The notes beneath the pieces are model-generated. The model did no database searches. It was given only the letters and a program-made list of their open reading frames with translations, and was not told where the DNA came from. DNA of 64,000 bases from Chrysoperla carnea. Its lineage: Eukaryota; Arthropoda; Insecta; Neuroptera; Chrysopidae. The stretch spans positions 2,295,001 through 2,359,000 of the forward strand of contig NC_058338.1 in the NCBI RefSeq assembly GCF_905475395.1, written 5' to 3'. A program made the position numbers and the translations under genes. Shown here piece by piece: positions 1 to 64,000 of this stretch (within the stretch, counting starts at the first letter, position 1; every line of letters starts with the position of its first letter).

Positions 1-575
1 AGTATCTTCACCGATTGGATCTGGAGGTCCTATACTACGTCCTGGTAATTTTGCACCCGACCAACCACGTTCGATGGGACTTAATTTGATGCGACGAAAT
101 GTACCCATTTCGTCACGCATTTTAATTAAACGATTCTCGTAATCTGGATCGGTAGGGAGTTTTTGTTGCTGCACGAGCTCCCGTCCACGCATTATTGGTG
201 CGGATAAACCTGGCCATAATATATTCGCTTTACCGACACCAATTACTTGGCCACGATTTAAATTTTTTGCTACTTTTTTACTAGAACCTTTTCCTCGACC
301 ACGCTTTTTACCAGCATTACTTACAGATGTTACACCTTTCCAAATTTGCTCAGCAGGCACTGTGCATAAAAATTTTTAGATTTAATTTTTGGGGGTTTTA
401 AAGGTTATGTTTGCGAAAGATTTCCCAACTTACATTTATTAAAAAAACTTGTGGTATTTCTTGTGCAGTTTTTCAATATTAATGTGTTTCCTGTGGGACT
501 GAGCAAATAATTTTTGGGTAAATTTTGAGCACATTTTGTTATTAAATGACAAGCTTTCAATATTTTCGTGGCCAT
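1..575 (-). CDS. mRpS5: Mitochondrial ribosomal protein S5 (uS5m), 5' part; two coding exons, 3' end outside window
   Basis: Small-subunit protein of the mitochondrial ribosome. Exon 1 is 575 down to 434 (ATG at 575-573, donor gtaagt at 433-428). A 74-bp intron follows, with its acceptor AG at 361-360. Exon 2 runs from 359 to the window edge. The split codon T|TG gives Leu, joining ...TTSFFNK to LPAEQIWKG, which is the N-terminal signature of animal MRPS5. Exon 2 continues with a basic GKKRGRGKG stretch, DLNRGQ-like NLNRGQVIGVGKANILWPGL, and ends in ERGWSG...GPPDP, all characteristic of the family. About 167 residues are visible. The start, MATKILKACHLITKC, is basic and lacks acidic residues, as expected for a mitochondrial targeting peptide. 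The conserved S5 RNA-binding domain itself is downstream, outside the window. Identification is from recalled family sequence. The intron and start are inferred from splice signals and phase. Confidence 0.93.
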
Positions 576-926
576 TTTTTTTTTGTTACGTCAAATAAAT
601 TTGTCGGTAGCAAAACATCGACAAACAAAATGATTGCATAATAAATGTTGAGTTATTTTGGTTCAAATGTTTGGTTTAACTTTAAAGATCAATTAAAAGA
701 TTATTTTTATTAATTAAAAAGAACAATATTTAATTTGTAAAGGTGTTCATAATGACGCTTGAGGCTGGCTTTAAGTGTTTAGCTGAAAAAAATAGAACTA
801 TGTGTAGCGTCAAATTTAAAAGATGTAACTTCATGATGACGCTTGACGCTGGCTTTGACGTCAAATTAGGAATCCACCTACCAGAAAAAAATAGAAATAT
901 ATCCAGAGTCAAATTGTAAAAAGGAG
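576..926. other. mRpS5 upstream region with GCGTCAAATT-type direct repeats
   Basis: AT-rich sequence just upstream of the mRpS5 start, so it probably includes its promoter and 5' UTR, but I can name no core element. From about 745 to 920 two related units follow each other (GACGCTTGAGGCTGGC near 754 and GACGCTTGACGCTGGC near 838), each ending in a GTCAAATT block. A related block, GCGTCAAATTAAGAATCC, lies on the other side of the foldback element near 4663. The foldback therefore appears to have inserted among pre-existing copies of this small repeat. Confidence 0.45.
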
Positions 927-1359
927 CGACAAAAAACCACAATATAGTTAGCGTGGAATATTAATAAAATTTATTAAATCATATATCAAAAAATTGCTCT
1001 CTAAATGCTCCATCAGATTCCAAAATTGCTCCAATTATTAAATTATCAATTAATTAAATATTTGCAATTAAAAATACAAAATTTTATTTTCCAATATTTC
1101 AGTAAATTGATAGTTTTTCCTAACGTTTTTGCTATCAATAAATTGCTCCCGTTTATTTCTTTCGGGATATAACAATAACGATTTATAAATATCTATTATT
1201 TTTGCATAATTAATTAAAATTAATAATTGCAATTCAAACAGGTATGTGATGACGTCATTCACAAGGGGAATGTCATAAACTGGGGGGAGCGGGAAGGGAA
1301 AGAAAAACAAAAAAGAAATAATAATAGAAAGTAAATAATTAGATGTATCAGTGAAAAAT

Positions 1360-2735
1360 ATCAAAAAATTGCTCCGTAAATACTCTTTCAGATTCCAAAG
1401 TTGCTCCAGTCATATAATTAATATGTAATTAAATATTTTCAATTAAAAATACAAAATTTTACATACACAAAGGGGATGGGGGGAAGCATGAAAATATATA
1501 ACAATAGATTGTAGTTATTATCTATGGTTATGATATTTGTTTTATTTAATTAAATATTAAAAGAAAATAAACAATCATATGTATCAGCGGAAAGTATCAA
1601 AAAATTGCTCCGTAAATACTCTTTCAGATTCCAAAGTTGCTCCAGTTATATAATTAATATGTAATTAAATATTTTCAATTAAAAATACAAAATTTTACAT
1701 ACACAAGGGGGATGGGGGGAAACATGAACATATATTCCGATAGATTGTAGTTATTATCTATGGTTATGATATTTGTTTTATTTAATTAAATATTAAAAGA
1801 AAATAAACAATCATATGTATCAGCGGAAAGTATCAAAAAATTGGTCCGTAAATACTCTTTCAGATTCCAAAGTTGCTCCAGTTATATAATTAATATGTAA
1901 TTAAATATTTTCAATTAAAAATACAAAATTTTACATACACAAGGGGAATGGGGGGAAACATGAACATATATTACGATAGATTGTAGTTATTATCTATGGT
2001 TATGATATTTGTTTTATTTAATTAAATATTAAAAGAAAATAAACAATCATATGTATCAGCGGAAAGTATCAAAAAATTGCTCCGTAAATACTCTTTCAGA
2101 TTCCAAAGTTGCTCCAGTTATATAATTAATATGTAATTAAATATTTTCAATTAAAAATACAAAATTTTACATACACAAGGGGAATGGGGGGAAACATGAA
2201 CATATATTACGATAGATTGTAGTTATTATCTATGGTTTTGATATTTGTTTTATTTAATTAAATATTAAAAGAAAATAAACAATCATATGTATCAGCGGAA
2301 AGTATCAAAAAATTGCTCCGTAAATACTCTTTCAGATTCCAAAGTTGCTCCAGTTATATAATTAATATGTAATTAAATATTTTCAATTAAAAATACAAAA
2401 TTTTACATACACAAGGGGAATGGGGGGAAACATGAACATATATTCCGATAGATTGTAGTTATTATCTATGGTTATGATATTTGTTTTATTTAATTAAATA
2501 TTAAAAGAAAATAAACAATCATATGTATCAGCGGAAAGTATCAAAAAATTGCTCCGTAAATACTCTTTCAGATTCCAAAGTTGCTCCAGTTATATAATTA
2601 ATATGTAATTAAATATTTTCAATTAAAAATACAAAATTTTACATACACAAGGGGAATGGGGGGAAACATGAAAATATATAACGATGGATTGTAGTTATTA
2701 TCTATGGCTGTGATATTTGTTTATTTAATTTTTTT
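1360..2735. repeat. 236-bp tandem array, left arm of foldback (about 5.8 copies)
   Basis: The motif ATCAAAAAATTGCTCCG recurs at 1360, 1596, 1832, 2068, 2304 and 2540, an exact 236-bp period. Copies differ by only a few bases, for example ggtccg for gctccg near 1842. A more diverged relative of the unit's start (ttgctctctaaatgctcc) lies in the outer arm near 993, so the array seems to have grown from the arm sequence. Confidence 0.93.
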
Positions 2736-2844
2736 TTTGAGGTTAATTATATCATTTTTATTCGCCGTTGTATTTTCATTAAAACATTTTTAATTTAAAT
2801 AATGTTTCAATAAGTTACTTGAAGAATAATTATTTATTGTAAAG

Positions 2845-3253
2845 ATGGTTGTAAAAGGTGAGTCGACAAACCTTTATTTGTTTACATAAATTATCGACGT
2901 CTTAGGTTATTTGTTTATAAACTTTTATTTTATTTATATATAATTATATTGTTGAATTTTCAGTTTTCAGATACAAATATTGGCAAGCAGTTGGACTAAA
3001 ATTATATTTCTAAAAAGAGATCAATCATCGAGATGATATTGAATCCGGACAATTCCTATAACTCGCCGATGTACCTATTAACCCGAATGTTGAATGGAAA
3101 CCTATGGAAATATCTGACCAAGGCATTGTAATTACTAATTTCTCATGCTTTCTATCGTTAGTATGTTTTATTGCGTAGAATTAGTTTTAATTTTTATTAT
3201 TATTACTTTTTTCAGTTATGAAAATACTGATTCGTCAAAACACTTACGGAAAA
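2845..3253 (+). pseudogene. Decayed spliced gene fragment in the foldback loop, unrecognised
   Basis: Reading from ATG at 2845, four codons (MVVK) end at a consensus donor gtgagt (2858). An acceptor, ttttcag, ends at 2963. The frame then continues in phase across 2964-3160 (VFRYKYWQAVGLKLYF, then KEINHRDDIESGQFL, then LADVPINPNVEWKPMEISD). It is interrupted only by TAA at 3011-3013 and TAA at 3059-3061. A second donor-like gtatgt follows at 3161 and an acceptor ttttttcag lies near 3216, but phase after that join gives an immediate stop. The non-random composition and intron signals suggest a host gene fragment picked up by the element and then broken. I do not recognise the protein. It could also be a remnant of the element's own gene. 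Confidence 0.4.
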
Positions 3254-3666
3254 GCTGACCGAGCACTTTTTATGGATTTTCAATGTTTTATCAAATAAAT
3301 TAAAGGTGGAAATAATATTATATAAATCTATTGAAAATAAATTTTAGAAGTAAATTATTTATGTACATATTAAGTGAAAACAAATAAACATATTATTAAT
3401 AAACAAACAGATTGCACATATTAATTACATTTTATATTTTTTTACATTTTGGCCCGCTCAAAATAATAATAATGCTTTTGTGAGAACTTATTCAAAGTCT
3501 CGGAAGTGCCAAAGTTGATATAATTAACGCTATATATACATAAAAAACGGTTTTTGGCCAATATTTCAACAACCAACTGGATGAAAAAAAGGTTCAAACA
3601 AAAATTGTCGAAAATTTTTTTTCCTAAGAAAAATGTAGAATAAAAAATTGTGATATCTCAAGTCAT

Positions 3667-4104
3667 TTTAATATTTAATTAAATAAAACAAATACCATAA
3701 CCATAGATCATAACTACAATCTATTGTTATATATTTTCATGTTTCCCCCCATTCCCCTTGTGTATGTAAAATTTTGTATTTTTAATTGAAAATATTTAAT
3801 TACATATTAATTATATAACTGGAGCAACTTTGGAATCTGAAAGAGTATTTACGGAGCAATTTTTTGATACTTTCCGCTGATACATATGATTGTTTATTTT
3901 CTTTTAATATTTAATTAAATAAAACAAATATCATAACCATAGATAATAACTACAATCTATCGTAATATATGTTCATGTTTCCCCCCATTCCCCTTGTGTA
4001 TGTAAAATTTTGTATTTTTAATTGAAAATATTTAATTACATATTAATCATATGACTGGAGCAACTTTGGAATCTGAAAGAGTATTTACGGAGCAATTTTT
4101 TGAT
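3667..4104. repeat. Inverted 236-bp array, right arm of foldback (about 1.8 copies)
   Basis: Reverse complement of the left-arm unit. The boundary motif TTTTTTGAT ends at 3869 and again at 4104, a 235-bp period. The right array is about 4 units shorter than the left, so the arms are asymmetric and the extra left units cannot pair with partners. Confidence 0.9.
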
Positions 4105-4739
4105 ATTTTTCACTGATACATCTAATTATTTACTTTCTATTATTATTTCTTTTTTGTTTTTCTTTCCCTTCCCGCTCCCCCCAGTTTATGACATTCCCCT
4201 TGTGAATGACGTCATCACATACCTGTTTGAATTGCAATTATTAATTTTAATTAATTATGCAAAAATAATAGATATTTATAAATCGTTATTGTTATATCCC
4301 GAAAGAAATAAACGGGAGCAATTTATTGATAGCAAAAACGTTAGGAAAAACTATCAATTTACTGAGATATTGGAAAATAAAATTTTGTATTTTTAATTGC
4401 AAATATTTAATTAATTGATAATTTAATAATTGGAGCAATTTTGGAATCTGATGGAGCATTTAGAGAGCAATTTTTTGATATATGATTTAATAAATTTTAT
4501 TAATATTCCACGCTAACTATATTGAACTCGACAAAAAACAAAATAGTTTAGTAATCCATAACGAAATTTTTTTCCCGCCCAGATGGCAGCACGACCTAAA
4601 CTGACCACGTGACCTAATTTGACGCTCAAGTTCAGCGTCAAGCGTCATCAACGTTAGCTTTGAGCGTCAAATTAAGAATCCACTTAACTGAAAAGAATTA
4701 TGTCCATTTACAGTTTTGGAAAAAATGAACATCAAAGTT

Positions 4740-4905
4740 TTGACCTAATTTTCACCTTCACAAATAAACAATGATCTTTGCGAAAAAATGTTTCGAACAA
4801 AAGTTGTTTATTTTCTATAAGGAATAACTTTTACAATTAAAATTTTTTCTTACGGTTTACAAAATGGATCCAAGACCAAAACTTGTTATCTTTTTTCGTT
4901 TTTGA
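4740..4905 (-). repeat. Inverted partial copy of the CCGTCC/CACTTGT dispersed repeat
   Basis: Contains, reversed, the blocks AACAACTTTTGTTTGAA, GTAAACCGTT and ACTCAAAAACGAAAA that occur in forward order at 4975-5190. Together with that copy it forms a head-to-head foldback of about 0.45 kb immediately right of the large foldback element. No coding potential. Confidence 0.6.
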
Positions 4906-5405
4906 GTTATCGTATTGTCAGATAGACGTATGTCTGTCTGTCTGACTACCTGTCGTCTGTCCATCTGTCATTACGATTACTCAAAAACGAAAAGAGATAT
5001 CAAGCTGAAATTTTTACAGTGTGCTTAAGACGTAAAAAGTGAGGTCGAGTTTGTAAATGTAAAATGAGTCAATTGGGTCTTGGATCCGTAGGACCCATTT
5101 TTTGTAAACCGTTAGAGATAGAACAAATGTTTAAATGTAAAAAATGTTCCTTATAAAAAAATAAACAACTTTTGTTTGAAATATTTTCTTGTAAACATCA
5201 CTGTTTACCCACGAGGGCGCTAATTAGGTGAAAATTTTGTAGTATGTATTGATATGGGAATATCAGTTACATGTGTGTGTGGCTATTTAAGAGTGGAAAT
5301 CTTTCTTTATTTACGTGACGCCAAAAAACAAACGATTGCGTCATCAAAACTGTCTATACATGGTATTTCAACAATTAACTCAGTCAATTGTTTGTTTTCA
5401 CTTGT
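4906..5405 (+). repeat. Dispersed non-coding repeat (CCGTCC/CACTTGT family), copy 1
   Basis: Shares in order with copies at 42653-43174 and 61474-61984: a CTGTCTGTC-rich block, ACTCAAAAACGAAAAGAGAT, TTTTTACAGTGTGCTTAAG, GGTCTTGGATCCGTAGGACC, GTAAACCGTTAGAGATAG, ACATCACTGTTTACCC, GAGGGCGC, and the right end CAATTGTTTGTTTTCACTTGT. No long ORF, and I see no terminal inverted repeats or clear target duplication, so the class is undetermined. Confidence 0.8.
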
Positions 5406-5918
5406 AGTCAATGTATATTTTTTGATAAATATCCTTAGCTGACCCAAGCAATTACCTCAGTTTTTGGCACACCTTTCACTGTACAGAAAGATAAGTGATG
5501 CTCAGTCTAGGTATTATAATGTCAAAGTATTTTACACAGTATGCGTGTAGTTTTAAACAAAATTATATAGATGTCACTTTCATTATTTTATGTATGTTCA
5601 AAAAATATCCACTAGAGACCGTTAGCGTTAGAAAAATATAAGATCTTTTTTGATGTTGCTTACCCTTAAAAAAAAAAAAAAACTTTTTCACAAACTCATA
5701 GAAAAATTATTAAAGTGTTATTATAACCAAATGTATACGTGAATAAAAATTGAGACAATTTTAAAATCGAAAAACTCGAATTTTATTTATTTTTGTTATT
5801 CTTCATTACAATTTTCTAAAAAGTGTGTGAATTACATTGAATTGTGTGTTTTTTTTTGTATTATCAAACTCTTTATCCCAGCCAATATCAATGGCGGATC
5901 GACAAATGTGCTAGCAAA
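5406..5918 (+). promoter_or_regulatory. Presumed BRUCE upstream region and 5' UTR
   Basis: AT-rich, with an A-tract near 5669. An acceptor-like ctctttatcccag ends at 5880. Downstream of it, a 7-codon upstream ORF (ATG 5891, TAG 5912-5914, peptide MADRQMC) ends five bases before the BRUCE start. If the mRNA includes it, this short ORF could modulate initiation, but where the transcript begins cannot be seen. No core promoter motif is called. Confidence 0.35.
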
Positions 5919-8900
5919 ATGGCTCAAGAATTGTGGTCACTCAAAGAAGATGGTTATTTAAATGTTGATTTAACAACGAAAAATATTGTTTATCATCCTG
6001 CATTAAATATCATTCTTGTTATTACACGGAATGGCAGTGTACATGTTTTGGATGTGAATTCTGGCTTTATTTTGCAAACAAGTAATCTTTCTGGTACGTA
6101 ATTTTGGTTATATTTTTTTATTATGCTGTTAAATTTCAATGATTTCGCCAAAATTTATTCATCTCGAAAGGTTTCTCGCAGATAACTATCCTCGAATAGA
6201 CGACATGTCATTGTATTTTTATTGTTTTAATTCTTTTAACGCCTGTTTTCGGCACTTTAAAGTGTTTTTTTTTTTTTGAGTTTAAACTTATCTCCGTTGT
6301 AGAAATTATTTCCGTGAGTTCTTATCAATTGTGAATCATTTGTGGGAAATCCCCTAGTAATTTGATTAAGGCGTATTCTTAAATAGGAGCTGTCATAATT
6401 TCGTAAACATATTTGAAAGGGTTTCGATATGTAAACAAAAAATTTCTGAAAAAAATATTAAGACGTCATGAGCCTTGAACAGGAATTCTTAATGTTTTAT
6501 TAATTTCTGAAATATATTGCTAGAAAATTTTCTAGATCTAACTAAAAAAAAAAAAAAATATTAGAAGTTTTCAAAAATTGTCAAAGCTTTTAAAAGTTAT
6601 TAAGGCCCTTTAACCTGAAAAGCCTGTTGAGTGAAGGAAACTCGCTCGGTAACAGCGCCGAGGAGATCTTGAAACTAACCAAAGCTGATATTAGAGTCAT
6701 CGTAGAGTTACTTACAGGGCATGATAACCTGAACAAGTTCCAACATCAGATTGGAAAAAGACAATCTCCTGCGTGTGACAGTTGCGGAGAAAATTCAGAA
6801 GAAACATCGATCCACTTTCTCTGTTACTGTCCGGCGCTCATACAGCAGCGAAGGAAATGGTTTGGTCCGGACATAATCGAACCAGAAGAAATTAAGAAAC
6901 TCAGCGCTAGGCAAATCCTGGGTTTCAATACATCCGTTGGTTATAATAGCCACTGAAAAATGTAGCGGGGATAGAGTACAAGGGTCTATTTGGCTAAGTG
7001 CTCTGAATCATTGCTTCGAGGCGCGATGCTCGAGCATGGCCCGCTAACCTCCATACCATACCATACCAAGGCTCTTTAACAAAATTTTTTTAAGGTTAAA
7101 AAACACACCTAATCGAGGAAATGAGGCATTTGACTCAGGAATCAACTCCTGGTTGTCAGTGGATTTTTGGAAAATGTTTGTCTGAGTGTATTCAATAAAA
7201 TCATATTCTTGTGAACTTGTGCTTTTTCGATTTACGCACAAAAAGTGGGGCAGAAATTCCCTACTTCCGGGCAATACATTTTCTTTATTTAAGATTTAAA
7301 AAACATTTTTGGATCCTTGACAATTTATCCCAAACTTCACCATTTTCGAAATGTTTGAACAAAAAGAGTACGGGTTTTGCCGAAAATTCGTTACTGACGA
7401 GAATAAAGATTATTTTATAGTTTTTGTCCAAAATTTAAATTGAGAACGGCGCCGCTTGGCATTTTGCATGCAAAGATGGGTGGATTTGTCGTAGCCATTC
7501 CTTACTGTAGGAATGACAAGCTGAGGAGAAAGAGCCGTTTCAGACAACTCCTGTCGTTAGCCTTGACTGTGTTATTCAGTCTCGGGGACAAAAATTAGGC
7601 CTGATTATCTGAAATATGAATTTCTGTTTGAAAATCGTCGCATATAGACCCAAGAAGAATCGATTCTTTTATTCTAGGTCCTTTAGCTGTTCTTAAATGA
7701 ATTTCAAAGTACAAATTTAATTTAAATAAATTGGCCTTGAAATTTTATCAAGGGCAGTTCGTCAAGAATAGATTCTCATTATTCCATTTTGAAAAGTGAA
7801 TTTCTCTTTTCACAGCTGGTTCGAATGCAAATATAAAATGTCGTTACCTAGAAGATCAAAATAAAATCTTATTCACCGATGGACATGGAATTGGAATGCG
7901 ATCAGATTACAACGGCGTTTTATTATTGGACACAATATTACAGCGCCGTTTAAAATGTAGCGATGACGTTGTTAAGCTAGAATTACTCTTGTCTGAGGTA
8001 AGTCACCTTTTTTTCTCTTTTTAATATCTAACATTCTGCTGTAATTGCGTCGATGAGCGAGAAAAATTTATGATTTAACGATTTGAAGGATTTTGCTCTA
8101 TCAAACGCAAATTTCATCCTATTTTAACAAACCAAGTATGTAATTCCACTAATTTTGGGCCATACTTTTCAAAATTTTAGTCAAATGTAACGTTATTGCA
8201 ATACTTTTCAAAATTTAACTACTTTTGTTTCCTTAAAGGCTCAAGGAGTGATATAAGCGACATAGTAACAAGAAAAACGGAAAATACGACCCAAAATTAG
8301 TATGATTAAAAAAAAAATTCATTCAAATTGAACAAAATTTGGCCAAGATATCCAAAAAATTGATTTTTTATACTTTATGACGTCACTAAAATTCAAAGAA
8401 TTTGATTTTGCTCTATCACACCCAAATTTTATCCTATTTTAATAAACCAAGTATGTAATCCCACTAATTTTGGGCCATAATTTTCAAATTTCTAGTCAAA
8501 TTTAACGTTATTGCAGTATTTTTCAAAATTTAACTACCGTTGTTTCCTCATTTGACTCAAGGAATGATATAAGCGACATACTAACAAGAAAAATGGAAAA
8601 TACGACCCAAAATTAGTATGTTTCAAAAAAAATTTCATTCAAATCGAACAAATTTTGGCCAAGATATCCAAAAAATTGATTTTTTATACTCTATGACGTC
8701 ACTAAAATCCAAAAAAATGTATTTTGCTCTATCACACTCAAATTTTATCTTATTTTAATGAACCAAGTATGTAATCCCACTAATTTTGTGCCATAATTTT
8801 CAAATTTCTAGTCAAATTTAACGTTATTGCAATATTTTTCAAAATTTAACTACTAGATATTCATTAAATGACTCAGATACTTATTGATAAATTCGTTTCT

Positions 8901-10231
8901 ATTCCCAGCCGAAGTCTTTAGTTCTTGCCAGATCTTGCCTCAATCCTTCTCTTCCTTTTCTACTGTTATTCTTCAAGTTTCTCAGTCTACCCTTTCTTCT
9001 GGCGCCTTGAGAATGCAATTCCAAAGTGACTCAACTACGTCAATTGTTTTCCTTAAATTATGGCCAAGCCACTTCTTTCCAGGCCATCGGGTATTCATTA
9101 AATGACTCAGATACTTGTTTATAAATTCTTAAAGCCTGGCATTTATTTCATTTTTTCCATGTTTTTAGCCCCCGACGCAAAAAGAGGGGTGTTATAAGTT
9201 TGAACACTATGAGTGTGTGTCTGTGGCATTGTAGCTCCTAAACGAAGAGTGTTCTTAGCTATGTTTCAAGAGAATCGGTTCAGTTTGGAGGGAGCTACAA
9301 GGAAAAATTCGCATTTGTCTTATGTTTTTTTTTAATTTTCGTAATCTTCACTTGTACTAGCATACAATAAGACACACTTTACATAAAATATTTCCCATTT
9401 ACGTGGTAACATTATATTGAACAACCTTGTATATATTTTATACATAGGGTTAGTCGTAGTATTTGACAAAGGGTGTTGTTATGTTCGTATCTAACTTTTT
9501 AAATAATAAAACTTGCATAACTTAATATTTAAGAATATTCATTGAAAACAAGTCCGATATGATGATCGAATGCAACGCCTGGCTCTAGACTATGGGTGAA
9601 CAAAGTGAACTTTGTTGTTTTAAATAATCATAAAAACATTTTCTTTTACAGGCATTAATGTTTCAACAAAGTTTAAAGAGTATAGACTTAACATGCACTG
9701 ATTTACATTCAGAAGTATTAAATGAAATTACCGAGAAAATTACACGGGCCCAAAGTCAACAACGGAACGGAATTAAAGCACAAAAAGTAAGTATACACAA
9801 ATATAGTCCCAAGTTTGTAACGCTAAAAATATTGATAATTATATAGCATGTATATAATGTGAGAGTGTAATCAACTTTGTCTATACATGGTATTTCAATA
9901 ATTAACTCAGTCAATTGTTTGTTTTCACTTGTTTAAAAGAGATAATTTTTGCTTAATTGTTAAAAAATAATAAAAATTTGTTTATACAGTGGAACACCGT
10001 GTATTTGGAATTAAAACTATCAACATTACGTGCAGTAGCGCTACGTGTTGTGACCGAATTAAAACGACAAAATCGTCATATACCAGCATTGGCTGTGGCT
10101 GCTGCGATTAGTGAACGATTATCAGAATTAGCGCCACGCAGTGAACGTAACATTGGTTTAACAACATCATCAACACAATGTGATCGTTCAGCAATGTACA
10201 GTGAAGCGAAACGACGTGAAACATTTGCAAG
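5919..10231 (+). CDS. Bruce: BRUCE exons 1-4: start of N-terminal beta-propeller (aa 1-244)
   Basis: Exon 1 encodes [17 protein letters not shown] and [15 protein letters not shown], matching the first blades of the BIRC6 propeller. Exon 2 gives [16 protein letters not shown] and [20 protein letters not shown]; exon 3 [17 protein letters not shown]; exon 4 [15 protein letters not shown] and ends in [10 protein letters not shown], the lead-in to the BIR. Introns 1 and 2 are 1.7 kb each and full of repeats; intron 3 is 203 bp. Confidence 0.93.
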
Positions 10232-13200
10232 GTAACGTAATATTTTATATTTATTTAATGTGTAAAACACGGGAATTTGTTTTTTTTCAACTTTGTAAGC
10301 TTTCCATTTCTTTGCGTCACGCGTAAATCGTCAGGTTATTGAAATATAAACTTTTTAGCGTGTAATTAACTTATCGATTTTTTTTTACTAATCTGATCGT
10401 CTGTCCTACGCGCATGAGCTTCAAAAAATTTGCATTATAACGAAAATTTATCACAGATTCTGCTTATGCAAAAAAAAAAAAAAAAACATTACCTTACGGC
10501 GCTTTCCAAAAAGAAAACATAGGAAAACTTTGGTTTTTATCGCTTTTTCGATATTTTAGAGCGTTTTTTTACATTTACGTTATACAAATTGCCTAATTGA
10601 TTAGTCACGTGACAGCCTTTAAAAAGAATATTGGATTTTTAGATGGCCACATATGGATTACAAATGGGCATTACCAGAACAAATGGCACAAGCTGGTTTC
10701 TACCATCAACCAAATAGTTCTGGTGATGATCGTGCAATGTGTTTCACGTGTGCAGTGTGTTTAGTATGTTGGGAACGAACAGATGAACCATGGAGTGAAC
10801 ATGAAAGACATTCACCAAGTTGTCCATTCGTTAAAGGTGAATACACACAAAACGTTCCATTATCTGTTACATATGCAACGGTACCCGCTGTAGATGTTAC
10901 GAATCTATTGACGACATCGTCAAATCATCAAACATCATCATCACCACCACCATGTACAGATGTTACAATTATATCGCAAACAAATGTACAAGATATGATT
11001 GCGTTTGGGCATAAAAATGGAATGGTAACGGTTTACAATATTAGTGGAAAATTAAAGCGAACGCATTGTTTTTATGTCACACAATATGATACAATTACGG
11101 CTGTTACATCAAGTATTCAACCATCGTCTGGAACCAATCAACAAGTGGGAACAACGGGTGTAGCTGGGACAACAACCACCATCGCTACAGAAAATTCACA
11201 TAATATTTTATTAAAACGAGGTAAGATCTTATTCCTAACACTCGAACTAAAAAAAAAAGGGATGTGTGTGTACTTTATTTCTTCGAATATTTGTATTTTT
11301 GGAATAAAATGAATATTTTAAATTTCAGATAACATAACGTTAACATCTCTATGTGTGGTCGGTGATAAACTAACACGAAATTCACGTGGAGGAAACACGA
11401 AAACAACATCATCACACGATAAAAATATTATCAATAACTCCACATCAATACAAACAAAAAATGTATCGAAATTACGTCCATCAATAATATGCGGTATCAC
11501 TGTAGTACATTCATCATCTACGGCGGCTACTACATCACCTAGTGATCAAGATACAACAAAACCGAACAAATCTTTATATTTAGTTGTTTACGATTTTCAA
11601 TATAAATCAGCAGCGAGTGCTTCATCACCAGAACAAATCATTGCAACAGGTGGTGGTACAACTACATCATCACCAGCAGTAGCTGGTGATTCAACTCCAT
11701 ATGAATATCTAATTAAACAGTGTAATGATATTCTAACGACGAAAATATGTGACATCGAGGATAAAACAAAAGAAACTACTGAACCTTTTGTTGTTTGTAA
11801 TGATCTTTCACCGAAGAGCTATCAGAATTTGATACCAACGTCAGATGATAAAATATTTTTACCACCTGACGATAAATTTACAATGAGTGATGTGAAATCA
11901 CTATGTCCAGGTAAGATATCGTTTACCTTTTTGTTTACTTATAAATTTAAGTAAGGTATGCTATGTCCGTCAATTTATTGTCAGTTTCAAACAATAGATG
12001 GTATGTTGGCCCGAAGTGTGGTCTGACTATATGAAGAGATGCTGATCAAGGACAGATCTAGACACCTTTCAGAATGACGATTAAGAAACAGTCACATATT
12101 GACCAAAAGAAATCGATTTCTTTATTCTATGTCCATAAACTCCTGCACCAGATACTTCTCTGGCCCTTAGAAAGAAGTCTTAGGGCTGCTTAAAATAAAT
12201 AATAATAATTACATCTAAAAAATGTGTGTTCCGTTAGGTCCACCTGGAGATTCACATGGTAATGGTCCAAGAATATGTAACGATGACGATTTATTAGATA
12301 CCACTTACATTGACTACACTTTTACAAACGGTGGAGGAGATGATCAATTATTAGATGATGACGATGAAGAAGATGATGATAGTCGAACCCCCGTTGAAGA
12401 TGATTACGATGAAGAAGCAACAACGACACAACCACATCAAAAATATATCTCCGATCATATCACAGAGATGAAATTAAAAGGGGAACAAAAGTTATTAACC
12501 TATTCACATGCTGTCCAATGTATACGAATCGATGTCGACGATGAGAATCTAGAAATCGTCGAAATTATCCCTATCAAAAGTACTGGGAGTCATATTTTAG
12601 TAATCTTACGTAATGTTAATGAAAAACAATTAATTGATGGTAAATGTATTTTATTGATATATTCATTAAATTTTACGGCAACTTCGTCAACACCACGTGG
12701 TGATTTAGTTAAAATTGATGAAGTACCAATCTTACGTAAAGAATTATTAAGTATGGAGGAACCAGAGGAATTAATTATTTTACCACAATGTTTTGATGGT
12801 CATGATACCAATCATTTTACAATATCACAAGCACCTGGTGCACCATCTACAGGTGGTTCTATGAATGCGGCTCAATCACAAATAAATGGTTTAGCTGCTA
12901 TGGTATGTGTGGATGGATGTGTTCGATTATTGGACTTGTCTACGTTGAGTATTGTTTCTGAGGCAAAAACTCCTGGAGCACGATATGTATCGTTAACTTA
13001 TTGTAATAGTAAGTATTGTTTTTCATTTAAATTATGGAGGTGGTAGATGAGGCAGTGTCCGATTAGGGAGTATCTTGGCAGGCTCACTTGAAAGGGGTGT
13101 TTGAGACGACCCCTCTCGTCTTAACGAACTCGCTGTTTGGTTCCATTTAACGCCAGAGTGGCTCGGTTCCCAAATCAGGCGTCAATTCGATCACTAGATT

Positions 13201-16200
13201 TTACTCCTCGATATTTATTTCATATCCGGTGCTGTAAAAAGAAGTAAACTCCAAAAATAAAAGTGTAAAACTTGTATTTAAAGGTTTGGAACGATTATGC
13301 GTATCAACGGAATCTGGTCCATTACATTTCTATGCAATTATGGGTCATGATACGGAATTTATTGAAGAAAAGGACGATGATGAATATATAACTAATAACA
13401 ATTCTACGATAACATCCACAAAACCATTATCATCGTCTGGTGATGTCAATGTTAACGATAATAGTATTCAAGATAATATTGATGGATTAAATCGAGATCA
13501 ACAACAACAACAAAGAGCTAGTGTTAATTGTACATCAACTATTGATTCTCAACAACGAAATTCATCATCTTCAGAAGTACCTGCATCAAATAATAGTAAT
13601 GGTGGTCAGCAGCCACCACCATATCCAACATATCCACAGGAGAAAATGGATAGTGAGACATTGTTATTGATTGCATCCAAAACTGGTGATGTTGCGAAAT
13701 TTAAGTAAGTCCAGCTTTCAAATAATTTTGTTTGTTTGTATTTCAAAATGCTAATTTTAGCGTGGCGTATGTGATTTAAACATTAAATTTAATGAAATTT
13801 ATGTTTCAGTGAGATGTTAAATTGTCGTACAACATTAACAGTTAAAGAATTAAAATTGTTACATTATTTTTGTGAATTTGATACAACTTGTGCTACATAT
13901 TGTGCGGTATTACCAACATGTTGGAGTGAAATGCAACAATGTCAACGAAAATCTACACAACATATGCAGGTAAATAATAATATTATTTGAGAGATTACTT
14001 TTAGAACACCTTGTATTTCCTTAATTATATATATTTTAGAATACAAATGATATAAATCAACAACATACAAATCGAATATGGCGTTTACAAACGGATTCAA
14101 CGACATGGGATGAACATGTTATAGAATTAACATTACCATGGAGTGCATGTATTGGACATGTAGATTTACAATTCTCATTACATCAGCCATGTCCATCATT
14201 ACCAAATATACAGGTAAGTTTACAATCAAAAATGTGGCTTTGTCAGTTTTGGTTGATATAGAGCTGCGTGAGTATATTACCGGGACATTCAAATTGGTAT
14301 TTGTATGGAGACATTTTAGACGGTTCTTATATTATTGATAAAATTTATCTTTTTAGAGGCTCAGTCATCCAGGCACCAAATCCAATAAAAGTGGTTTGTT
14401 TTTTCTATAAAGACAATTTTTGTTCGAATTAAATGAACAAACGCACAAAATGGTCGCTTTTCTCTATCAATTACTGTCTATTCAGTTTACAAAAAAAGTC
14501 TCAAACAAAAAATATTTCCGTATTTCAACAACAACAATAAGCGCTACAGCCCGACGTGGGCCTTGGCCTCCTCCACAATGCGCCTCCAGACGTTTCGGTC
14601 CTGGGTCTTGGTTCCCCATCCAGTGACTCGCATTGTCCTCAAATCATCCAGCATCTGGCCCATCCATCTGAGCCTTGGTCTTCCTCTCTTCCTGGTAGCA
14701 TAGATCTTGGCGTTAAGTATCTTTTTCGGCATCCTGGCGTCTTTCATTCTCTGGACGTGCCCAAACCAACGAAGTCTTTGGGATTTAATGAACTTAACAG
14801 TATCTTCACCGTCCAGGATTTCTAATATCTAGCTGTTGTTCTGGATACGCCATTCTGTCTCATTAATTTGTACCGCTCCATAGATTCTTCTGATTATTTT
14901 CCGTTTGAACCTTCTTATCTTCTCCTGATCTGTTTGTGTATTTATAACTGTCTAATTTAAAGCGTTCATTTAATGTTTGTCAGATATAAATCAAAATGAG
15001 GTTTTAATTTAAAGTGAAAACTTTAATCGAATTCGATGCCGATATAAGATGTGCGCCTTTGAAATTAACATTTTTCTTTTAAAACATTTTCCTCGATTCA
15101 ATTTATTTATCGAGCTTAAAGCATATGAACTTAAAAAAGACACTCTGTATATTAAATTGACACGTTGTATATTCTCTCGCCTATTTTTTTATGATAACTT
15201 TTTTAATTTGTTTTTGAAAATGGTAATTAATGATTATTTTATAGGTGACGTTACTAAAACAACATGCATCTGGAATTGGACACAAAAAAATCAAAACAAA
15301 ACGTAAATTATTCACATTGTCACCGTTAACACCTGTCGACGATAGTATCGAATTTTTCTACGATCGTGACAGTGAAACAAATCAAGAAGAAGGTGGTACA
15401 AACCCAAGTAATACAAAAACAAAAACTACAAACTCACCACTATCACGAGTATCTAATACAACAACGACGACAACGACAACATCATCATCATCTTCAACAA
15501 CACCTGGTGGTGCTGGTCAAACAATACAAAATCCTGTATTAACCGATGAATATCTACAAACTCATAATGTTGATATCCTAGCGGGACCAGTTACATTGTC
15601 GTCATGTTTGGATTTAACCGAACATAATGGTACAGTCACTTTAACTAGTCCGAAATTATTAAAAGCACGTGGGAGGACATTGTTAATACATATTAAAGCA
15701 TTGTTAGATCCATCAAAAGATATACATTCAAATAATACGACGAATAGTAGTGGGAATGGAGAACGAAGTACAACGTTGAATAGTACGACCAAAGATAAAT
15801 TAAGTGATAAGATTATTGGTAAGTAAAAACATTCAATAACGATGGCTCGGAAAAAACGGGAATTATTGAATTGTCACGTTTTTTTTTTTTTTTTTTTTTT
15901 GTAAACAGGTTCTGTGTCTTCATTAAGTGATCGCTTGACAAATTCAACGACACATCGAAAAGTAATGGAATCGTATATTGGATGCGATTGGTTACATGAA
16001 ATATCATTTTCAATTCGTACAATGAAACAAACTTCATTACCAAATGAAAGGTAAGCTAATTTTTATAAATTTTTATAAAGAGTGGTTGTCCTGGGGTGGG
16101 ACACACTTAGAATGGGTTGGCCCATCCCTGGCCACTACTCCATGAACCATTTGGAGCTGTTTAAGAACAGCAGGAGGGCTTTGACGTCGACTGACTTTAG

Positions 16201-19200
16201 GTCGGAGAGGTCGTCAAAGAGAGGCTGGCTCAAGTAAGTCCATCTCCTCATAACAAGAGCTGGGCAGTGACAGAGAAGATGAGACATTGTCTCCTCCTCG
16301 TTACCACTGTGACAGCTCCTGCAGTAGTTGTGATACACTGTTAGGCCTAAGCGTTCAGCATGCTTGCCGCCCAGCCAGTGTCCTGTGATAGCCGCAACAA
16401 TTTTGCGAACAGAGGCTCTTGGAAGTGATATGAGAACTTCGGAACGCCTGCGATTGTACTCAGACCATATCTGTCTTGTAGTACCACAAGTACGTTCTTC
16501 CCTCCATCTAAGATTGGCCTTTTTCAGAATATCTTCTTTCAGGAGTAACTTGCAGTTCGCAAATGGAACTCCCGGGTATTTATTGATGCTTGTGTCTGGC
16601 AGCATTGTGCCGTTTCTGGCAAGCTGGTCGGCCTCACAATTTCCTTTAATGTCCCTGTGTCCCGGTACTCATATCAGGTTTACATTCATTTGTACCGCCA
16701 GCTCATTTAAGGACGTACGGCAGTCCTGTGCTACCTTTGACGTTAGATCGCACTTAATTAAATCAGTAATCAAAGACCACGCCAGACTAATAAGATAAAA
16801 TTTTAAAATTTAGATACGAATTGAACTCTTTTTTTTATTATTTTTGTTTCAGACAACAACGGATTGTTTTATTAGAATCAAATCATTTAATAACATTATT
16901 ATGTGAAGCTGCATGTTGTAATAAAACAAATACAGATGAACAATTAAAACAACAACAAAGTGGTTCTAAAAACAGTTCCAACAACAACAATACCAATACT
17001 AATAATAATAATAATAATAAACGTTTAATACAATCATTAAGTTTGGATATATTAAAATGGATTAGTACATTACGTTTAGGATATTTTAAATCAGAATTAG
17101 GTGTAACATTATTACATCATATTAAACAACATTTACATCAATTAATATTATCATGTATTATTTATGGAACGAGAACTATTGCACATAAATTAACAACATT
17201 ACTTATTATTTGTATTGAGTAAGTATTAGTTCAAAGTATCAAAAATAATAAAAGTACTTCAAAATGTTGATTTTGTTAATAAAAAGCCACCAAAAATTTG
17301 TTTCGGAAAAATACACACGCTTTCTTGCCAAAAACTTAAATTAAATTTTAAACCTTTTTAAACTTTCAAAAACGCGGGCATCCAATTTGATGACGTAATA
17401 TGGGTATCACTATACGAAACAATTCAAATAAGTTTGACAGATATATTCATAGACATCTGATTATAATAAATATAAATACTTATTATCTATGGATATATTA
17501 TACCCAGCTGTCTACACTGAACTAACTGATGGTCTATGACTCATACCGCTATGAGATCACAGAAGGGCTTGCCCGCGTTTTAGATCACGTGATATACAGT
17601 TTAAAAATTACGATTTTTAATTTTAATATTATAAAAGAAAAATGTGCTTTTATGACTCAAAATTAGAATATTTAAATTTATTTTTACATAAATTTTAACT
17701 TTTTTTAAATTTCATGATTTATTTCTGACTAACGATAATACCTTATTGGAAAAGGGCGAACATAAAGGGCGGGGTTTTGTCTACCATTACTGAAAATGAT
17801 TCTCCCCACACCCCCTTTACGTAATAACAATCTGAATAAATAAATTTTTTGTTGATTGTAGCAATGGTCGAGCAATGTTAAATCCATTAATATCACAAGA
17901 GTTTGATACCGCTGTATTGTTATCATTGTTACGTGCATCGAATGCATTAGGACATATACAATCATCATCAGCGTTACGTTGGTACACGATGTTGTTACAA
18001 CATGTAATTACCGTTCAAACAATTACAATCAAGAGTACATACACGTTAGCGTTGGAATGTTTATCATTGGTTTGTAAGATAGCTAAACAATTACAAACAC
18101 GCTCGAATCCATATCATCAGCTATTACGAAGCAGGTAAGTCTTTATTCATTTTCACTGGCTCAGATTTAACTCTTCGTCCATAGTGGAAATTTCACGCGA
18201 TGGATGAAGGGAGTTGAGCACATCTACACCCCCATTCATCTATTGATTGAAATGATCATTTTGTTGTACAGATTTGGTTTATATGGTATGCCATTCGAAC
18301 CAGAACTTTTAGATATTGAACCACCGGTATTTCATAAATCAAGTAGCTATCCAGTAACATTTGCTACAGTTGTCACTGGTGATTTATTTCCACAAGCATC
18401 GTCATCATCCAACAATAATAATAATAATGGTAGTGGAGGTAGTTGTTTAGTTGGTAATGGAGCAACTGGTATTAATGGTGTACATGCTGTTAATTCTACA
18501 ACCGATCAATTTGATATTAAAAATTTATTTTTTATCTCTGGTAAGTTTATTTATTATTATCCAAGTTGGGAGGGAAGGGTGGTAATTATTAAGGAATATA
18601 ATTGAATAGGATTCAATTTCTCAAACAGGTTCCTCAAACAATAACAATCACACAACAACGCTACAAGAAAATAATAAAAATTCATCTGGTACAACATCTC
18701 CAGGAACCAATGGAATTGCTTCAAATAATACTAATAACGGTATAACAAAATGTCGTGGTTTAATTACCAATAATTATCTAAAAGGTTTACTTGAAACGGA
18801 ACCATTACATTATGTGTGTGCATCCGCATCAGAAGGGACACGTATTGAGAAATTAATTGAAAATAATAATTCCAATCAAACTACATTGAATTCAACAACT
18901 TTGTTAAATGGTAACACAACAGCTGCTGCAGCTGCAGCGGCCGCTGCTGCTAATATGTATGTATCGAATAAAGTAACGAATTCAACGTCGTCTGCGTCGG
19001 CTAGTGGTGTTGATAGCAATAATACATTCTCTAAATATATCAATGATGAGTTTTTTAATTCATCATTTCCAAAATTAAATGATGATTTATCAATTGGACC
19101 ACAGAAATTGTCAAAAGTAAGTAATTCCGTTTTTTTTCCATATCATTTAGTATCTAAGAAGCCGCACATATATACAAGGTGGACCATTTTAACACTATAG

Positions 19201-22200
19201 TATGTCGCATTTAAGATGAAGACACCCTCTTGTTTTTCGTTATTTATAGGAATATCGATTTGAAATTTTCCAGTCATATTTTTTAAGATACTTGACTTTA
19301 AATTTAGCCTACTGCAAATTAGGGCAAATAGGACCGATTCTTAATATTTTGCCTAGTGTTAGAGATGGTTAGAGATATCGAAAAAACTGTTAGAAAAAAT
19401 TGCATAGAATATTTTTGTATATTCATTTTTATAACCAGATTGCTGCAGGTGCAAATAACCCGTGTAGAGGTTTTTCATCGTCCTCCATACAAGCCCCCAA
19501 TTCAACTGTGCTCTCGATTGAGGCGAGTACAATTCTACCTGTGGCCTATCGCATACCCTGAACAAAGTCCCAGTAATCAAAATGGGCTTGTCGTAACCAT
19601 TCCTTGATTCGGTAAATTGCAGAGTATTTTTCTATGGGAATGAGAGGTCCAGGTGAAAGGGACGTTTGATACTACCCTTCTCGTACCAATGAGTCTACTG
19701 CTTCATTCTTTTTATCGCCAGAGTGGCTCGGTACCCAGATTTGTATTTGTAGAACTGAAAATTTTTTGTTCCAATGAAAGTATTCTCATTTTAATTTTTT
19801 ACTTTTGCAGTTTCTTTCTAAATTAAAAATCGAACAAGAAGATGGACAAATTGTTTATATCAATGATGTGATTGATAAGAATCTATTAAATACAAAAACA
19901 TCTGTTGATACATCGGATTCTCTTGGTCTAAATAAATTATTAGCTCCATTTGAATCAAAATACACATCATCCTCTGCGACAGATGATGATACAATCGAAT
20001 CATCTTCAATCGTTTTTAACATGAATTCATTAAATCCATGGACAAATCAACAACAAACCTCCACAATAACCCAACCATCATCTACAACACAACAACCATC
20101 AACCAAACCAAAACCACCACCACCACCGCCACCACCACTTAGTGAAAAGAAATACAACAATCATACTCCCATAGCTTGGCAACAGTTGTTATTAACTCCA
20201 GCCCAACATATACTTGTAATCGAACGAATGCATTCGGGAGCTCGACGTTATGTTACCCTAGACTTTGGTGCTCCTATATTATTAACAGATTTACTTATAC
20301 CAGCTTGTAGTGATTTAGTTTCGTTGTGTATCGATGTCTGGTTACATAGCGAAGATATCGATAGTGTACGTTTAGTTGTTAGTTCGGATATCGGTAGCAA
20401 GAATCTCGTTTTAAGCGATTTACAACCGTCTCCGCTGTGTCGATACATGAAAATCACGATAATTGGACGTTATGGCATGTCTACAACTCGTTGTAAAATT
20501 CCAATTGGGAATTTTTATGGACATATGATTGTACTTCCAGAAGATGTTGTCGAAGAATGTAATTCCATCATCCCCGATCAATATGAAATCAATATTCAAA
20601 ATAATTATCTTCTACAATTATTAGAAGATATCAACTGTCGTTATACATTATCCTGTTCGAAACTTCGAGATTTATTAGATCCATATTTATTAATCGATGA
20701 TGATAACAATATGTATAATTATCTTAAAATTAAATCAGATAAATTTAAAATGGTATCATCTGGTGGTGGTGCAGGAGTTACAAATAACAATAATTTCCAG
20801 GAAACAAATAAAATTTTAAATATTTATAATGAATGCGTTAATTATCAACAACAGTTGAATATTGTACGAAATATTATTAAACGTTTAAATAATACAACCT
20901 GGACATCATCGTCAGAGGACGATAGTTTATCGATTGCAAGTACAGATAAATTAATTAAAATTAGTGAGAATTTATTAGAAATTATTTTAACAATTGTTTA
21001 CGAAATGAACGATAATTTACCACAAGTTCCAACACAATTATTTCAATATTTTAATTATGAAATGAGTCAAGAGCTATTTTATTATCTTTGTGTTCCCGCT
21101 CACAACGTAAAAATCCAGTTAAGTGTTGTTACCCTATTGATACGAATGTGTGGATCTCAACCATGGTGGGGGAAGTTTTTAAATGATACATTTTATACTT
21201 TATATTCACAACAAAATCGTGATATATTCCCACAAGATCGTATTTTTATTCTATTTGTTTATCTATGTCGAAAAACATTGCTATCATCGACGACGAATAT
21301 TAATCGTTCAATAATTCTCGATCCAATTCTATTTAGTTTATGTTATTTATTACAATCATTTAATAAGAATTCACCAGGTCATCATGATGGTGGCGGTGGT
21401 TTATTGTTAGCATCGAAAACTGATTTAACATTAATCGGTTGGTTTTTATTATATTTAACACTTAGTTTGGATTCGATTAAATTCGATGGTTCTACGGGAT
21501 TGATTATTAGTTCACGTTGGGATTGGTTAACAGTGGAATCAACACAAAAATATTCACAACAAAATTCACAACGAATGAATTCAACAAATATGGTTGCTGA
21601 TGGTTATCGTAAAAAATTACATAATCGATTCTTACATTACAAACAGCAATTAGATAATCTTGATTATACACAAAAAGCGGTTAATGCATCCACACATGCG
21701 TTATCAGCGATGTCAACGCATGCGGTACATTTAACAATGAAGCTAGAGCAAGCGTTAAAACAACATGAGCATTTTTTTAAGAAAATTAAACAATATTCGA
21801 CGAGTTCGACGACGAATTGTGATAGTAAACGTTTTAAACAGTACTTGGATAGTAAGAAAACACCGCGAGAGGAAAAATTTTCGACTCCGAATACAAGTAA
21901 TTTAAATAATAATTTAAATAAAGATCATTGTTTGAATTTATGTCGAGGATTGGTGAATTTAATTTTAAATTTAGATTGTTCGTGTAATTTCGATATCTTT
22001 CTACTTTCATGTAAGACAATCGCACGATTAATTATCACAACAAAACCGTTTATAACATTATCCGATATTTTAACCGCTGATCAACTAATAAAATTACTTC
22101 GAATATCGATCCATTATTCGGGAACAAATCAATGGATTACCCATGCGATTATCTGTTTGCTACAAGATATCTTGGAATGTGATAAATATAAAGCACAAAA

Positions 22201-25200
22201 AAGTTCAACGATTAAAAATAAAGTATCCGCTACGTCGTCGTCAATTGTTATTGATGATTTAGCAACGGATAATTGGTCGAATACAACCGATGATAATGCT
22301 GGAGGAGGTAGTGTTGTGGGGGGAGGTACTTCGACAACGAATCAAGATATTATCGATTTGGATGATTTTATGCAAATGTCATTGGAACAAGATATTATGG
22401 ATTCACAACAAACGGTTCAACAACAATCGAATACAACAATTAATAATACAAATACGATTACAGTACCGTTACCATCGTTGCCCGAATCCGATGATTCTGA
22501 TTTGGATGATGCGTTAGATGATATTTTAGAGAAGAAAGTATGTAAGAAATCATCGATTGAACATGGAAATAAGTTTGGCTTGTCACCAATGTCCAGGTAA
22601 ATAATCCAAAATTATATACAGAGTGAGTCATTTTTAACCCCCCGAACTAAAAAAAGGGGTGTTATAAGTTTGACCTCTATGTCTGTGTGTCCACTTTCAA
22701 TCCTTTGACTTACTGGATTGATGCTAGTTCCCAATAATAATAAGTTTTCTCTAAATTTTAATTCAAAAATGACATTTTATTTTCACAGTATATCAACAGC
22801 AACGGATGCACGTTTAGAAATTGGTTTAGATTGTAAACCAGAAATCACGTTACGTCGTCTAACAATGTACTCCTCATATTATTTACCTGCAGCGGTTTGT
22901 GGTCCATTAGCTGCACCCCCATCTCAATCAAGTAGTCCATCATCCGATCCTAAAGATAATCTAGGTAGTAGCAGCACTACTAGTTCTAGTTCTAGTACTT
23001 CTTCAACATCGTCATCGTCAGCATCATCTTCTTCATCTGTACCAGTGTATACAGAAGTATGGCCTGAAGAATTAATGATACCATGGGAGTTTGAATCAGA
23101 TGGCGAACGTAATACCAGTGTTGATATCTTGACCAAATGTTTTAATACACTTATTTCAGATTTTGAATATAATGTAAGTATTCCTTCAGGATTTATATTA
23201 ATTGTTCTCAAATTGTTATGTATTCCTGTAGTCTGTAAAAATAGTAGGATGTCTAGCGGTCCTTGAAAACCTGGAAATGTACTTTGTTTTACAGCAGTTT
23301 CTGCTGGTCTTAAAAAGCTCCAAATGATTCTTGGAGTAGTAGTTGGGGATAGGCCAACCCTTTTTTCGAAATCTCAACAGACCTTAATCTAACCCTTGAT
23401 CTTTTACAGATGTCCGTATCATCTTTAGAACAAGTGCTTCAATTATGGATCACAATGAGTGTATTCTTATCTGAACAAAATGGAAGTAATCAACAGTCTT
23501 CGTCATTAAATTGTAACAACAATAATATCTCATCGATGAACTCATCAGTGATACCTGGTTTAACAATATCACCACAATCAATCAGTCAAGTGATTAAATC
23601 GATAAGTATATTACCATCGGTATCGTTACGTGCATGGACATTTACATTCCAATTTTTAACGTTATCATCAAATTTACCATATGTGCCATTATCAACGACC
23701 ACCAGTGCATCATCTACAGAGAGTCACAGTCATACAACAACAAATGATTTAGAACAATCGTTAAATGGTTTTGCTACACATATTATTCAGGATCAAAGAT
23801 TTTATCATATGTTGTTAAGATTCTTCTCTGGCCATGGAATTGTTTTATCTGATAAACGATTGGTAAGTTTTTGTTTCGATTTTTTCTGAAACTTGTAGCC
23901 TAATAAAAAAATTTGTTGTTACAGTGTGGACCAACAATATGTCAAACATTACATGAATTATTGTTACGTTTACAAATTCGTTCCGATGTGGTGACACCGT
24001 CCAGTCGTTTAGGAAATGAATTAAAGAATATTTTATTAAAATTATTAAATGAAATGATTGAACCAAATATTGGTTCAATAGCAATACAACATGGACCATT
24101 AGATGCACAATTGGAATTTATACAAACATTATTACATTTAGATTTTAAATTCAGTCATTTACATCTTATTGAGAATATTATTCAAAATTTAGGTAAGTTA
24201 TCTGTCTGCTGTCTATTAGGGAATATTCATGAACTTTAAATTTGATTCAAATATTTTTCTTCCGTAACTTTAATAACTGGACATTTCAACTAAACCATTA
24301 TTTTAAGTAATTAATATCTTTTTAATTACTTAAAATTAATTAATAAAAGTACAAATTCAATGAGGGCATTTAAATATTTCTAAAACGGAAATTCAAATTT
24401 GTATACGGACGTGATATCATAGTACGGGCTTGTCAAATTTGTTGACATACTATATGATATTAATTACTTACATTTTATATGGTATTTCATTAAATTATAT
24501 TATTCTACGGCTTTTTATTAGAAAACTTAATAATAACAAGTGTAAATTATACATTGAACTGTCACCAATTGGACAGATCACGTACTTATACGTCATCAAC
24601 AGAGAGCGCCAAAAAACTGCGTTTAAATATCTCAAAATTATAATGTATTTTAAATATTTGTTTACACTTAAATACAGCATTTTTAAGCAGTATTTATATT
24701 TTTTACTTTGTTATAATGGTGTAAACAATGAATTAAGAATATTAAAAAAGAAATACATGAATATTCCCTTTTGCAAAGATTCCTATCACGATTTTTATAA
24801 TGAAATTAAATCGGTAAATTTGATTGTTTTTTTAGGTATATTAGTACATAATTACATGTCTAAGAATGATACAGTGAGAGTAGTAAGTTTAGCTGAATTA
24901 GGTAATAACTCACAAACACATAATTTTGGTAATCTATTTTCATCTGTGTTGGGAACAAGTTCTAATAAACATGGTAAACCTGCTACCTATGATCAGTTAA
25001 TTGTATCATTGTTAAAATTAGCTACAAAGTAAGTATTATTTAAACATGTTTTTTAGCGAAATTTTTATCTTTATCGAACTTATTATAATATAGAATAAAT
25101 TTGATTATAGACTAATTCAAATACCTCTACCATCGTCTTCAACGGAAAATGAAGAAATCAAAGAAACTAATATACCTGAAGAAATTTATACGAACAGTAG

Positions 25201-28200
25201 TGAAACACAAAATACATCGACAAGTCGTAATTCATCACAAACAGATGAATCTAAAGTACAAGAACAACAACAGCATGGAGGAACATCATCGTCTAGCACA
25301 TCATCCTCTAGTTCATACAAAACACCATGCGTTGCAGATACAATACTATCGTTACAAAATATACCAACAATGTTACGATACTATTACACGTTAAATTTGT
25401 GTACGGATTCAACTTTAGCTATGTTGTTTCTTGGTGCTACATCATCTTCAACAACGGCTTCATCGTCTGGAGGAGCTGGTGTTGGTGCGAATAATGCAAC
25501 TAGTAGTAGTGGTATTGCTGATATTAGTGAACCAACAACAATTGGTGATGCGTTATTTCAATTTATGTCAACCATCTCGAAAAAGTGTACAAATTCGGAG
25601 TTGTTATTGAAGTCATTATTGGAGTTTTTAACGATAAGTAAGTGGTTTTTTAGAATTTCTGGTTTCACGACGAATTTTATTTCTAGACTCACAAGAATTC
25701 TCGACCATATAACTTCAAACTTGTAATCCGTGAATATAACTTCAAACTTGTACACGCTGTCAATAAAGCAAATATTGTTTGAAACTGACAATAACCTGAC
25801 GAACATAGCACACTAGACAACACTTAAGGAAGTATGAAGTTAAGATCCATATTTTCCAATTAAATTTGATGCGGGGCACCTATGCAGTTGCCAACTCTGT
25901 CAAATGATTAATCCGACCCTGAGTGGACCAGTAACTTTTTCATCATAAATTCTTATTTGAGTTTTTTATTTTGTATGGTAACAGGTGATCGAAATGCAAC
26001 GATACAAAATAGCTGTGGACATATAAGTGATCCGTTAGTATTATGGCTACAACAAATATTAACGAGTGAATTAATTTTATATGAATTTATAAAATACAAT
26101 GGAGTACAATTAATCGCTAATCATTTAGTACAATGCTATAAGACAACAATCAGTAATCTACAACCAGCAACAATATCACAAATTATGCAATATCTATCGA
26201 TATCACATCAACAATTACAATCATCAACGTTAGCATATCATCAAGGTGCTTCTGTTCATAGTAAGAAAATGCAACAAGCTAATTATGAGCAGAGCGAAGG
26301 ATGGATTAATTTTGCACCATTAGGTAAGTTTCGAGGTTTTTTTCTATTTTTTGTTTCGAGCCAGGGAATAATAATAATCAGTCAATCAATCAATAAGCCC
26401 TATATCCTGAACTTCCGTCTGTTTTGAAGTGTTTGTTTTCCTCTTTTAGAGGATATCTCTTAAGTTCAGTGTTCCATTTGGCCAAGTCCTCATTTAATAT
26501 TGTCCATTGTGTTCTATCTCTGGCAACCCTTCTTCAATATGGTCCCGCTGTGAGCTTCAACTCATCTTCCCATCTCTTAAATTGCCGCCTCGTTTCCTTT
26601 TTCCATGTCTGGAATATCACGCTATCACAAGGAGTTAAAAATTTTTGTTTGTTTTGTTTTTTTCAGGTACAATCACTTCAACAAGTCCCACAGCACAAAC
26701 TGCAGATATTTTAATACAATCAGCAGTTGCTCCACATCGTAGAGCCCGTACACCACAATGGTCCTATCATTTTTATCCAGACGAGAATCATGTGGAATTA
26801 TACATAACATTACCATCAGCCATTTTATTGCATGAAGTTCAACTACAACCGCATTTAAATAATCTTGCAAGTAAGTTATCAATATTTCAACTGATACATC
26901 CTGTACATTGTTATTCATTTATTAAAAAATCTACAGAGTAGCTCAGGAGTAACGGACGTTCTTGTTGCATCAAGGATATCCGTGACTCCTGTGACATCCT
27001 GTTCAAGATCCACCTATTTAAAATATATTGTTCTAAATTTTTAGAATCGCTTTTTATTTTAAAATATATCGAAAAACATTCCATAATTATTAATTTGATA
27101 TTTTTTCTTCGAATTATTATAGCATGCCCGTCGGCGATCGCCCTCGAAGTTTCCCACAACGGGACTAATGGCCTTGTACCAATATGCCAACCATTACCAA
27201 CAAGTGGTCTCTCATTTATTTGTATGCATTTAACGCATCCAGAAATAGTGACAAGCGTTTTAATACGTCTCTACAAACCAAAAGATTCGACTAATGTTAG
27301 TCTATTACAAATTCGTTTACTTGGAACCACAGCATTTACACAATCTTCATCGGGAAGTGGTGGTGGAATGGCATCAAATACGGGTACATCGAATAAAATA
27401 ACATCACCACAAGTGATAGAAAACACTACGAATAATATATTAATATATGATGAAAATTCATCAACATACGCTTCGAATCCACAGACATGGAATATTCCAA
27501 CACCAACTGAAATTAAATCTAGTTTAGGTAAATCAAAACTCTTTTATTTTCTACAGTACAGGTTTAGAATTTTCAATCAATCAATCAATAAGCCTTCTAT
27601 CCTAAACTTCCGTCTGTTTTGAATTGTTTGTTTTCCTCTTTTAGAGGATATCTCTAAGTTCAGTGTGCCTTTTGACATTATCCATTGTGTTCTATCTCTG
27701 GCAACCCTTCTTCAATATGGTCCCGCTGTGAGCTTAAACTCATCTTCCCCTCTCTTAAGTTCCCCGTTCCTTTTTCCAGTAATTGTTATATTTTGATCAC
27801 ATTTTTCTCAAATTATAGGTTGGTTACGTTTACTCCATCAATGTTTTAACAACTTCGAAAATAAAAGCTTATCAAGCTTAATTGTAGCACAAGCGGCACA
27901 AGTTGATCAACTTTTAGAAACATGTTGTGGACTTTTATTGGTCTCATCATCAATGCTTGGTGGAAATTTAGATAATGTACTTCTAAAGCTATGCTTACAC
28001 GATCAACAATTATGTTTAAATACTATCGAAATTTTATTAAACAACAATAATAGTTTACCACCACAAACAGTTACGTCATCGTTATCGGAGGCAAGCAACT
28101 CTCATATTGAAATCGTGTGCGAATTGTTATATAAATTGTGTACAATTCACGATCAATATACGGCGTTACGTGTTGAAGCGATTTTAAAATGGTTAGAAAA

Positions 28201-31200
28201 TACAGCCCAACGAATTATTACCACATCAAAAGTGACTTGTAATCAATCGATTGTGGCTTATTATATTCATTGTATCGCTTCAATACTTTGGAAATTAAAT
28301 TCGGAACTCGATTTAAAACAAATGATCACAAATCACTTATTTAATTTGATCTACGAGTGGACTTTATTGAGTAGTATTATTAGTATTCAGCTCAAAAAAT
28401 CACTCGATACGCTGATATGCTCATTTTGTATGATTAACGAAAACTTCTTTCATATTTTATTAAATAAAATGTTAATTTATATACCAACAACTGAAACATA
28501 CTGTAGTAATGTACCGGATGATCAAAAAATCAGTGTACAACAGAATGATATAAAACAATTAAATTTAACCGAACAACAATTAAATACAATTGCGATAGCA
28601 TCACAATCGACGAATGTTATTCAACAACTTCTTGATTCTGGTTTACCAAAATTATTTACCGAAATTATTTATCAATTTTGTACGATTAGTTCGAAAATAT
28701 TACGTACAACACAATTTATTGAACAACGAAAATTCGATGAGATTATAAATGATACGTTTTCACAATATCCGATGATTCGATTACAACATGTTGTAAATAT
28801 TTTAAATTTCTTCGCTGATATGTGTTCGATTGAAACGTATATTCGAGATTGGTTGTTATATAATGGAACAAATTTTCTAATACCTTTGTTACGATTGTTA
28901 TGTTTCGATCGGACAATTCATGTGAATTCGTCAACGGATCGTGATAATTTTTATAAGCTTGAAGATGCTACAATACGATTTTTAATTAAATCGTGCTCGA
29001 TTTGTTCGAAAAATCAACAATTATTAGCGATGTGTTTATGTGATGTTATCGAATATCAAAAACAACAGATGACTGCAATGGGTTTCGGATCAAATCAAGC
29101 TTCAGGAGGTGGTGGAGGAATTTCGGGTTTTACACGTCGATTAATTTTACAATTATTGTTGGAGAATGAAAAAGTTTGGGTGTCAATTAAAGCGGATGAA
29201 ATTATTTATAAGAATTTAACAACACTTCCGATGGATTTTGGACCACATCCTGCGTTTCGTGTTACAAATAATCATATTTTATTGTATTTGGATACCAATA
29301 CGACATTGGATGAAATTTTCGATCGTTATATAACGTTTACGAATAATTATTTTACGACAACTACAGCTTCAAATGAAAAATCCACTTCGAAGGAACAGAA
29401 AAAGGATATTTGGGATGTAGGTGAGTAAATCACTTGGCTAATTTTATTACACGTTGTTGTTTTGATTTGAAAATACCATTTTTATTGAAAAAAAAGTAAA
29501 GGAACTCCGTTCCAACCGGGTGTCCATAAGACACCTCTCTCTTTTAATTAATATCGATAAAATTACCCATTTGCAAACTTTTAGTCACTGATTTTCTAAA
29601 CGATTTATTTCTCATTGAATACAGCTTTAGATATGTCAGATCAAATGAGTGTCGCAGCGGGCGTTACAGCAAAAGATAAACGTATTAAAGATGCGAAGAA
29701 CTTATTATGGCAAACTAAAGAACTAGAACGTGAATCTTCGGTGCCATGGATGGATAATTTATGGAGTATAAATGGTGGTGGTGGTGGTACATCTAGTTTT
29801 AACAGTAAACCAATGATTGTGAAACAAAGTCTATTTAAGTGTGAACAATTACCGTCACCATACGGTACAGCACCCTTGTCCAATAGTACGAAATTATCAC
29901 AATTATTGTATCATTTGAAAACGCAAGTGATTCAGTTGGCGGTTGTTACACCCAATAATAAAGGTAAGTAAAAAAAATCTTGTCCTTGGAAGTTATTATT
30001 TATTAAAAAGGTAACAAACACATAAACAAACAAACAACCCTACTTTCACATTTATAATATATTCGCGTGCGCCATAGATTTTCAGCCAATAGTTTTATGA
30101 AAGAATTGAACGCATTCAATAACATTTATTTTCTGTTGATAGATAATGGAGGCATCAACGAGATCCAATTAGATAACAATTTAAAAGTTGAATCCACCTT
30201 ACATGTATTCAGTCGTCTAGGTGGTTTAGCAATTCTAGCTCAACAATTACCTCTGGTCTACTCCGAAAATATTATCGTACGTCCTTTAAATAATCCACAA
30301 ACAACAACATCTTCGTCAACGGCAAATAACAATAATCATACTATGATTATGATGGATATCGGGGGACCTGGAGGTAGTGCGTCATCATCAATTATTACTG
30401 GCGGTGCTATTCCAGCAGCTACAGCTATTGACACTGATTGGGTGAAAATTGATGGCAATACTGAGGATATAATACACGATGATTTAGAAGAAACAACCAC
30501 AACTGGATACCACCATCATGGACATCATGTATCTTCACGTGGACAAACCACACCAACACGTCAAACTAATATTATACCAAATGTTCCGCCACATTCTTTG
30601 GCTGCGTTTGCCTTGTTTTTACGTTTACCTGGCTACGCTGACATGTTGTTACGTGATTATAAGAAAGCGCAGTGTTTGTTGCGGTTAGTGCTAGGTGTTA
30701 CTGATGATGGCGAAGGAGGTAAGTTTCAAATACTATCTCTACACTTATTGATTCACAGCCGAAAAATTTTAAGAGGCTTAGGCATGCTAGAAAGATGCAA
30801 CGAATAGATTGTGGTACAAATAGAGATCTCTAAAAATATTTTTGTTTGTATTTCAGGGGATATATTTCAATTACCAATTGCATATACATTACCAACATTA
30901 CCGTTTCAAGTATTATGTCAATTATATAATTCAACACCAATTATTAATAATAATATCAATAATATTAAAGATCAAGATCAAGATCCAGATCAAGATAAAC
31001 AAATAAAGAATGATAATGATGAATTACGTATAATATCAATACAATATGGTGTTATACATTTGTTATTAAGTTGTTTATCAGTGTTTACACATCAAACAAA
31101 TGATTATCGTTTACCATCAGCAAATCAACAACAACATACTAATGGTGGAAGTGGTGGTGGTGGAACTAGTACTAGTAAAACAAGCAGCATAGAATCACCA

Positions 31201-34200
31201 ACTAAAACATCAACACCAAATACTAATACAAGTGATGATAAAACACATTTATATTGGGCCAAAGGTACTGGTTTTGGTACTGGTTCTACACAACAATCAT
31301 GGAATGTAGAGCAGGCTTTATTACGGCAACGGAGTGAAGAGGAACATGTTACTGTAAGTTATTTAGATTATATTTATCTGGGTTTAGGTTCTAGAACATA
31401 TACAGAGTGTTGCAGACTTGATTATAAAAATGGCTTACGATTCAAATCTTTATTAATTTTTTTTTTAAGGTTTTATTACAAGTTTTGTCAAGTTATATAA
31501 ATCCAACCGGTTTTAATAATAATAATTCATCAAATAAAGTTGCAATCTCTGGAACGGCTGCTAATGGTACAACTTCTAGTAATAGTAATAGTACTGATTC
31601 AGAACAACAAAATAAAAAAGAAGATACAACAACAAATAATGAAGAAGTATCATCAAAAGATCAAGATAATAATAGTGATGATGAAGTAACACAATCAGAA
31701 TCAGAATCATTACTTCCACCAATATTTTATGATTTATTACAACAGTCATGTTTATTACCAGTTATTTGTTCATATTTACGTAACGATTCAGGTAAATATA
31801 TATATATATATACGTTGGTTACTAAAACTATCAAAATTCTTCTCAAGTACTAATTTAGGTAATTTATATATAAATATTTAATTTTTTTGTTATAGTTTTA
31901 GATATGGCTCGTCACATACCATTATATAGAGCATTATTACAATTGTTACGTTCAATAGCAATACGTAGACAATTAGTTACATTATTATTACCAATTAATA
32001 AAAATAATAACCATAATAATAACAATAATAATAATAACAAATTAATTGATAATAATACAAATACAAATACAACAACAACAACATCAAATGTAATGAATGA
32101 TGGAAGTAGTACATATAATAATAATGGAAGTCAATCTAAATTATGTGTATTATCATTGCTTACCAACATGAAGACATGTGTGGATACATATGCGTCCCGT
32201 TTAAAGTAAGTATAAATCATGGATATAGGAATATTTTAAAAGGGATGGGGTATAACCAAGTGGGGTGAGTCTCACTCAGGGGGAAAAGGCAGGGTATCAT
32301 TGTGCCTACTTTCTATTGGCTGTTAACTAGGCACATGCAGAAAGTATGCTCAAAGCCTTTTTTAAGTGTTTTTGATTCGTTTGTAAGCATGGAAACATGT
32401 TTGACATAGGGTTGACGTGTGTGGATAACATAAACATTGATGCCTGTGTCCGGTAGCATTGTGCCATTTCTAGCAAGCTCGCCGGCTTCACAATTTCCTG
32501 GAATGTCCCTGTGTCCCAGTACCCATATCAGGTTTACTTTCATTTATTCCACCAGCTCATTTAAGGACGTACGGCGGCAGTCCTGTGCTACCTTTGACGT
32601 TAGATAGACTGAGCTGAAGGAATTCAGAGCCGCTTGGCTGTCGATGAAGATTGTAATGTCCCTGGACCTAAGGGTGTTCAGTCTTAGACATTCACAAACC
32701 TTGTGAATAGCCATCACTTCTTATGCTTGATACACACTACTGTGATCTGGCAGCCGAAATGATAGACGCAGATTAAGATCTTCAGAAAAGATCCCACAAC
32801 CCACCTTCTTCTCTAACTTAGATCCGTCAGTGTAGAAAACAACGCTCTTTGGCTTAACTAGGTTCTCCTCCCAATTCTGTCTGGAAGGGATCTTTACTGA
32901 GAGGCTATCTACTTACATGACGTAAAAAAAATGATTCCGTAATCAATACTATCTATACATGGTTTTTCAACAATTAACACATTCAATTATTTGTTTTTAA
33001 CTTGTAGGATTAATATAAAATCAACAACACATAATGGACATCAACAAAGCATCAAAAATAGTAACAAATCATCAAAATATAAAGATTATAATACTTTATC
33101 AACAGCTGACATGATTATGATGAGTAATGATATACATTATAATTTATCAAACGATAATAATACATCAAATGATAATAATGAACATCAAACATTATCAAAT
33201 AAATCAACAACAAATCATTTATTTGATGAATCTGATGAAGGTCTTGCATTATTAATACCAGATATACAAATTACAGCGGAATTAGTTAAACAAGCTGCTA
33301 TACAACATGGATGTTTAACAACAGGAGGAGGAAGTAGTGGAACTAGTAGTAATGTAACAGGTGGTGGAGGTGGATTAGGAGGTACCACAACAAATACTAT
33401 AAATGATGGTGGTGATATAAATGTAAATAATGTAAATAATATGAATTTAGAACAATTAAATAATGAAAATGATGGTAAAACATTATTAAATAATACAAGA
33501 ATTGAAAGGAATCGTTCATTTATGGTACAAACATTGGAACAACGATATTTGGATGTTATGAAACGATTACAGTTTGGTAAGTTTGGAATATTTCTTATTT
33601 TATTGAAATCAGGTAGAGATCAAGTATAATTATTGAAATAAATACCACGATACTCGAAATAAAATTGTATATTAAGAAATTATATTTAAAAAATACAATT
33701 AAAAAACATACAACGGACTTACATGTCGCTAAATATCGATATTTCAATTGCAACGCAATCATCGTCAGTAGCAAAATTTATTCGTATAACACATTAATCG
33801 CGTGCGACAGGCACGCTGAACGAATAAGGAGAATAGGAAACGATGTTTTATCTTCTCTATCACTGTCCAGATCTTGCCATGAGAAGGTGGACTCACTTGA
33901 GCCAGCTTTTCTTTGACGACCTCCTCAATCTAAAAGCCGTTGACGTCAAATCACGTCTACTGTTCTTGCGCAACTCTAAATGGTCCATGTAGTAGTGGCT
34001 GCGGATGAGGAAATTTACCGAGGAAATTACGGGAATTACTCTGATATATCTCAGTATGTACAAGATATTTAAACAGCTAACACTTAACGTAATATTATTT
34101 ATTTTATAGATACATTTGAAATGATACGTGAATGTCCAGAATCAGATGGAGGTGGTTATCAATTTGTTGTATCATATCATTTTGAGAGTAATGTTAAAGC

Positions 34201-36669
34201 AGCTGGTGATCGATCACATCCAACACGTGTTAAACGTTTAGCACAAGAAGCTGTCACATTATCAACAAGTTTACCATTAAGTTTTAGTAGTTCAGTGTTT
34301 GTACGTTGTGATACAGACCGCTTGGATGTCATGAAAGTGTTAATAACGGGACCAGCTGATACACCATATGCGAATGGTTGTTTTGAGTTGGATGTTTATT
34401 TTCCACCAGATTATCCACAAGTAAGTCTTAGTTATATAACATTTCAGCTTCAATTCTCTCTGTTTTATGTAGAAATACACAAAACAGATTTGCACATCTT
34501 CTCCAAATTCAGCTAGAGTATTGAAAAATCTTGTATTAAAATTGAACAAGTTTTCAGTAGCTCCCGTATGCTTCAATTTGACAGATATTCACTTTTTGGA
34601 CTTTCATTTTGTCAGCAAAGCATATATTATTTGAAACTGACAATAATCTGACGGACTTACACGGCACACAGTGCATTGCTATCAAAATGTATAAAGTACG
34701 TCGATGAAAAATATCTGAAAATCTGTCATCAGTTTGGAGAATGAATTTTAATAAAACTTTTTTAGGTGTAATTTTTAATTTTTGTTGTTATAGGCGCCAA
34801 TGATGATAAATTTAGAAACGACAGGTCGTCATACAGTCCGTTTTAATCCGAATTTATATAATGATGGTAAAGTATGTTTATCAGTGTTAAATACATGGCA
34901 TGGCCGTCCAGAAGAGAAATGGAATGCACAAACTTCATCCTTTCTACAAGTATTAGTATCCATACAAAGTTTAATTTTAGTACCAGAACCATACTTTAAT
35001 GAACCTGGTTATGAGCGTAGTCGTGGTACTCCCACAGGCACACAAAGTTCATTAGAGTATAATGCTAATATATATCAAGCTACCGTTCGATGGGCAATGT
35101 TGGAACAAATACGTAATCCATCGCCATGTTTTAAACAGGTAAAATATTATTCGAGAGGGACAAAAAGGCTGTGAAGAAGGTATTCTGTATAACATTTATT
35201 TTATTTTTAACAGGTAATTCATACACATTTTTGGTTAAAACGACATGAAATTTCAACTCAAATTGAACGATGGATTACGGAATTGGAAACAATCGCACCA
35301 GAGAAACGTACTTCTAGTGGTGGTACTCGATCATCATCCTCAAGACGTGTACCAGCTGTCAGTGCATTAGCACTTAAGGTAAATATTATATTTTATCGAC
35401 GAATACCTTCATGGACCTACAGTTTGAGTACCTGGCAACGCTATACTAACGTAATAGATCAGAATGTGACATTTAGTTTAGACCCAGGATATTTAAAAAT
35501 AAATATTTAATTTCGAGGTGTAGTCGTAAAGTGTAGAAATAAAGCAATGAACTGTAGATTTTTTGAGCAGTAAGACGGATTGGGATGCGGTTTTTTGTAA
35601 CTAAATATCGTTGAAAATGAGTCTAATTTTGTTACTCAGAGGTTTTTGGGGCCGTTGAATTCGAATATCACAACGCAAATGAACCCCAAAGTATATGATG
35701 AACAGAGCGGGCAGTATACACCTCGTCTCTTGGAATTTTACGCGAATATGTAACATATTTCGTCGAAATTCATTACTCGGGTGGTTTTCTATGTCACTGA
35801 ATACGAATATTACTATGAAAATGGATTCCGAGGAAGCTGGTATCGAAGACGAACGAAAGAGGGGCACCTAGGGACGATATATGTAACATATTCTCGTAAA
35901 ACTTCAAGAGATGAGGCGTATATTGCCAACCCTGAGCACCCAAATTCTCCCGGGTAACAAAATTAGAAACTTCTATCGATATTTAGGCTCTTTTTCTCCA
36001 GTTATTCATTTCTCCCTCATGATTTTTGTTCACATCACCACGAATGCAATAAAACCATATCCCGATCCGTCTTACAGCTCACGAAATCGACAGTTGACCC
36101 GGTTTTAGTGTTTTCTTTCTTCGTCTAGATTTTGTGTGTTTTTTTTGGCCCTTTCGATTAACCTCTCTTGAATTTATTTACTTACAAAAAAAAAAAAAAT
36201 TAAATTTCAGCATCATTATATACAATTATATGAAGAGTTGTCACGATTAAAAACACCAGAAGGTCTTGAAGACCTTGAAGATCATATCAAATCGATACCA
36301 ACAACAGCCTCGTCAGCAACCACAACACCCACATCAACAACACCATCGACCACCACCACAACTCGACAAGATACAACATCATCTTCGACAAAAGTTGTTA
36401 AATCAACGAATGTTGTCGAAACAGAATCAACATTTCCATCATTCCCGTTTGTATATCCAATTGTTAGCACAACCACAGAGACTCCAACGACAGAGGGTGG
36501 TAGTAACAACACTACAACAACAATACCATCAACACAGATAACAAGTACCTCATCATCATCAGCTCCACCTAGTGCTGTCGATACCTATTCCGAAGGATTC
36601 GATGCTACCGACTTAGAAATGGAGGATATGGTATCAAAATTAATGTCGGAAAAGTTTGTGAATGATTAG
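5919..36669 (+). CDS. Bruce: BRUCE/BIRC6: giant BIR-containing E2/E3 ubiquitin ligase, complete, 36 coding exons
   Basis: Anti-apoptotic hybrid ubiquitin-conjugating/ligase protein that targets caspases, IAP antagonists and LC3/ATG8 in animals. Exons: 5919-6093, 7816-7997, 9652-9786, 9990-10231, 10643-11220, 11329-11910, 12238-13008, 13284-13704, 13810-13969, 14040-14213, 15245-15818, 15909-16050, 16853-17218, 17862-18134, 18272-18540, 18629-19116, 19811-22596, 22789-23173, 23410-23862, 23925-24192, 24836-25028, 25111-25637, 25985-26323, 26667-26870, 27123-27527, 27819-29420, 29625-29963, 30143-30718, 30857-31353, 31470-31791, 31896-32205, 33008-33576, 34110-34420, 34794-35138, 35214-35378, 36211-36669. 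All junctions are GT-AG, phases agree, and the sum is 16,587 nt (5,528 aa plus TAG). ATG 5919 is the first in-frame ATG, in good context (aaaATGG). Domains in order: N-terminal beta-propeller with inserted BIR, jelly-roll, armadillo-like helices, second jelly-roll, ubiquitin-like, C-terminal UBC. Length exceeds the roughly 4.85 kaa of human through Asn/Ser/Thr/Gly-rich linkers. Confidence 0.96.
6615..7067 (+). mobile_element. 5'-truncated non-LTR retrotransposon (zinc-knuckle end plus 3' UTR) in BRUCE intron 1
   Basis: Encodes the C-terminus of a Jockey/R1-like ORF2: [19 protein letters not shown], then [20 protein letters not shown] (CCHC-type knuckle: CxxC, H, C) and a stop at 6954-6956. 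A short 3' UTR ends in a CCATA-type tail near 7050-7067. AAGGCCCTTTAAC (6602-6614) and AAGGCTCTTTAAC (7068-7080) flank it as a 12/13 target-site duplication. Same strand as BRUCE. Confidence 0.85.
8091..8855. repeat. 315-bp tandem repeat, about 2.4 copies, BRUCE intron 2
   Basis: TTTTGCTCTATCA recurs at 8091, 8406 and 8722. Each unit contains AACCAAGTATGTAATTCCAC, TAGTCAAATTTAACG, GATATAAGCGACATA, GGCCAAGATATCC and ATGACGTCACTAAAAT. Copies are about 90% alike. Satellite-like; no coding potential. Confidence 0.9.
8890..9100 (-). mobile_element. Degraded non-LTR retrotransposon ORF2 C-terminal fragment, antisense, intron 2
   Basis: Reading the minus strand gives [20 protein letters not shown] followed by [14 protein letters not shown]. 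This resembles the common retrotransposon end in which a KRRRGRP..TWRR motif is followed by a basic helix. Frame is broken and stop codons are present, so it is a relic. The sequence ggtattcattaaatgactcagatactt occurs on both sides in part (near 8859 and 9089), a possible direct repeat of about 27 bp flanking it. Confidence 0.5.
9163..9310 (+). repeat. Dispersed repeat with CCCCGACGCAAAAAGAGGGG end, intron 2
   Basis: Starts near 9170 with the CCCCCGACGC block, then GGGGTGTTATAAGTTTGA, a GTGTGTCTGTGGCATTGTAG segment and CTCCTAAACG. A shorter relative, CCCCCGAACTAAAAAAAGG followed by GTGTTATAAGTTTGACC, lies at 22638-22692 in intron 17. This end is widespread in insect genomes as a short interspersed repeat, as I recall it. 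Confidence 0.6.
9797..9932 (+). repeat. Internally deleted copy of the CCGTCC/CACTTGT repeat, filling intron 3
   Basis: The left-end block TAGTCCCAAGTTTGTAACGC joins almost directly to the right-end block CTATACATGGTATTTCAATA and AACTCAGTCAATTG, ending TTCACTTGT. The central 380 bp or so is missing. The relic makes up most of the 203-bp intron 3 (9787-9989). Confidence 0.75.
10400..10560 (+). repeat. Dispersed repeat shared with 46515-46660, intron 4
   Basis: Blocks ATGAGCTTCAAAAAA, TTTATCACAGATTC, TTATGCAAAAAA, ACCTTACGGCG and CCAAAAAGAAAAC occur in reverse order and complement at 46515-46660. Non-coding. Confidence 0.65.
10643..11220 (+). CDS. Bruce: BRUCE exon 5: BIR domain (aa 245-437)
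   Basis: Carries the single BIR. Zinc ligands C278, C281 (in CFTC), H298 and C305 keep the exact Cx2Cx16Hx6C spacing. Flanking [20 protein letters not shown] and [17 protein letters not shown]-like sequence is nearly identical to BIRC6 of vertebrates, making this the most conserved N-terminal segment. The BIR binds N-terminal IAP-binding motifs of Smac/Reaper-type antagonists and of processed caspases. The last part of the exon resumes the propeller after a Thr/Ser-rich linker. Confidence 0.96.
11329..13704 (+). CDS. Bruce: BRUCE exons 6-8: propeller remainder with acidic and low-complexity linkers (aa 438-1028)
   Basis: Exon 7 holds an acidic run ([17 protein letters not shown]) and then [20 protein letters not shown] and [18 protein letters not shown], aligning with the BIRC6 propeller (LGHLVITTQGGYVKILDLS). 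Exon 8 starts with the diagnostic junction [22 protein letters not shown] and ends in a Gln/Ser/Asn-rich linker. Conserved islands separated by variable linkers are normal for this protein; the linkers are unusually long here. Confidence 0.9.
11911..12237. other. BRUCE intron 6, no clear feature
   Basis: Intron 6. A segment AAATCGATTTCTTTATTC near 12110 resembles GAATCGATTCTTTTATTC near 7655 in intron 1, so part is probably old repeat. Otherwise nothing recognisable. Confidence 0.4.
13060..13190 (-). mobile_element. RNase H relic of a non-LTR retrotransposon, antisense, intron 7
   Basis: On the minus strand, [20 protein letters not shown] then [17 protein letters not shown] matches the RNase H end WVPSHSG..NE..DSL.REGSS of Jockey/R1-type elements and the sister copy at 19640-19740. 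The tract is open but short, clearly a fragment. Confidence 0.7.
13810..19116 (+). CDS. Bruce: BRUCE exons 9-16: first jelly-roll and helical region (aa 1029-1844)
   Basis: Exons 9 and 10 give [19 protein letters not shown] and [19 protein letters not shown], matching the WKLQTDSNSWDEHVFEL block of BIRC6. Exon 11 has [20 protein letters not shown] and [18 protein letters not shown]. Exon 12 has [20 protein letters not shown]. Exons 13-15 give [17 protein letters not shown] and [19 protein letters not shown]. Exon 16 gives [20 protein letters not shown] plus a poly-Ala run of 11. All these blocks have counterparts in the vertebrate protein in the same order. Confidence 0.92.
14540..14960 (-). 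mobile_element. Non-LTR retrotransposon ORF2 C-terminal fragment, antisense, intron 10
   Basis: Minus-strand reading gives [20 protein letters not shown], then [20 protein letters not shown], then [35 protein letters not shown] and stop. This is the familiar C-terminus of endonuclease/reverse-transcriptase elements (LRW.GHV.RM, KRGRPR.RW, W..I.EEAKAH.GL). An in-frame stop near 14825 marks decay. It occupies about 40% of intron 10. Confidence 0.85.
16080..16795 (-). mobile_element. Non-LTR retrotransposon 3' part (RNase H end plus zinc knuckle), antisense, intron 12
   Basis: Minus strand: GHRDIKGN-like tract with [14 protein letters not shown] (RNase H), then an open 156-codon reading ending [51 protein letters not shown] and stop. 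The knuckle CxxC, H, C is intact. Relatives lie at 32250-32910, 33870-34020 and 37125-37262, so one family has seeded several copies here. The copy is 5'-truncated and fills most of intron 12 (16051-16852). Confidence 0.88.
17383..17747 (+). repeat. 365-bp dispersed repeat, BRUCE intron 13
   Basis: Collinear and highly similar over its whole length with 57692-58058: TTTGATGACGTAATATGGG, CATAGACATCTGATTATA, CCCAGCTGTCTACAC, TGGTCTATGACTCATACCG, ATCACGTGATATA and TTCATGATTTATTTCTGAC. No ORF. Class unknown. Confidence 0.88.
19440..19745 (-). mobile_element. RNase H relic of a non-LTR retrotransposon, antisense, intron 16
   Basis: Minus strand from about 19738: [20 protein letters not shown], stop, then frame-shifted [15 protein letters not shown] and [13 protein letters not shown]. 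Same family as 13060-13190 and 47600-48060. Several frameshifts and stops show an old copy. Confidence 0.72.
19811..22596 (+). CDS. Bruce: BRUCE exon 17: central jelly-roll and armadillo-like region (aa 1845-2772), 2.8 kb single exon
   Basis: Begins after a tttgcag acceptor at 19810. An octaproline run ([16 protein letters not shown]) precedes [17 protein letters not shown] (M at aa 1984) and [15 protein letters not shown], a carbohydrate-binding-like jelly-roll nearly identical to BIRC6. Next come [16 protein letters not shown] and helical repeats ([49 protein letters not shown]). It ends with an Asp-rich tail, [10 protein letters not shown] and [16 protein letters not shown]. Confidence 0.95.
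22789..26323 (+). CDS. Bruce: BRUCE exons 18-23: helical scaffold (aa 2773-3494)
   Basis: Exon 18: [19 protein letters not shown]. Exon 19: [15 protein letters not shown] and [18 protein letters not shown]. Exon 20: [19 protein letters not shown] and [18 protein letters not shown]. Exon 21: [20 protein letters not shown]. Exon 22: [20 protein letters not shown]. Exon 23: [20 protein letters not shown] and GWINFAPLG. Each aligns in order with BIRC6, for example GPLDAQVKLLEFTLEQNF and IHNFAPLGTITSSSPTAQP. A TCT/TCA-rich Ser run in exon 18 and Asn/Thr linkers are insect-specific filler. Confidence 0.92.
24193..24835. other. BRUCE intron 20, AT-rich, chance open frame
   Basis: Nothing recognisable. 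The last 400 bases happen to stay open in frame with exon 21 but encode Leu/Ile/Tyr/Lys-rich sequence with no family match. The tttttttag acceptor at 24835 and the VHNYMSK start of exon 21 argue that this is intron. Confidence 0.5.
25700..25840 (+). repeat. Dispersed repeat (ACTTCAAACTTGTACACGCTG family), intron 22
   Basis: ACTTCAAACTTGTACACGC, TGTCAATAAAGCAAATATTG and TTTGAAACTGACAATAACCT recur at 59345-59440 and in part at 34605-34690 (intron 33). The segment ATAACTTCAAACTTGTA is locally duplicated (near 25708 and 25737). Confidence 0.7.
26350..26640 (-). mobile_element. RTE-like non-LTR retrotransposon 3' end, antisense, intron 23
   Basis: Minus strand: [20 protein letters not shown] then [15 protein letters not shown] and [18 protein letters not shown]. 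The RW.DD...AGP.W.R.A.DR..W motif is the C-terminal end of a very common insect endonuclease/reverse-transcriptase family. The 3' end carries (TCAA)n/(ATA)n near 26370-26395. A second copy lies one intron away at 27570-27785. Confidence 0.82.
26667..29420 (+). CDS. Bruce: BRUCE exons 24-26: second jelly-roll, helical core and ubiquitin-like domain (aa 3495-4231)
   Basis: Exons 24-25 form a jelly-roll: [38 protein letters not shown], then [13 protein letters not shown] and [20 protein letters not shown]. Exon 26 (1.6 kb) starts [11 protein letters not shown] and carries the helical core ([37 protein letters not shown]). It ends in [18 protein letters not shown] and [12 protein letters not shown], matching the recently described UBL near BIRC6 ...FRTLHLPVSTTLSDVLDRV. 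Confidence 0.93.
27570..27785 (-). mobile_element. Second copy of the RTE-like 3' end, antisense, intron 25
   Basis: Aligns with 26370-26610 with internal deletions: AATCAATCAATAAGCC, AACTTCCGTCTGTTTTGAA, CTTTTAGAGGATATCTCT, CCATTGTGTTCTATCTCTGG and TTCAATATGGTCCCGCTGTG. It retains the [15 protein letters not shown] coding block. About 90% identical where aligned. Confidence 0.82.
29625..33576 (+). CDS. Bruce: BRUCE exons 27-32: C-terminal helical region (aa 4232-5102)
   Basis: Exon 28: [40 protein letters not shown] and [16 protein letters not shown]. Exon 29: [11 protein letters not shown] and [13 protein letters not shown]. Exon 30: [11 protein letters not shown] and [12 protein letters not shown]. 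Exon 31: [17 protein letters not shown]. Exon 32: [20 protein letters not shown] and [13 protein letters not shown]. All are BIRC6 landmarks in order. Exons 30-32 carry long Asn/Ser/Gly-rich inserts. The exon 32 acceptor directly abuts a dispersed-repeat copy. Confidence 0.94.
32250..32910 (-). mobile_element. Jockey/R1-like retrotransposon RNase H domain fragment, antisense, intron 31
   Basis: Minus strand: [20 protein letters not shown] (the D of YTDGS is the first RNase H acidic residue), [19 protein letters not shown] (second motif), then [20 protein letters not shown] and [12 protein letters not shown]. Same family as 16080-16795. A stop replaces a codon in VYQA*EVMAIH, and the 3' part is rearranged ([13 protein letters not shown]). 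It fills most of intron 31. Confidence 0.85.
32915..33005 (+). repeat. CCGTCC/CACTTGT repeat right-end fragment abutting BRUCE exon 32 acceptor
   Basis: Only the right end is present: TTACATGACGTAAAAAAAAT, CTATACATGGTTTTTCAACA, ATTAACACATTCAATTATTT and TTTTTAACTTGT, ending at 33005. The two following bases, AG (33006-33007), are the splice acceptor of exon 32. In other copies CTTGT is followed by AT, TC, TT or AG, so the AG belongs to the flank while the pyrimidine-rich tract belongs to the repeat. Confidence 0.8.
33870..34020 (+). mobile_element. Short sense-strand fragment of the intron-12 retrotransposon family, intron 32
   Basis: Plus strand reads [41 protein letters not shown], stop, matching [19 protein letters not shown] of the copy at 16080-16795 (opposite orientation). 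Only the last 45 codons and a bit of 3' UTR remain. Confidence 0.8.
34110..36669 (+). CDS. Bruce: BRUCE exons 33-36: UBC (E2) catalytic domain and C-terminus (aa 5103-5528)
   Basis: Exon 33: [39 protein letters not shown] and [13 protein letters not shown]. Exon 34: [20 protein letters not shown], then [19 protein letters not shown]. The active-site cysteine in KVCLS is C5234. Exon 34 continues with [19 protein letters not shown]. Exon 35: [20 protein letters not shown]. Exon 36 encodes [20 protein letters not shown] and a Thr/Ser-rich tail ending in FVND, TAG 36667-36669. The domain is nearly identical to BIRC6 and appears catalytically intact. Confidence 0.97.
34600..34690 (+). repeat. Fragment of the ACTTCAAACTTGT dispersed repeat, intron 33
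   Basis: GTCAGCAAAGCATATATTAT, TTGAAACTGACAATAATCTG and ACGGACTTACACGG match copies at 25700-25840 and 59345-59440. The rest of intron 33 shows nothing. Confidence 0.6.
35560..36090. mobile_element. MITE-like element with long terminal inverted repeats, intron 35
   Basis: The left end GAGCAGTAAGACGGATTGGG near 35568 and CTAATTTTGTTAC near 35622 are mirrored by CCGATCCGTCTTACAGCTC near 36063-36081 and GTAACAAAATTAG near 35956. About 80-130 bp of imperfect inverted arms enclose an interior with GAATATCAC/GAATATTAC and repeated GTAACATATT blocks. No coding capacity. No convincing target duplication found. Confidence 0.65.
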
Positions 36670-36900
36670 ATTTTTTTGTGATTTTATGTTTCCGTGTGTA
36701 TTAAAAAATTAATTTTTGGGGCTGAATTGAGAGCTTAGCCCCGCCGCGGTATTGTTCAATTCCCACACATCATTATTTTTAATGTGTTTTATGTTGTGTG
36801 CGTGTACGCATGTATACACATGCGTGGCGTGTACGCGTCTTGTGTGATTTTAAAATAAATAAAAAAAAAACGATGATAGTCAAGATTTTCTTATGCACAG
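36670..36900 (+). other. Presumed BRUCE 3' UTR with poly(A) signal
   Basis: Follows the TAG at 36667. A GTGTGTACGCATG-rich tract (36795-36842) is followed by AATAAA at 36854-36859 inside AAAATAAATAAAAA, the first canonical polyadenylation signal after the stop. A second candidate lies at about 37016. The actual cleavage site cannot be seen. Confidence 0.5.
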
Positions 36901-37121
36901 AGTAAAAAAAAATTATATTTAGCGAAAAAAATTTAATTAAAAAACCAAAACTGTAACTTTGTAACTATAATAACTACTGTGTGTTCCAGTTAAAACATTA
37001 TTTAATATATTTAAAAATAAACTTTAAATAAGCATTCTTATTTCTTTTGTTTTTGTTTTTGAGAATGACTGACTTTATAAATAATTAAGTATTATATCTG
37101 GTTGAGAAGTTTGAGCCAAAA

Positions 37122-37262
37122 GGTTAGGTTAGAGTGGCTTTCCAGACCATGGGGTCCGTTGTGATACCGTAAATGGGTTGGCCCATCCCCGGCCACTACT
37201 CCATGAACCATTTGCAGCTGTTTAAGAACAGCAGGAGGGCTTTGACGTCGACTGACCTGCAG
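37122..37262 (-). mobile_element. 5'-truncated fragment of the intron-12 retrotransposon family
   Basis: TGGGTTGGCCCATCCC, GGCCACTACTCCATGAACCA and CAGCTGTTTAAGAACAGCAG match the start of 16080-16795 nearly exactly. The match stops at 37258. The 3' flank is AGGTTAGGTTAGAG (minus strand CTAACCTAACCT), a two-unit TTAGG-like tail. Confidence 0.8.
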
Positions 37263-39240
37263 CATTGATGCTCAGTAGAGTTTAGACTTTTTTTTTGAAC
37301 TGAAGCACCAGATGAGCCAGATATAATCCTCTGAGAAATGTTTTAATCGCTAAAATAAACTCTTTTGAAGAACCAGAGAAATTTTGTTTGCTTTTAATTG
37401 TGATTTATAATTATTTTCCCTCAAAATGGAGGAAAATTAATAATTATATTTTTGCTTGATTTTTGTTCCTTTTTTCAAACTTTTCTTTAGAGTATTTCTC
37501 TTTTTTTTTTATAATTGCATAAAAATCACTTTCTAAAAATTTGATATAAAATGACAAAAAAAAATTACATTTTTCTTTAATTTGTAATTCAGAAAGTTGA
37601 AAATACACATGCTATTTGGTCGAAGAAATTACTTACGTATAAAGTTATATGTTTTAGCACGTGTATTTCCAACCTAATAGTTCTTAAGTTAAAAAAAAAA
37701 AATTTTATTATTTAAAAAAAAAATGTTAATAGGTCTAGAGTCATGCATCGAATTTGACAGTCATTTCAGAACGACCGAAAAACTTGATGAGTCAAGGAGA
37801 AGTACATTGGTTATGAAAATTTTAGTGTTTTGTAAAGCTTGTACAATCTTGACAAGAACCATATATCCAGCCATTTTGAAATGATTGACAAATACTACGC
37901 TTGATCCTGGAAAATTTTACAGTGTATTTTCTTGAAAATAGTAAATTTTTGTTATTGTTGTTGACAATTTAGTATTTTAAGTCAGTCAAATTTTATTAAA
38001 TTCACTGTAACCTAGGCAAAAAATTTTCTATTTTCATTGTTTTTTTCTTTTTTTTTTTCATAGAATCCTTTTCAGCACCCCTTCAAAATTTTTATTACAA
38101 TGATCATTTTATATGGAGTGCCTAGAAATCTCCTATAATACAGGATGTATTCGAAAAAGTTATAAAAAAAGCTCATAAAAAACATGGGACTGAAAATGTT
38201 TTCCTTCAGAACTATAGTTGTTTTCGTATCCATGTTTCTTTTTGAGCTTAGTTTGATGTGACGAATAAATCCCTATAATTATAGACACATATTTTTATAC
38301 ACCCTGTATATACTGAATGTTCAACGTTCGATTGAAACTAATAATGATTTAGTTCACTAAACGAATACCATACTATTATTCGCGTCATTCAAGAACTTGT
38401 TTCCCTACGTTGACCTGGAGGAATTTTTACACAGAGTGTTTGAAAATAATGATGCATTTAATGAATTTTTGGAAGACGTCGTCGAACATACCTCCTTTAT
38501 TTGAAAAAAAATTAAATAAGTTAATTTATTTTTAGAAATGTGGGGCGCTAAACTTTATACAGATGTCTCAGAATAAATTTTCTTAGTCACTTTTTGATTT
38601 GAAAGTATTTAAAAAGTATTCCAATTGTAAATGCAAGTTTCAAAAGGGAGAGAGGCTAATTATAAATGTATTAGGACAATTTCAAAGCATTCAAAGATTG
38701 TTGCCCTTCTCTTTCTTACTAAATAGAGTTTTATATGTAATCTCTATGGCGATACCGTACAATGACGTCCCTTTTAAAGTATCTTCAACTCTGCTTAATT
38801 AGAAGTTTTTACTTTTTAGTCCGTGCAATGAGAATTCTTCACGTGAAGTGATTAAAAAAATTTATTCGTCACCCCCATTACGTAATTCGGCCTATTATGT
38901 CAGTGTATCTCTAAAACTTGCACTTTTTTTTTAAATTAAGTCAAATTGAGTGAAACAAAATTTCTTACTTGCGGGAAATCGGATAAAAATAGATTTATGA
39001 AAATGAAAATTTCTTTTTCTGACTCCATTGGGTTTTAGACTTTTTCTCTCCGTTTAGAAGGAACAAAACGATAACTAAGAATCGTTATTCTGAAACATTC
39101 TATATAAATAATTAATTATAATATGCAAATTTTTGTGATATGTTTTTTCGGCTTTGTAAAAAGTATAAAAAATTTAATAAATTAAAAAAAAGTATGCAGC
39201 AAATAATAAAAAAAAACCTCTTAAATAAATTTGTTGTGTG
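37263..39240. other. Intergenic, no recognised feature
   Basis: AT-rich sequence with many A/T runs. A stretch at 38140-38230 (ATACAGGATGTATTCG) and ATACACCCTGTATATA near 38318 look like ends of old dispersed repeats. No open frame resembles a gene. Confidence 0.5.
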
Positions 39241-39555
39241 CAGTGGCGGATTTAAAAGGTAAAGCCTAGGAGAGCAATTCCTATCAGGTCCCCCCGGTGG
39301 TAAAAATTTACGGTTAAATGATGCCGTTTATAGTATTCCAACCCGACCCTTTGGTGTTCCAACCGGTCTTTCATTTTTCATGCCAACGTTTTTTTTCATT
39401 TAGATCATCGTGCCAATTGAGACTTTTGATCCGAATCCTACAATTATCCTTAGTAAAAAAAAAGTTTATTTCTGTTAAAGAGGGCGGTGTTTGTCTGCAT
39501 AGTCCGGGGCCCTAAGAACAATTGTTCGTTTGGCGTCCACTTAAATCGGCCACTG
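39241..39555. mobile_element. hAT-like MITE, 315 bp
   Basis: Begins CAGTGGCGGATTTAAA and ends TTTAAATCGG-like TTAAATCGGCCACTG, giving imperfect terminal inverted repeats of about 15 bp whose CAGTGGCGG start is typical of hAT elements. Interior is non-coding. Expected 8-bp duplications (GTTGTGTG left, TGTGTATA right) do not match well, so they have probably decayed or the boundaries are off by a few bases. Confidence 0.6.
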
Positions 39556-40596
39556 TGTGTATATATATATACTTTTAAGTGTATTATATTTATAAAAAAA
39601 TAAAGAATAAAAATATTAAAATTAAATAAATTATAAAACATAATTTAAAAAAAAATATTTTTCTGTAATATATAATTAATTTTTTTCGTTTCTTTTTGTT
39701 TATGATTTATTATACGGGGATGAGTAAAAAGTCACTATTCATTTGTAACACGTTAATTCATGTTTTTTCTGGTTAGCGATTTTTGGCTCAACCCTTATTT
39801 CTCTTTCAATTTATTATAAAAATTTTCTTTATATATTTTTCTTTTTTTTAAATAAATAAGACCATAAATAATAGAAAATATTATATTCAATAAATTTATT
39901 ACAAAAAATACTTAATAACAGTTGTTTATTTTTTATACCCGACTCAAGCTCGTACGCAGGGATCATCCAGGAAGGAGTTCAAACTTTTGTTGATTGGTCA
40001 TAAAGTCAAGAAAAATAAGAAACTTTTCTTTTGAGTTTCAATAAGTTAATTCTGCGAGCCACAGAAAAAAGCGTGGCTAAACCGTTTAGCTAATCTTCAG
40101 AATCTTCAGACATTGTTGATTATTTTTTAAGACGATGCGAAGTTGAAATTGAGCGTTCATTTGCCGCTGTTGTCACAGGTAAAATTGCAAGAACGCGAAA
40201 CATTTGTTAGACATGCGGAAACGCATCTTCATTACAAATATCATGGCAAGCATGGTGAGCAAACTGGCAAAAGCCGTCACGTAACAAAATGAGATAGGGG
40301 CTATTCATTATATATATAAGCAAATTTTTTTTAACGATTATTGATTGCTTCGTAAGGAACTTCGTTCCTAATGGGGGTATCCGAAATCTTTTTTTTTTCG
40401 ACGCATGCTCTCAGTTCATAAAAATACTTCATACTTAAAGAAGAGAAACATCTAGTATCGAGTTGTCTCATTTTACGCTCATCCCTTCGTCAACTTGAAA
40501 AGAGTTTATGATCTTCTGGCTGAAATGGGGCCCCGAGAATTGTTCCCTGACATGGTTAATCAGGTCCTGTTCAAAATCATAAAAATATAAAAATCT

Positions 40597-40620
40597 TAAT
40601 AATAATAATAATAATAATAA
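40597..40620. repeat. (ATA)n microsatellite
   Basis: Eight ATA/AAT units. Confidence 0.9.
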
Positions 40621-41302
40621 GCATCTAATGGGGGGAGCGTGGTAAATTATGGCCTTATTGATGGAGCTTTGCTGCTCAAGATCTTCTTTTTTTATATTTG
40701 CTGACAAAAAGCAAGACAAGATAATTTTGACTGCCATCTGCTGTACTAGTTACTTGGTGTAGGTTGGTAGGTAGGTAGTTTACAACGAACAGGAGTAGAC
40801 ACTGAAACTAGAGTGTAATGCAAACACTTAGGATGGCATTAACAAATAATATATAAACCGATTTATTGACCTCTTTTAAAGAGTACACTACTGTACACAC
40901 TACACTATACCAATCAGAGCTGAGAGCACCAGAGTACGAGTACGACCGTACCAGAGTACCTACTGCATTCATCAATTCAACATTAGTGAGCTGGTGGTCA
41001 AATCTATTTTATGATTTTTAGGTAGATTTTCTCCGAAAATTTAGACGTATGTATGCGTTAAATCGAAGATCAGGTAGCGGAGTGATTGAAAGTTTTACGC
41101 ACCTCGTCAGCGTCTTAAAATTGAGCTAGAGGGTTGAAAATGTCTTACACGGAGAAAGTAATAATTTCATTCTTGTTAGTGTAATGATATTTGGATTTTT
41201 GAAATCATGGAATTAGTATTTTTGGCCATTGTACTTACCATTTTTAAGGCAAATAAAAATATTCAAATCAGATAAATCCAGCCAACTGGTTAAAACAAGA
41301 AG

Positions 41303-41848
41303 TAGAAGTTTTCAGTAGTTCCAATTTAGTATTGAAATGTATTGAAACGATAATAAAATCCTATTTTTAGATTTTCCTTATTCTTTTATCAAATTCGATA
41401 ATTTGTCCTTCATTTGTAACTTTTATCGTGCTGGCTGGCTACTGATGAAAAATTTGTATAGAAATTAATGTACCGCTAATATAAAAATATTAATTTTTAG
41501 TATTTTTTAGTTTCTTATGCAATTTGTAAATCATATCTGTAATGAAAATTGCCTATATATAAAAAAAAAATAAACTAGAAGTTTTCAGTAGTTCCAATTT
41601 AGTATTGAAATGTATTGAAACGAGAATAAAATCTTATTTATTATTTGTCTATCCTATTTTTAGATTTTCCTTATATTCTTTTATCAAATTCGATAATTTG
41701 TACTTCATTTATAACTTTTATCGTACTGGCTTGAAAAATTTGTATAGAAATGTACCGCTAATATAAAAAATATTAATTTTTTATATTGTTTCTTATGCAA
41801 TTTGTAAATCGTATCTGTAATGAAAATTGCCTATATATAAAAAAGAAA
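41303..41848. repeat. Tandem duplication, 273-bp unit, two copies
   Basis: TAGAAGTTTTCAGTAGTTCC starts at 41303 and again at 41576. Both copies run through ATTCGATAATTTGT, TGTACCGCTAATATAAAAA, TTTCTTATGCAATTTGTAAA and end in TTGCCTATATATAAAAA. Differences are small indels (for example a 24-bp TTATTTGTC insertion in copy 2). Non-coding. Confidence 0.92.
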
Positions 41849-42652
41849 GTACATTTTTGTATTAATCATCTAGTATTTCTATAGCTTGTTTTGAGCCACT
41901 TATTATAAATAAATAATATAATTACATAAAAATATAGACAATATTTAATAACTGGTATTAAACTATGAAGGGGAAATATAACTCTAGTTTTTGAGTTCTG
42001 CTGCTCAAGAGTTTTTGTTGTTGTTGAACTGAATGATTGAATTGATATGTTTTTTTTTTTTAATATTGAGTTTGATTTCTTCTTGTTTTTGAATTTAAAT
42101 AATGAATATAATGAAATAAATTCGAGTATTTTATTTACAGAATAAGTACCTATTTCAGTATCTGTACGTTTGCATCCGTATAGATAGGAGCTCCGCGATC
42201 TTAGCACCTCATGTGCGGAATTTCGATTGACCAATTATACCATCTGAAAGGTCAGAAATTGGTCATAAAAGGTCAGTTGGTCTCATTAATTGGTCAGCAT
42301 CAGAAAATTTTTTATTAAAGATTAAAGTTTTTCAAGGTCAATTAATAAGTTTAGCACCTCATTCGCAGAAAAAATAAAAAACTCCACCTATGCGCGATCC
42401 GGAAGCATTCGCTGATAATTGGTCAGCTAATATAAATAATTGGTCAGTTTAATTTAATATTAAAAAAAATTAAAAAAGTTGTCTCTGTCGTAACGCGCAT
42501 GCTTTGAGCCGGATGGTTTTATCAGGGCAGTGAGTACTTACGCACAGCTCTTCACTATAAACCAGACAGAGTAGGGGAAATATTTTTTTTATAATTTTTT
42601 ACTTTTAAAAAAATGAATTTTTCCTTTTATTTAAATTTTTCACTCTTTTTAT

Positions 42653-43174
42653 ACCATGTATATATGAAATATACATAGTATATTAAGTTTAGTCCCAAGT
42701 TTGTAACGCTTAAAAATAATGATGTTAGTATAAAAATTTTGTCATAGGTGTTCGTAAAATCACCTAATTAGTCCATTTCCGGTTGTCCGTCCGTCCATCC
42801 GTCCGTCTGTGGACACGATAACTCAAAAACGAAAAAAGATATCGAGCTGAAATTTTTACAGCGTACTCAGGACGTAAAAAGTGAGGTCAAGTTCGTAAAT
42901 GAGCATCATAGGTGAATTGGGTCTTGGGTCCGTAGGACCCATCTTGTAAACCGTTAGAGATAGAACAAAAGTTTAAATGTAAAATTTTTTTTCATAAACA
43001 TCACTGTTTACTCGTGAGGGCGCCAATTAGGCGGAAATTTTATAATATGTACTATACTTGATTATCAGTTATGTATGTGTCACATGTTTGTATGTGTAAT
43101 GTGATAAATAAATCAACACTGACTATGCATGGTATTTCAACAATTAACTCAGTCAATTGTTTGTTTTCACTTGT
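42653..43174 (+). repeat. CCGTCC/CACTTGT dispersed repeat, full-length-looking copy nested in foldback 2
   Basis: 522 bp from ACCATGTATATATGAAATAT to TTGTTTTCACTTGT, collinear with 61474-61984. Contains CCGTCCGTCCATCCGTCC, ACACGATAACTCAAAAACG, GGTCTTGGGTCCGTAGG, GTAAACCGTTAGAGATAG, GAGGGCGCCAATTAGGCGG. No ORF and no terminal inverted repeats. Confidence 0.88.
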
Positions 43175-43853
43175 ATTATATATATTTGTACATATGTCAC
43201 CTATAAAAAATTTGAATGAATAATAATAATGGTTATTTTATATAGTAAAAAATCAATTTTCGGGATAACGTTTTCAAATTAATATAAATAAATAAATATC
43301 GTTATATATTTTAAATTTTGTTTTATTTTATTCAATCCCATTTTTCCTTTCAGAACAAAATTATTAATTAACTAATTAATTTTTTTTTAGTAAAGGTACA
43401 AACAAATTCTTATAAAATATAGGTGAGATAAAGAAGTTGGATTGTAAATACGTAATATTCTTTTTGGATTTTCATTTTATTTTTGTGTGGTATTTGGTTT
43501 GTAAAAAAAAGTTGATGCAAAAAAATTTTTTTAAGATGAAATTAATTATATGGAATTATGTGCAAGTAATTCGTAAATAGTTTTTATGTATTTTGATTTC
43601 ATTTAAATAAAGTTGAAAACTCAAACCCTGTTTTTATTTTATTTTTCCCCATCTCTCTGTAGCTATACAATATTATTTCAGTTAAAAATAGGTAAGTATT
43701 TCGAACTTCACGATAGGTAAGTATTTCAAACTTCGTTTGGCATTTTTTTTTGTAATAATACTACTCAAAATTTTCCGAAAATGAGTTTTACCTTTTGTTA
43801 TAATTTAAGAAAGTCGAAAATATCAATATAATTATTTATTAATACGAATAACA

Positions 43854-43930
43854 GAGCCCTAATGGTATAATGGTTAGCGTATCTGACTTCGAATAAATAC
43901 TCCCTTGGTTCGAAACTAGGTGAGGACATA
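43854..43930 (+). other. tRNA-like sequence (degenerate tRNA or SINE head)
   Basis: GAGCCCTAATGGTATAATGG, TTAGCGTATCTGACTTCGAA, then CTTGGTTCGAAACTAGG. The first part resembles an A box and the anticodon region of a tRNA with TCG in the loop; GGTTCGAAAC is a good B box and the T-arm (CTTGG/CTAGG) pairs. The acceptor and anticodon stems pair poorly, so it is not a functional tRNA. It may be a tRNA pseudogene or the 5' end of a tRNA-derived SINE. Confidence 0.35.
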
Positions 43931-44080
43931 TATTAAAAAAAAGTGCATTAAATCTTTTAAGCAAAATCTGATTTTTATTTTCATTTTTTTTCAAATTTCC
44001 ACCACAGCATGTTTGCCTAGTAAATGATGAAAAAATTATTATTTTTTCGTTCAAAAACTTCAATTTTTTTCACATTTCTA

Positions 44081-44312
44081 CTAGGAGAACATCAAGGACG
44101 GGCGGAATAAGTAGTACCTGATAGCAAGGTAATTGTTGTCACCTCGTAAGTCAGAAAGTTAGTGGTCTGCACACCCGTGTTTGGTGAGTGTGACCTCTAG
44201 TGGGCAGACCAATAACTTTCTGCCAAAATAAAATTTTAGACTTTCGGGGTGAAAACACTTACTCACCTTTCTCCTTATCAGGAACTACTAATTCCCACTT
44301 ATGTTCTCCTAG
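44081..44312. mobile_element. 232-bp mariner-type MITE with TA target duplication
   Basis: Starts CTAGGAGAACATCAAGGACG and ends CACTTATGTTCTCCTAG; the outer 12 bp are perfect inverted repeats, and inner blocks (CAGAAAGTTAGTGGTCTGC versus GCAGACCAATAACTTTCTG) also pair. TA at 44079-44080 and at 44313-44314 is the expected duplication for a Tc1/mariner MITE. Nested inside foldback 2. Confidence 0.85.
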
Positions 44313-44601
44313 TACAAATGTTGAAAAAATTGAAAATTTTTTCGAAATTATATTATTTTTTGAATATAAAATTAAACTGACCAATTAATTATTTATGTTA
44401 GCTAGCTGACCAATTATCAGCGAATGCTTCCCGATCGCGCATAGGTGGAGTTTTTTCAATCTTTAATAAAAAATTTTCTGATGCTGACCAATTAATGAGA
44501 CCAACTGACCTTTTATGACCAATTTCTGACCTTTCAGATGGTATAATTGGTCAATCGAAATTCCGCACATGAGGTGCTAAGATCGCGGAGCTATAGATAG
44601 G

Positions 44602-45560
44602 TACTTAGGTAATGATAACTACCTACTAGTAGACCAGGAATATGTAGTGAAGTGAAGTGAAAAGTGTTTAGTGTACGAATACATACCTGGTGCAAGGTGT
44701 CCAAACAACTGGGCATTTTTACTCGATTACAGAAGGCTAATGTTTTCATCGAACGAACGGAGGATTTACAGAGCTGTTCTATAATTGACCGTAGAATCCT
44801 GAACTTTCAGAATAAGCTCAAGACGATTTCGACTATAAGGTGTTTTAGGCAATACTCTATATAATCCGACAAATTCGACAGTTCGACACTGCCCTGTAAA
44901 ACGTTTCCCGGATTATTTGATACCTAACATAGTATCATTAAAATAAAATTTGTTTTTAGTTCATGACTTAACATCTTAGGACACCATTTTCAATTTAATG
45001 TGACGTCATATAGCCTTTAACCAGCGCACGATCAAGACGCTTTTAACGATACTTAATATGTCAAACTATGTCGAGTTAAAAAAAAAGAACTTTATTGATA
45101 GATTTCTATTATCGATTGTGCTAATTTTTAAGACTGCCTACGACCGCGTATAATTTCTGAATCCGACTCTGCCTTGGTCCGTACAGTACACATACTTCGG
45201 CTTCGGTTGAATCTAATAAAACTCTATATTATATTACGGTAGTCAGTCTATATAGTTGATAGGTAGGTAGCTAAGTATTTAAGTAGGTACTTTAAAGCAC
45301 TCTTAAATGTTATACGATTGAGCGTTTAACTATTACGATTGCTTTGGTGTTCGCTCTGCAGTGCTATCAAATGGTTGAAAACGATTGTTATCAGAGGTTT
45401 ATGATGTAATTTGTTTTAAGTAGACACTTATTATTGGTATTTAGTACAGACGATTGTTGTTTCTCTTTTTTTTTTTTTAACTTTTCGATAGTAAGCTTCT
45501 TGAGTTCATTCCACAAAAATCGAAATAATAGATTTAATGTTCAAACATTAAATTAATTAT
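44602..45560. other. Intergenic, no recognised feature
   Basis: No ORF of interest and no repeat match noticed elsewhere in the window. Confidence 0.4.
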
Positions 45561-45650
45561 TTAGTACTAATCAAATCTCCGATAATCAAGCGAAATAATA
45601 TACTAACACTATTTCTCATATGTTTGATCGCCTAAAGATATCAAATTTAA

Positions 45651-45724
45651 TGGTGGAAGCAACGGGAAATATAAATAATATACTGAGTAATAATTTATAA
45701 CTAAACTTCTCGTCGCTTCCACCA
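45651..45724 (+). repeat. 74-bp hairpin repeat, copy 1
   Basis: TGGTGGAAGCAACGGGAAAT at the left pairs with CTTCTCGTCGCTTCCACCA at the right; loop about 30 nt. Flanks about 80 bp each side also match the copy at 60737-60809 (for example TGTTTGATCGCCTAAAGATA on the left). Confidence 0.88.
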
Positions 45725-46514
45725 TAAATTACATGAAAAATTCGATAAATTTAACATAAAATCAAAAAAATAGTTTTCTGTAAATTCGCCATGAACAAAA
45801 CCTGGATTTAAATAAAAAAAAAAACCATGAAATCAATAAAATCGTCCATTATCGGGATAAAAATTTTTTCTTTTCTCGATATTTCCCCCAAGTGTAGTCT
45901 AGCCAATGAATAACAATAATTTCTATTAATTAATAGAAAGTTATTGATATAATATTTTACGGGTCATATTCGTCACAGTTCGTTAAGTTTAGTTTTTTTT
46001 TTAGTATATTTGTTTATTTATACCATTTATTTGATTGAAGATTGAAGATTTAAGTATTTTTATGAGTCTACTTAAAATAAGTACACTTTTTTAAAGAGTT
46101 TTTTTGTATTGCAATTTTAAAATAATTTGTTTATTTTCAAGTTTGAAATCAAGAATATTTAACAACAATAACAACTTCACTTGATTCAATTGCGGTTTTC
46201 TTTTTTACAAACATGTAAATAACACCGGATACCTATTGAAAGCCGATGATTAACTTCTTTGTGGAAGCTCCGTTATGATTTTGCCATTGAACGATAAAGT
46301 TTTTGAGGTGTTGACTAAAGAAAGTCTTTTGGAATATATTACCCCTGTATACGATTTTCGTTTATATTTCTGAAAACAATCGTCTTATCGGCAAATAAAC
46401 TCGATTTTTATATTTTTTTTTTTGGTAAAAAAACTATTCAAATTGATTTTTATTTAAAGATAGGCAACTTGTATGACGTTTATGTAATAAAATTATATAC
46501 AAATATCAAAAAAG

Positions 46515-46660
46515 CATCAAAAACAAAAATTTTTGACGCTTTTTTGAATGTTTTCTTTTTGGAAAACGCCGTAAGGTAATGCTTTTTTTTGCATAAACCG
46601 AATCTGTGATAAATTGTCTTCATGATGAAGACTTTTTTGAAGCTTATTCACGGATTAATT
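46515..46660 (-). repeat. Inverted copy of the intron-4 dispersed repeat
   Basis: GTTTTCTTTTTGGAAAACGC, CGTAAGGTAATGC, GCATAAACCGAATCTGTG and AAGACTTTTTTGAAGCTTAT are the reverse complement, in reverse order, of the tract at 10400-10560. Confidence 0.65.
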
Positions 46661-47599
46661 TAGGGATCCTATTTTTTTTTTTTTAAATATTAGTGAATAA
46701 AAGCGTTTTTTCCCTTCCTTTCAACTAGAACCCACCCCAGGATACCAACATACGGGTATTATATACAGTGAAAGGTAGGTACTTATCCTACATATTGCAT
46801 ACCTAGAATTTATTATAAAATACCAAACTCAATTTGTTCTTTTTATATCGATGTACTGAATTGAGTGTAAGTAGAAAAAGATAGTGATATCACTGTATTA
46901 AAACGAATATCCTTTTTTATTTACAATTAGTTTATAAATAGTGTATAAACACTTAGGGTATAAAAAGAACATATTTTGTATAGAATGATTTCAAAGAAAA
47001 TTTCCACTCTTATCTTTCGAAAACCAAATAGAATTTCAAGAAAATGCAAAATCCATTTTAGACGATAGAGAAATTTATAAGGAAGAATCTCACCAAATTT
47101 CAAAGAAATCGGTCGAGTAGATATTGAGATATTATGTTAACCACTTCCAAAAATATAGTTTTAAGTTTGAGAGACAATTCCGGCAGAGTAACTCGGATAA
47201 TAATATTACTCACTTTGGATTAATCAACGATCCCAGATCCGCATACATTGACCCTTCTTCTAGTTCACATACAATGTCTAGCATAGTTATTTCTGCAGAA
47301 GCTCGCAGTACAGAGCGATCAATTTAAACTTCGGTACCAGTAAATTTGCTGTATCTCCGAAAATAATTCTAATTTTGAAAAATCCGTTTAAGGACATATT
47401 CTTAAGAAGCCCAAACTTTTAAAAATATGCAAATTTCATCAAATTTCTAGAACAAAATACTGACAAAAAAACGAATCTGTATAATCATAATAAAACAAAA
47501 GAGGGGTACCGCAAGTGGATCCCTAGCATCTAGACCAAGAGTCCTCTGAGAGCCCCCCTTGAGAACGACCAATCACCCGAAAACGAGACGTCATCGGGT

Positions 47600-48060
47600 A
47601 GGAGGAGCTATTAAAATAGGATGAAGCTAAAGGATTTTGTCGAGGCCAGATTCCATACAGAAAGCCCACAGCTTCTCCTTCGGGATCTCTCCCAGGATAG
47701 ATGAATCCATAGTTTCGGACTCGAACATTCTAAATCTAACGCCCTGCAAATTGTAAATAACATGTGTGGAGGTTTCGTCATTCTCCACACAGGTTGTCAA
47801 GTAGGATCATTAGAGATCCCCATGTGATGAAGGTGGTAGTTCAATCGACAGTGTCATGGTGGTAATCGAAGAGTCCCACCACCTTTCTCAACTCTGCTCT
47901 AGTAATTTTGAGACGAGCACAGTTGAATGGCCTAGCTGTGGTTATAGAAAGTTTGGCCTGTCACACGCCCTCAGCAAATTTCCAGGAATCAACATAGGCT
48001 TGTCGTAGTCATTCTTTGATTCGGTAAATTACAGAGCATATCTTGCTATGGAAATAATCA
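47600..48060 (-). mobile_element. Degraded Jockey/R1-like retrotransposon fragment
   Basis: Minus strand: YRIKE, stop, LRQAYVDSWKFAEGV, then AKLSITTARPFNCARLKITR and AELRKVVGLFDYHHDTVD. In a second frame HHMGISNDPTCQPVWRM resembles the element's zinc-knuckle region. Same family as 19440-19745. Many stops and frameshifts. Confidence 0.65.
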
Positions 48061-50373
48061 TCCTGTATAGCCACATATAATATAGTGTGTTAAAAGGACA
48101 AATATCATATTCAAGTATCCTCCTGCCTGCTGTTTGGTGCAACATTGTAAGCGCACAGCACAGCACAGCACACATATATCTACACAAAGAGCGTGCTCTT
48201 ATATTACGTATAGGCCCTCTTGAAATAGCGTCGCCTCATTGGATGCGTCCTTCATACCTAAGTAGGAGGGATTCCATTATATATGTGCCCTTATGTGTGC
48301 ACAATTATATGAATATTAGTTTTATACAGAGCAAACCAGTGTACCATCGTACCAGAGTACCCACCAACCATATATTACCTACCAGGAGATAGTGCCATCG
48401 CGACCAAGCGAAACCACAAATATCACTACCGACGCCGCATACGTTTTTTTTTTTGCTTGTAGAGAGTAAAAAAATATGGAAGAGCAAATTTTCGCCTTAA
48501 AAAATAACCAGAAATGAAAATTTGTTTTCGTTTGGCGAAGTTTACAATCCTATAGTGCGTGTGTGTGTCTATTTGTCTTTCGTACAATTTGAAATTATCG
48601 AAACTGATAGAGAAAAAAGGAACTTAAGTCTCGTTTTTGTACCTCGGAGAAGGTTGATTAATTTTTTGAGTGTTACCTAAAAAACCGAATTAGTTACGTA
48701 GATAATATGTTGATAATAAGGAATGGCAAAACAAGAGTTTTTGGTCTAAAGGACGTTGGAAAACGATAGACCCACCTGAGGGTTGCAAATTGGAAAAGGA
48801 TTGAAATTCTAAAGAAATTGTATCTCAGTCTATTTTAGAATTATTTTGACAATCGGAAGTTCCAAAGAAAATACTGGCAGAAGGGATGCAAAGGGCCGAG
48901 TATATAGAATGCCCGAGCGCACGAGGGAGCATACTATCTCCGGCCTTGGGTCTGGATTATCTTTGCACTCCTTAGAGCAGGTCTATCGTTTTCCCATGCC
49001 TGATTCTAGCATAGAATTCGACCATTAAACAAGGCAGGGCCAAAAACTTTGTAGGTGTTTCGAAAAATGTGTTTTTTCATATTCTAGCCACACGGGAACC
49101 TTGGCACGTTTTCCTTTTTGCAGTCAAAGTTACAGAAATACTTCTACAACCCCACTTCGAGATAGAAGGGAGAAAATTAAGCATCGCTTATCATTTTTAT
49201 GAGAAAACGAACGAATTAGATATGCAGTTCCTTTTCGAGTATTTAGCGCAAAATTCTTCACTGAAATTTGTTTCAGTTTTATACAGGTTTATTATTGAGA
49301 TGCACGATATACTTTGTGGCAATCAGTTTTCTGCCTGTACTGTCCAAGTATAGAACTTGACCTTTTAAATACGCCAATAATAATCACAATCAAATTTTAT
49401 AACACTGGAAACTCTCACACAAAAATAAAAGGTATCATGAAATCTACTTTCAAGTATAAACAAAATTTTTGCAACATTTAAATCGTGCACTCAAAAATGA
49501 TGACACACTCCAAAAAAAACAAAAAACAAAACAAAGAATTTGAGTACCACACTTGATTGTAAACCTCTTCAGGGGTAATCGAAAAAAAAAAAAATCAATC
49601 AAATATAAAACCACACAAGAGATAGCTAGAGCCGAGCATCGTCCAAAGTGATCTTTTCCTGAATGAACGCAACAAAAAAACATTAATGAATACATCACAT
49701 ACCGACCATCGGAATGTTTTTTTACACAGAAAAAAATTGTGTGTATTTGTGTGTGGTTTACTTCAAATCATTTTTTTTTTTTTTGATGATGTGAAATAAC
49801 GTAATAACTCCTCCCACCACACTTTAATGATGTTAATGATTGAAAGGCGTTTACATTGATATAACACAATGTATGTTACATAGCACAGTCGAAGTTTAAG
49901 CTCCTCCCCTTTTTTTAATACAAGATAGAGATATATATTTGAATAAAGATAGATTTATACGTTTTCCTAGATAATCCATCCTTGTGTAGTTGAGATGGAT
50001 AGTGAATAAAGATAGATTTATATGAATTGATATATTTTTTATCCTTTTTTTTGTGTGTATTGAGTGTGGTATGTTATATTATGTGTATAGAATTGAACAT
50101 GTTCTCCAGTAACAATATTTGTTTCGATGACAAGTGGCATGTACCTACTTTTATAGTACGTACTCCAGAAGTAAACTTATACTCCGTGTGATGAGAGTTA
50201 AGCGCTCTTATAATCCAGAAAGAGTAGAAAAGGAGAGTTCTTCTTTACTTACCGTACTTCAAAATCAGAGTGTAGAAGTACAGTATACCACTTTTAAGCA
50301 CACTTTAATTCTTGTTGTTGTCGATAAACCGCTCAAACTCGTGAATGTTATTTGATTTATTTATATAGAGAAC

Positions 50374-50404
<31 letters not shown>

Positions 50405-50627
50405 AACTAAGGTGGTAGTTCGAAACGTTTTTTTTTTTTTTTAACCTGAATGGTATTCGTTTAAATTGATATTGACCGACGGACTGACCGCGTAATTGAT
50501 TTATTTTTTTGTTTGTTTTTGTTTTTGAGAGTGGTGTGCGATTATGGAGTGAGAGAAACTTTGAGGTGGTTTTCGGTCGTTTTTTTTGTTTTTTGATATA
50601 TAATTTTTTTTATTTTTTGGACTCTAA
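48061..50627. promoter_or_regulatory. scro upstream region
   Basis: 2.6 kb before the scro start with no coding signal. Contains GTGTGTGT tracts near 48558, an ATT microsatellite at 50374-50403 and a T-run at 50430-50441. The 5' UTR and promoter of scro should lie in its right part, but no specific element can be named. Confidence 0.4.
50374..50403. repeat. (ATT)n microsatellite upstream of scro
   Basis: About ten ATT units. Confidence 0.9.
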
Positions 50628-53609
50628 ATGTCCGGGTTATCGGGTTTATCTGGTGTTAGTGTCTCATCGACATCAAGCGGTAACGCGAATGATAACAGTG
50701 CAAATAATAATGTTGGTGATAATAGTGCGTTTGATCCAAGCGGAGTGACTACCGTCGTCTCAAGTGCAAATGATAATCGAACTACAAATGATTTACATCA
50801 GCAAGTACATGTACATCATAATTCCGGTTTAATTTTACCGGAATTAAGTGGCGTTGAATTGGCAATGAGTTTAAGCCCAAAGAATACACATCATCATTCA
50901 CATTCGTTAAATCATCATTTGAATCATCAATTAGCAAATCATCATCATCATTCATTGAATCATCATCAAAGTTCAGCACTTGGACATCATCATTTAAATC
51001 ATTTAAATCATTTGCATGCAGCACAAAGTGCTGCGGCTGCTATGCACACAACGCCATTTAGTGTTACGGATATTTTGTCACCAATTGAAGAGAGTTATCG
51101 TAAATTAGAATTAGCTGCAGCGTCTGCTGCCTCAACCGTACAGAATCCACCATCACCGTACAGGTATTTATTTAAAACAGATACTTCCTATAGTTTTTTA
51201 ATGTGATTTTTTAAACATCCTGTATAAAGACTTAATTAATTAAGGAAGTTGATTCAACTACATATTTCAAAAAATCAATACTTTCCAAGTTTTCGAGAAA
51301 TTTGCAGTTTTTTGAAGAAAGTAAATCATACACTTTTTAAAGTACTTTAAAAAACCATAAAAATGAAAATGAGTTTCAAGCTATTTCCACGAAAATTAAC
51401 GGCGTAACAATGAAAACAAAGTTTCTCGTACCGTTCTTTTTATGTTTTATTGAGCACAAAAAATGATGAATTTACCACGGGAACTAAAATTGATTAATGT
51501 TTGCCATTTTCCAATTTAAGTTATTTAGGTACTGGCAACATGCTCAAAAAGTTCTGGCAGTTATGGATATATATTATTTGAAATATTGCAATTTTATTGC
51601 AATATTTTTTTTTGGAAAAATACAAAAACATGTCTTTATCGTTAAATAACTTGACAAAAAGTAAATTTACAAAAAAAGTTTAGAAGGTAAAATATTTTGC
51701 TGAAAAAAAGCTTTTCTCTTAAACTTTTTTCTGTAACTTAATTATTTTTTGAGTTATTTAACGCTAAGACAATTTATTTGTATTTTTCGAAAAAAATTTT
51801 GGCATTTCAATTGCAATATTTCAAAAAAAGGAGTATCCGAAACTGCCAGAACTTTTTGAGTATGTTGCCAGTGCCTAAATAAAGTAAATTGGAAAGCGGG
51901 AAGCATTAGTTTTAGTTCCCGTGGTAAATTCATCAGTTTTTGTCCTGAATAAAACTTAAAAAGATCGGTCCAAGAAGCTTTGTTTTGTTTTCATTACAAC
52001 TCTGTCAATTTTTATGAAAATGATTTGAAACTTTTTTAATTTTCATGGGTTTAAAAAAGTGTACGATATACCTGTGTAAAAAAAGCCAAATTTTTCAGTA
52101 ATTTGACGTTAAATACTCTGATATTCAATAGCTAATAACTCGGAAAGTATTGACTTTTCGAAATATGATTCAATGAAAACTTTTGCTTAGAAGTTTTTCC
52201 TATATAGGTTTCCGCTGTCAATGCAGTCGTGAGATTGAGAAAATTGAAATAATGATAAGTTTAAAAACAATTTTTAAAGAATATAATGCGTTATTTATTG
52301 AAATATAAACTAAAAGGTACAAAATAACTTTTAAATGCTATTATACCTACGTAAAATAAAAATGTGATAAAACTTTCTCAACTTATTCTTGAGCGAATTA
52401 ATTTTTAAAATTAGGGTAATTATGAGAATGTAAATAGGCGCTTGCATTGAATCTATTTTTTAATTTATATTTCCAAAAATTTTTGTTAAAGCTTTCTGAT
52501 TTCATACCGAAATTCATCTCAATTTGTTACTTTTGTTTAAGATTTAAAAAAATACTCGAATTATCTCCGACGCGCTCATTATTTTTCAGAAAATATCCAT
52601 TTTAAGGATGTCCTGAATCAATTTTGTCAAAAGACAAAGTTTTTTTGGTTTAATATAAGATTTTTTGTTATACTATAAAAAAAGGTACTTTACTTGGTTC
52701 AAGAAAATATCCATAAGCAGTCTTATTTACTTGAATTAAGAATTGAGAAATATATTTACTTGCTATAAGAACATGTGCTTATTTCAATACAATAATTTTC
52801 TTTTTACGGCGTCTCAAACATAGATTATGTGAAAATATGCCCGATATCAAAGGAACTTTTATGATTTCCCTGTAAAAATGTACAAAATCCAATAAAAATT
52901 GGAAAACTAATGTGTTTTGTGTTGTTATATTGAACTCAAAAATTTCGATCCTGCAAGTTAACAGGGCATATTTTTGAGACCAAGTTCTTTGAATTGCTTT
53001 AATAGCCAAATTAGATCCTAGAAGGTAAGAGATAGAAGAAAATTTTAAATTAGAAAAGTTGATCCTCATAAAAGAACTAACAATTTTTGTTTAATCTAAA
53101 TTGATTTCGGAGAATCTTAATTGACTTAGAGAACTAGATCCAAATTGATGTCAGAATATGTCCTCCATCAAACTTTGTAACTTTTGTTAAGTCTTCTGTA
53201 AGTTATTTTATGATTGGTTAACTACAAAACAAGTTATTAACCATAATAAGTCAAAATGGGGGACAGCTTGTAGAAATATTTATTTTAAGGCCCCCATAAA
53301 AAAAATTTAAGTACAAATAAAATAATTTTTCATATTTTCTCTTAAGCAGATCGACGTCTAGTGGTAGTTCAATCAATTCACCGGTTGCATCGTCCGTGGG
53401 TGTGCCAGGCAGTACAGGACCCGGCGGTGTTGGAAATAACGGTTCAACAGGCGGTGCAAGCAGTATGGCCGCGTATGCGACGGCTGGACAATTTGCCGCT
53501 GCGGCACAAGCACAATATTGTAGTCCGGCGGATAATATCACATTGGGACCACATTATTCAACGCCCCATGGATGGTATCAAAGTACAGCGGCGGATCCAC
53601 GATTTGCTA
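50628..53609 (+). CDS. scro: Scarecrow (Nkx2.1-type NK2 homeobox factor), first two coding exons; homeobox exon outside window
   Basis: Exon 1 is 50628-51163 (ATG context aaATGT, donor gtattt), exon 2 is 53350-53609 (acceptor cttaagcag, donor gtaagt). The junction codon AG|A and the outgoing phase fit. Residues 140-163 read TTPFSVTDILSPIEESYRKL, the TN motif of NK2 proteins, and NPPSPYR follows, as in insect scro/Nkx2.1. Exon 2 has an Ala-rich stretch (AAYATAGQFAAAAQAQYC) and ends GWYQSTAADPRFA, matching the GWYGANPDPRF segment just before ISRFMG in NKX2-1. About 266 residues are visible; homeodomain and NK2-specific domain are beyond 64000. Scro is a neural and pharyngeal transcription factor. 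The related vnd is the main alternative; the GWY..DPRFA tract favours scro. Confidence 0.9.
51244..52190. repeat. 0.95-kb imperfect palindrome in scro intron 1
   Basis: The left arm (51244-51690) is mirrored by the right arm (51720-52190). Paired blocks include ATCAATACTTTCC / GGAAAGTATTGA, GATGAATTTACCACGGGAAC / GTTCCCGTGGTAAATTCATC, and CTCAAAAAGTTCTGGCAG / CTGCCAGAACTTTTTGAG. Arm identity is roughly 75-85% with indels. The loop is short (about 30 nt). No coding capacity. Confidence 0.88.
53098..53245 (+). repeat. Dispersed repeat shared with 57040-57185
   Basis: AGAACTAGATCCAAATTGATG, CAGAATATGTCCTCC and TTTTATGATTGGTTAACTAC match AGAACTAGGTTCAATCTGATG, CAGAACGTGATGTC and TTTTGATTGGTTTATTATAA. 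It ends about 100 bp before scro exon 2. Confidence 0.6.
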
Positions 53610-54228
53610 GTAAGTGTTTTGTTTTGTGTGTGTGTTTGTGGAAAATTTTGTTTTTTAAGCCTAGACTAATTAATTGTGTCAAACAAAAATTGTTGGTTTC
53701 AAAGGCACACTTCTTGTACAAGTTTTCATTGCGTTTTCCCGTGTATAAAAATACCCGAGACTTTCAAATTTTGAGGGCGGATTTTATTGAAGAACTTGAA
53801 AAAATTGGTCGAAAATTAAGAGTAAAAATGTTTCGATATATATATGATAGTTTTTGAAATATTTTTACCTAAAGATTTAGGGAAAATGATTTTTAGATAT
53901 AGATTCATTTCACCACTTTTATGGAAAAACGAGTTTCGCTTGTTATAATTTTCTTTATTTCTTTATAGGAAAAATATTTGTCATACTTTTAACTAATTAA
54001 TATTAATTTTCTAAATTAATCTTTTTGAAATTAGCCTTGTTGACATAATAAAACGTAAATTTAAAAAAATTTACGCGCTTATAAAGCACATTTATGAGAA
54101 TTTTAAGATAATCCTCAGAAAACTAGATATTTTGAGAACGTTTTTAAGAAAATACACGTTTTATTCATGACGAATTTACAGAAAAATAGTTTTTTTTGTT
54201 AAATTAATGGAATTTTTCATGTAATTTA

Positions 54229-54302
54229 TGGTGGAAGCGACGGGAAATTTAGTTGTATATTATTATTCGATATGTTATTTATATTTCCCGTTGCTTCCAC
54301 CA
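54229..54302 (-). repeat. 74-bp hairpin repeat, copy 2 (reversed)
   Basis: TGGTGGAAGCGACGGGAAAT pairs with ATTTCCCGTTGCTTCCACCA, perfect for 20 bp except one position. The flank AAATTTGATATCTTT on the right is the reverse complement of the left flank of copies 1 and 4, so this copy is inverted. Similarity extends from about 54166 to 54370. Confidence 0.9.
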
Positions 54303-54974
54303 TTAAATTTGATATCTTTACGCGACGAAACATATGGTTAGTATTTAATTTCGCTTGATTATAGATTTTATCCTGCAAAATTATTTAGACGTACGGTCGA
54401 CTTATAGTAATTCAAGGAATATTTGTTAGAAAATAGTTCAATTTTTCAGAGAACTTTAAAAATTAATTCTTTTTTCCCAAATGATAATTCTCTATAAATA
54501 AAAATAGTTTTTCTTAGTGTTTTCGACTTCTGTGACAGGAGTTTTTTCGCAAAGATATATTTAATATATTATTTATAGTTAAATTAAAACAAAGGCAATT
54601 TGATATAGATGTGAAATATTTTCTTGATAAGAATTCCTTTATATTGGTTTATTTCTGTTGGTTTTCTAAGTATGTTATGTGGGAACACACATATACTTAC
54701 TTAGAAAATGTATAGGAGTGCCTTCATGTGTGATCTTTTACCTTGGTATGTGTGGTTCGAATTCGGTATCTTTTGAAATTTTATCTTAAATGGTTTTCCG
54801 TCAAGATATTTACTGGTTTGTTGTTTTATAACTTGAACTTTTTTTCAACCCAATTTTTTCTTAAAATTCTAGAAAATTTGTTGGCTTTTACAAGAATTTT
54901 ATCGAAATTTTTAATAAGTGGAAAAAATATTCTTAATTTTTAAATAGTTGAGTATATGTTTCTTTTTTTATTTA

Positions 54975-55048
54975 TGGTAGAAGCGACGGGAAGTTTAATT
55001 ACATATTAATATTCGATATGTGATTTTAATTTCCCGTTTCTTCCACCA
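54975..55048 (-). repeat. 74-bp hairpin repeat, copy 3 (reversed, most diverged)
   Basis: TGGTAGAAGCGACGGGAAGT pairs with ATTTCCCGTTTCTTCCACCA. Length is again 74 bp. Flanks are more diverged (TTAATTCGATTTCAAACC). Confidence 0.85.
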
Positions 55049-56529
55049 TTTAATTCGATTTCAAACCAATCTAAGCGAATAAAAGCCAGAAGTATAAGTC
55101 ATTTAATTTTCATGTGTGCAAAAGTAAATTTTAGACTACAAAGATTCCCTTAAAAAAATTTAGATAATTTATAAAGAGAGAGAGAATAATATGGGATTGG
55201 TATGGGATTTTTGAGAATAATATGGGATAGAATAACAAATTTTCGGATAATATAAATTCCGTGTGATATAGTTTGCTTGTTAACTAATAAACATAACTTA
55301 AAATGACTTCAATATCAATCGATTCACAGAAGTATATATGTGTGTTTCATCCCAGAACGTTGGTCGGTATTAAAATTAATACCAATTATTATGCAATTGG
55401 TAAACTCTAGCGGGATTAGAAAAGTAATTAGGTCTGTTTTGTCTTAACAACAAGTTTATCTTTTTATATAAATTTACAAATAGAAACTTATTATTTTCTC
55501 GAAAAAATTGATTTGGAAGCGGGTATGAATTTTGGTTATTTATTTTGTTATTGAAATTAAGTATGTCTGGCTTAAGTGAGAGCGGTTAGTGCGTTTACTA
55601 GGGTCCATTCTCGAAAATACTTGTTTTTTATTTTTATTTTGAAGATCAACGCCAATTTTTTAGTTTTTTCAGGTACGGAACCTTAAATTTGCACTTTTAA
55701 CATAGCTAAAAACACTCTTCATTTAAATTATCGAACAAGAGGGATGAAATGCGAAAAAAAAGCCAGATTGAAATGGTTATATCTCGGTCAAAGGTTCAAA
55801 GGAAATTTAATCTACTCTTGATTCGTATTCGACAAATTTGTCGAGAGTTATTGTTGAATAATTTTCAATAATATCGTTTTCGGCAATATCAATTTCGTTT
55901 ACATCGTCACCAATTAATCCACATGCCATTCTTTACAATAAATTGAATAACTAATTTGCAATTTTTATTAACATTTCGAGTTGAACGTATTCCAAAATGA
56001 TATCGATACCACTAATAAATTAGTTATTCTATTTGTAATACCTGTCAGTGTACATTACATATACATTATATTTATTAAATATAGCATCAAATTACATATC
56101 CTGACTGACTCTGACTGACTGATATACGTGATTTTATTATACTTAAATGGATAATTATTAGTTTAATTGTGTATATACTATATTTATATTTTAAAACTTA
56201 CAAAGTTCTAAAGTGATACTGTGATATTGATACTTATGATATACAGAGTGGCTCATTTAAATCTATAATGGCTAATGGCTCGTTCAGAAGAAATACGACT
56301 TAAAATTATGTCATTATAGCATTTAATCGAGAAAAAAAAACACACGCTGACTACAGAAAAACGTTTTAATCAAAATTTGTTAAGGGCAATAGAAGACATT
56401 CGATTGTATCCATGACTTTGACTTGCGTATTTTTTTTGGATTAAAAGCAATAATGACATATTTTTAAGTCGTATTTCCTGCGAAAGCTAACATTTTTAGA
56501 AAAAAATATTTTGAATAACAATTATTAGT
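55049..56529. other. scro intron 2, no recognised feature
   Basis: AT-rich. Near 56246 ATACAGAGTGGCTCATTTAA resembles TACAGAGTGAGTCATTTTTA near 22617 in BRUCE intron 17, hinting at another old repeat. Confidence 0.4.
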
Positions 56530-56905
56530 TTTTAACCGACTACAAACAAAAAAGGAGGAAGTTATCAATTCGACTGTATTTTTTTTTTTTTTTGATGTTT
56601 GACCTCAGAACTTTTGACTGGGTGAACCGATTTTGACAATTCTTTATCTATTTGAAAGCTAGTGCTTCCCGTGTGGTCTCATTTCATTTTGGTCCAGTTC
56701 TGACAACGTCATCCATAAGAAAACCATAAAAGTCTTAAATTTGCATTACGTATGCACGACAAGAGGACGAATAACTCTATATCACGTCAACCGATTTCGA
56801 TGATTCGTTTTTTTAGTGAAAAATTAGTTAGTGTACTTCATATTCACCAAAAATCGGAAAATAAAAACAACTTTTAACAAAAAGAAAACCGACTTCAAAA
56901 GAAAA
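56530..56905 (+). repeat. Widespread insect-type repeat (AACCGAC...AAGGAGGAAG)
   Basis: TTTTTAACCGACTACAAAC, AAAGGAGGAAGTTATCAATT, CGACTGTATTTTTTTTTT, CTCAGAACTTTTGACTGGGT and GAACCGATTTTGACAATTC, ending in AAAACCGACTTCAAAAG. I recall near-identical repeats from many insect genomes. Terminal ACCGACT(A/T)CAAA occurs at both ends in direct orientation. Confidence 0.7.
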
Positions 56906-57039
56906 ACTTTTCCAAAAGAAATTAATATGCACTAAAAAGTATAAAAATAACGATAATATAATGTAGTTAAAATTATTGTTATTTTTGGAGTCGGTGTCCG
57001 TCAAGCTAATGTAGCAAACTGTTCTGTCAGAGTTGTTTC

Positions 57040-57185
57040 TTTGGCTTCATGAAGAAACCCAAAGAACTAGGTTCAATCTGATGTCAGAACGTGATGTCTA
57101 CTAACAACTCTGCAACTATTGTTTAAGTTATGTTTTGATTGGTTTATTATAAAATGAAATATTTGGGTGATGATAAAATACTTGT
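57040..57185 (+). repeat. Dispersed repeat, partner of 53098-53245
   Basis: See shared blocks AGAACTAGGTTCAATCTGATG and GATTGGTTTATTATAAAATG. It is followed at 57178-57209 by a small palindrome, ACTTGTTACACCCTGTATAT then GGTGTAACAAGT. Confidence 0.6.
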
Positions 57186-57691
57186 TACACCCTGTATATG
57201 GTGTAACAAGTATTGATATAATTTTAAAGTCTATGACTAATGTTATTTAATACATTTAAATATCTATGTATAAAATAAACTATTGAATAAACTACCTATT
57301 AGCTAAGGCACCTTCTCTGACGAAGTGAATGACTTTGATTGTAGGTATATGGTACACTTTAAAGTGTGATCAAAAAGTGTCCAATTACCAAAAAAAATGC
57401 AATTAAATACATTAGGTATTAAACGTTATAGATATCTACTAAAAGTTCTTATATTACATGCTTCTTGAATCCTAACACTTCATATTAAATTTGTTTGGGG
57501 CGCTTAAAAAAAAAATCTCTATCAGTTTTGCTTTTTAGGATATTTTATAATAACTTTACCTTTGCCATGTATCTCTAGCACCCCACGCTTTTTATTAAAA
57601 TTATTTATTTCTTAATCACTCTAATTTTCTTTTTTTGAACTCATTTTCTACTTTTTAATTCAGATACTTACACAAAAACGTTTTTGTTTAG

Positions 57692-58058
57692 TTTAATTTG
57701 ATGACGTAATATGGGTATCACTATAAGAAATAACACAAATAACTTTGACAGATATATTCATAGACATCTGATTATAATAAATATAAATACTTATTATTTA
57801 TGTATATATTAGACCCAGCTGTCTACACAGAACTAATTGATGGTCTATGACTCATACCGATATGAAATCACAGCAGGGCTTAACCGCGTTTTAGGTCACG
57901 TGATATAGAGTTTAAAAATTACGATTTTTAATTTTAATATTATAAAAGAAAAATGTGCTTTTATGACTCGAAATCAGAATATTTAAGTTTATTTTTACAT
58001 AAATTTTAACTTTTTTCAAATTTCATGATTTATTTCTGACTAACTATAATACCCTATT
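57692..58058 (+). repeat. 367-bp dispersed repeat, second copy of the intron-13 family
   Basis: Collinear with 17383-17747 over the full length with only scattered substitutions (for example CCCAGCTGTCTACACAGAAC versus CCCAGCTGTCTACACTGAAC). Confidence 0.9.
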
Positions 58059-58352
58059 AATATTCTGGAATGTTATCTGCGCTTCCCCCTGGTGATTTAG
58101 AAAATTGCCTGAAAAATAAAGAACTAAAAAAAAGATCTTTATTGATAAATTTTTAATACGGAGACGCAAATTTTTTAAACTGTCTCCGAGCACAAAATTT
58201 GTTAATCCATCTCTGACGATAGAATTGATTTGACTCTTTTCTCGCCTTTACAACTTTTCCAAATTTGTAGCAGAAGGTGTTTAGAGAGTAAACTAACAAC
58301 CAGTAAAGAATGAAAATAGTTTTTAATATAAAATACAGTTTTCTCTTCTATT

Positions 58353-58376
58353 AATAAATAAATAAATAAATAAATG
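58353..58376. repeat. (AAAT)n microsatellite
   Basis: Five to six TAAA units. Confidence 0.85.
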
Positions 58377-58467
58377 TAATAATATATGACATATTATTGA
58401 CAGACTTTAACAATATTAAACAAAACAAAATAATATATAAAACTAAACAGTTGTAGGTAGGTATGTG

Positions 58468-58500
58468 TGTGAGTTTGAGTTTGAGTTTGAGTTAGAGTTG
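58468..58500. repeat. (GAGTTT)n microsatellite
   Basis: GTGTGAGTTTGAGTTTGAG, four to five units, the last ones degenerate. Confidence 0.85.
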
Positions 58501-58775
58501 GTAACTGTATTTACAAAGCACTTCAAAACTTACTAAATATCAGCAACAACATACATACATCAGAAACATACAAGTCCATCATATATTATTATTATGTATT
58601 TTATATTATATATTAGTATATATTTATTGGGTGATTCATTTTATATGAAGTAGTCATCGATTTTGTTAGGATTGTATATGTTTCAGATTCGTGTATAATA
58701 AATAATCGAATTAATCTACGAAACGAATGATAAAATTGCTAACAGGAAAAAAAATTACGTTGTTATAGAAGAAAA

Positions 58776-59100
58776 CATGAAGGTTATAAAGAAGGAGAAC
58801 GATCGCTACGTGTTAAAGCATTAGCGCGTCTGTCCCTGAAAATTTGTAGAATTTATAGTTCATTTTTCAGCCACCAGCCGCGCTGTCATCAAGAAGTAGT
58901 ATCTGCGAAGTTAGCTGTTTATGAGTACAAGTAGATGAAGTTAGTTGCATAATGTACAAATTGATAGATCATTTCAAATTAGCGCACAACAGCCCGCTTT
59001 TATTGATACTACTTAGCGGTCGCAGCGCCTCACTTATTTTATCCATATTTCGGGGACAATATTTTCTATAGCGATCGTTCTCTTTCTTATAACCTTCATG
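58776..59100. mobile_element. 325-bp hAT-type MITE with 8-bp target duplication
   Basis: Terminal inverted repeats of about 33 bp: CATGAAGGTTATAAAGAAGG and AGAACGATCGCTA at the left, TAGCGATCGTTCT and CTTTCTTATAACCTTCATG at the right. GAAGAAAA at 58768-58775 and 59101-59108 is a perfect 8-bp duplication, as made by hAT transposases. Interior is non-coding. Confidence 0.9.
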
Positions 59101-59344
59101 GAAGAAAACAAGCGAAAAAAACATAGCATTTATTGTTTACGGCTAATCAATGGCTAAGTTAACCGTAAAATAAAACTGTTTTCGTGTGATTAAAAATCAA
59201 CCTTGTATATTTTTGGAGTTTACTCCTTAAGTCCAAATAAAACGCGTGGTATGAAAAAAAAAATTAACGATGAGTAAAATCTAGTGATCAAAATGAGTAA
59301 AATCTATCGTTTGTACCTTTCACTTTTTAGTAATGTGTGTGCAT

Positions 59345-59440
59345 AACTTCAAACTTGTATACGCTGTCAACAAAGCATCTATTGTTTGAAACTGACAATA
59401 ATCTGACCGGCACAGCATACTATACAACACTTAAAGGAGT
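59345..59440 (+). repeat. ACTTCAAACTTGT dispersed repeat, third copy
   Basis: ACTTCAAACTTGTATACGC, TGTCAACAAAGCATCTATTG, TTTGAAACTGACAATAATCT and CTATACAACACTTAAAGGAG, collinear with 25735-25840. Confidence 0.75.
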
Positions 59441-59752
59441 AAACTCCAGGCATGCGTCGAAGCTAACACATTCAAGTTTTACTTGCTGCTTTTCCAATAA
59501 AAAAAATGAAATTGACCTTGGTTTCACTTTAAAATAATAATGCCTGAATCGTTTAAAATGAATCATTCAGTATGTGTATAATAAATACAGTATTATGAAA
59601 AAATTTATGTGTGAGGATGCCAATTCCATTTTCTTAGTACCATGAAATTGTATACGATTAGGGATTGAATTGATTTATGTTTTATAAAAACTAAAAAGTA
59701 CTGTTGTTCTGAAACCTAGCATCGAAAAATTATAAAAAGAAGAAGTGTAAGT

Positions 59753-59927
59753 GCTAAAATAAGGGTTTAATCTTGACGTGCAATTGTTATAATAAAGTTA
59801 TTCCTTATATAAAAATAAACAACTTTTGTTTGAAACATTGCTAAAATAAGGGATTACTCTTGACGTACAATTGTTATAATAAAGTTATTCCTTATATAAA
59901 AATAAACAACTTTTGCTTGAAACATTT
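59753..59927. repeat. 87-bp tandem duplication, two copies
   Basis: GCTAAAATAAGGGTTTAATC (59753) and GCTAAAATAAGGGATTACTC (59840) start the two units, each ending in AAACAACTTTTGTTTGAAAC-like sequence, which is also a block of the CCGTCC/CACTTGT repeat family. Confidence 0.85.
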
Positions 59928-60177
59928 TTTATTTTTTATTTAAGTGCAAATTAGGATACAATTTTGGTATCCATTTTCTCCAAAACTATAAAAGATAAGG
60001 AGTTGTAAATTTGCAAATAATTTCAAATAGTGGTATTGTGAAACATTTTCGAAAAAATTCTAGAAGATAATTTTTGCAAAACTGCAACGAGTAGCATAAA
60101 AATTGATCTAGAAATTGCACAACAAAAGGGAATATTAAAATCCTGTCTCTAATTTTACATACTTCTCTTTATACAAA

Positions 60178-60294
60178 TAGAGTTCTATCAAAACTAAGTG
60201 GCACTGAACAAGAGAGAGTATAGATACGAATGCACATACATATACATCATACACTCTCTCTTGCTCGGTGCCACTTTGTTTTGATGAACTCTAC
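60178..60294. repeat. 117-bp hairpin with about 45-bp arms
   Basis: Left arm TAGAGTTCTATCAAAACTAA, GTGGCACTGAACAAGAGAGA; right arm TCTCTCTTGCTCGGTGCCAC, TTTGTTTTGATGAACTCTA. About 85% paired, loop about 26 nt. Could be a MITE or a hairpin RNA locus. Confidence 0.8.
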
Positions 60295-60736
60295 CTCAAT
60301 TTCATTTCATTCTCTTTCATGGCTTGTTGTTGATGGACATGGTCGAACAATGAAGGAAGGTATTCTTCATCAGTTAGTTAAAGACACTCCTTTAGTTTTT
60401 GTGTATAATATTTTTGCCGTCTTCTTCAGAACCAGCTTCTGTATGTATGCATGTACAATGTACATACATCTAATGTAGATAGATATATCTACTTTTATTT
60501 ACTGTCTAAAAATACAGCAATGTTTAGCAACTTTTATTTTAACAAATATTACTTACATTGCCATTATTTTCTTACATAGTGACCAAGCAACCTACACAAT
60601 ATTAACTGGATATTATTTTATTATGGTGCGTGGGTACACTAGTTTTGCATTATAAAATCCATAAGCCAATAATAAAGTGAAATATTATACTAACTATTTC
60701 TCACATGTTTGATCGCCTAAAAAGATCAAATTTAAT

Positions 60737-60809
60737 GGTGGAAGCAACGGGAAATATAAATAACATACTGAGTAATGATATACAACTAAATTTCCCGTCG
60801 CTTCCACCA
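60737..60809 (+). repeat. 74-bp hairpin repeat, copy 4 (73 bp)
   Basis: TGGTGGAAGCAACGGGAAAT pairs with ATTTCCCGTCGCTTCCACCA. Left flank TGTTTGATCGCCTAAAAAGA and right flank ATAAATTACATAAAAATTC match copy 1. Confidence 0.9.
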
Positions 60810-61473
60810 TAAATTACATAAAAATTCTACAAAAATCGAAAAACTAGTTTTCAGGAAGTTCGCACATGAAATGAATAGCATTTTTATGCTATTTCTTCTT
60901 AAGCTATTTGCTCTAAATCTTTGGGCATCAATATTTCCAAAAACTATGGTATATATCGCAAAATTTTACTCACAATTTTCATCTAATTTTCACAAGTTCT
61001 CTAATACAATCCACCTTTTCTACTTAGAATTCTATCTATTTTGTTTGGATTCTACCATTAAGAGATATAATTACCTACGATTTAGAGTATAATATCTATT
61101 AAATACATAATTATATCAAAAGAATTATAGAAAAGAATGGCAACATCTGTTGCCATTAATATTAGTAAAAGTTAATTTTTGCAATATTTCAAAATTTGTA
61201 AATGCAATCGAAAATAATAAAATAGAAATTGCATTAAATTATAAATTTTTATTATTTATAATAAATTATGAAGTGTTTTCACATGTTATTATTAAATATT
61301 ATATAAAAACTATATTTAACTTCAGAATACTGTTTTACAGAGTGTCACTAAAAAGTAATTACAACGCTTTATCACATGTAGCTTAACTAAAAATAAGTCG
61401 GTTTAGCTAAACATGCTCTAGTAAAAGTGGCTTAGTTTTATCTTGAAATTGCAATTTTGAAATCGTTTTTTAA

Positions 61474-61984
61474 ACCATGTATATATGAAATATACAATAT
61501 AGTATATTAAGTTTAGTCCCAAGTTTGTAACGCTTAAAAATAATGAAGCTAGGAAAATAATTTTGTCATAGCTGTTCACTAAATCACCTAATTAGTCCAT
61601 TTCCGGCTGTCCGTCCGTACGTCCCTCTGTGGACACGATAACTCAAAAACGAAAAAAGATATCGAGCTGAAATTTTTACAGCGTACTCAGGACGTAAAAA
61701 GTGAGGTCAAGTTCGTAAATGAGCATCATAGGTCAATTGGGTCTTGGTTCCGTAGGACCCATCTTGTAAACCGTTAGAGATAGAACAAAAGAAACATTTT
61801 TTCGTAAACATCACTGTTTACCCGTGAGGGCGCCAATTTGGCGGAAATTTTATAATATGTACTATACTTGATTAACAGTTATGCATGTGTCACATGTTTG
61901 TATGTGTAATATGATAAAGAAATCAACACTGACTATGCATGGTATTTCAACAATTAACTCAGTCAATTGTTTGTTTTCACTTGT
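61474..61984 (+). repeat. CCGTCC/CACTTGT dispersed repeat, second full-length-looking copy
   Basis: 511 bp from ACCATGTATATATGAAATAT to TTGTTTTCACTTGT. About 93% like 42653-43174, with a short deletion after AGAGATAGAACAAAAG. Confidence 0.9.
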
Positions 61985-64000
61985 TCTATCATAACTTTAG
62001 TACGGATAAAATGGTCTACATTTCTAAACGACCATTAATATTCCTACCGAACTTTTTTAATTTGTAGACACTCTATAAATTCAATGTCATAAGTGAATAA
62101 CAAAATTGTTAATATTTTTGAAAGCAGAGATTTTTATAAAGAATAACTTTTTTTCGTAAACCTTATAATCAAAGAGTTTACCATATGTAACCATATTAAG
62201 TAGACACCCTATACACACATATATATAGATGAATAATAAATATTTGTATTAGAAATTCTCATGTGTGTCCATTACATTACACACACATATAGATAGTTAA
62301 ATTTTACAAAGGGTGCAGGAGGATGAATTGTATACTTTAGCTTTAGTTTAGTTTAGTTTACAATTCGAATTCGTTCCAAAATATTAAATAAACAAATGAA
62401 TGTATCGTTCATTTCATATTAACCCTCCATAACATCGAAATATATCTATCTATCTAGAACTGTTGTTACTGTTAACTGTGTGTGTGTATAAACACTAAAT
62501 CGAAAACATGAAAATACCGTTTTCACAATTCGATTCAGTTCAATTATATTTATTTATTTGTATTTATACAGGATGTGTTCTATAATGACTGTACTCGAAC
62601 AAGGTATCAATTAGTATCCATCTATACTATTACAATTCGAAAAATTCCTTTTGTATATAAAAAAGTCTTGTTGTTGTAGTCTTATCAGTCATAATATTTT
62701 GTGGGCCATATTTGTTTGCTTGGAGGGCAGTCAAATACAATATTTATAATTTTAGAAAGACCCGAGCCCGGACCTTCTTATCAAACCACACGTATAGGGC
62801 TATTATATAAAATCATTGACACTCAATGATGACCAATGAAACCTCACTCAATTGTAATTAAACAGAAACTTTTCTTTCATTCAGTGTCGACACGTTTTGA
62901 TATGAAAATGAACCTACTACTTATAATAGAATAATTGTAACTGTTTTAACTATTTTTCTTTTTAAATATTTCAAATTCACAAGTTATAAAATAATGCACT
63001 CACTTGGTTATATCACTGAAAACTAAAATCCAACGTTAAAATCCATATTTGTGTCTAGGTGAACTGCCTTTTTGTATGCGATAGTTTTTATACAAAATAT
63101 GAATGTTTTTTTTTTTTAAATGTGGGCTATCATAGGACCCGGGTAATTATTGGTCACATTGCCATGAGTGTGGAACTCGATTTTATAGAAAATAAAGTAC
63201 AGCTCTTTTTAGTTTATCAAATATCAAATATGTATCTATACATTTATGTGTCTGTCAATTCTCGTTGCGGTCGCAATTTAAGTCGGATTTGAATAAAATT
63301 TGATACCAAGAAAGTTTTTGGTATTTGAAAGGTCAAGTTTATTAATAAGAAAAATTGGCCGATAAACAAAGGATGGAAGGTGCGCAAAGTACAAAGTTTT
63401 GAGCATAAAAGTACTCCTGTGAAAATTCTTGAAAAACTAAAAATTCAATATCATTCGATTTTAAGTGTTATTTTTCAATCTCTGATGGAATTCGCTTAGC
63501 TAACGTAACTCTTGTCCAACGTTTATTTTTTTTTTTTTGAAATGATGTTGCCAAAATGTATTCTCAGGACCCAACACCTATTATTTTCTTGGGAATATTC
63601 TAAAAGAAATACAATTAATTGTTCGATATGTGCGTCCAGTACAATCTAAAGGATTATAGTGGATATAAGATATACGAACAAAGCCTTGAATCAATGCAGT
63701 ATCGAATCGATGTCGATATCGATATTGATATTATATATTTATTTACATAAACTAATGGAACAGAAGACGACATTGTTATATATTTTTATTTTCTAACAGT
63801 AAGTAAAAATTCTAATAACATATCCTGGATGCTGTCTGTCATGTTTTTGATATGTTAGTGTTTCCTTTATTATATCCTTTATAAGGTTTTATAATCCTTT
63901 ATTACAATTACAAGATAAATATTAGGATATTTTTCAAAACAAAATCATAATATTTTTCTTTAGTGACACATGAAATATATCTATTCTTGTTGATAATATG
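61985..64000. other. scro intron 2 continued, no recognised feature
   Basis: AT-rich with short GTTTAGTTTA (62341-62360) and ATCTATCTATCT (62443-62455) runs and a GATATCGATATTGATAT run near 63714. No exon with a homeobox was found; none of the frames contains the WFQN signature. Confidence 0.5.

Follow-up and report, generated by a model that had tools for sequence, protein, structure and literature searches.

A foldback transposon of probable Rehavkus type between mRpS5 and a BRUCE-like gene of Chrysoperla carnea, and a USP-like domain predicted in its full-length relatives

What is the large inverted structure with satellite-like arms that separates two divergent genes of Chrysoperla carnea, mRpS5 on the minus strand and a BRUCE-like gene on the plus strand, and how did it come to be there? 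The question arises from a first-pass annotation of a stretch of 64,000 nucleotides (hereafter the window, C2:2,295,001-2,359,000 within the 559-Mb genome), which described a 3.6-kb foldback element and correctly placed it in the shared upstream region of the two genes, the gene with the BIR-domain frame at 10623-11312 being one that we take to be BRUCE. Within the window the element extends from 936 to 4528, limits that were read off other copies of its family, in the order outer domain, six 236-bp units, 935-bp core, two inverted units and inverted outer domain. The features of the locus are as follows.

1-360, minus strand: mRpS5 coding part (uS5m N-terminal domain, E 8.5e-46)
726-926: left part of the older dispersed repeat into which the element inserted, with an internal periodicity of about 99 bp
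927-935: left copy of the 9-bp target-site duplication CGACAAAAA, present as a single copy at paralogous empty sites
936-1315, plus strand: left terminal inverted repeat, outer domain, beginning ACCACAATATAGTTAGCGTGG, with 47 related termini genome-wide
983-1086, plus strand: outer-domain stretch matching a portion of the 236-bp units at about 86% identity, the likely seed of the array
1316-2730, plus strand: left array of six 236-bp units
2731-3665: core, the same DNA that lies inside both inverted arms of full-length copies
3666-4148, minus strand: right array of two 236-bp units
4149-4528, minus strand: right terminal inverted repeat, outer domain
4525-4527: right tip altered to AAC, TGG being the sequence in the other two-ended copies
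4529-4537: right copy of the 9-bp target-site duplication
4538-4737: right flank entered in the empty-site comparison; the dispersed repeat runs on into about its first 34 bp in four of seven copies
10623-11312, plus strand: open frame with a BIR domain (E 1.1e-19), part of the BRUCE-like gene

The foldback structure is real, and both its inverted arms and its tandem 236-bp arrays were recovered. The arms pair 940-1798 with 3666-4524 (859 nt, 98% complementary), and the 423-bp near-identical outer inverted repeats reported at first are present but form merely the outermost part of this longer arm. The unit length and the asymmetry of the arrays also stand, with counts of 6.0 copies at 1316-2730 and 2.0 copies at 3666-4148 in place of 5.8 and 1.8. 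The direct repeats given as 10 bp long (927-936 and 4529-4538) are a true duplication of 9 bp, at 927-935 and 4529-4537, since the tenth A belongs to the element on the left, as its first base, and to the flank on the right. Other copies set the ends of the element at ACCACAATATAG... (936) and ...T (4528). The right tip reads ..ATTGAACT in the window as against ..ATTGTGGT in the 10 other two-ended copies compared, and these three altered bases suggest that the window copy is immobile.

The outer arm is represented in the genome by at least 192 matching pieces (40 of 115 candidate places scored), and its 26-base terminus occurs 47 times within 3 mismatches in 559 Mb, the two of the window included, against 0 occurrences of the reversed pattern used as a control. 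Twenty stretches from 17 other places and 19 short stretches at the remaining termini were fetched. Together with two further variant ends, one in L018 and one in L022, the 47 termini gave 49 ends, of which 26 were paired by position into 13 elements and 23 stayed unpaired. Identical 9-bp flanks surround nine of the 13 (window, L010, L011, L012, L016/17, L018, L019, L020/21 and L022). An exact duplication is absent from L009, L014/15, L024 and L051/52; the last has an 8-bp match shifted by one base, and L014/15 is one of the two intact full-length copies. With 47 termini against none for the reversed pattern, and exact duplications at nine of the 13 paired elements, the family is not a product of chance. 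Judged by these sequences, the window element belongs, as a non-autonomous copy, to a family of DNA transposons present in low copy number. A chromosomal inversion between the neighbouring C3 copies L009 and L014/15, both without target-site duplication, was considered and rejected, as no pair passed the inversion test; their flanks match just at a one-base offset, in low-complexity sequence. Viral relatives were also sought, and none of the 47 pattern matches in viral contigs was confirmed.

The insertion site itself could be compared with related sequences, as the 210 bases preceding the element are part of a dispersed repeat with 279 candidate places, of which 40 were scored; seven of its copies were aligned to the window flanks joined over one target copy. 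By BLAST, L071-L074 span the junction at 83-90% identity, to 34 bases beyond, L075 crosses it with gaps at 72.5% identity, and the homology of L069 and L070 ends at the junction (two of the seven). In the multiple alignment the target 9-mer is found once at the site in all seven copies (exact in four, one base off in three), and no second copy with at most one mismatch lies near the site in any of them. These sites are paralogous, not allelic, and their single target copy shows that the second copy of the duplication came with the insertion. In L074 there is, in addition, a chance 9-mer match 254 bases from the site.

The window core recurs inside both arms of four longer copies, L014/15, L016/17, L019 and L020/21. 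Three of these are 11.1-11.5 kb long and L019 is 9.2 kb and degraded; in the full-length relatives about 147 bp more lie between core positions 536 and 537, and the inverted arms measure about 2.6-3 kb. The C3 copy (L014/15, 11,100 bp) has arms of 2,983 bp that are 100% identical, and the C1 copy (L016/17, 11,336 bp) is 99.6% identical to it over 10,720 bp, with 38 differing positions and one gap. Both carry an uninterrupted open reading frame (ORF) of 1,195 aa, one residue apart, which is broken in the full-length copy on C5 and interrupted by many stops in L019 on C6. The short copies, of which L009, L010 and L011 have the complete window core in common, are best read as deletion derivatives of this full-length form. 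Short copies differ in the orientation of the core, which reads plus in some of them and minus in the rest, but core flipping does not follow from this, because in a palindromic element the orientation of the core shows the direction of insertion alone. One member, L018, has a reverse-transcriptase ORF (RVT_1, E 4.3e-36) and a C2H2 zinc-finger ORF in place of the transposase. Capture of a host gene in the core, which would make the element a Pack-MULE, was dropped after the best core match unrelated to the full-length copies (C6:10410829, L049; 40 of 380 candidates scored) was followed up, as that place resembles a degraded relative, in which visual inspection recognized a unit-like stretch but no gene was clearly apparent.

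A search of the genome with the encoded protein returned at least 75 matching pieces (39 of 148 candidates scored), including three further families with long ORFs, L044 (1,069 aa), L046 (1,104 aa) and L048 (1,035 aa), whose proteins are 27-31% identical to the 1,195-aa one. With a length of 5.57 kb, the sibling element L047 has 146-bp units in its 422-bp arms and is flanked by a duplication of 9 bp, TATTTTCTA. In L046, the other sibling copy fetched, the left array is missing and the duplication was not found, and the L044/L045 family has tandem repeats, with no inverted arms found within the 6 kb fetched. Residues D366, D436 and E682 are invariant in all four proteins, and by analogy with Mutator motifs we take these to be the DDE triad; the assignment is a reading, since many other residues are invariant too. 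Pfam gave no meaningful match on the 1,195-aa protein, and its MULE domain appeared in L046 alone, below the cut-off (E 0.035), being absent from the other three, the 1,195-aa protein included. Neither a PHD finger nor a THAP domain was matched at E<=5, and no FLYWCH match appeared, in the Pfam searches of the four proteins.

The C-terminal domain, on the other hand, resembles ubiquitin-specific proteases (USPs), with good probability as far as profile comparison can tell, and the reading to be weighed against this is that it is not USP-like, the similarity being due solely to a zinc ribbon and a short His motif. With the C-terminal profile, 27 of the 28 distinct PDB sequences at E<=1 were ubiquitin carboxyl-terminal hydrolases (several variants of the same enzymes among them), the best being USP8 (E 0.00035) and the one non-USP match YfdQ, a preponderance that speaks for a USP; yet the matches cover profile positions 130-307, a stretch that starts at the zinc ribbon and takes in the His and Asn/Asp boxes but leaves the candidate Cys box outside, as the narrower reading would have it. 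That reading also gains from the Pfam UCH search, whose cut-off was reached by one of the four families, L046, where the match just passes (E 3.4e-5; 1.1e-6 with the C-terminal part alone) and the alignment shows an incomplete second Cys pair, and from a six-frame UCH search of the genome, in which none of the 48 matches listed lies at the transposon ORFs. When hhalign was used to compare the C-terminal part with one host USP from the same genome (UCH E 4.3e-45), the probability was 44% (P 0.00023), which is again modest for a USP; the alignment nevertheless joins the CxxC pairs, the GHY box and the Asn/Asp box in order, and the zinc-ribbon Cys pairs, His box and Asn/Asp box accordingly stand co-linear with those of the host enzyme. 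The N-terminal part gave 0.4% against this USP and no PDB match at E<=5, and a PDB search with a single protein one irrelevant match. Candidate residues of the domain are Cys937, His1153 and Asn1169. All four proteins keep the Cys and the His unchanged, as they do a CxxC pair within the domain and, upstream, the motif TCxFD, a putative counterpart of the USP Cys box that was aligned to a USP by none of the searches run. Taken together, the points on the two sides make it unlikely that the zinc ribbon and His motif account for the similarity alone.

Catalytic activity of the USP-like domain is held at a lower confidence than its assignment. We consider it possible, though somewhat short of probable, that all of the following hold jointly: the protein would be a Mutator/Rehavkus-type transposase fused to a catalytically competent USP; the USP would serve either to save the transposase from the proteasome or to change the ubiquitination of chromatin at the donor or target site; and the domain would be integral to the transposon lineage, since four families in one genome keep it. 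This fusion, located outside the window, seems the least familiar part of the system: among the papers listed in literature searches there was no report that joins a Mutator-type transposase with a USP or deubiquitinase domain, and the word "ubiquitin" was not found in those Rehavkus papers that were checked for it, which are part of the Rehavkus literature. A parallel exists in the deubiquitinases (VTD and OTU) of Helitrons, for which a role in shielding transposition proteins from the proteasome has been suggested (PMC9741609). Both are transposon proteins with a deubiquitinase domain, USP-like and predicted in our case, but the transposon class and the deubiquitinase class are different, and the candidate His stands before Asn/Asp here as compared with the Asp-x-His motif of VTD. 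If the USP-like domain is active, another class of transposons besides Helitrons would have a deubiquitinase of its own.

To return to the element in the window, we conclude with high confidence that 936-4528 is a non-autonomous foldback DNA transposon of the Mutator superfamily and the Rehavkus type, placed there by its features and not by comparison of proteins. Long inverted terminal arms with internal tandem repeats make it a foldback element, the duplication of about 9 bp is that of Mutator elements, and the tandem (mini)satellite in the inverted termini together with a single long ORF (1,195 aa here, 1,035-1,104 aa in the relatives) are those of Rehavkus. Among the Pfam matches of the four proteins, neither the FLYWCH plus clear MULE domain of Phantom nor the THAP domain of Galileo and the P superfamily was found. 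Rehavkus is the closest described kind: a review lists its elements with TIRs of 26-400 bp, duplications of 9 bp, a single ORF, a minisatellite and a PHD finger, states that very few of them are known, and takes Rehavkus as an outgroup to Mutator elements (PMC6446971). Rehavkus-1_TC from Tribolium castaneum, assigned to the MuDR superfamily in Repbase, is 9.5 kb long and bears 164-bp units in its inverted termini, in arrays of mostly five and eight monomers and none above nine (PMC10218199). Duplication length, terminal satellites and single long ORF are thus shared, while the unit is 236 bp instead of 164 bp, the arms reach 3 kb instead of 26-400 bp, a USP-like domain was found, and the PHD finger listed for Rehavkus was not matched. 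Because Rehavkus and the other copies are alike in this respect, unequal satellite-like arms are typical of the kind; the first-pass annotation had the class right, as the family copies, the 9-bp duplications, the paralogous empty sites and the full-length copies with their Mutator-like DDE pattern indicate, and its impression that the 236-bp units and the asymmetric array seem distinctive finds no support, given comparable ones in other copies, in the 146-bp sibling and in Rehavkus-1_TC.

Two further foldback elements bear comparison. Tetris of Drosophila virilis, structurally the closest parallel, has tandem units of about 220 bp between outer and inner arm domains, TSDs of 8-10 bp and 37 bp common to outer domain and unit, and no autonomous copy is reported there (PMC4079207). 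Tandem units in foldback arms are a feature of both, and outer domain and unit also overlap here, by about 104 bp at 86% identity; unlike Tetris, this family has full-length copies, and the long satellite arrays that Tetris units also form have no counterpart among the unit matches listed. Tm1 of Meloidogyne, a Phantom-type Mutator foldback with a MULE transposase (PMC3169594), is similar in its composite arms and 9-bp TSDs, but its transposase is 496 aa long with FLYWCH and a clear MULE domain, whereas the proteins here have 1,035-1,195 aa and neither domain above the cut-off.

Recruitment of the element, whether to regulate mRpS5 and BRUCE or to give rise to hairpin siRNAs, would be compatible with its origin as a transposon. 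The element does lie between the two divergent genes, and a read-through transcript could fold, as the arms are 98% complementary over 859 nt; being one of many copies, inserted within an older dispersed repeat and without an Rfam match over 1-6500 of the window, it is nevertheless improbable as a recruited element. The arms might instead merely look similar and belong to a foldback of another superfamily, for example a Galileo-like P element, since long inverted repeats that contain tandem repeats are described for Galileo as well (PMC4079207; PMC3573991). The 9-bp duplications, the DDE pattern of the encoded protein with its weak MULE similarity in one family, and the lack of THAP noted above make such an origin highly improbable. 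Long palindromes can be mis-assembled, and this element is one, but an artefact of assembly, or a pair of unrelated satellite arrays that happen to be inverted, is hardly credible when many places share the architecture while differing in their flanks and in their exact duplications, and when the target is single-copy in related repeats.

For a Rehavkus-type foldback transposon, the short form would have arisen by loss of the coding region, leaving one copy of the sub-terminal DNA, the core, between its two arms, and full-length copies would have supplied the transposase that mobilized it in trans, by cut-and-paste with a stagger of 9 bp. A partial duplication of the outer domain probably gave rise to the 236-bp units, which may be extra transposase-binding sites. 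The arms would be copied onto each other within an element, by gene conversion or fold-back repair, and unit numbers would drift by unequal recombination, giving arrays such as the 6-versus-2 of the window. As one genome holds both non-autonomous foldback copies and full-length copies with an uninterrupted ORF, cross-mobilization, the role of the arm units and homogenization of the arms within an element can all be tested there.

The copies themselves bear on these last steps. Left and right unit numbers are 6/2 in the window and 4/4, 5-6/3, 3/3, 2/3, 6/6, 7/6 and 5/5 in others. When 400 bp of the outer arm are compared, the two sides show no difference in five of 11 elements and 1-11 changes in the other six, and the nearest arms of different elements are 0-18 changes apart. 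Part of the arm identity reflects recent common descent, since the outer arm is identical in the window, L009 and L010, and likewise in L014/15 and L016/17. The arms of L020/21, identical to each other and at least 2 changes from every other element examined, point to arm-to-arm copying within an element. A search with the 236-bp unit, in which 40 of 138 candidates were scored, found at least 116 pieces, almost all of them close to a listed terminus, and none of the unit matches listed in that search formed an array longer than about 7 units. Units away from the listed termini were seen near C1:574,800 and C1:7,287,900.

A further family, encoding a protein related to the transposase-like protein of the full-length foldback copies, carries open frames of 1,082-1,083 residues at 17 places among the matches listed in the genome protein search. 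The two copies fetched (L044 and L045) are 99.3% identical, and inverted arms were not found in the 6 kb fetched, which suggests that this family was recently active and perhaps has a different end structure.

Three members of the foldback family itself (L009, L014/15 and L050) share a stretch of no more than 70 kb close to an end of C3 (C3:93,827,013-93,896,564). Flank comparison of paired ends found no target duplications at the complete members of this cluster, L009 and L014/15, which may reflect rearrangement. Another family copy, L018, contains a zinc-finger frame between its arms, which could have been captured or nested:

L018:1423-2841, + strand, uninterrupted C2H2 zinc-finger ORF of 472 aa
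L018:5287-8070, reverse-transcriptase ORF beside the zinc-finger ORF

Around the window element, three other repeats were located:

Window 726-926 and 4620-4700, dispersed repeat with internal periodicity of ~99 bp
Window 4733-5239, imperfect inverted repeat (115-nt arms, 71%), right of the foldback element in the same intergenic region
Window 8088-8853, tandem repeat with a 316-bp unit present in 2.4 copies at 91% matches, between the foldback element and the BIR-domain frame

The dispersed repeat holds GACGCTTGACGCTGGCTTTGACGTC-like words, and its genome search returned 279 candidate places, 40 of which were scored. The inverted repeat is MITE-like in appearance; words resembling it were also seen, by eye, in a tandem unit at window 59752-59926.
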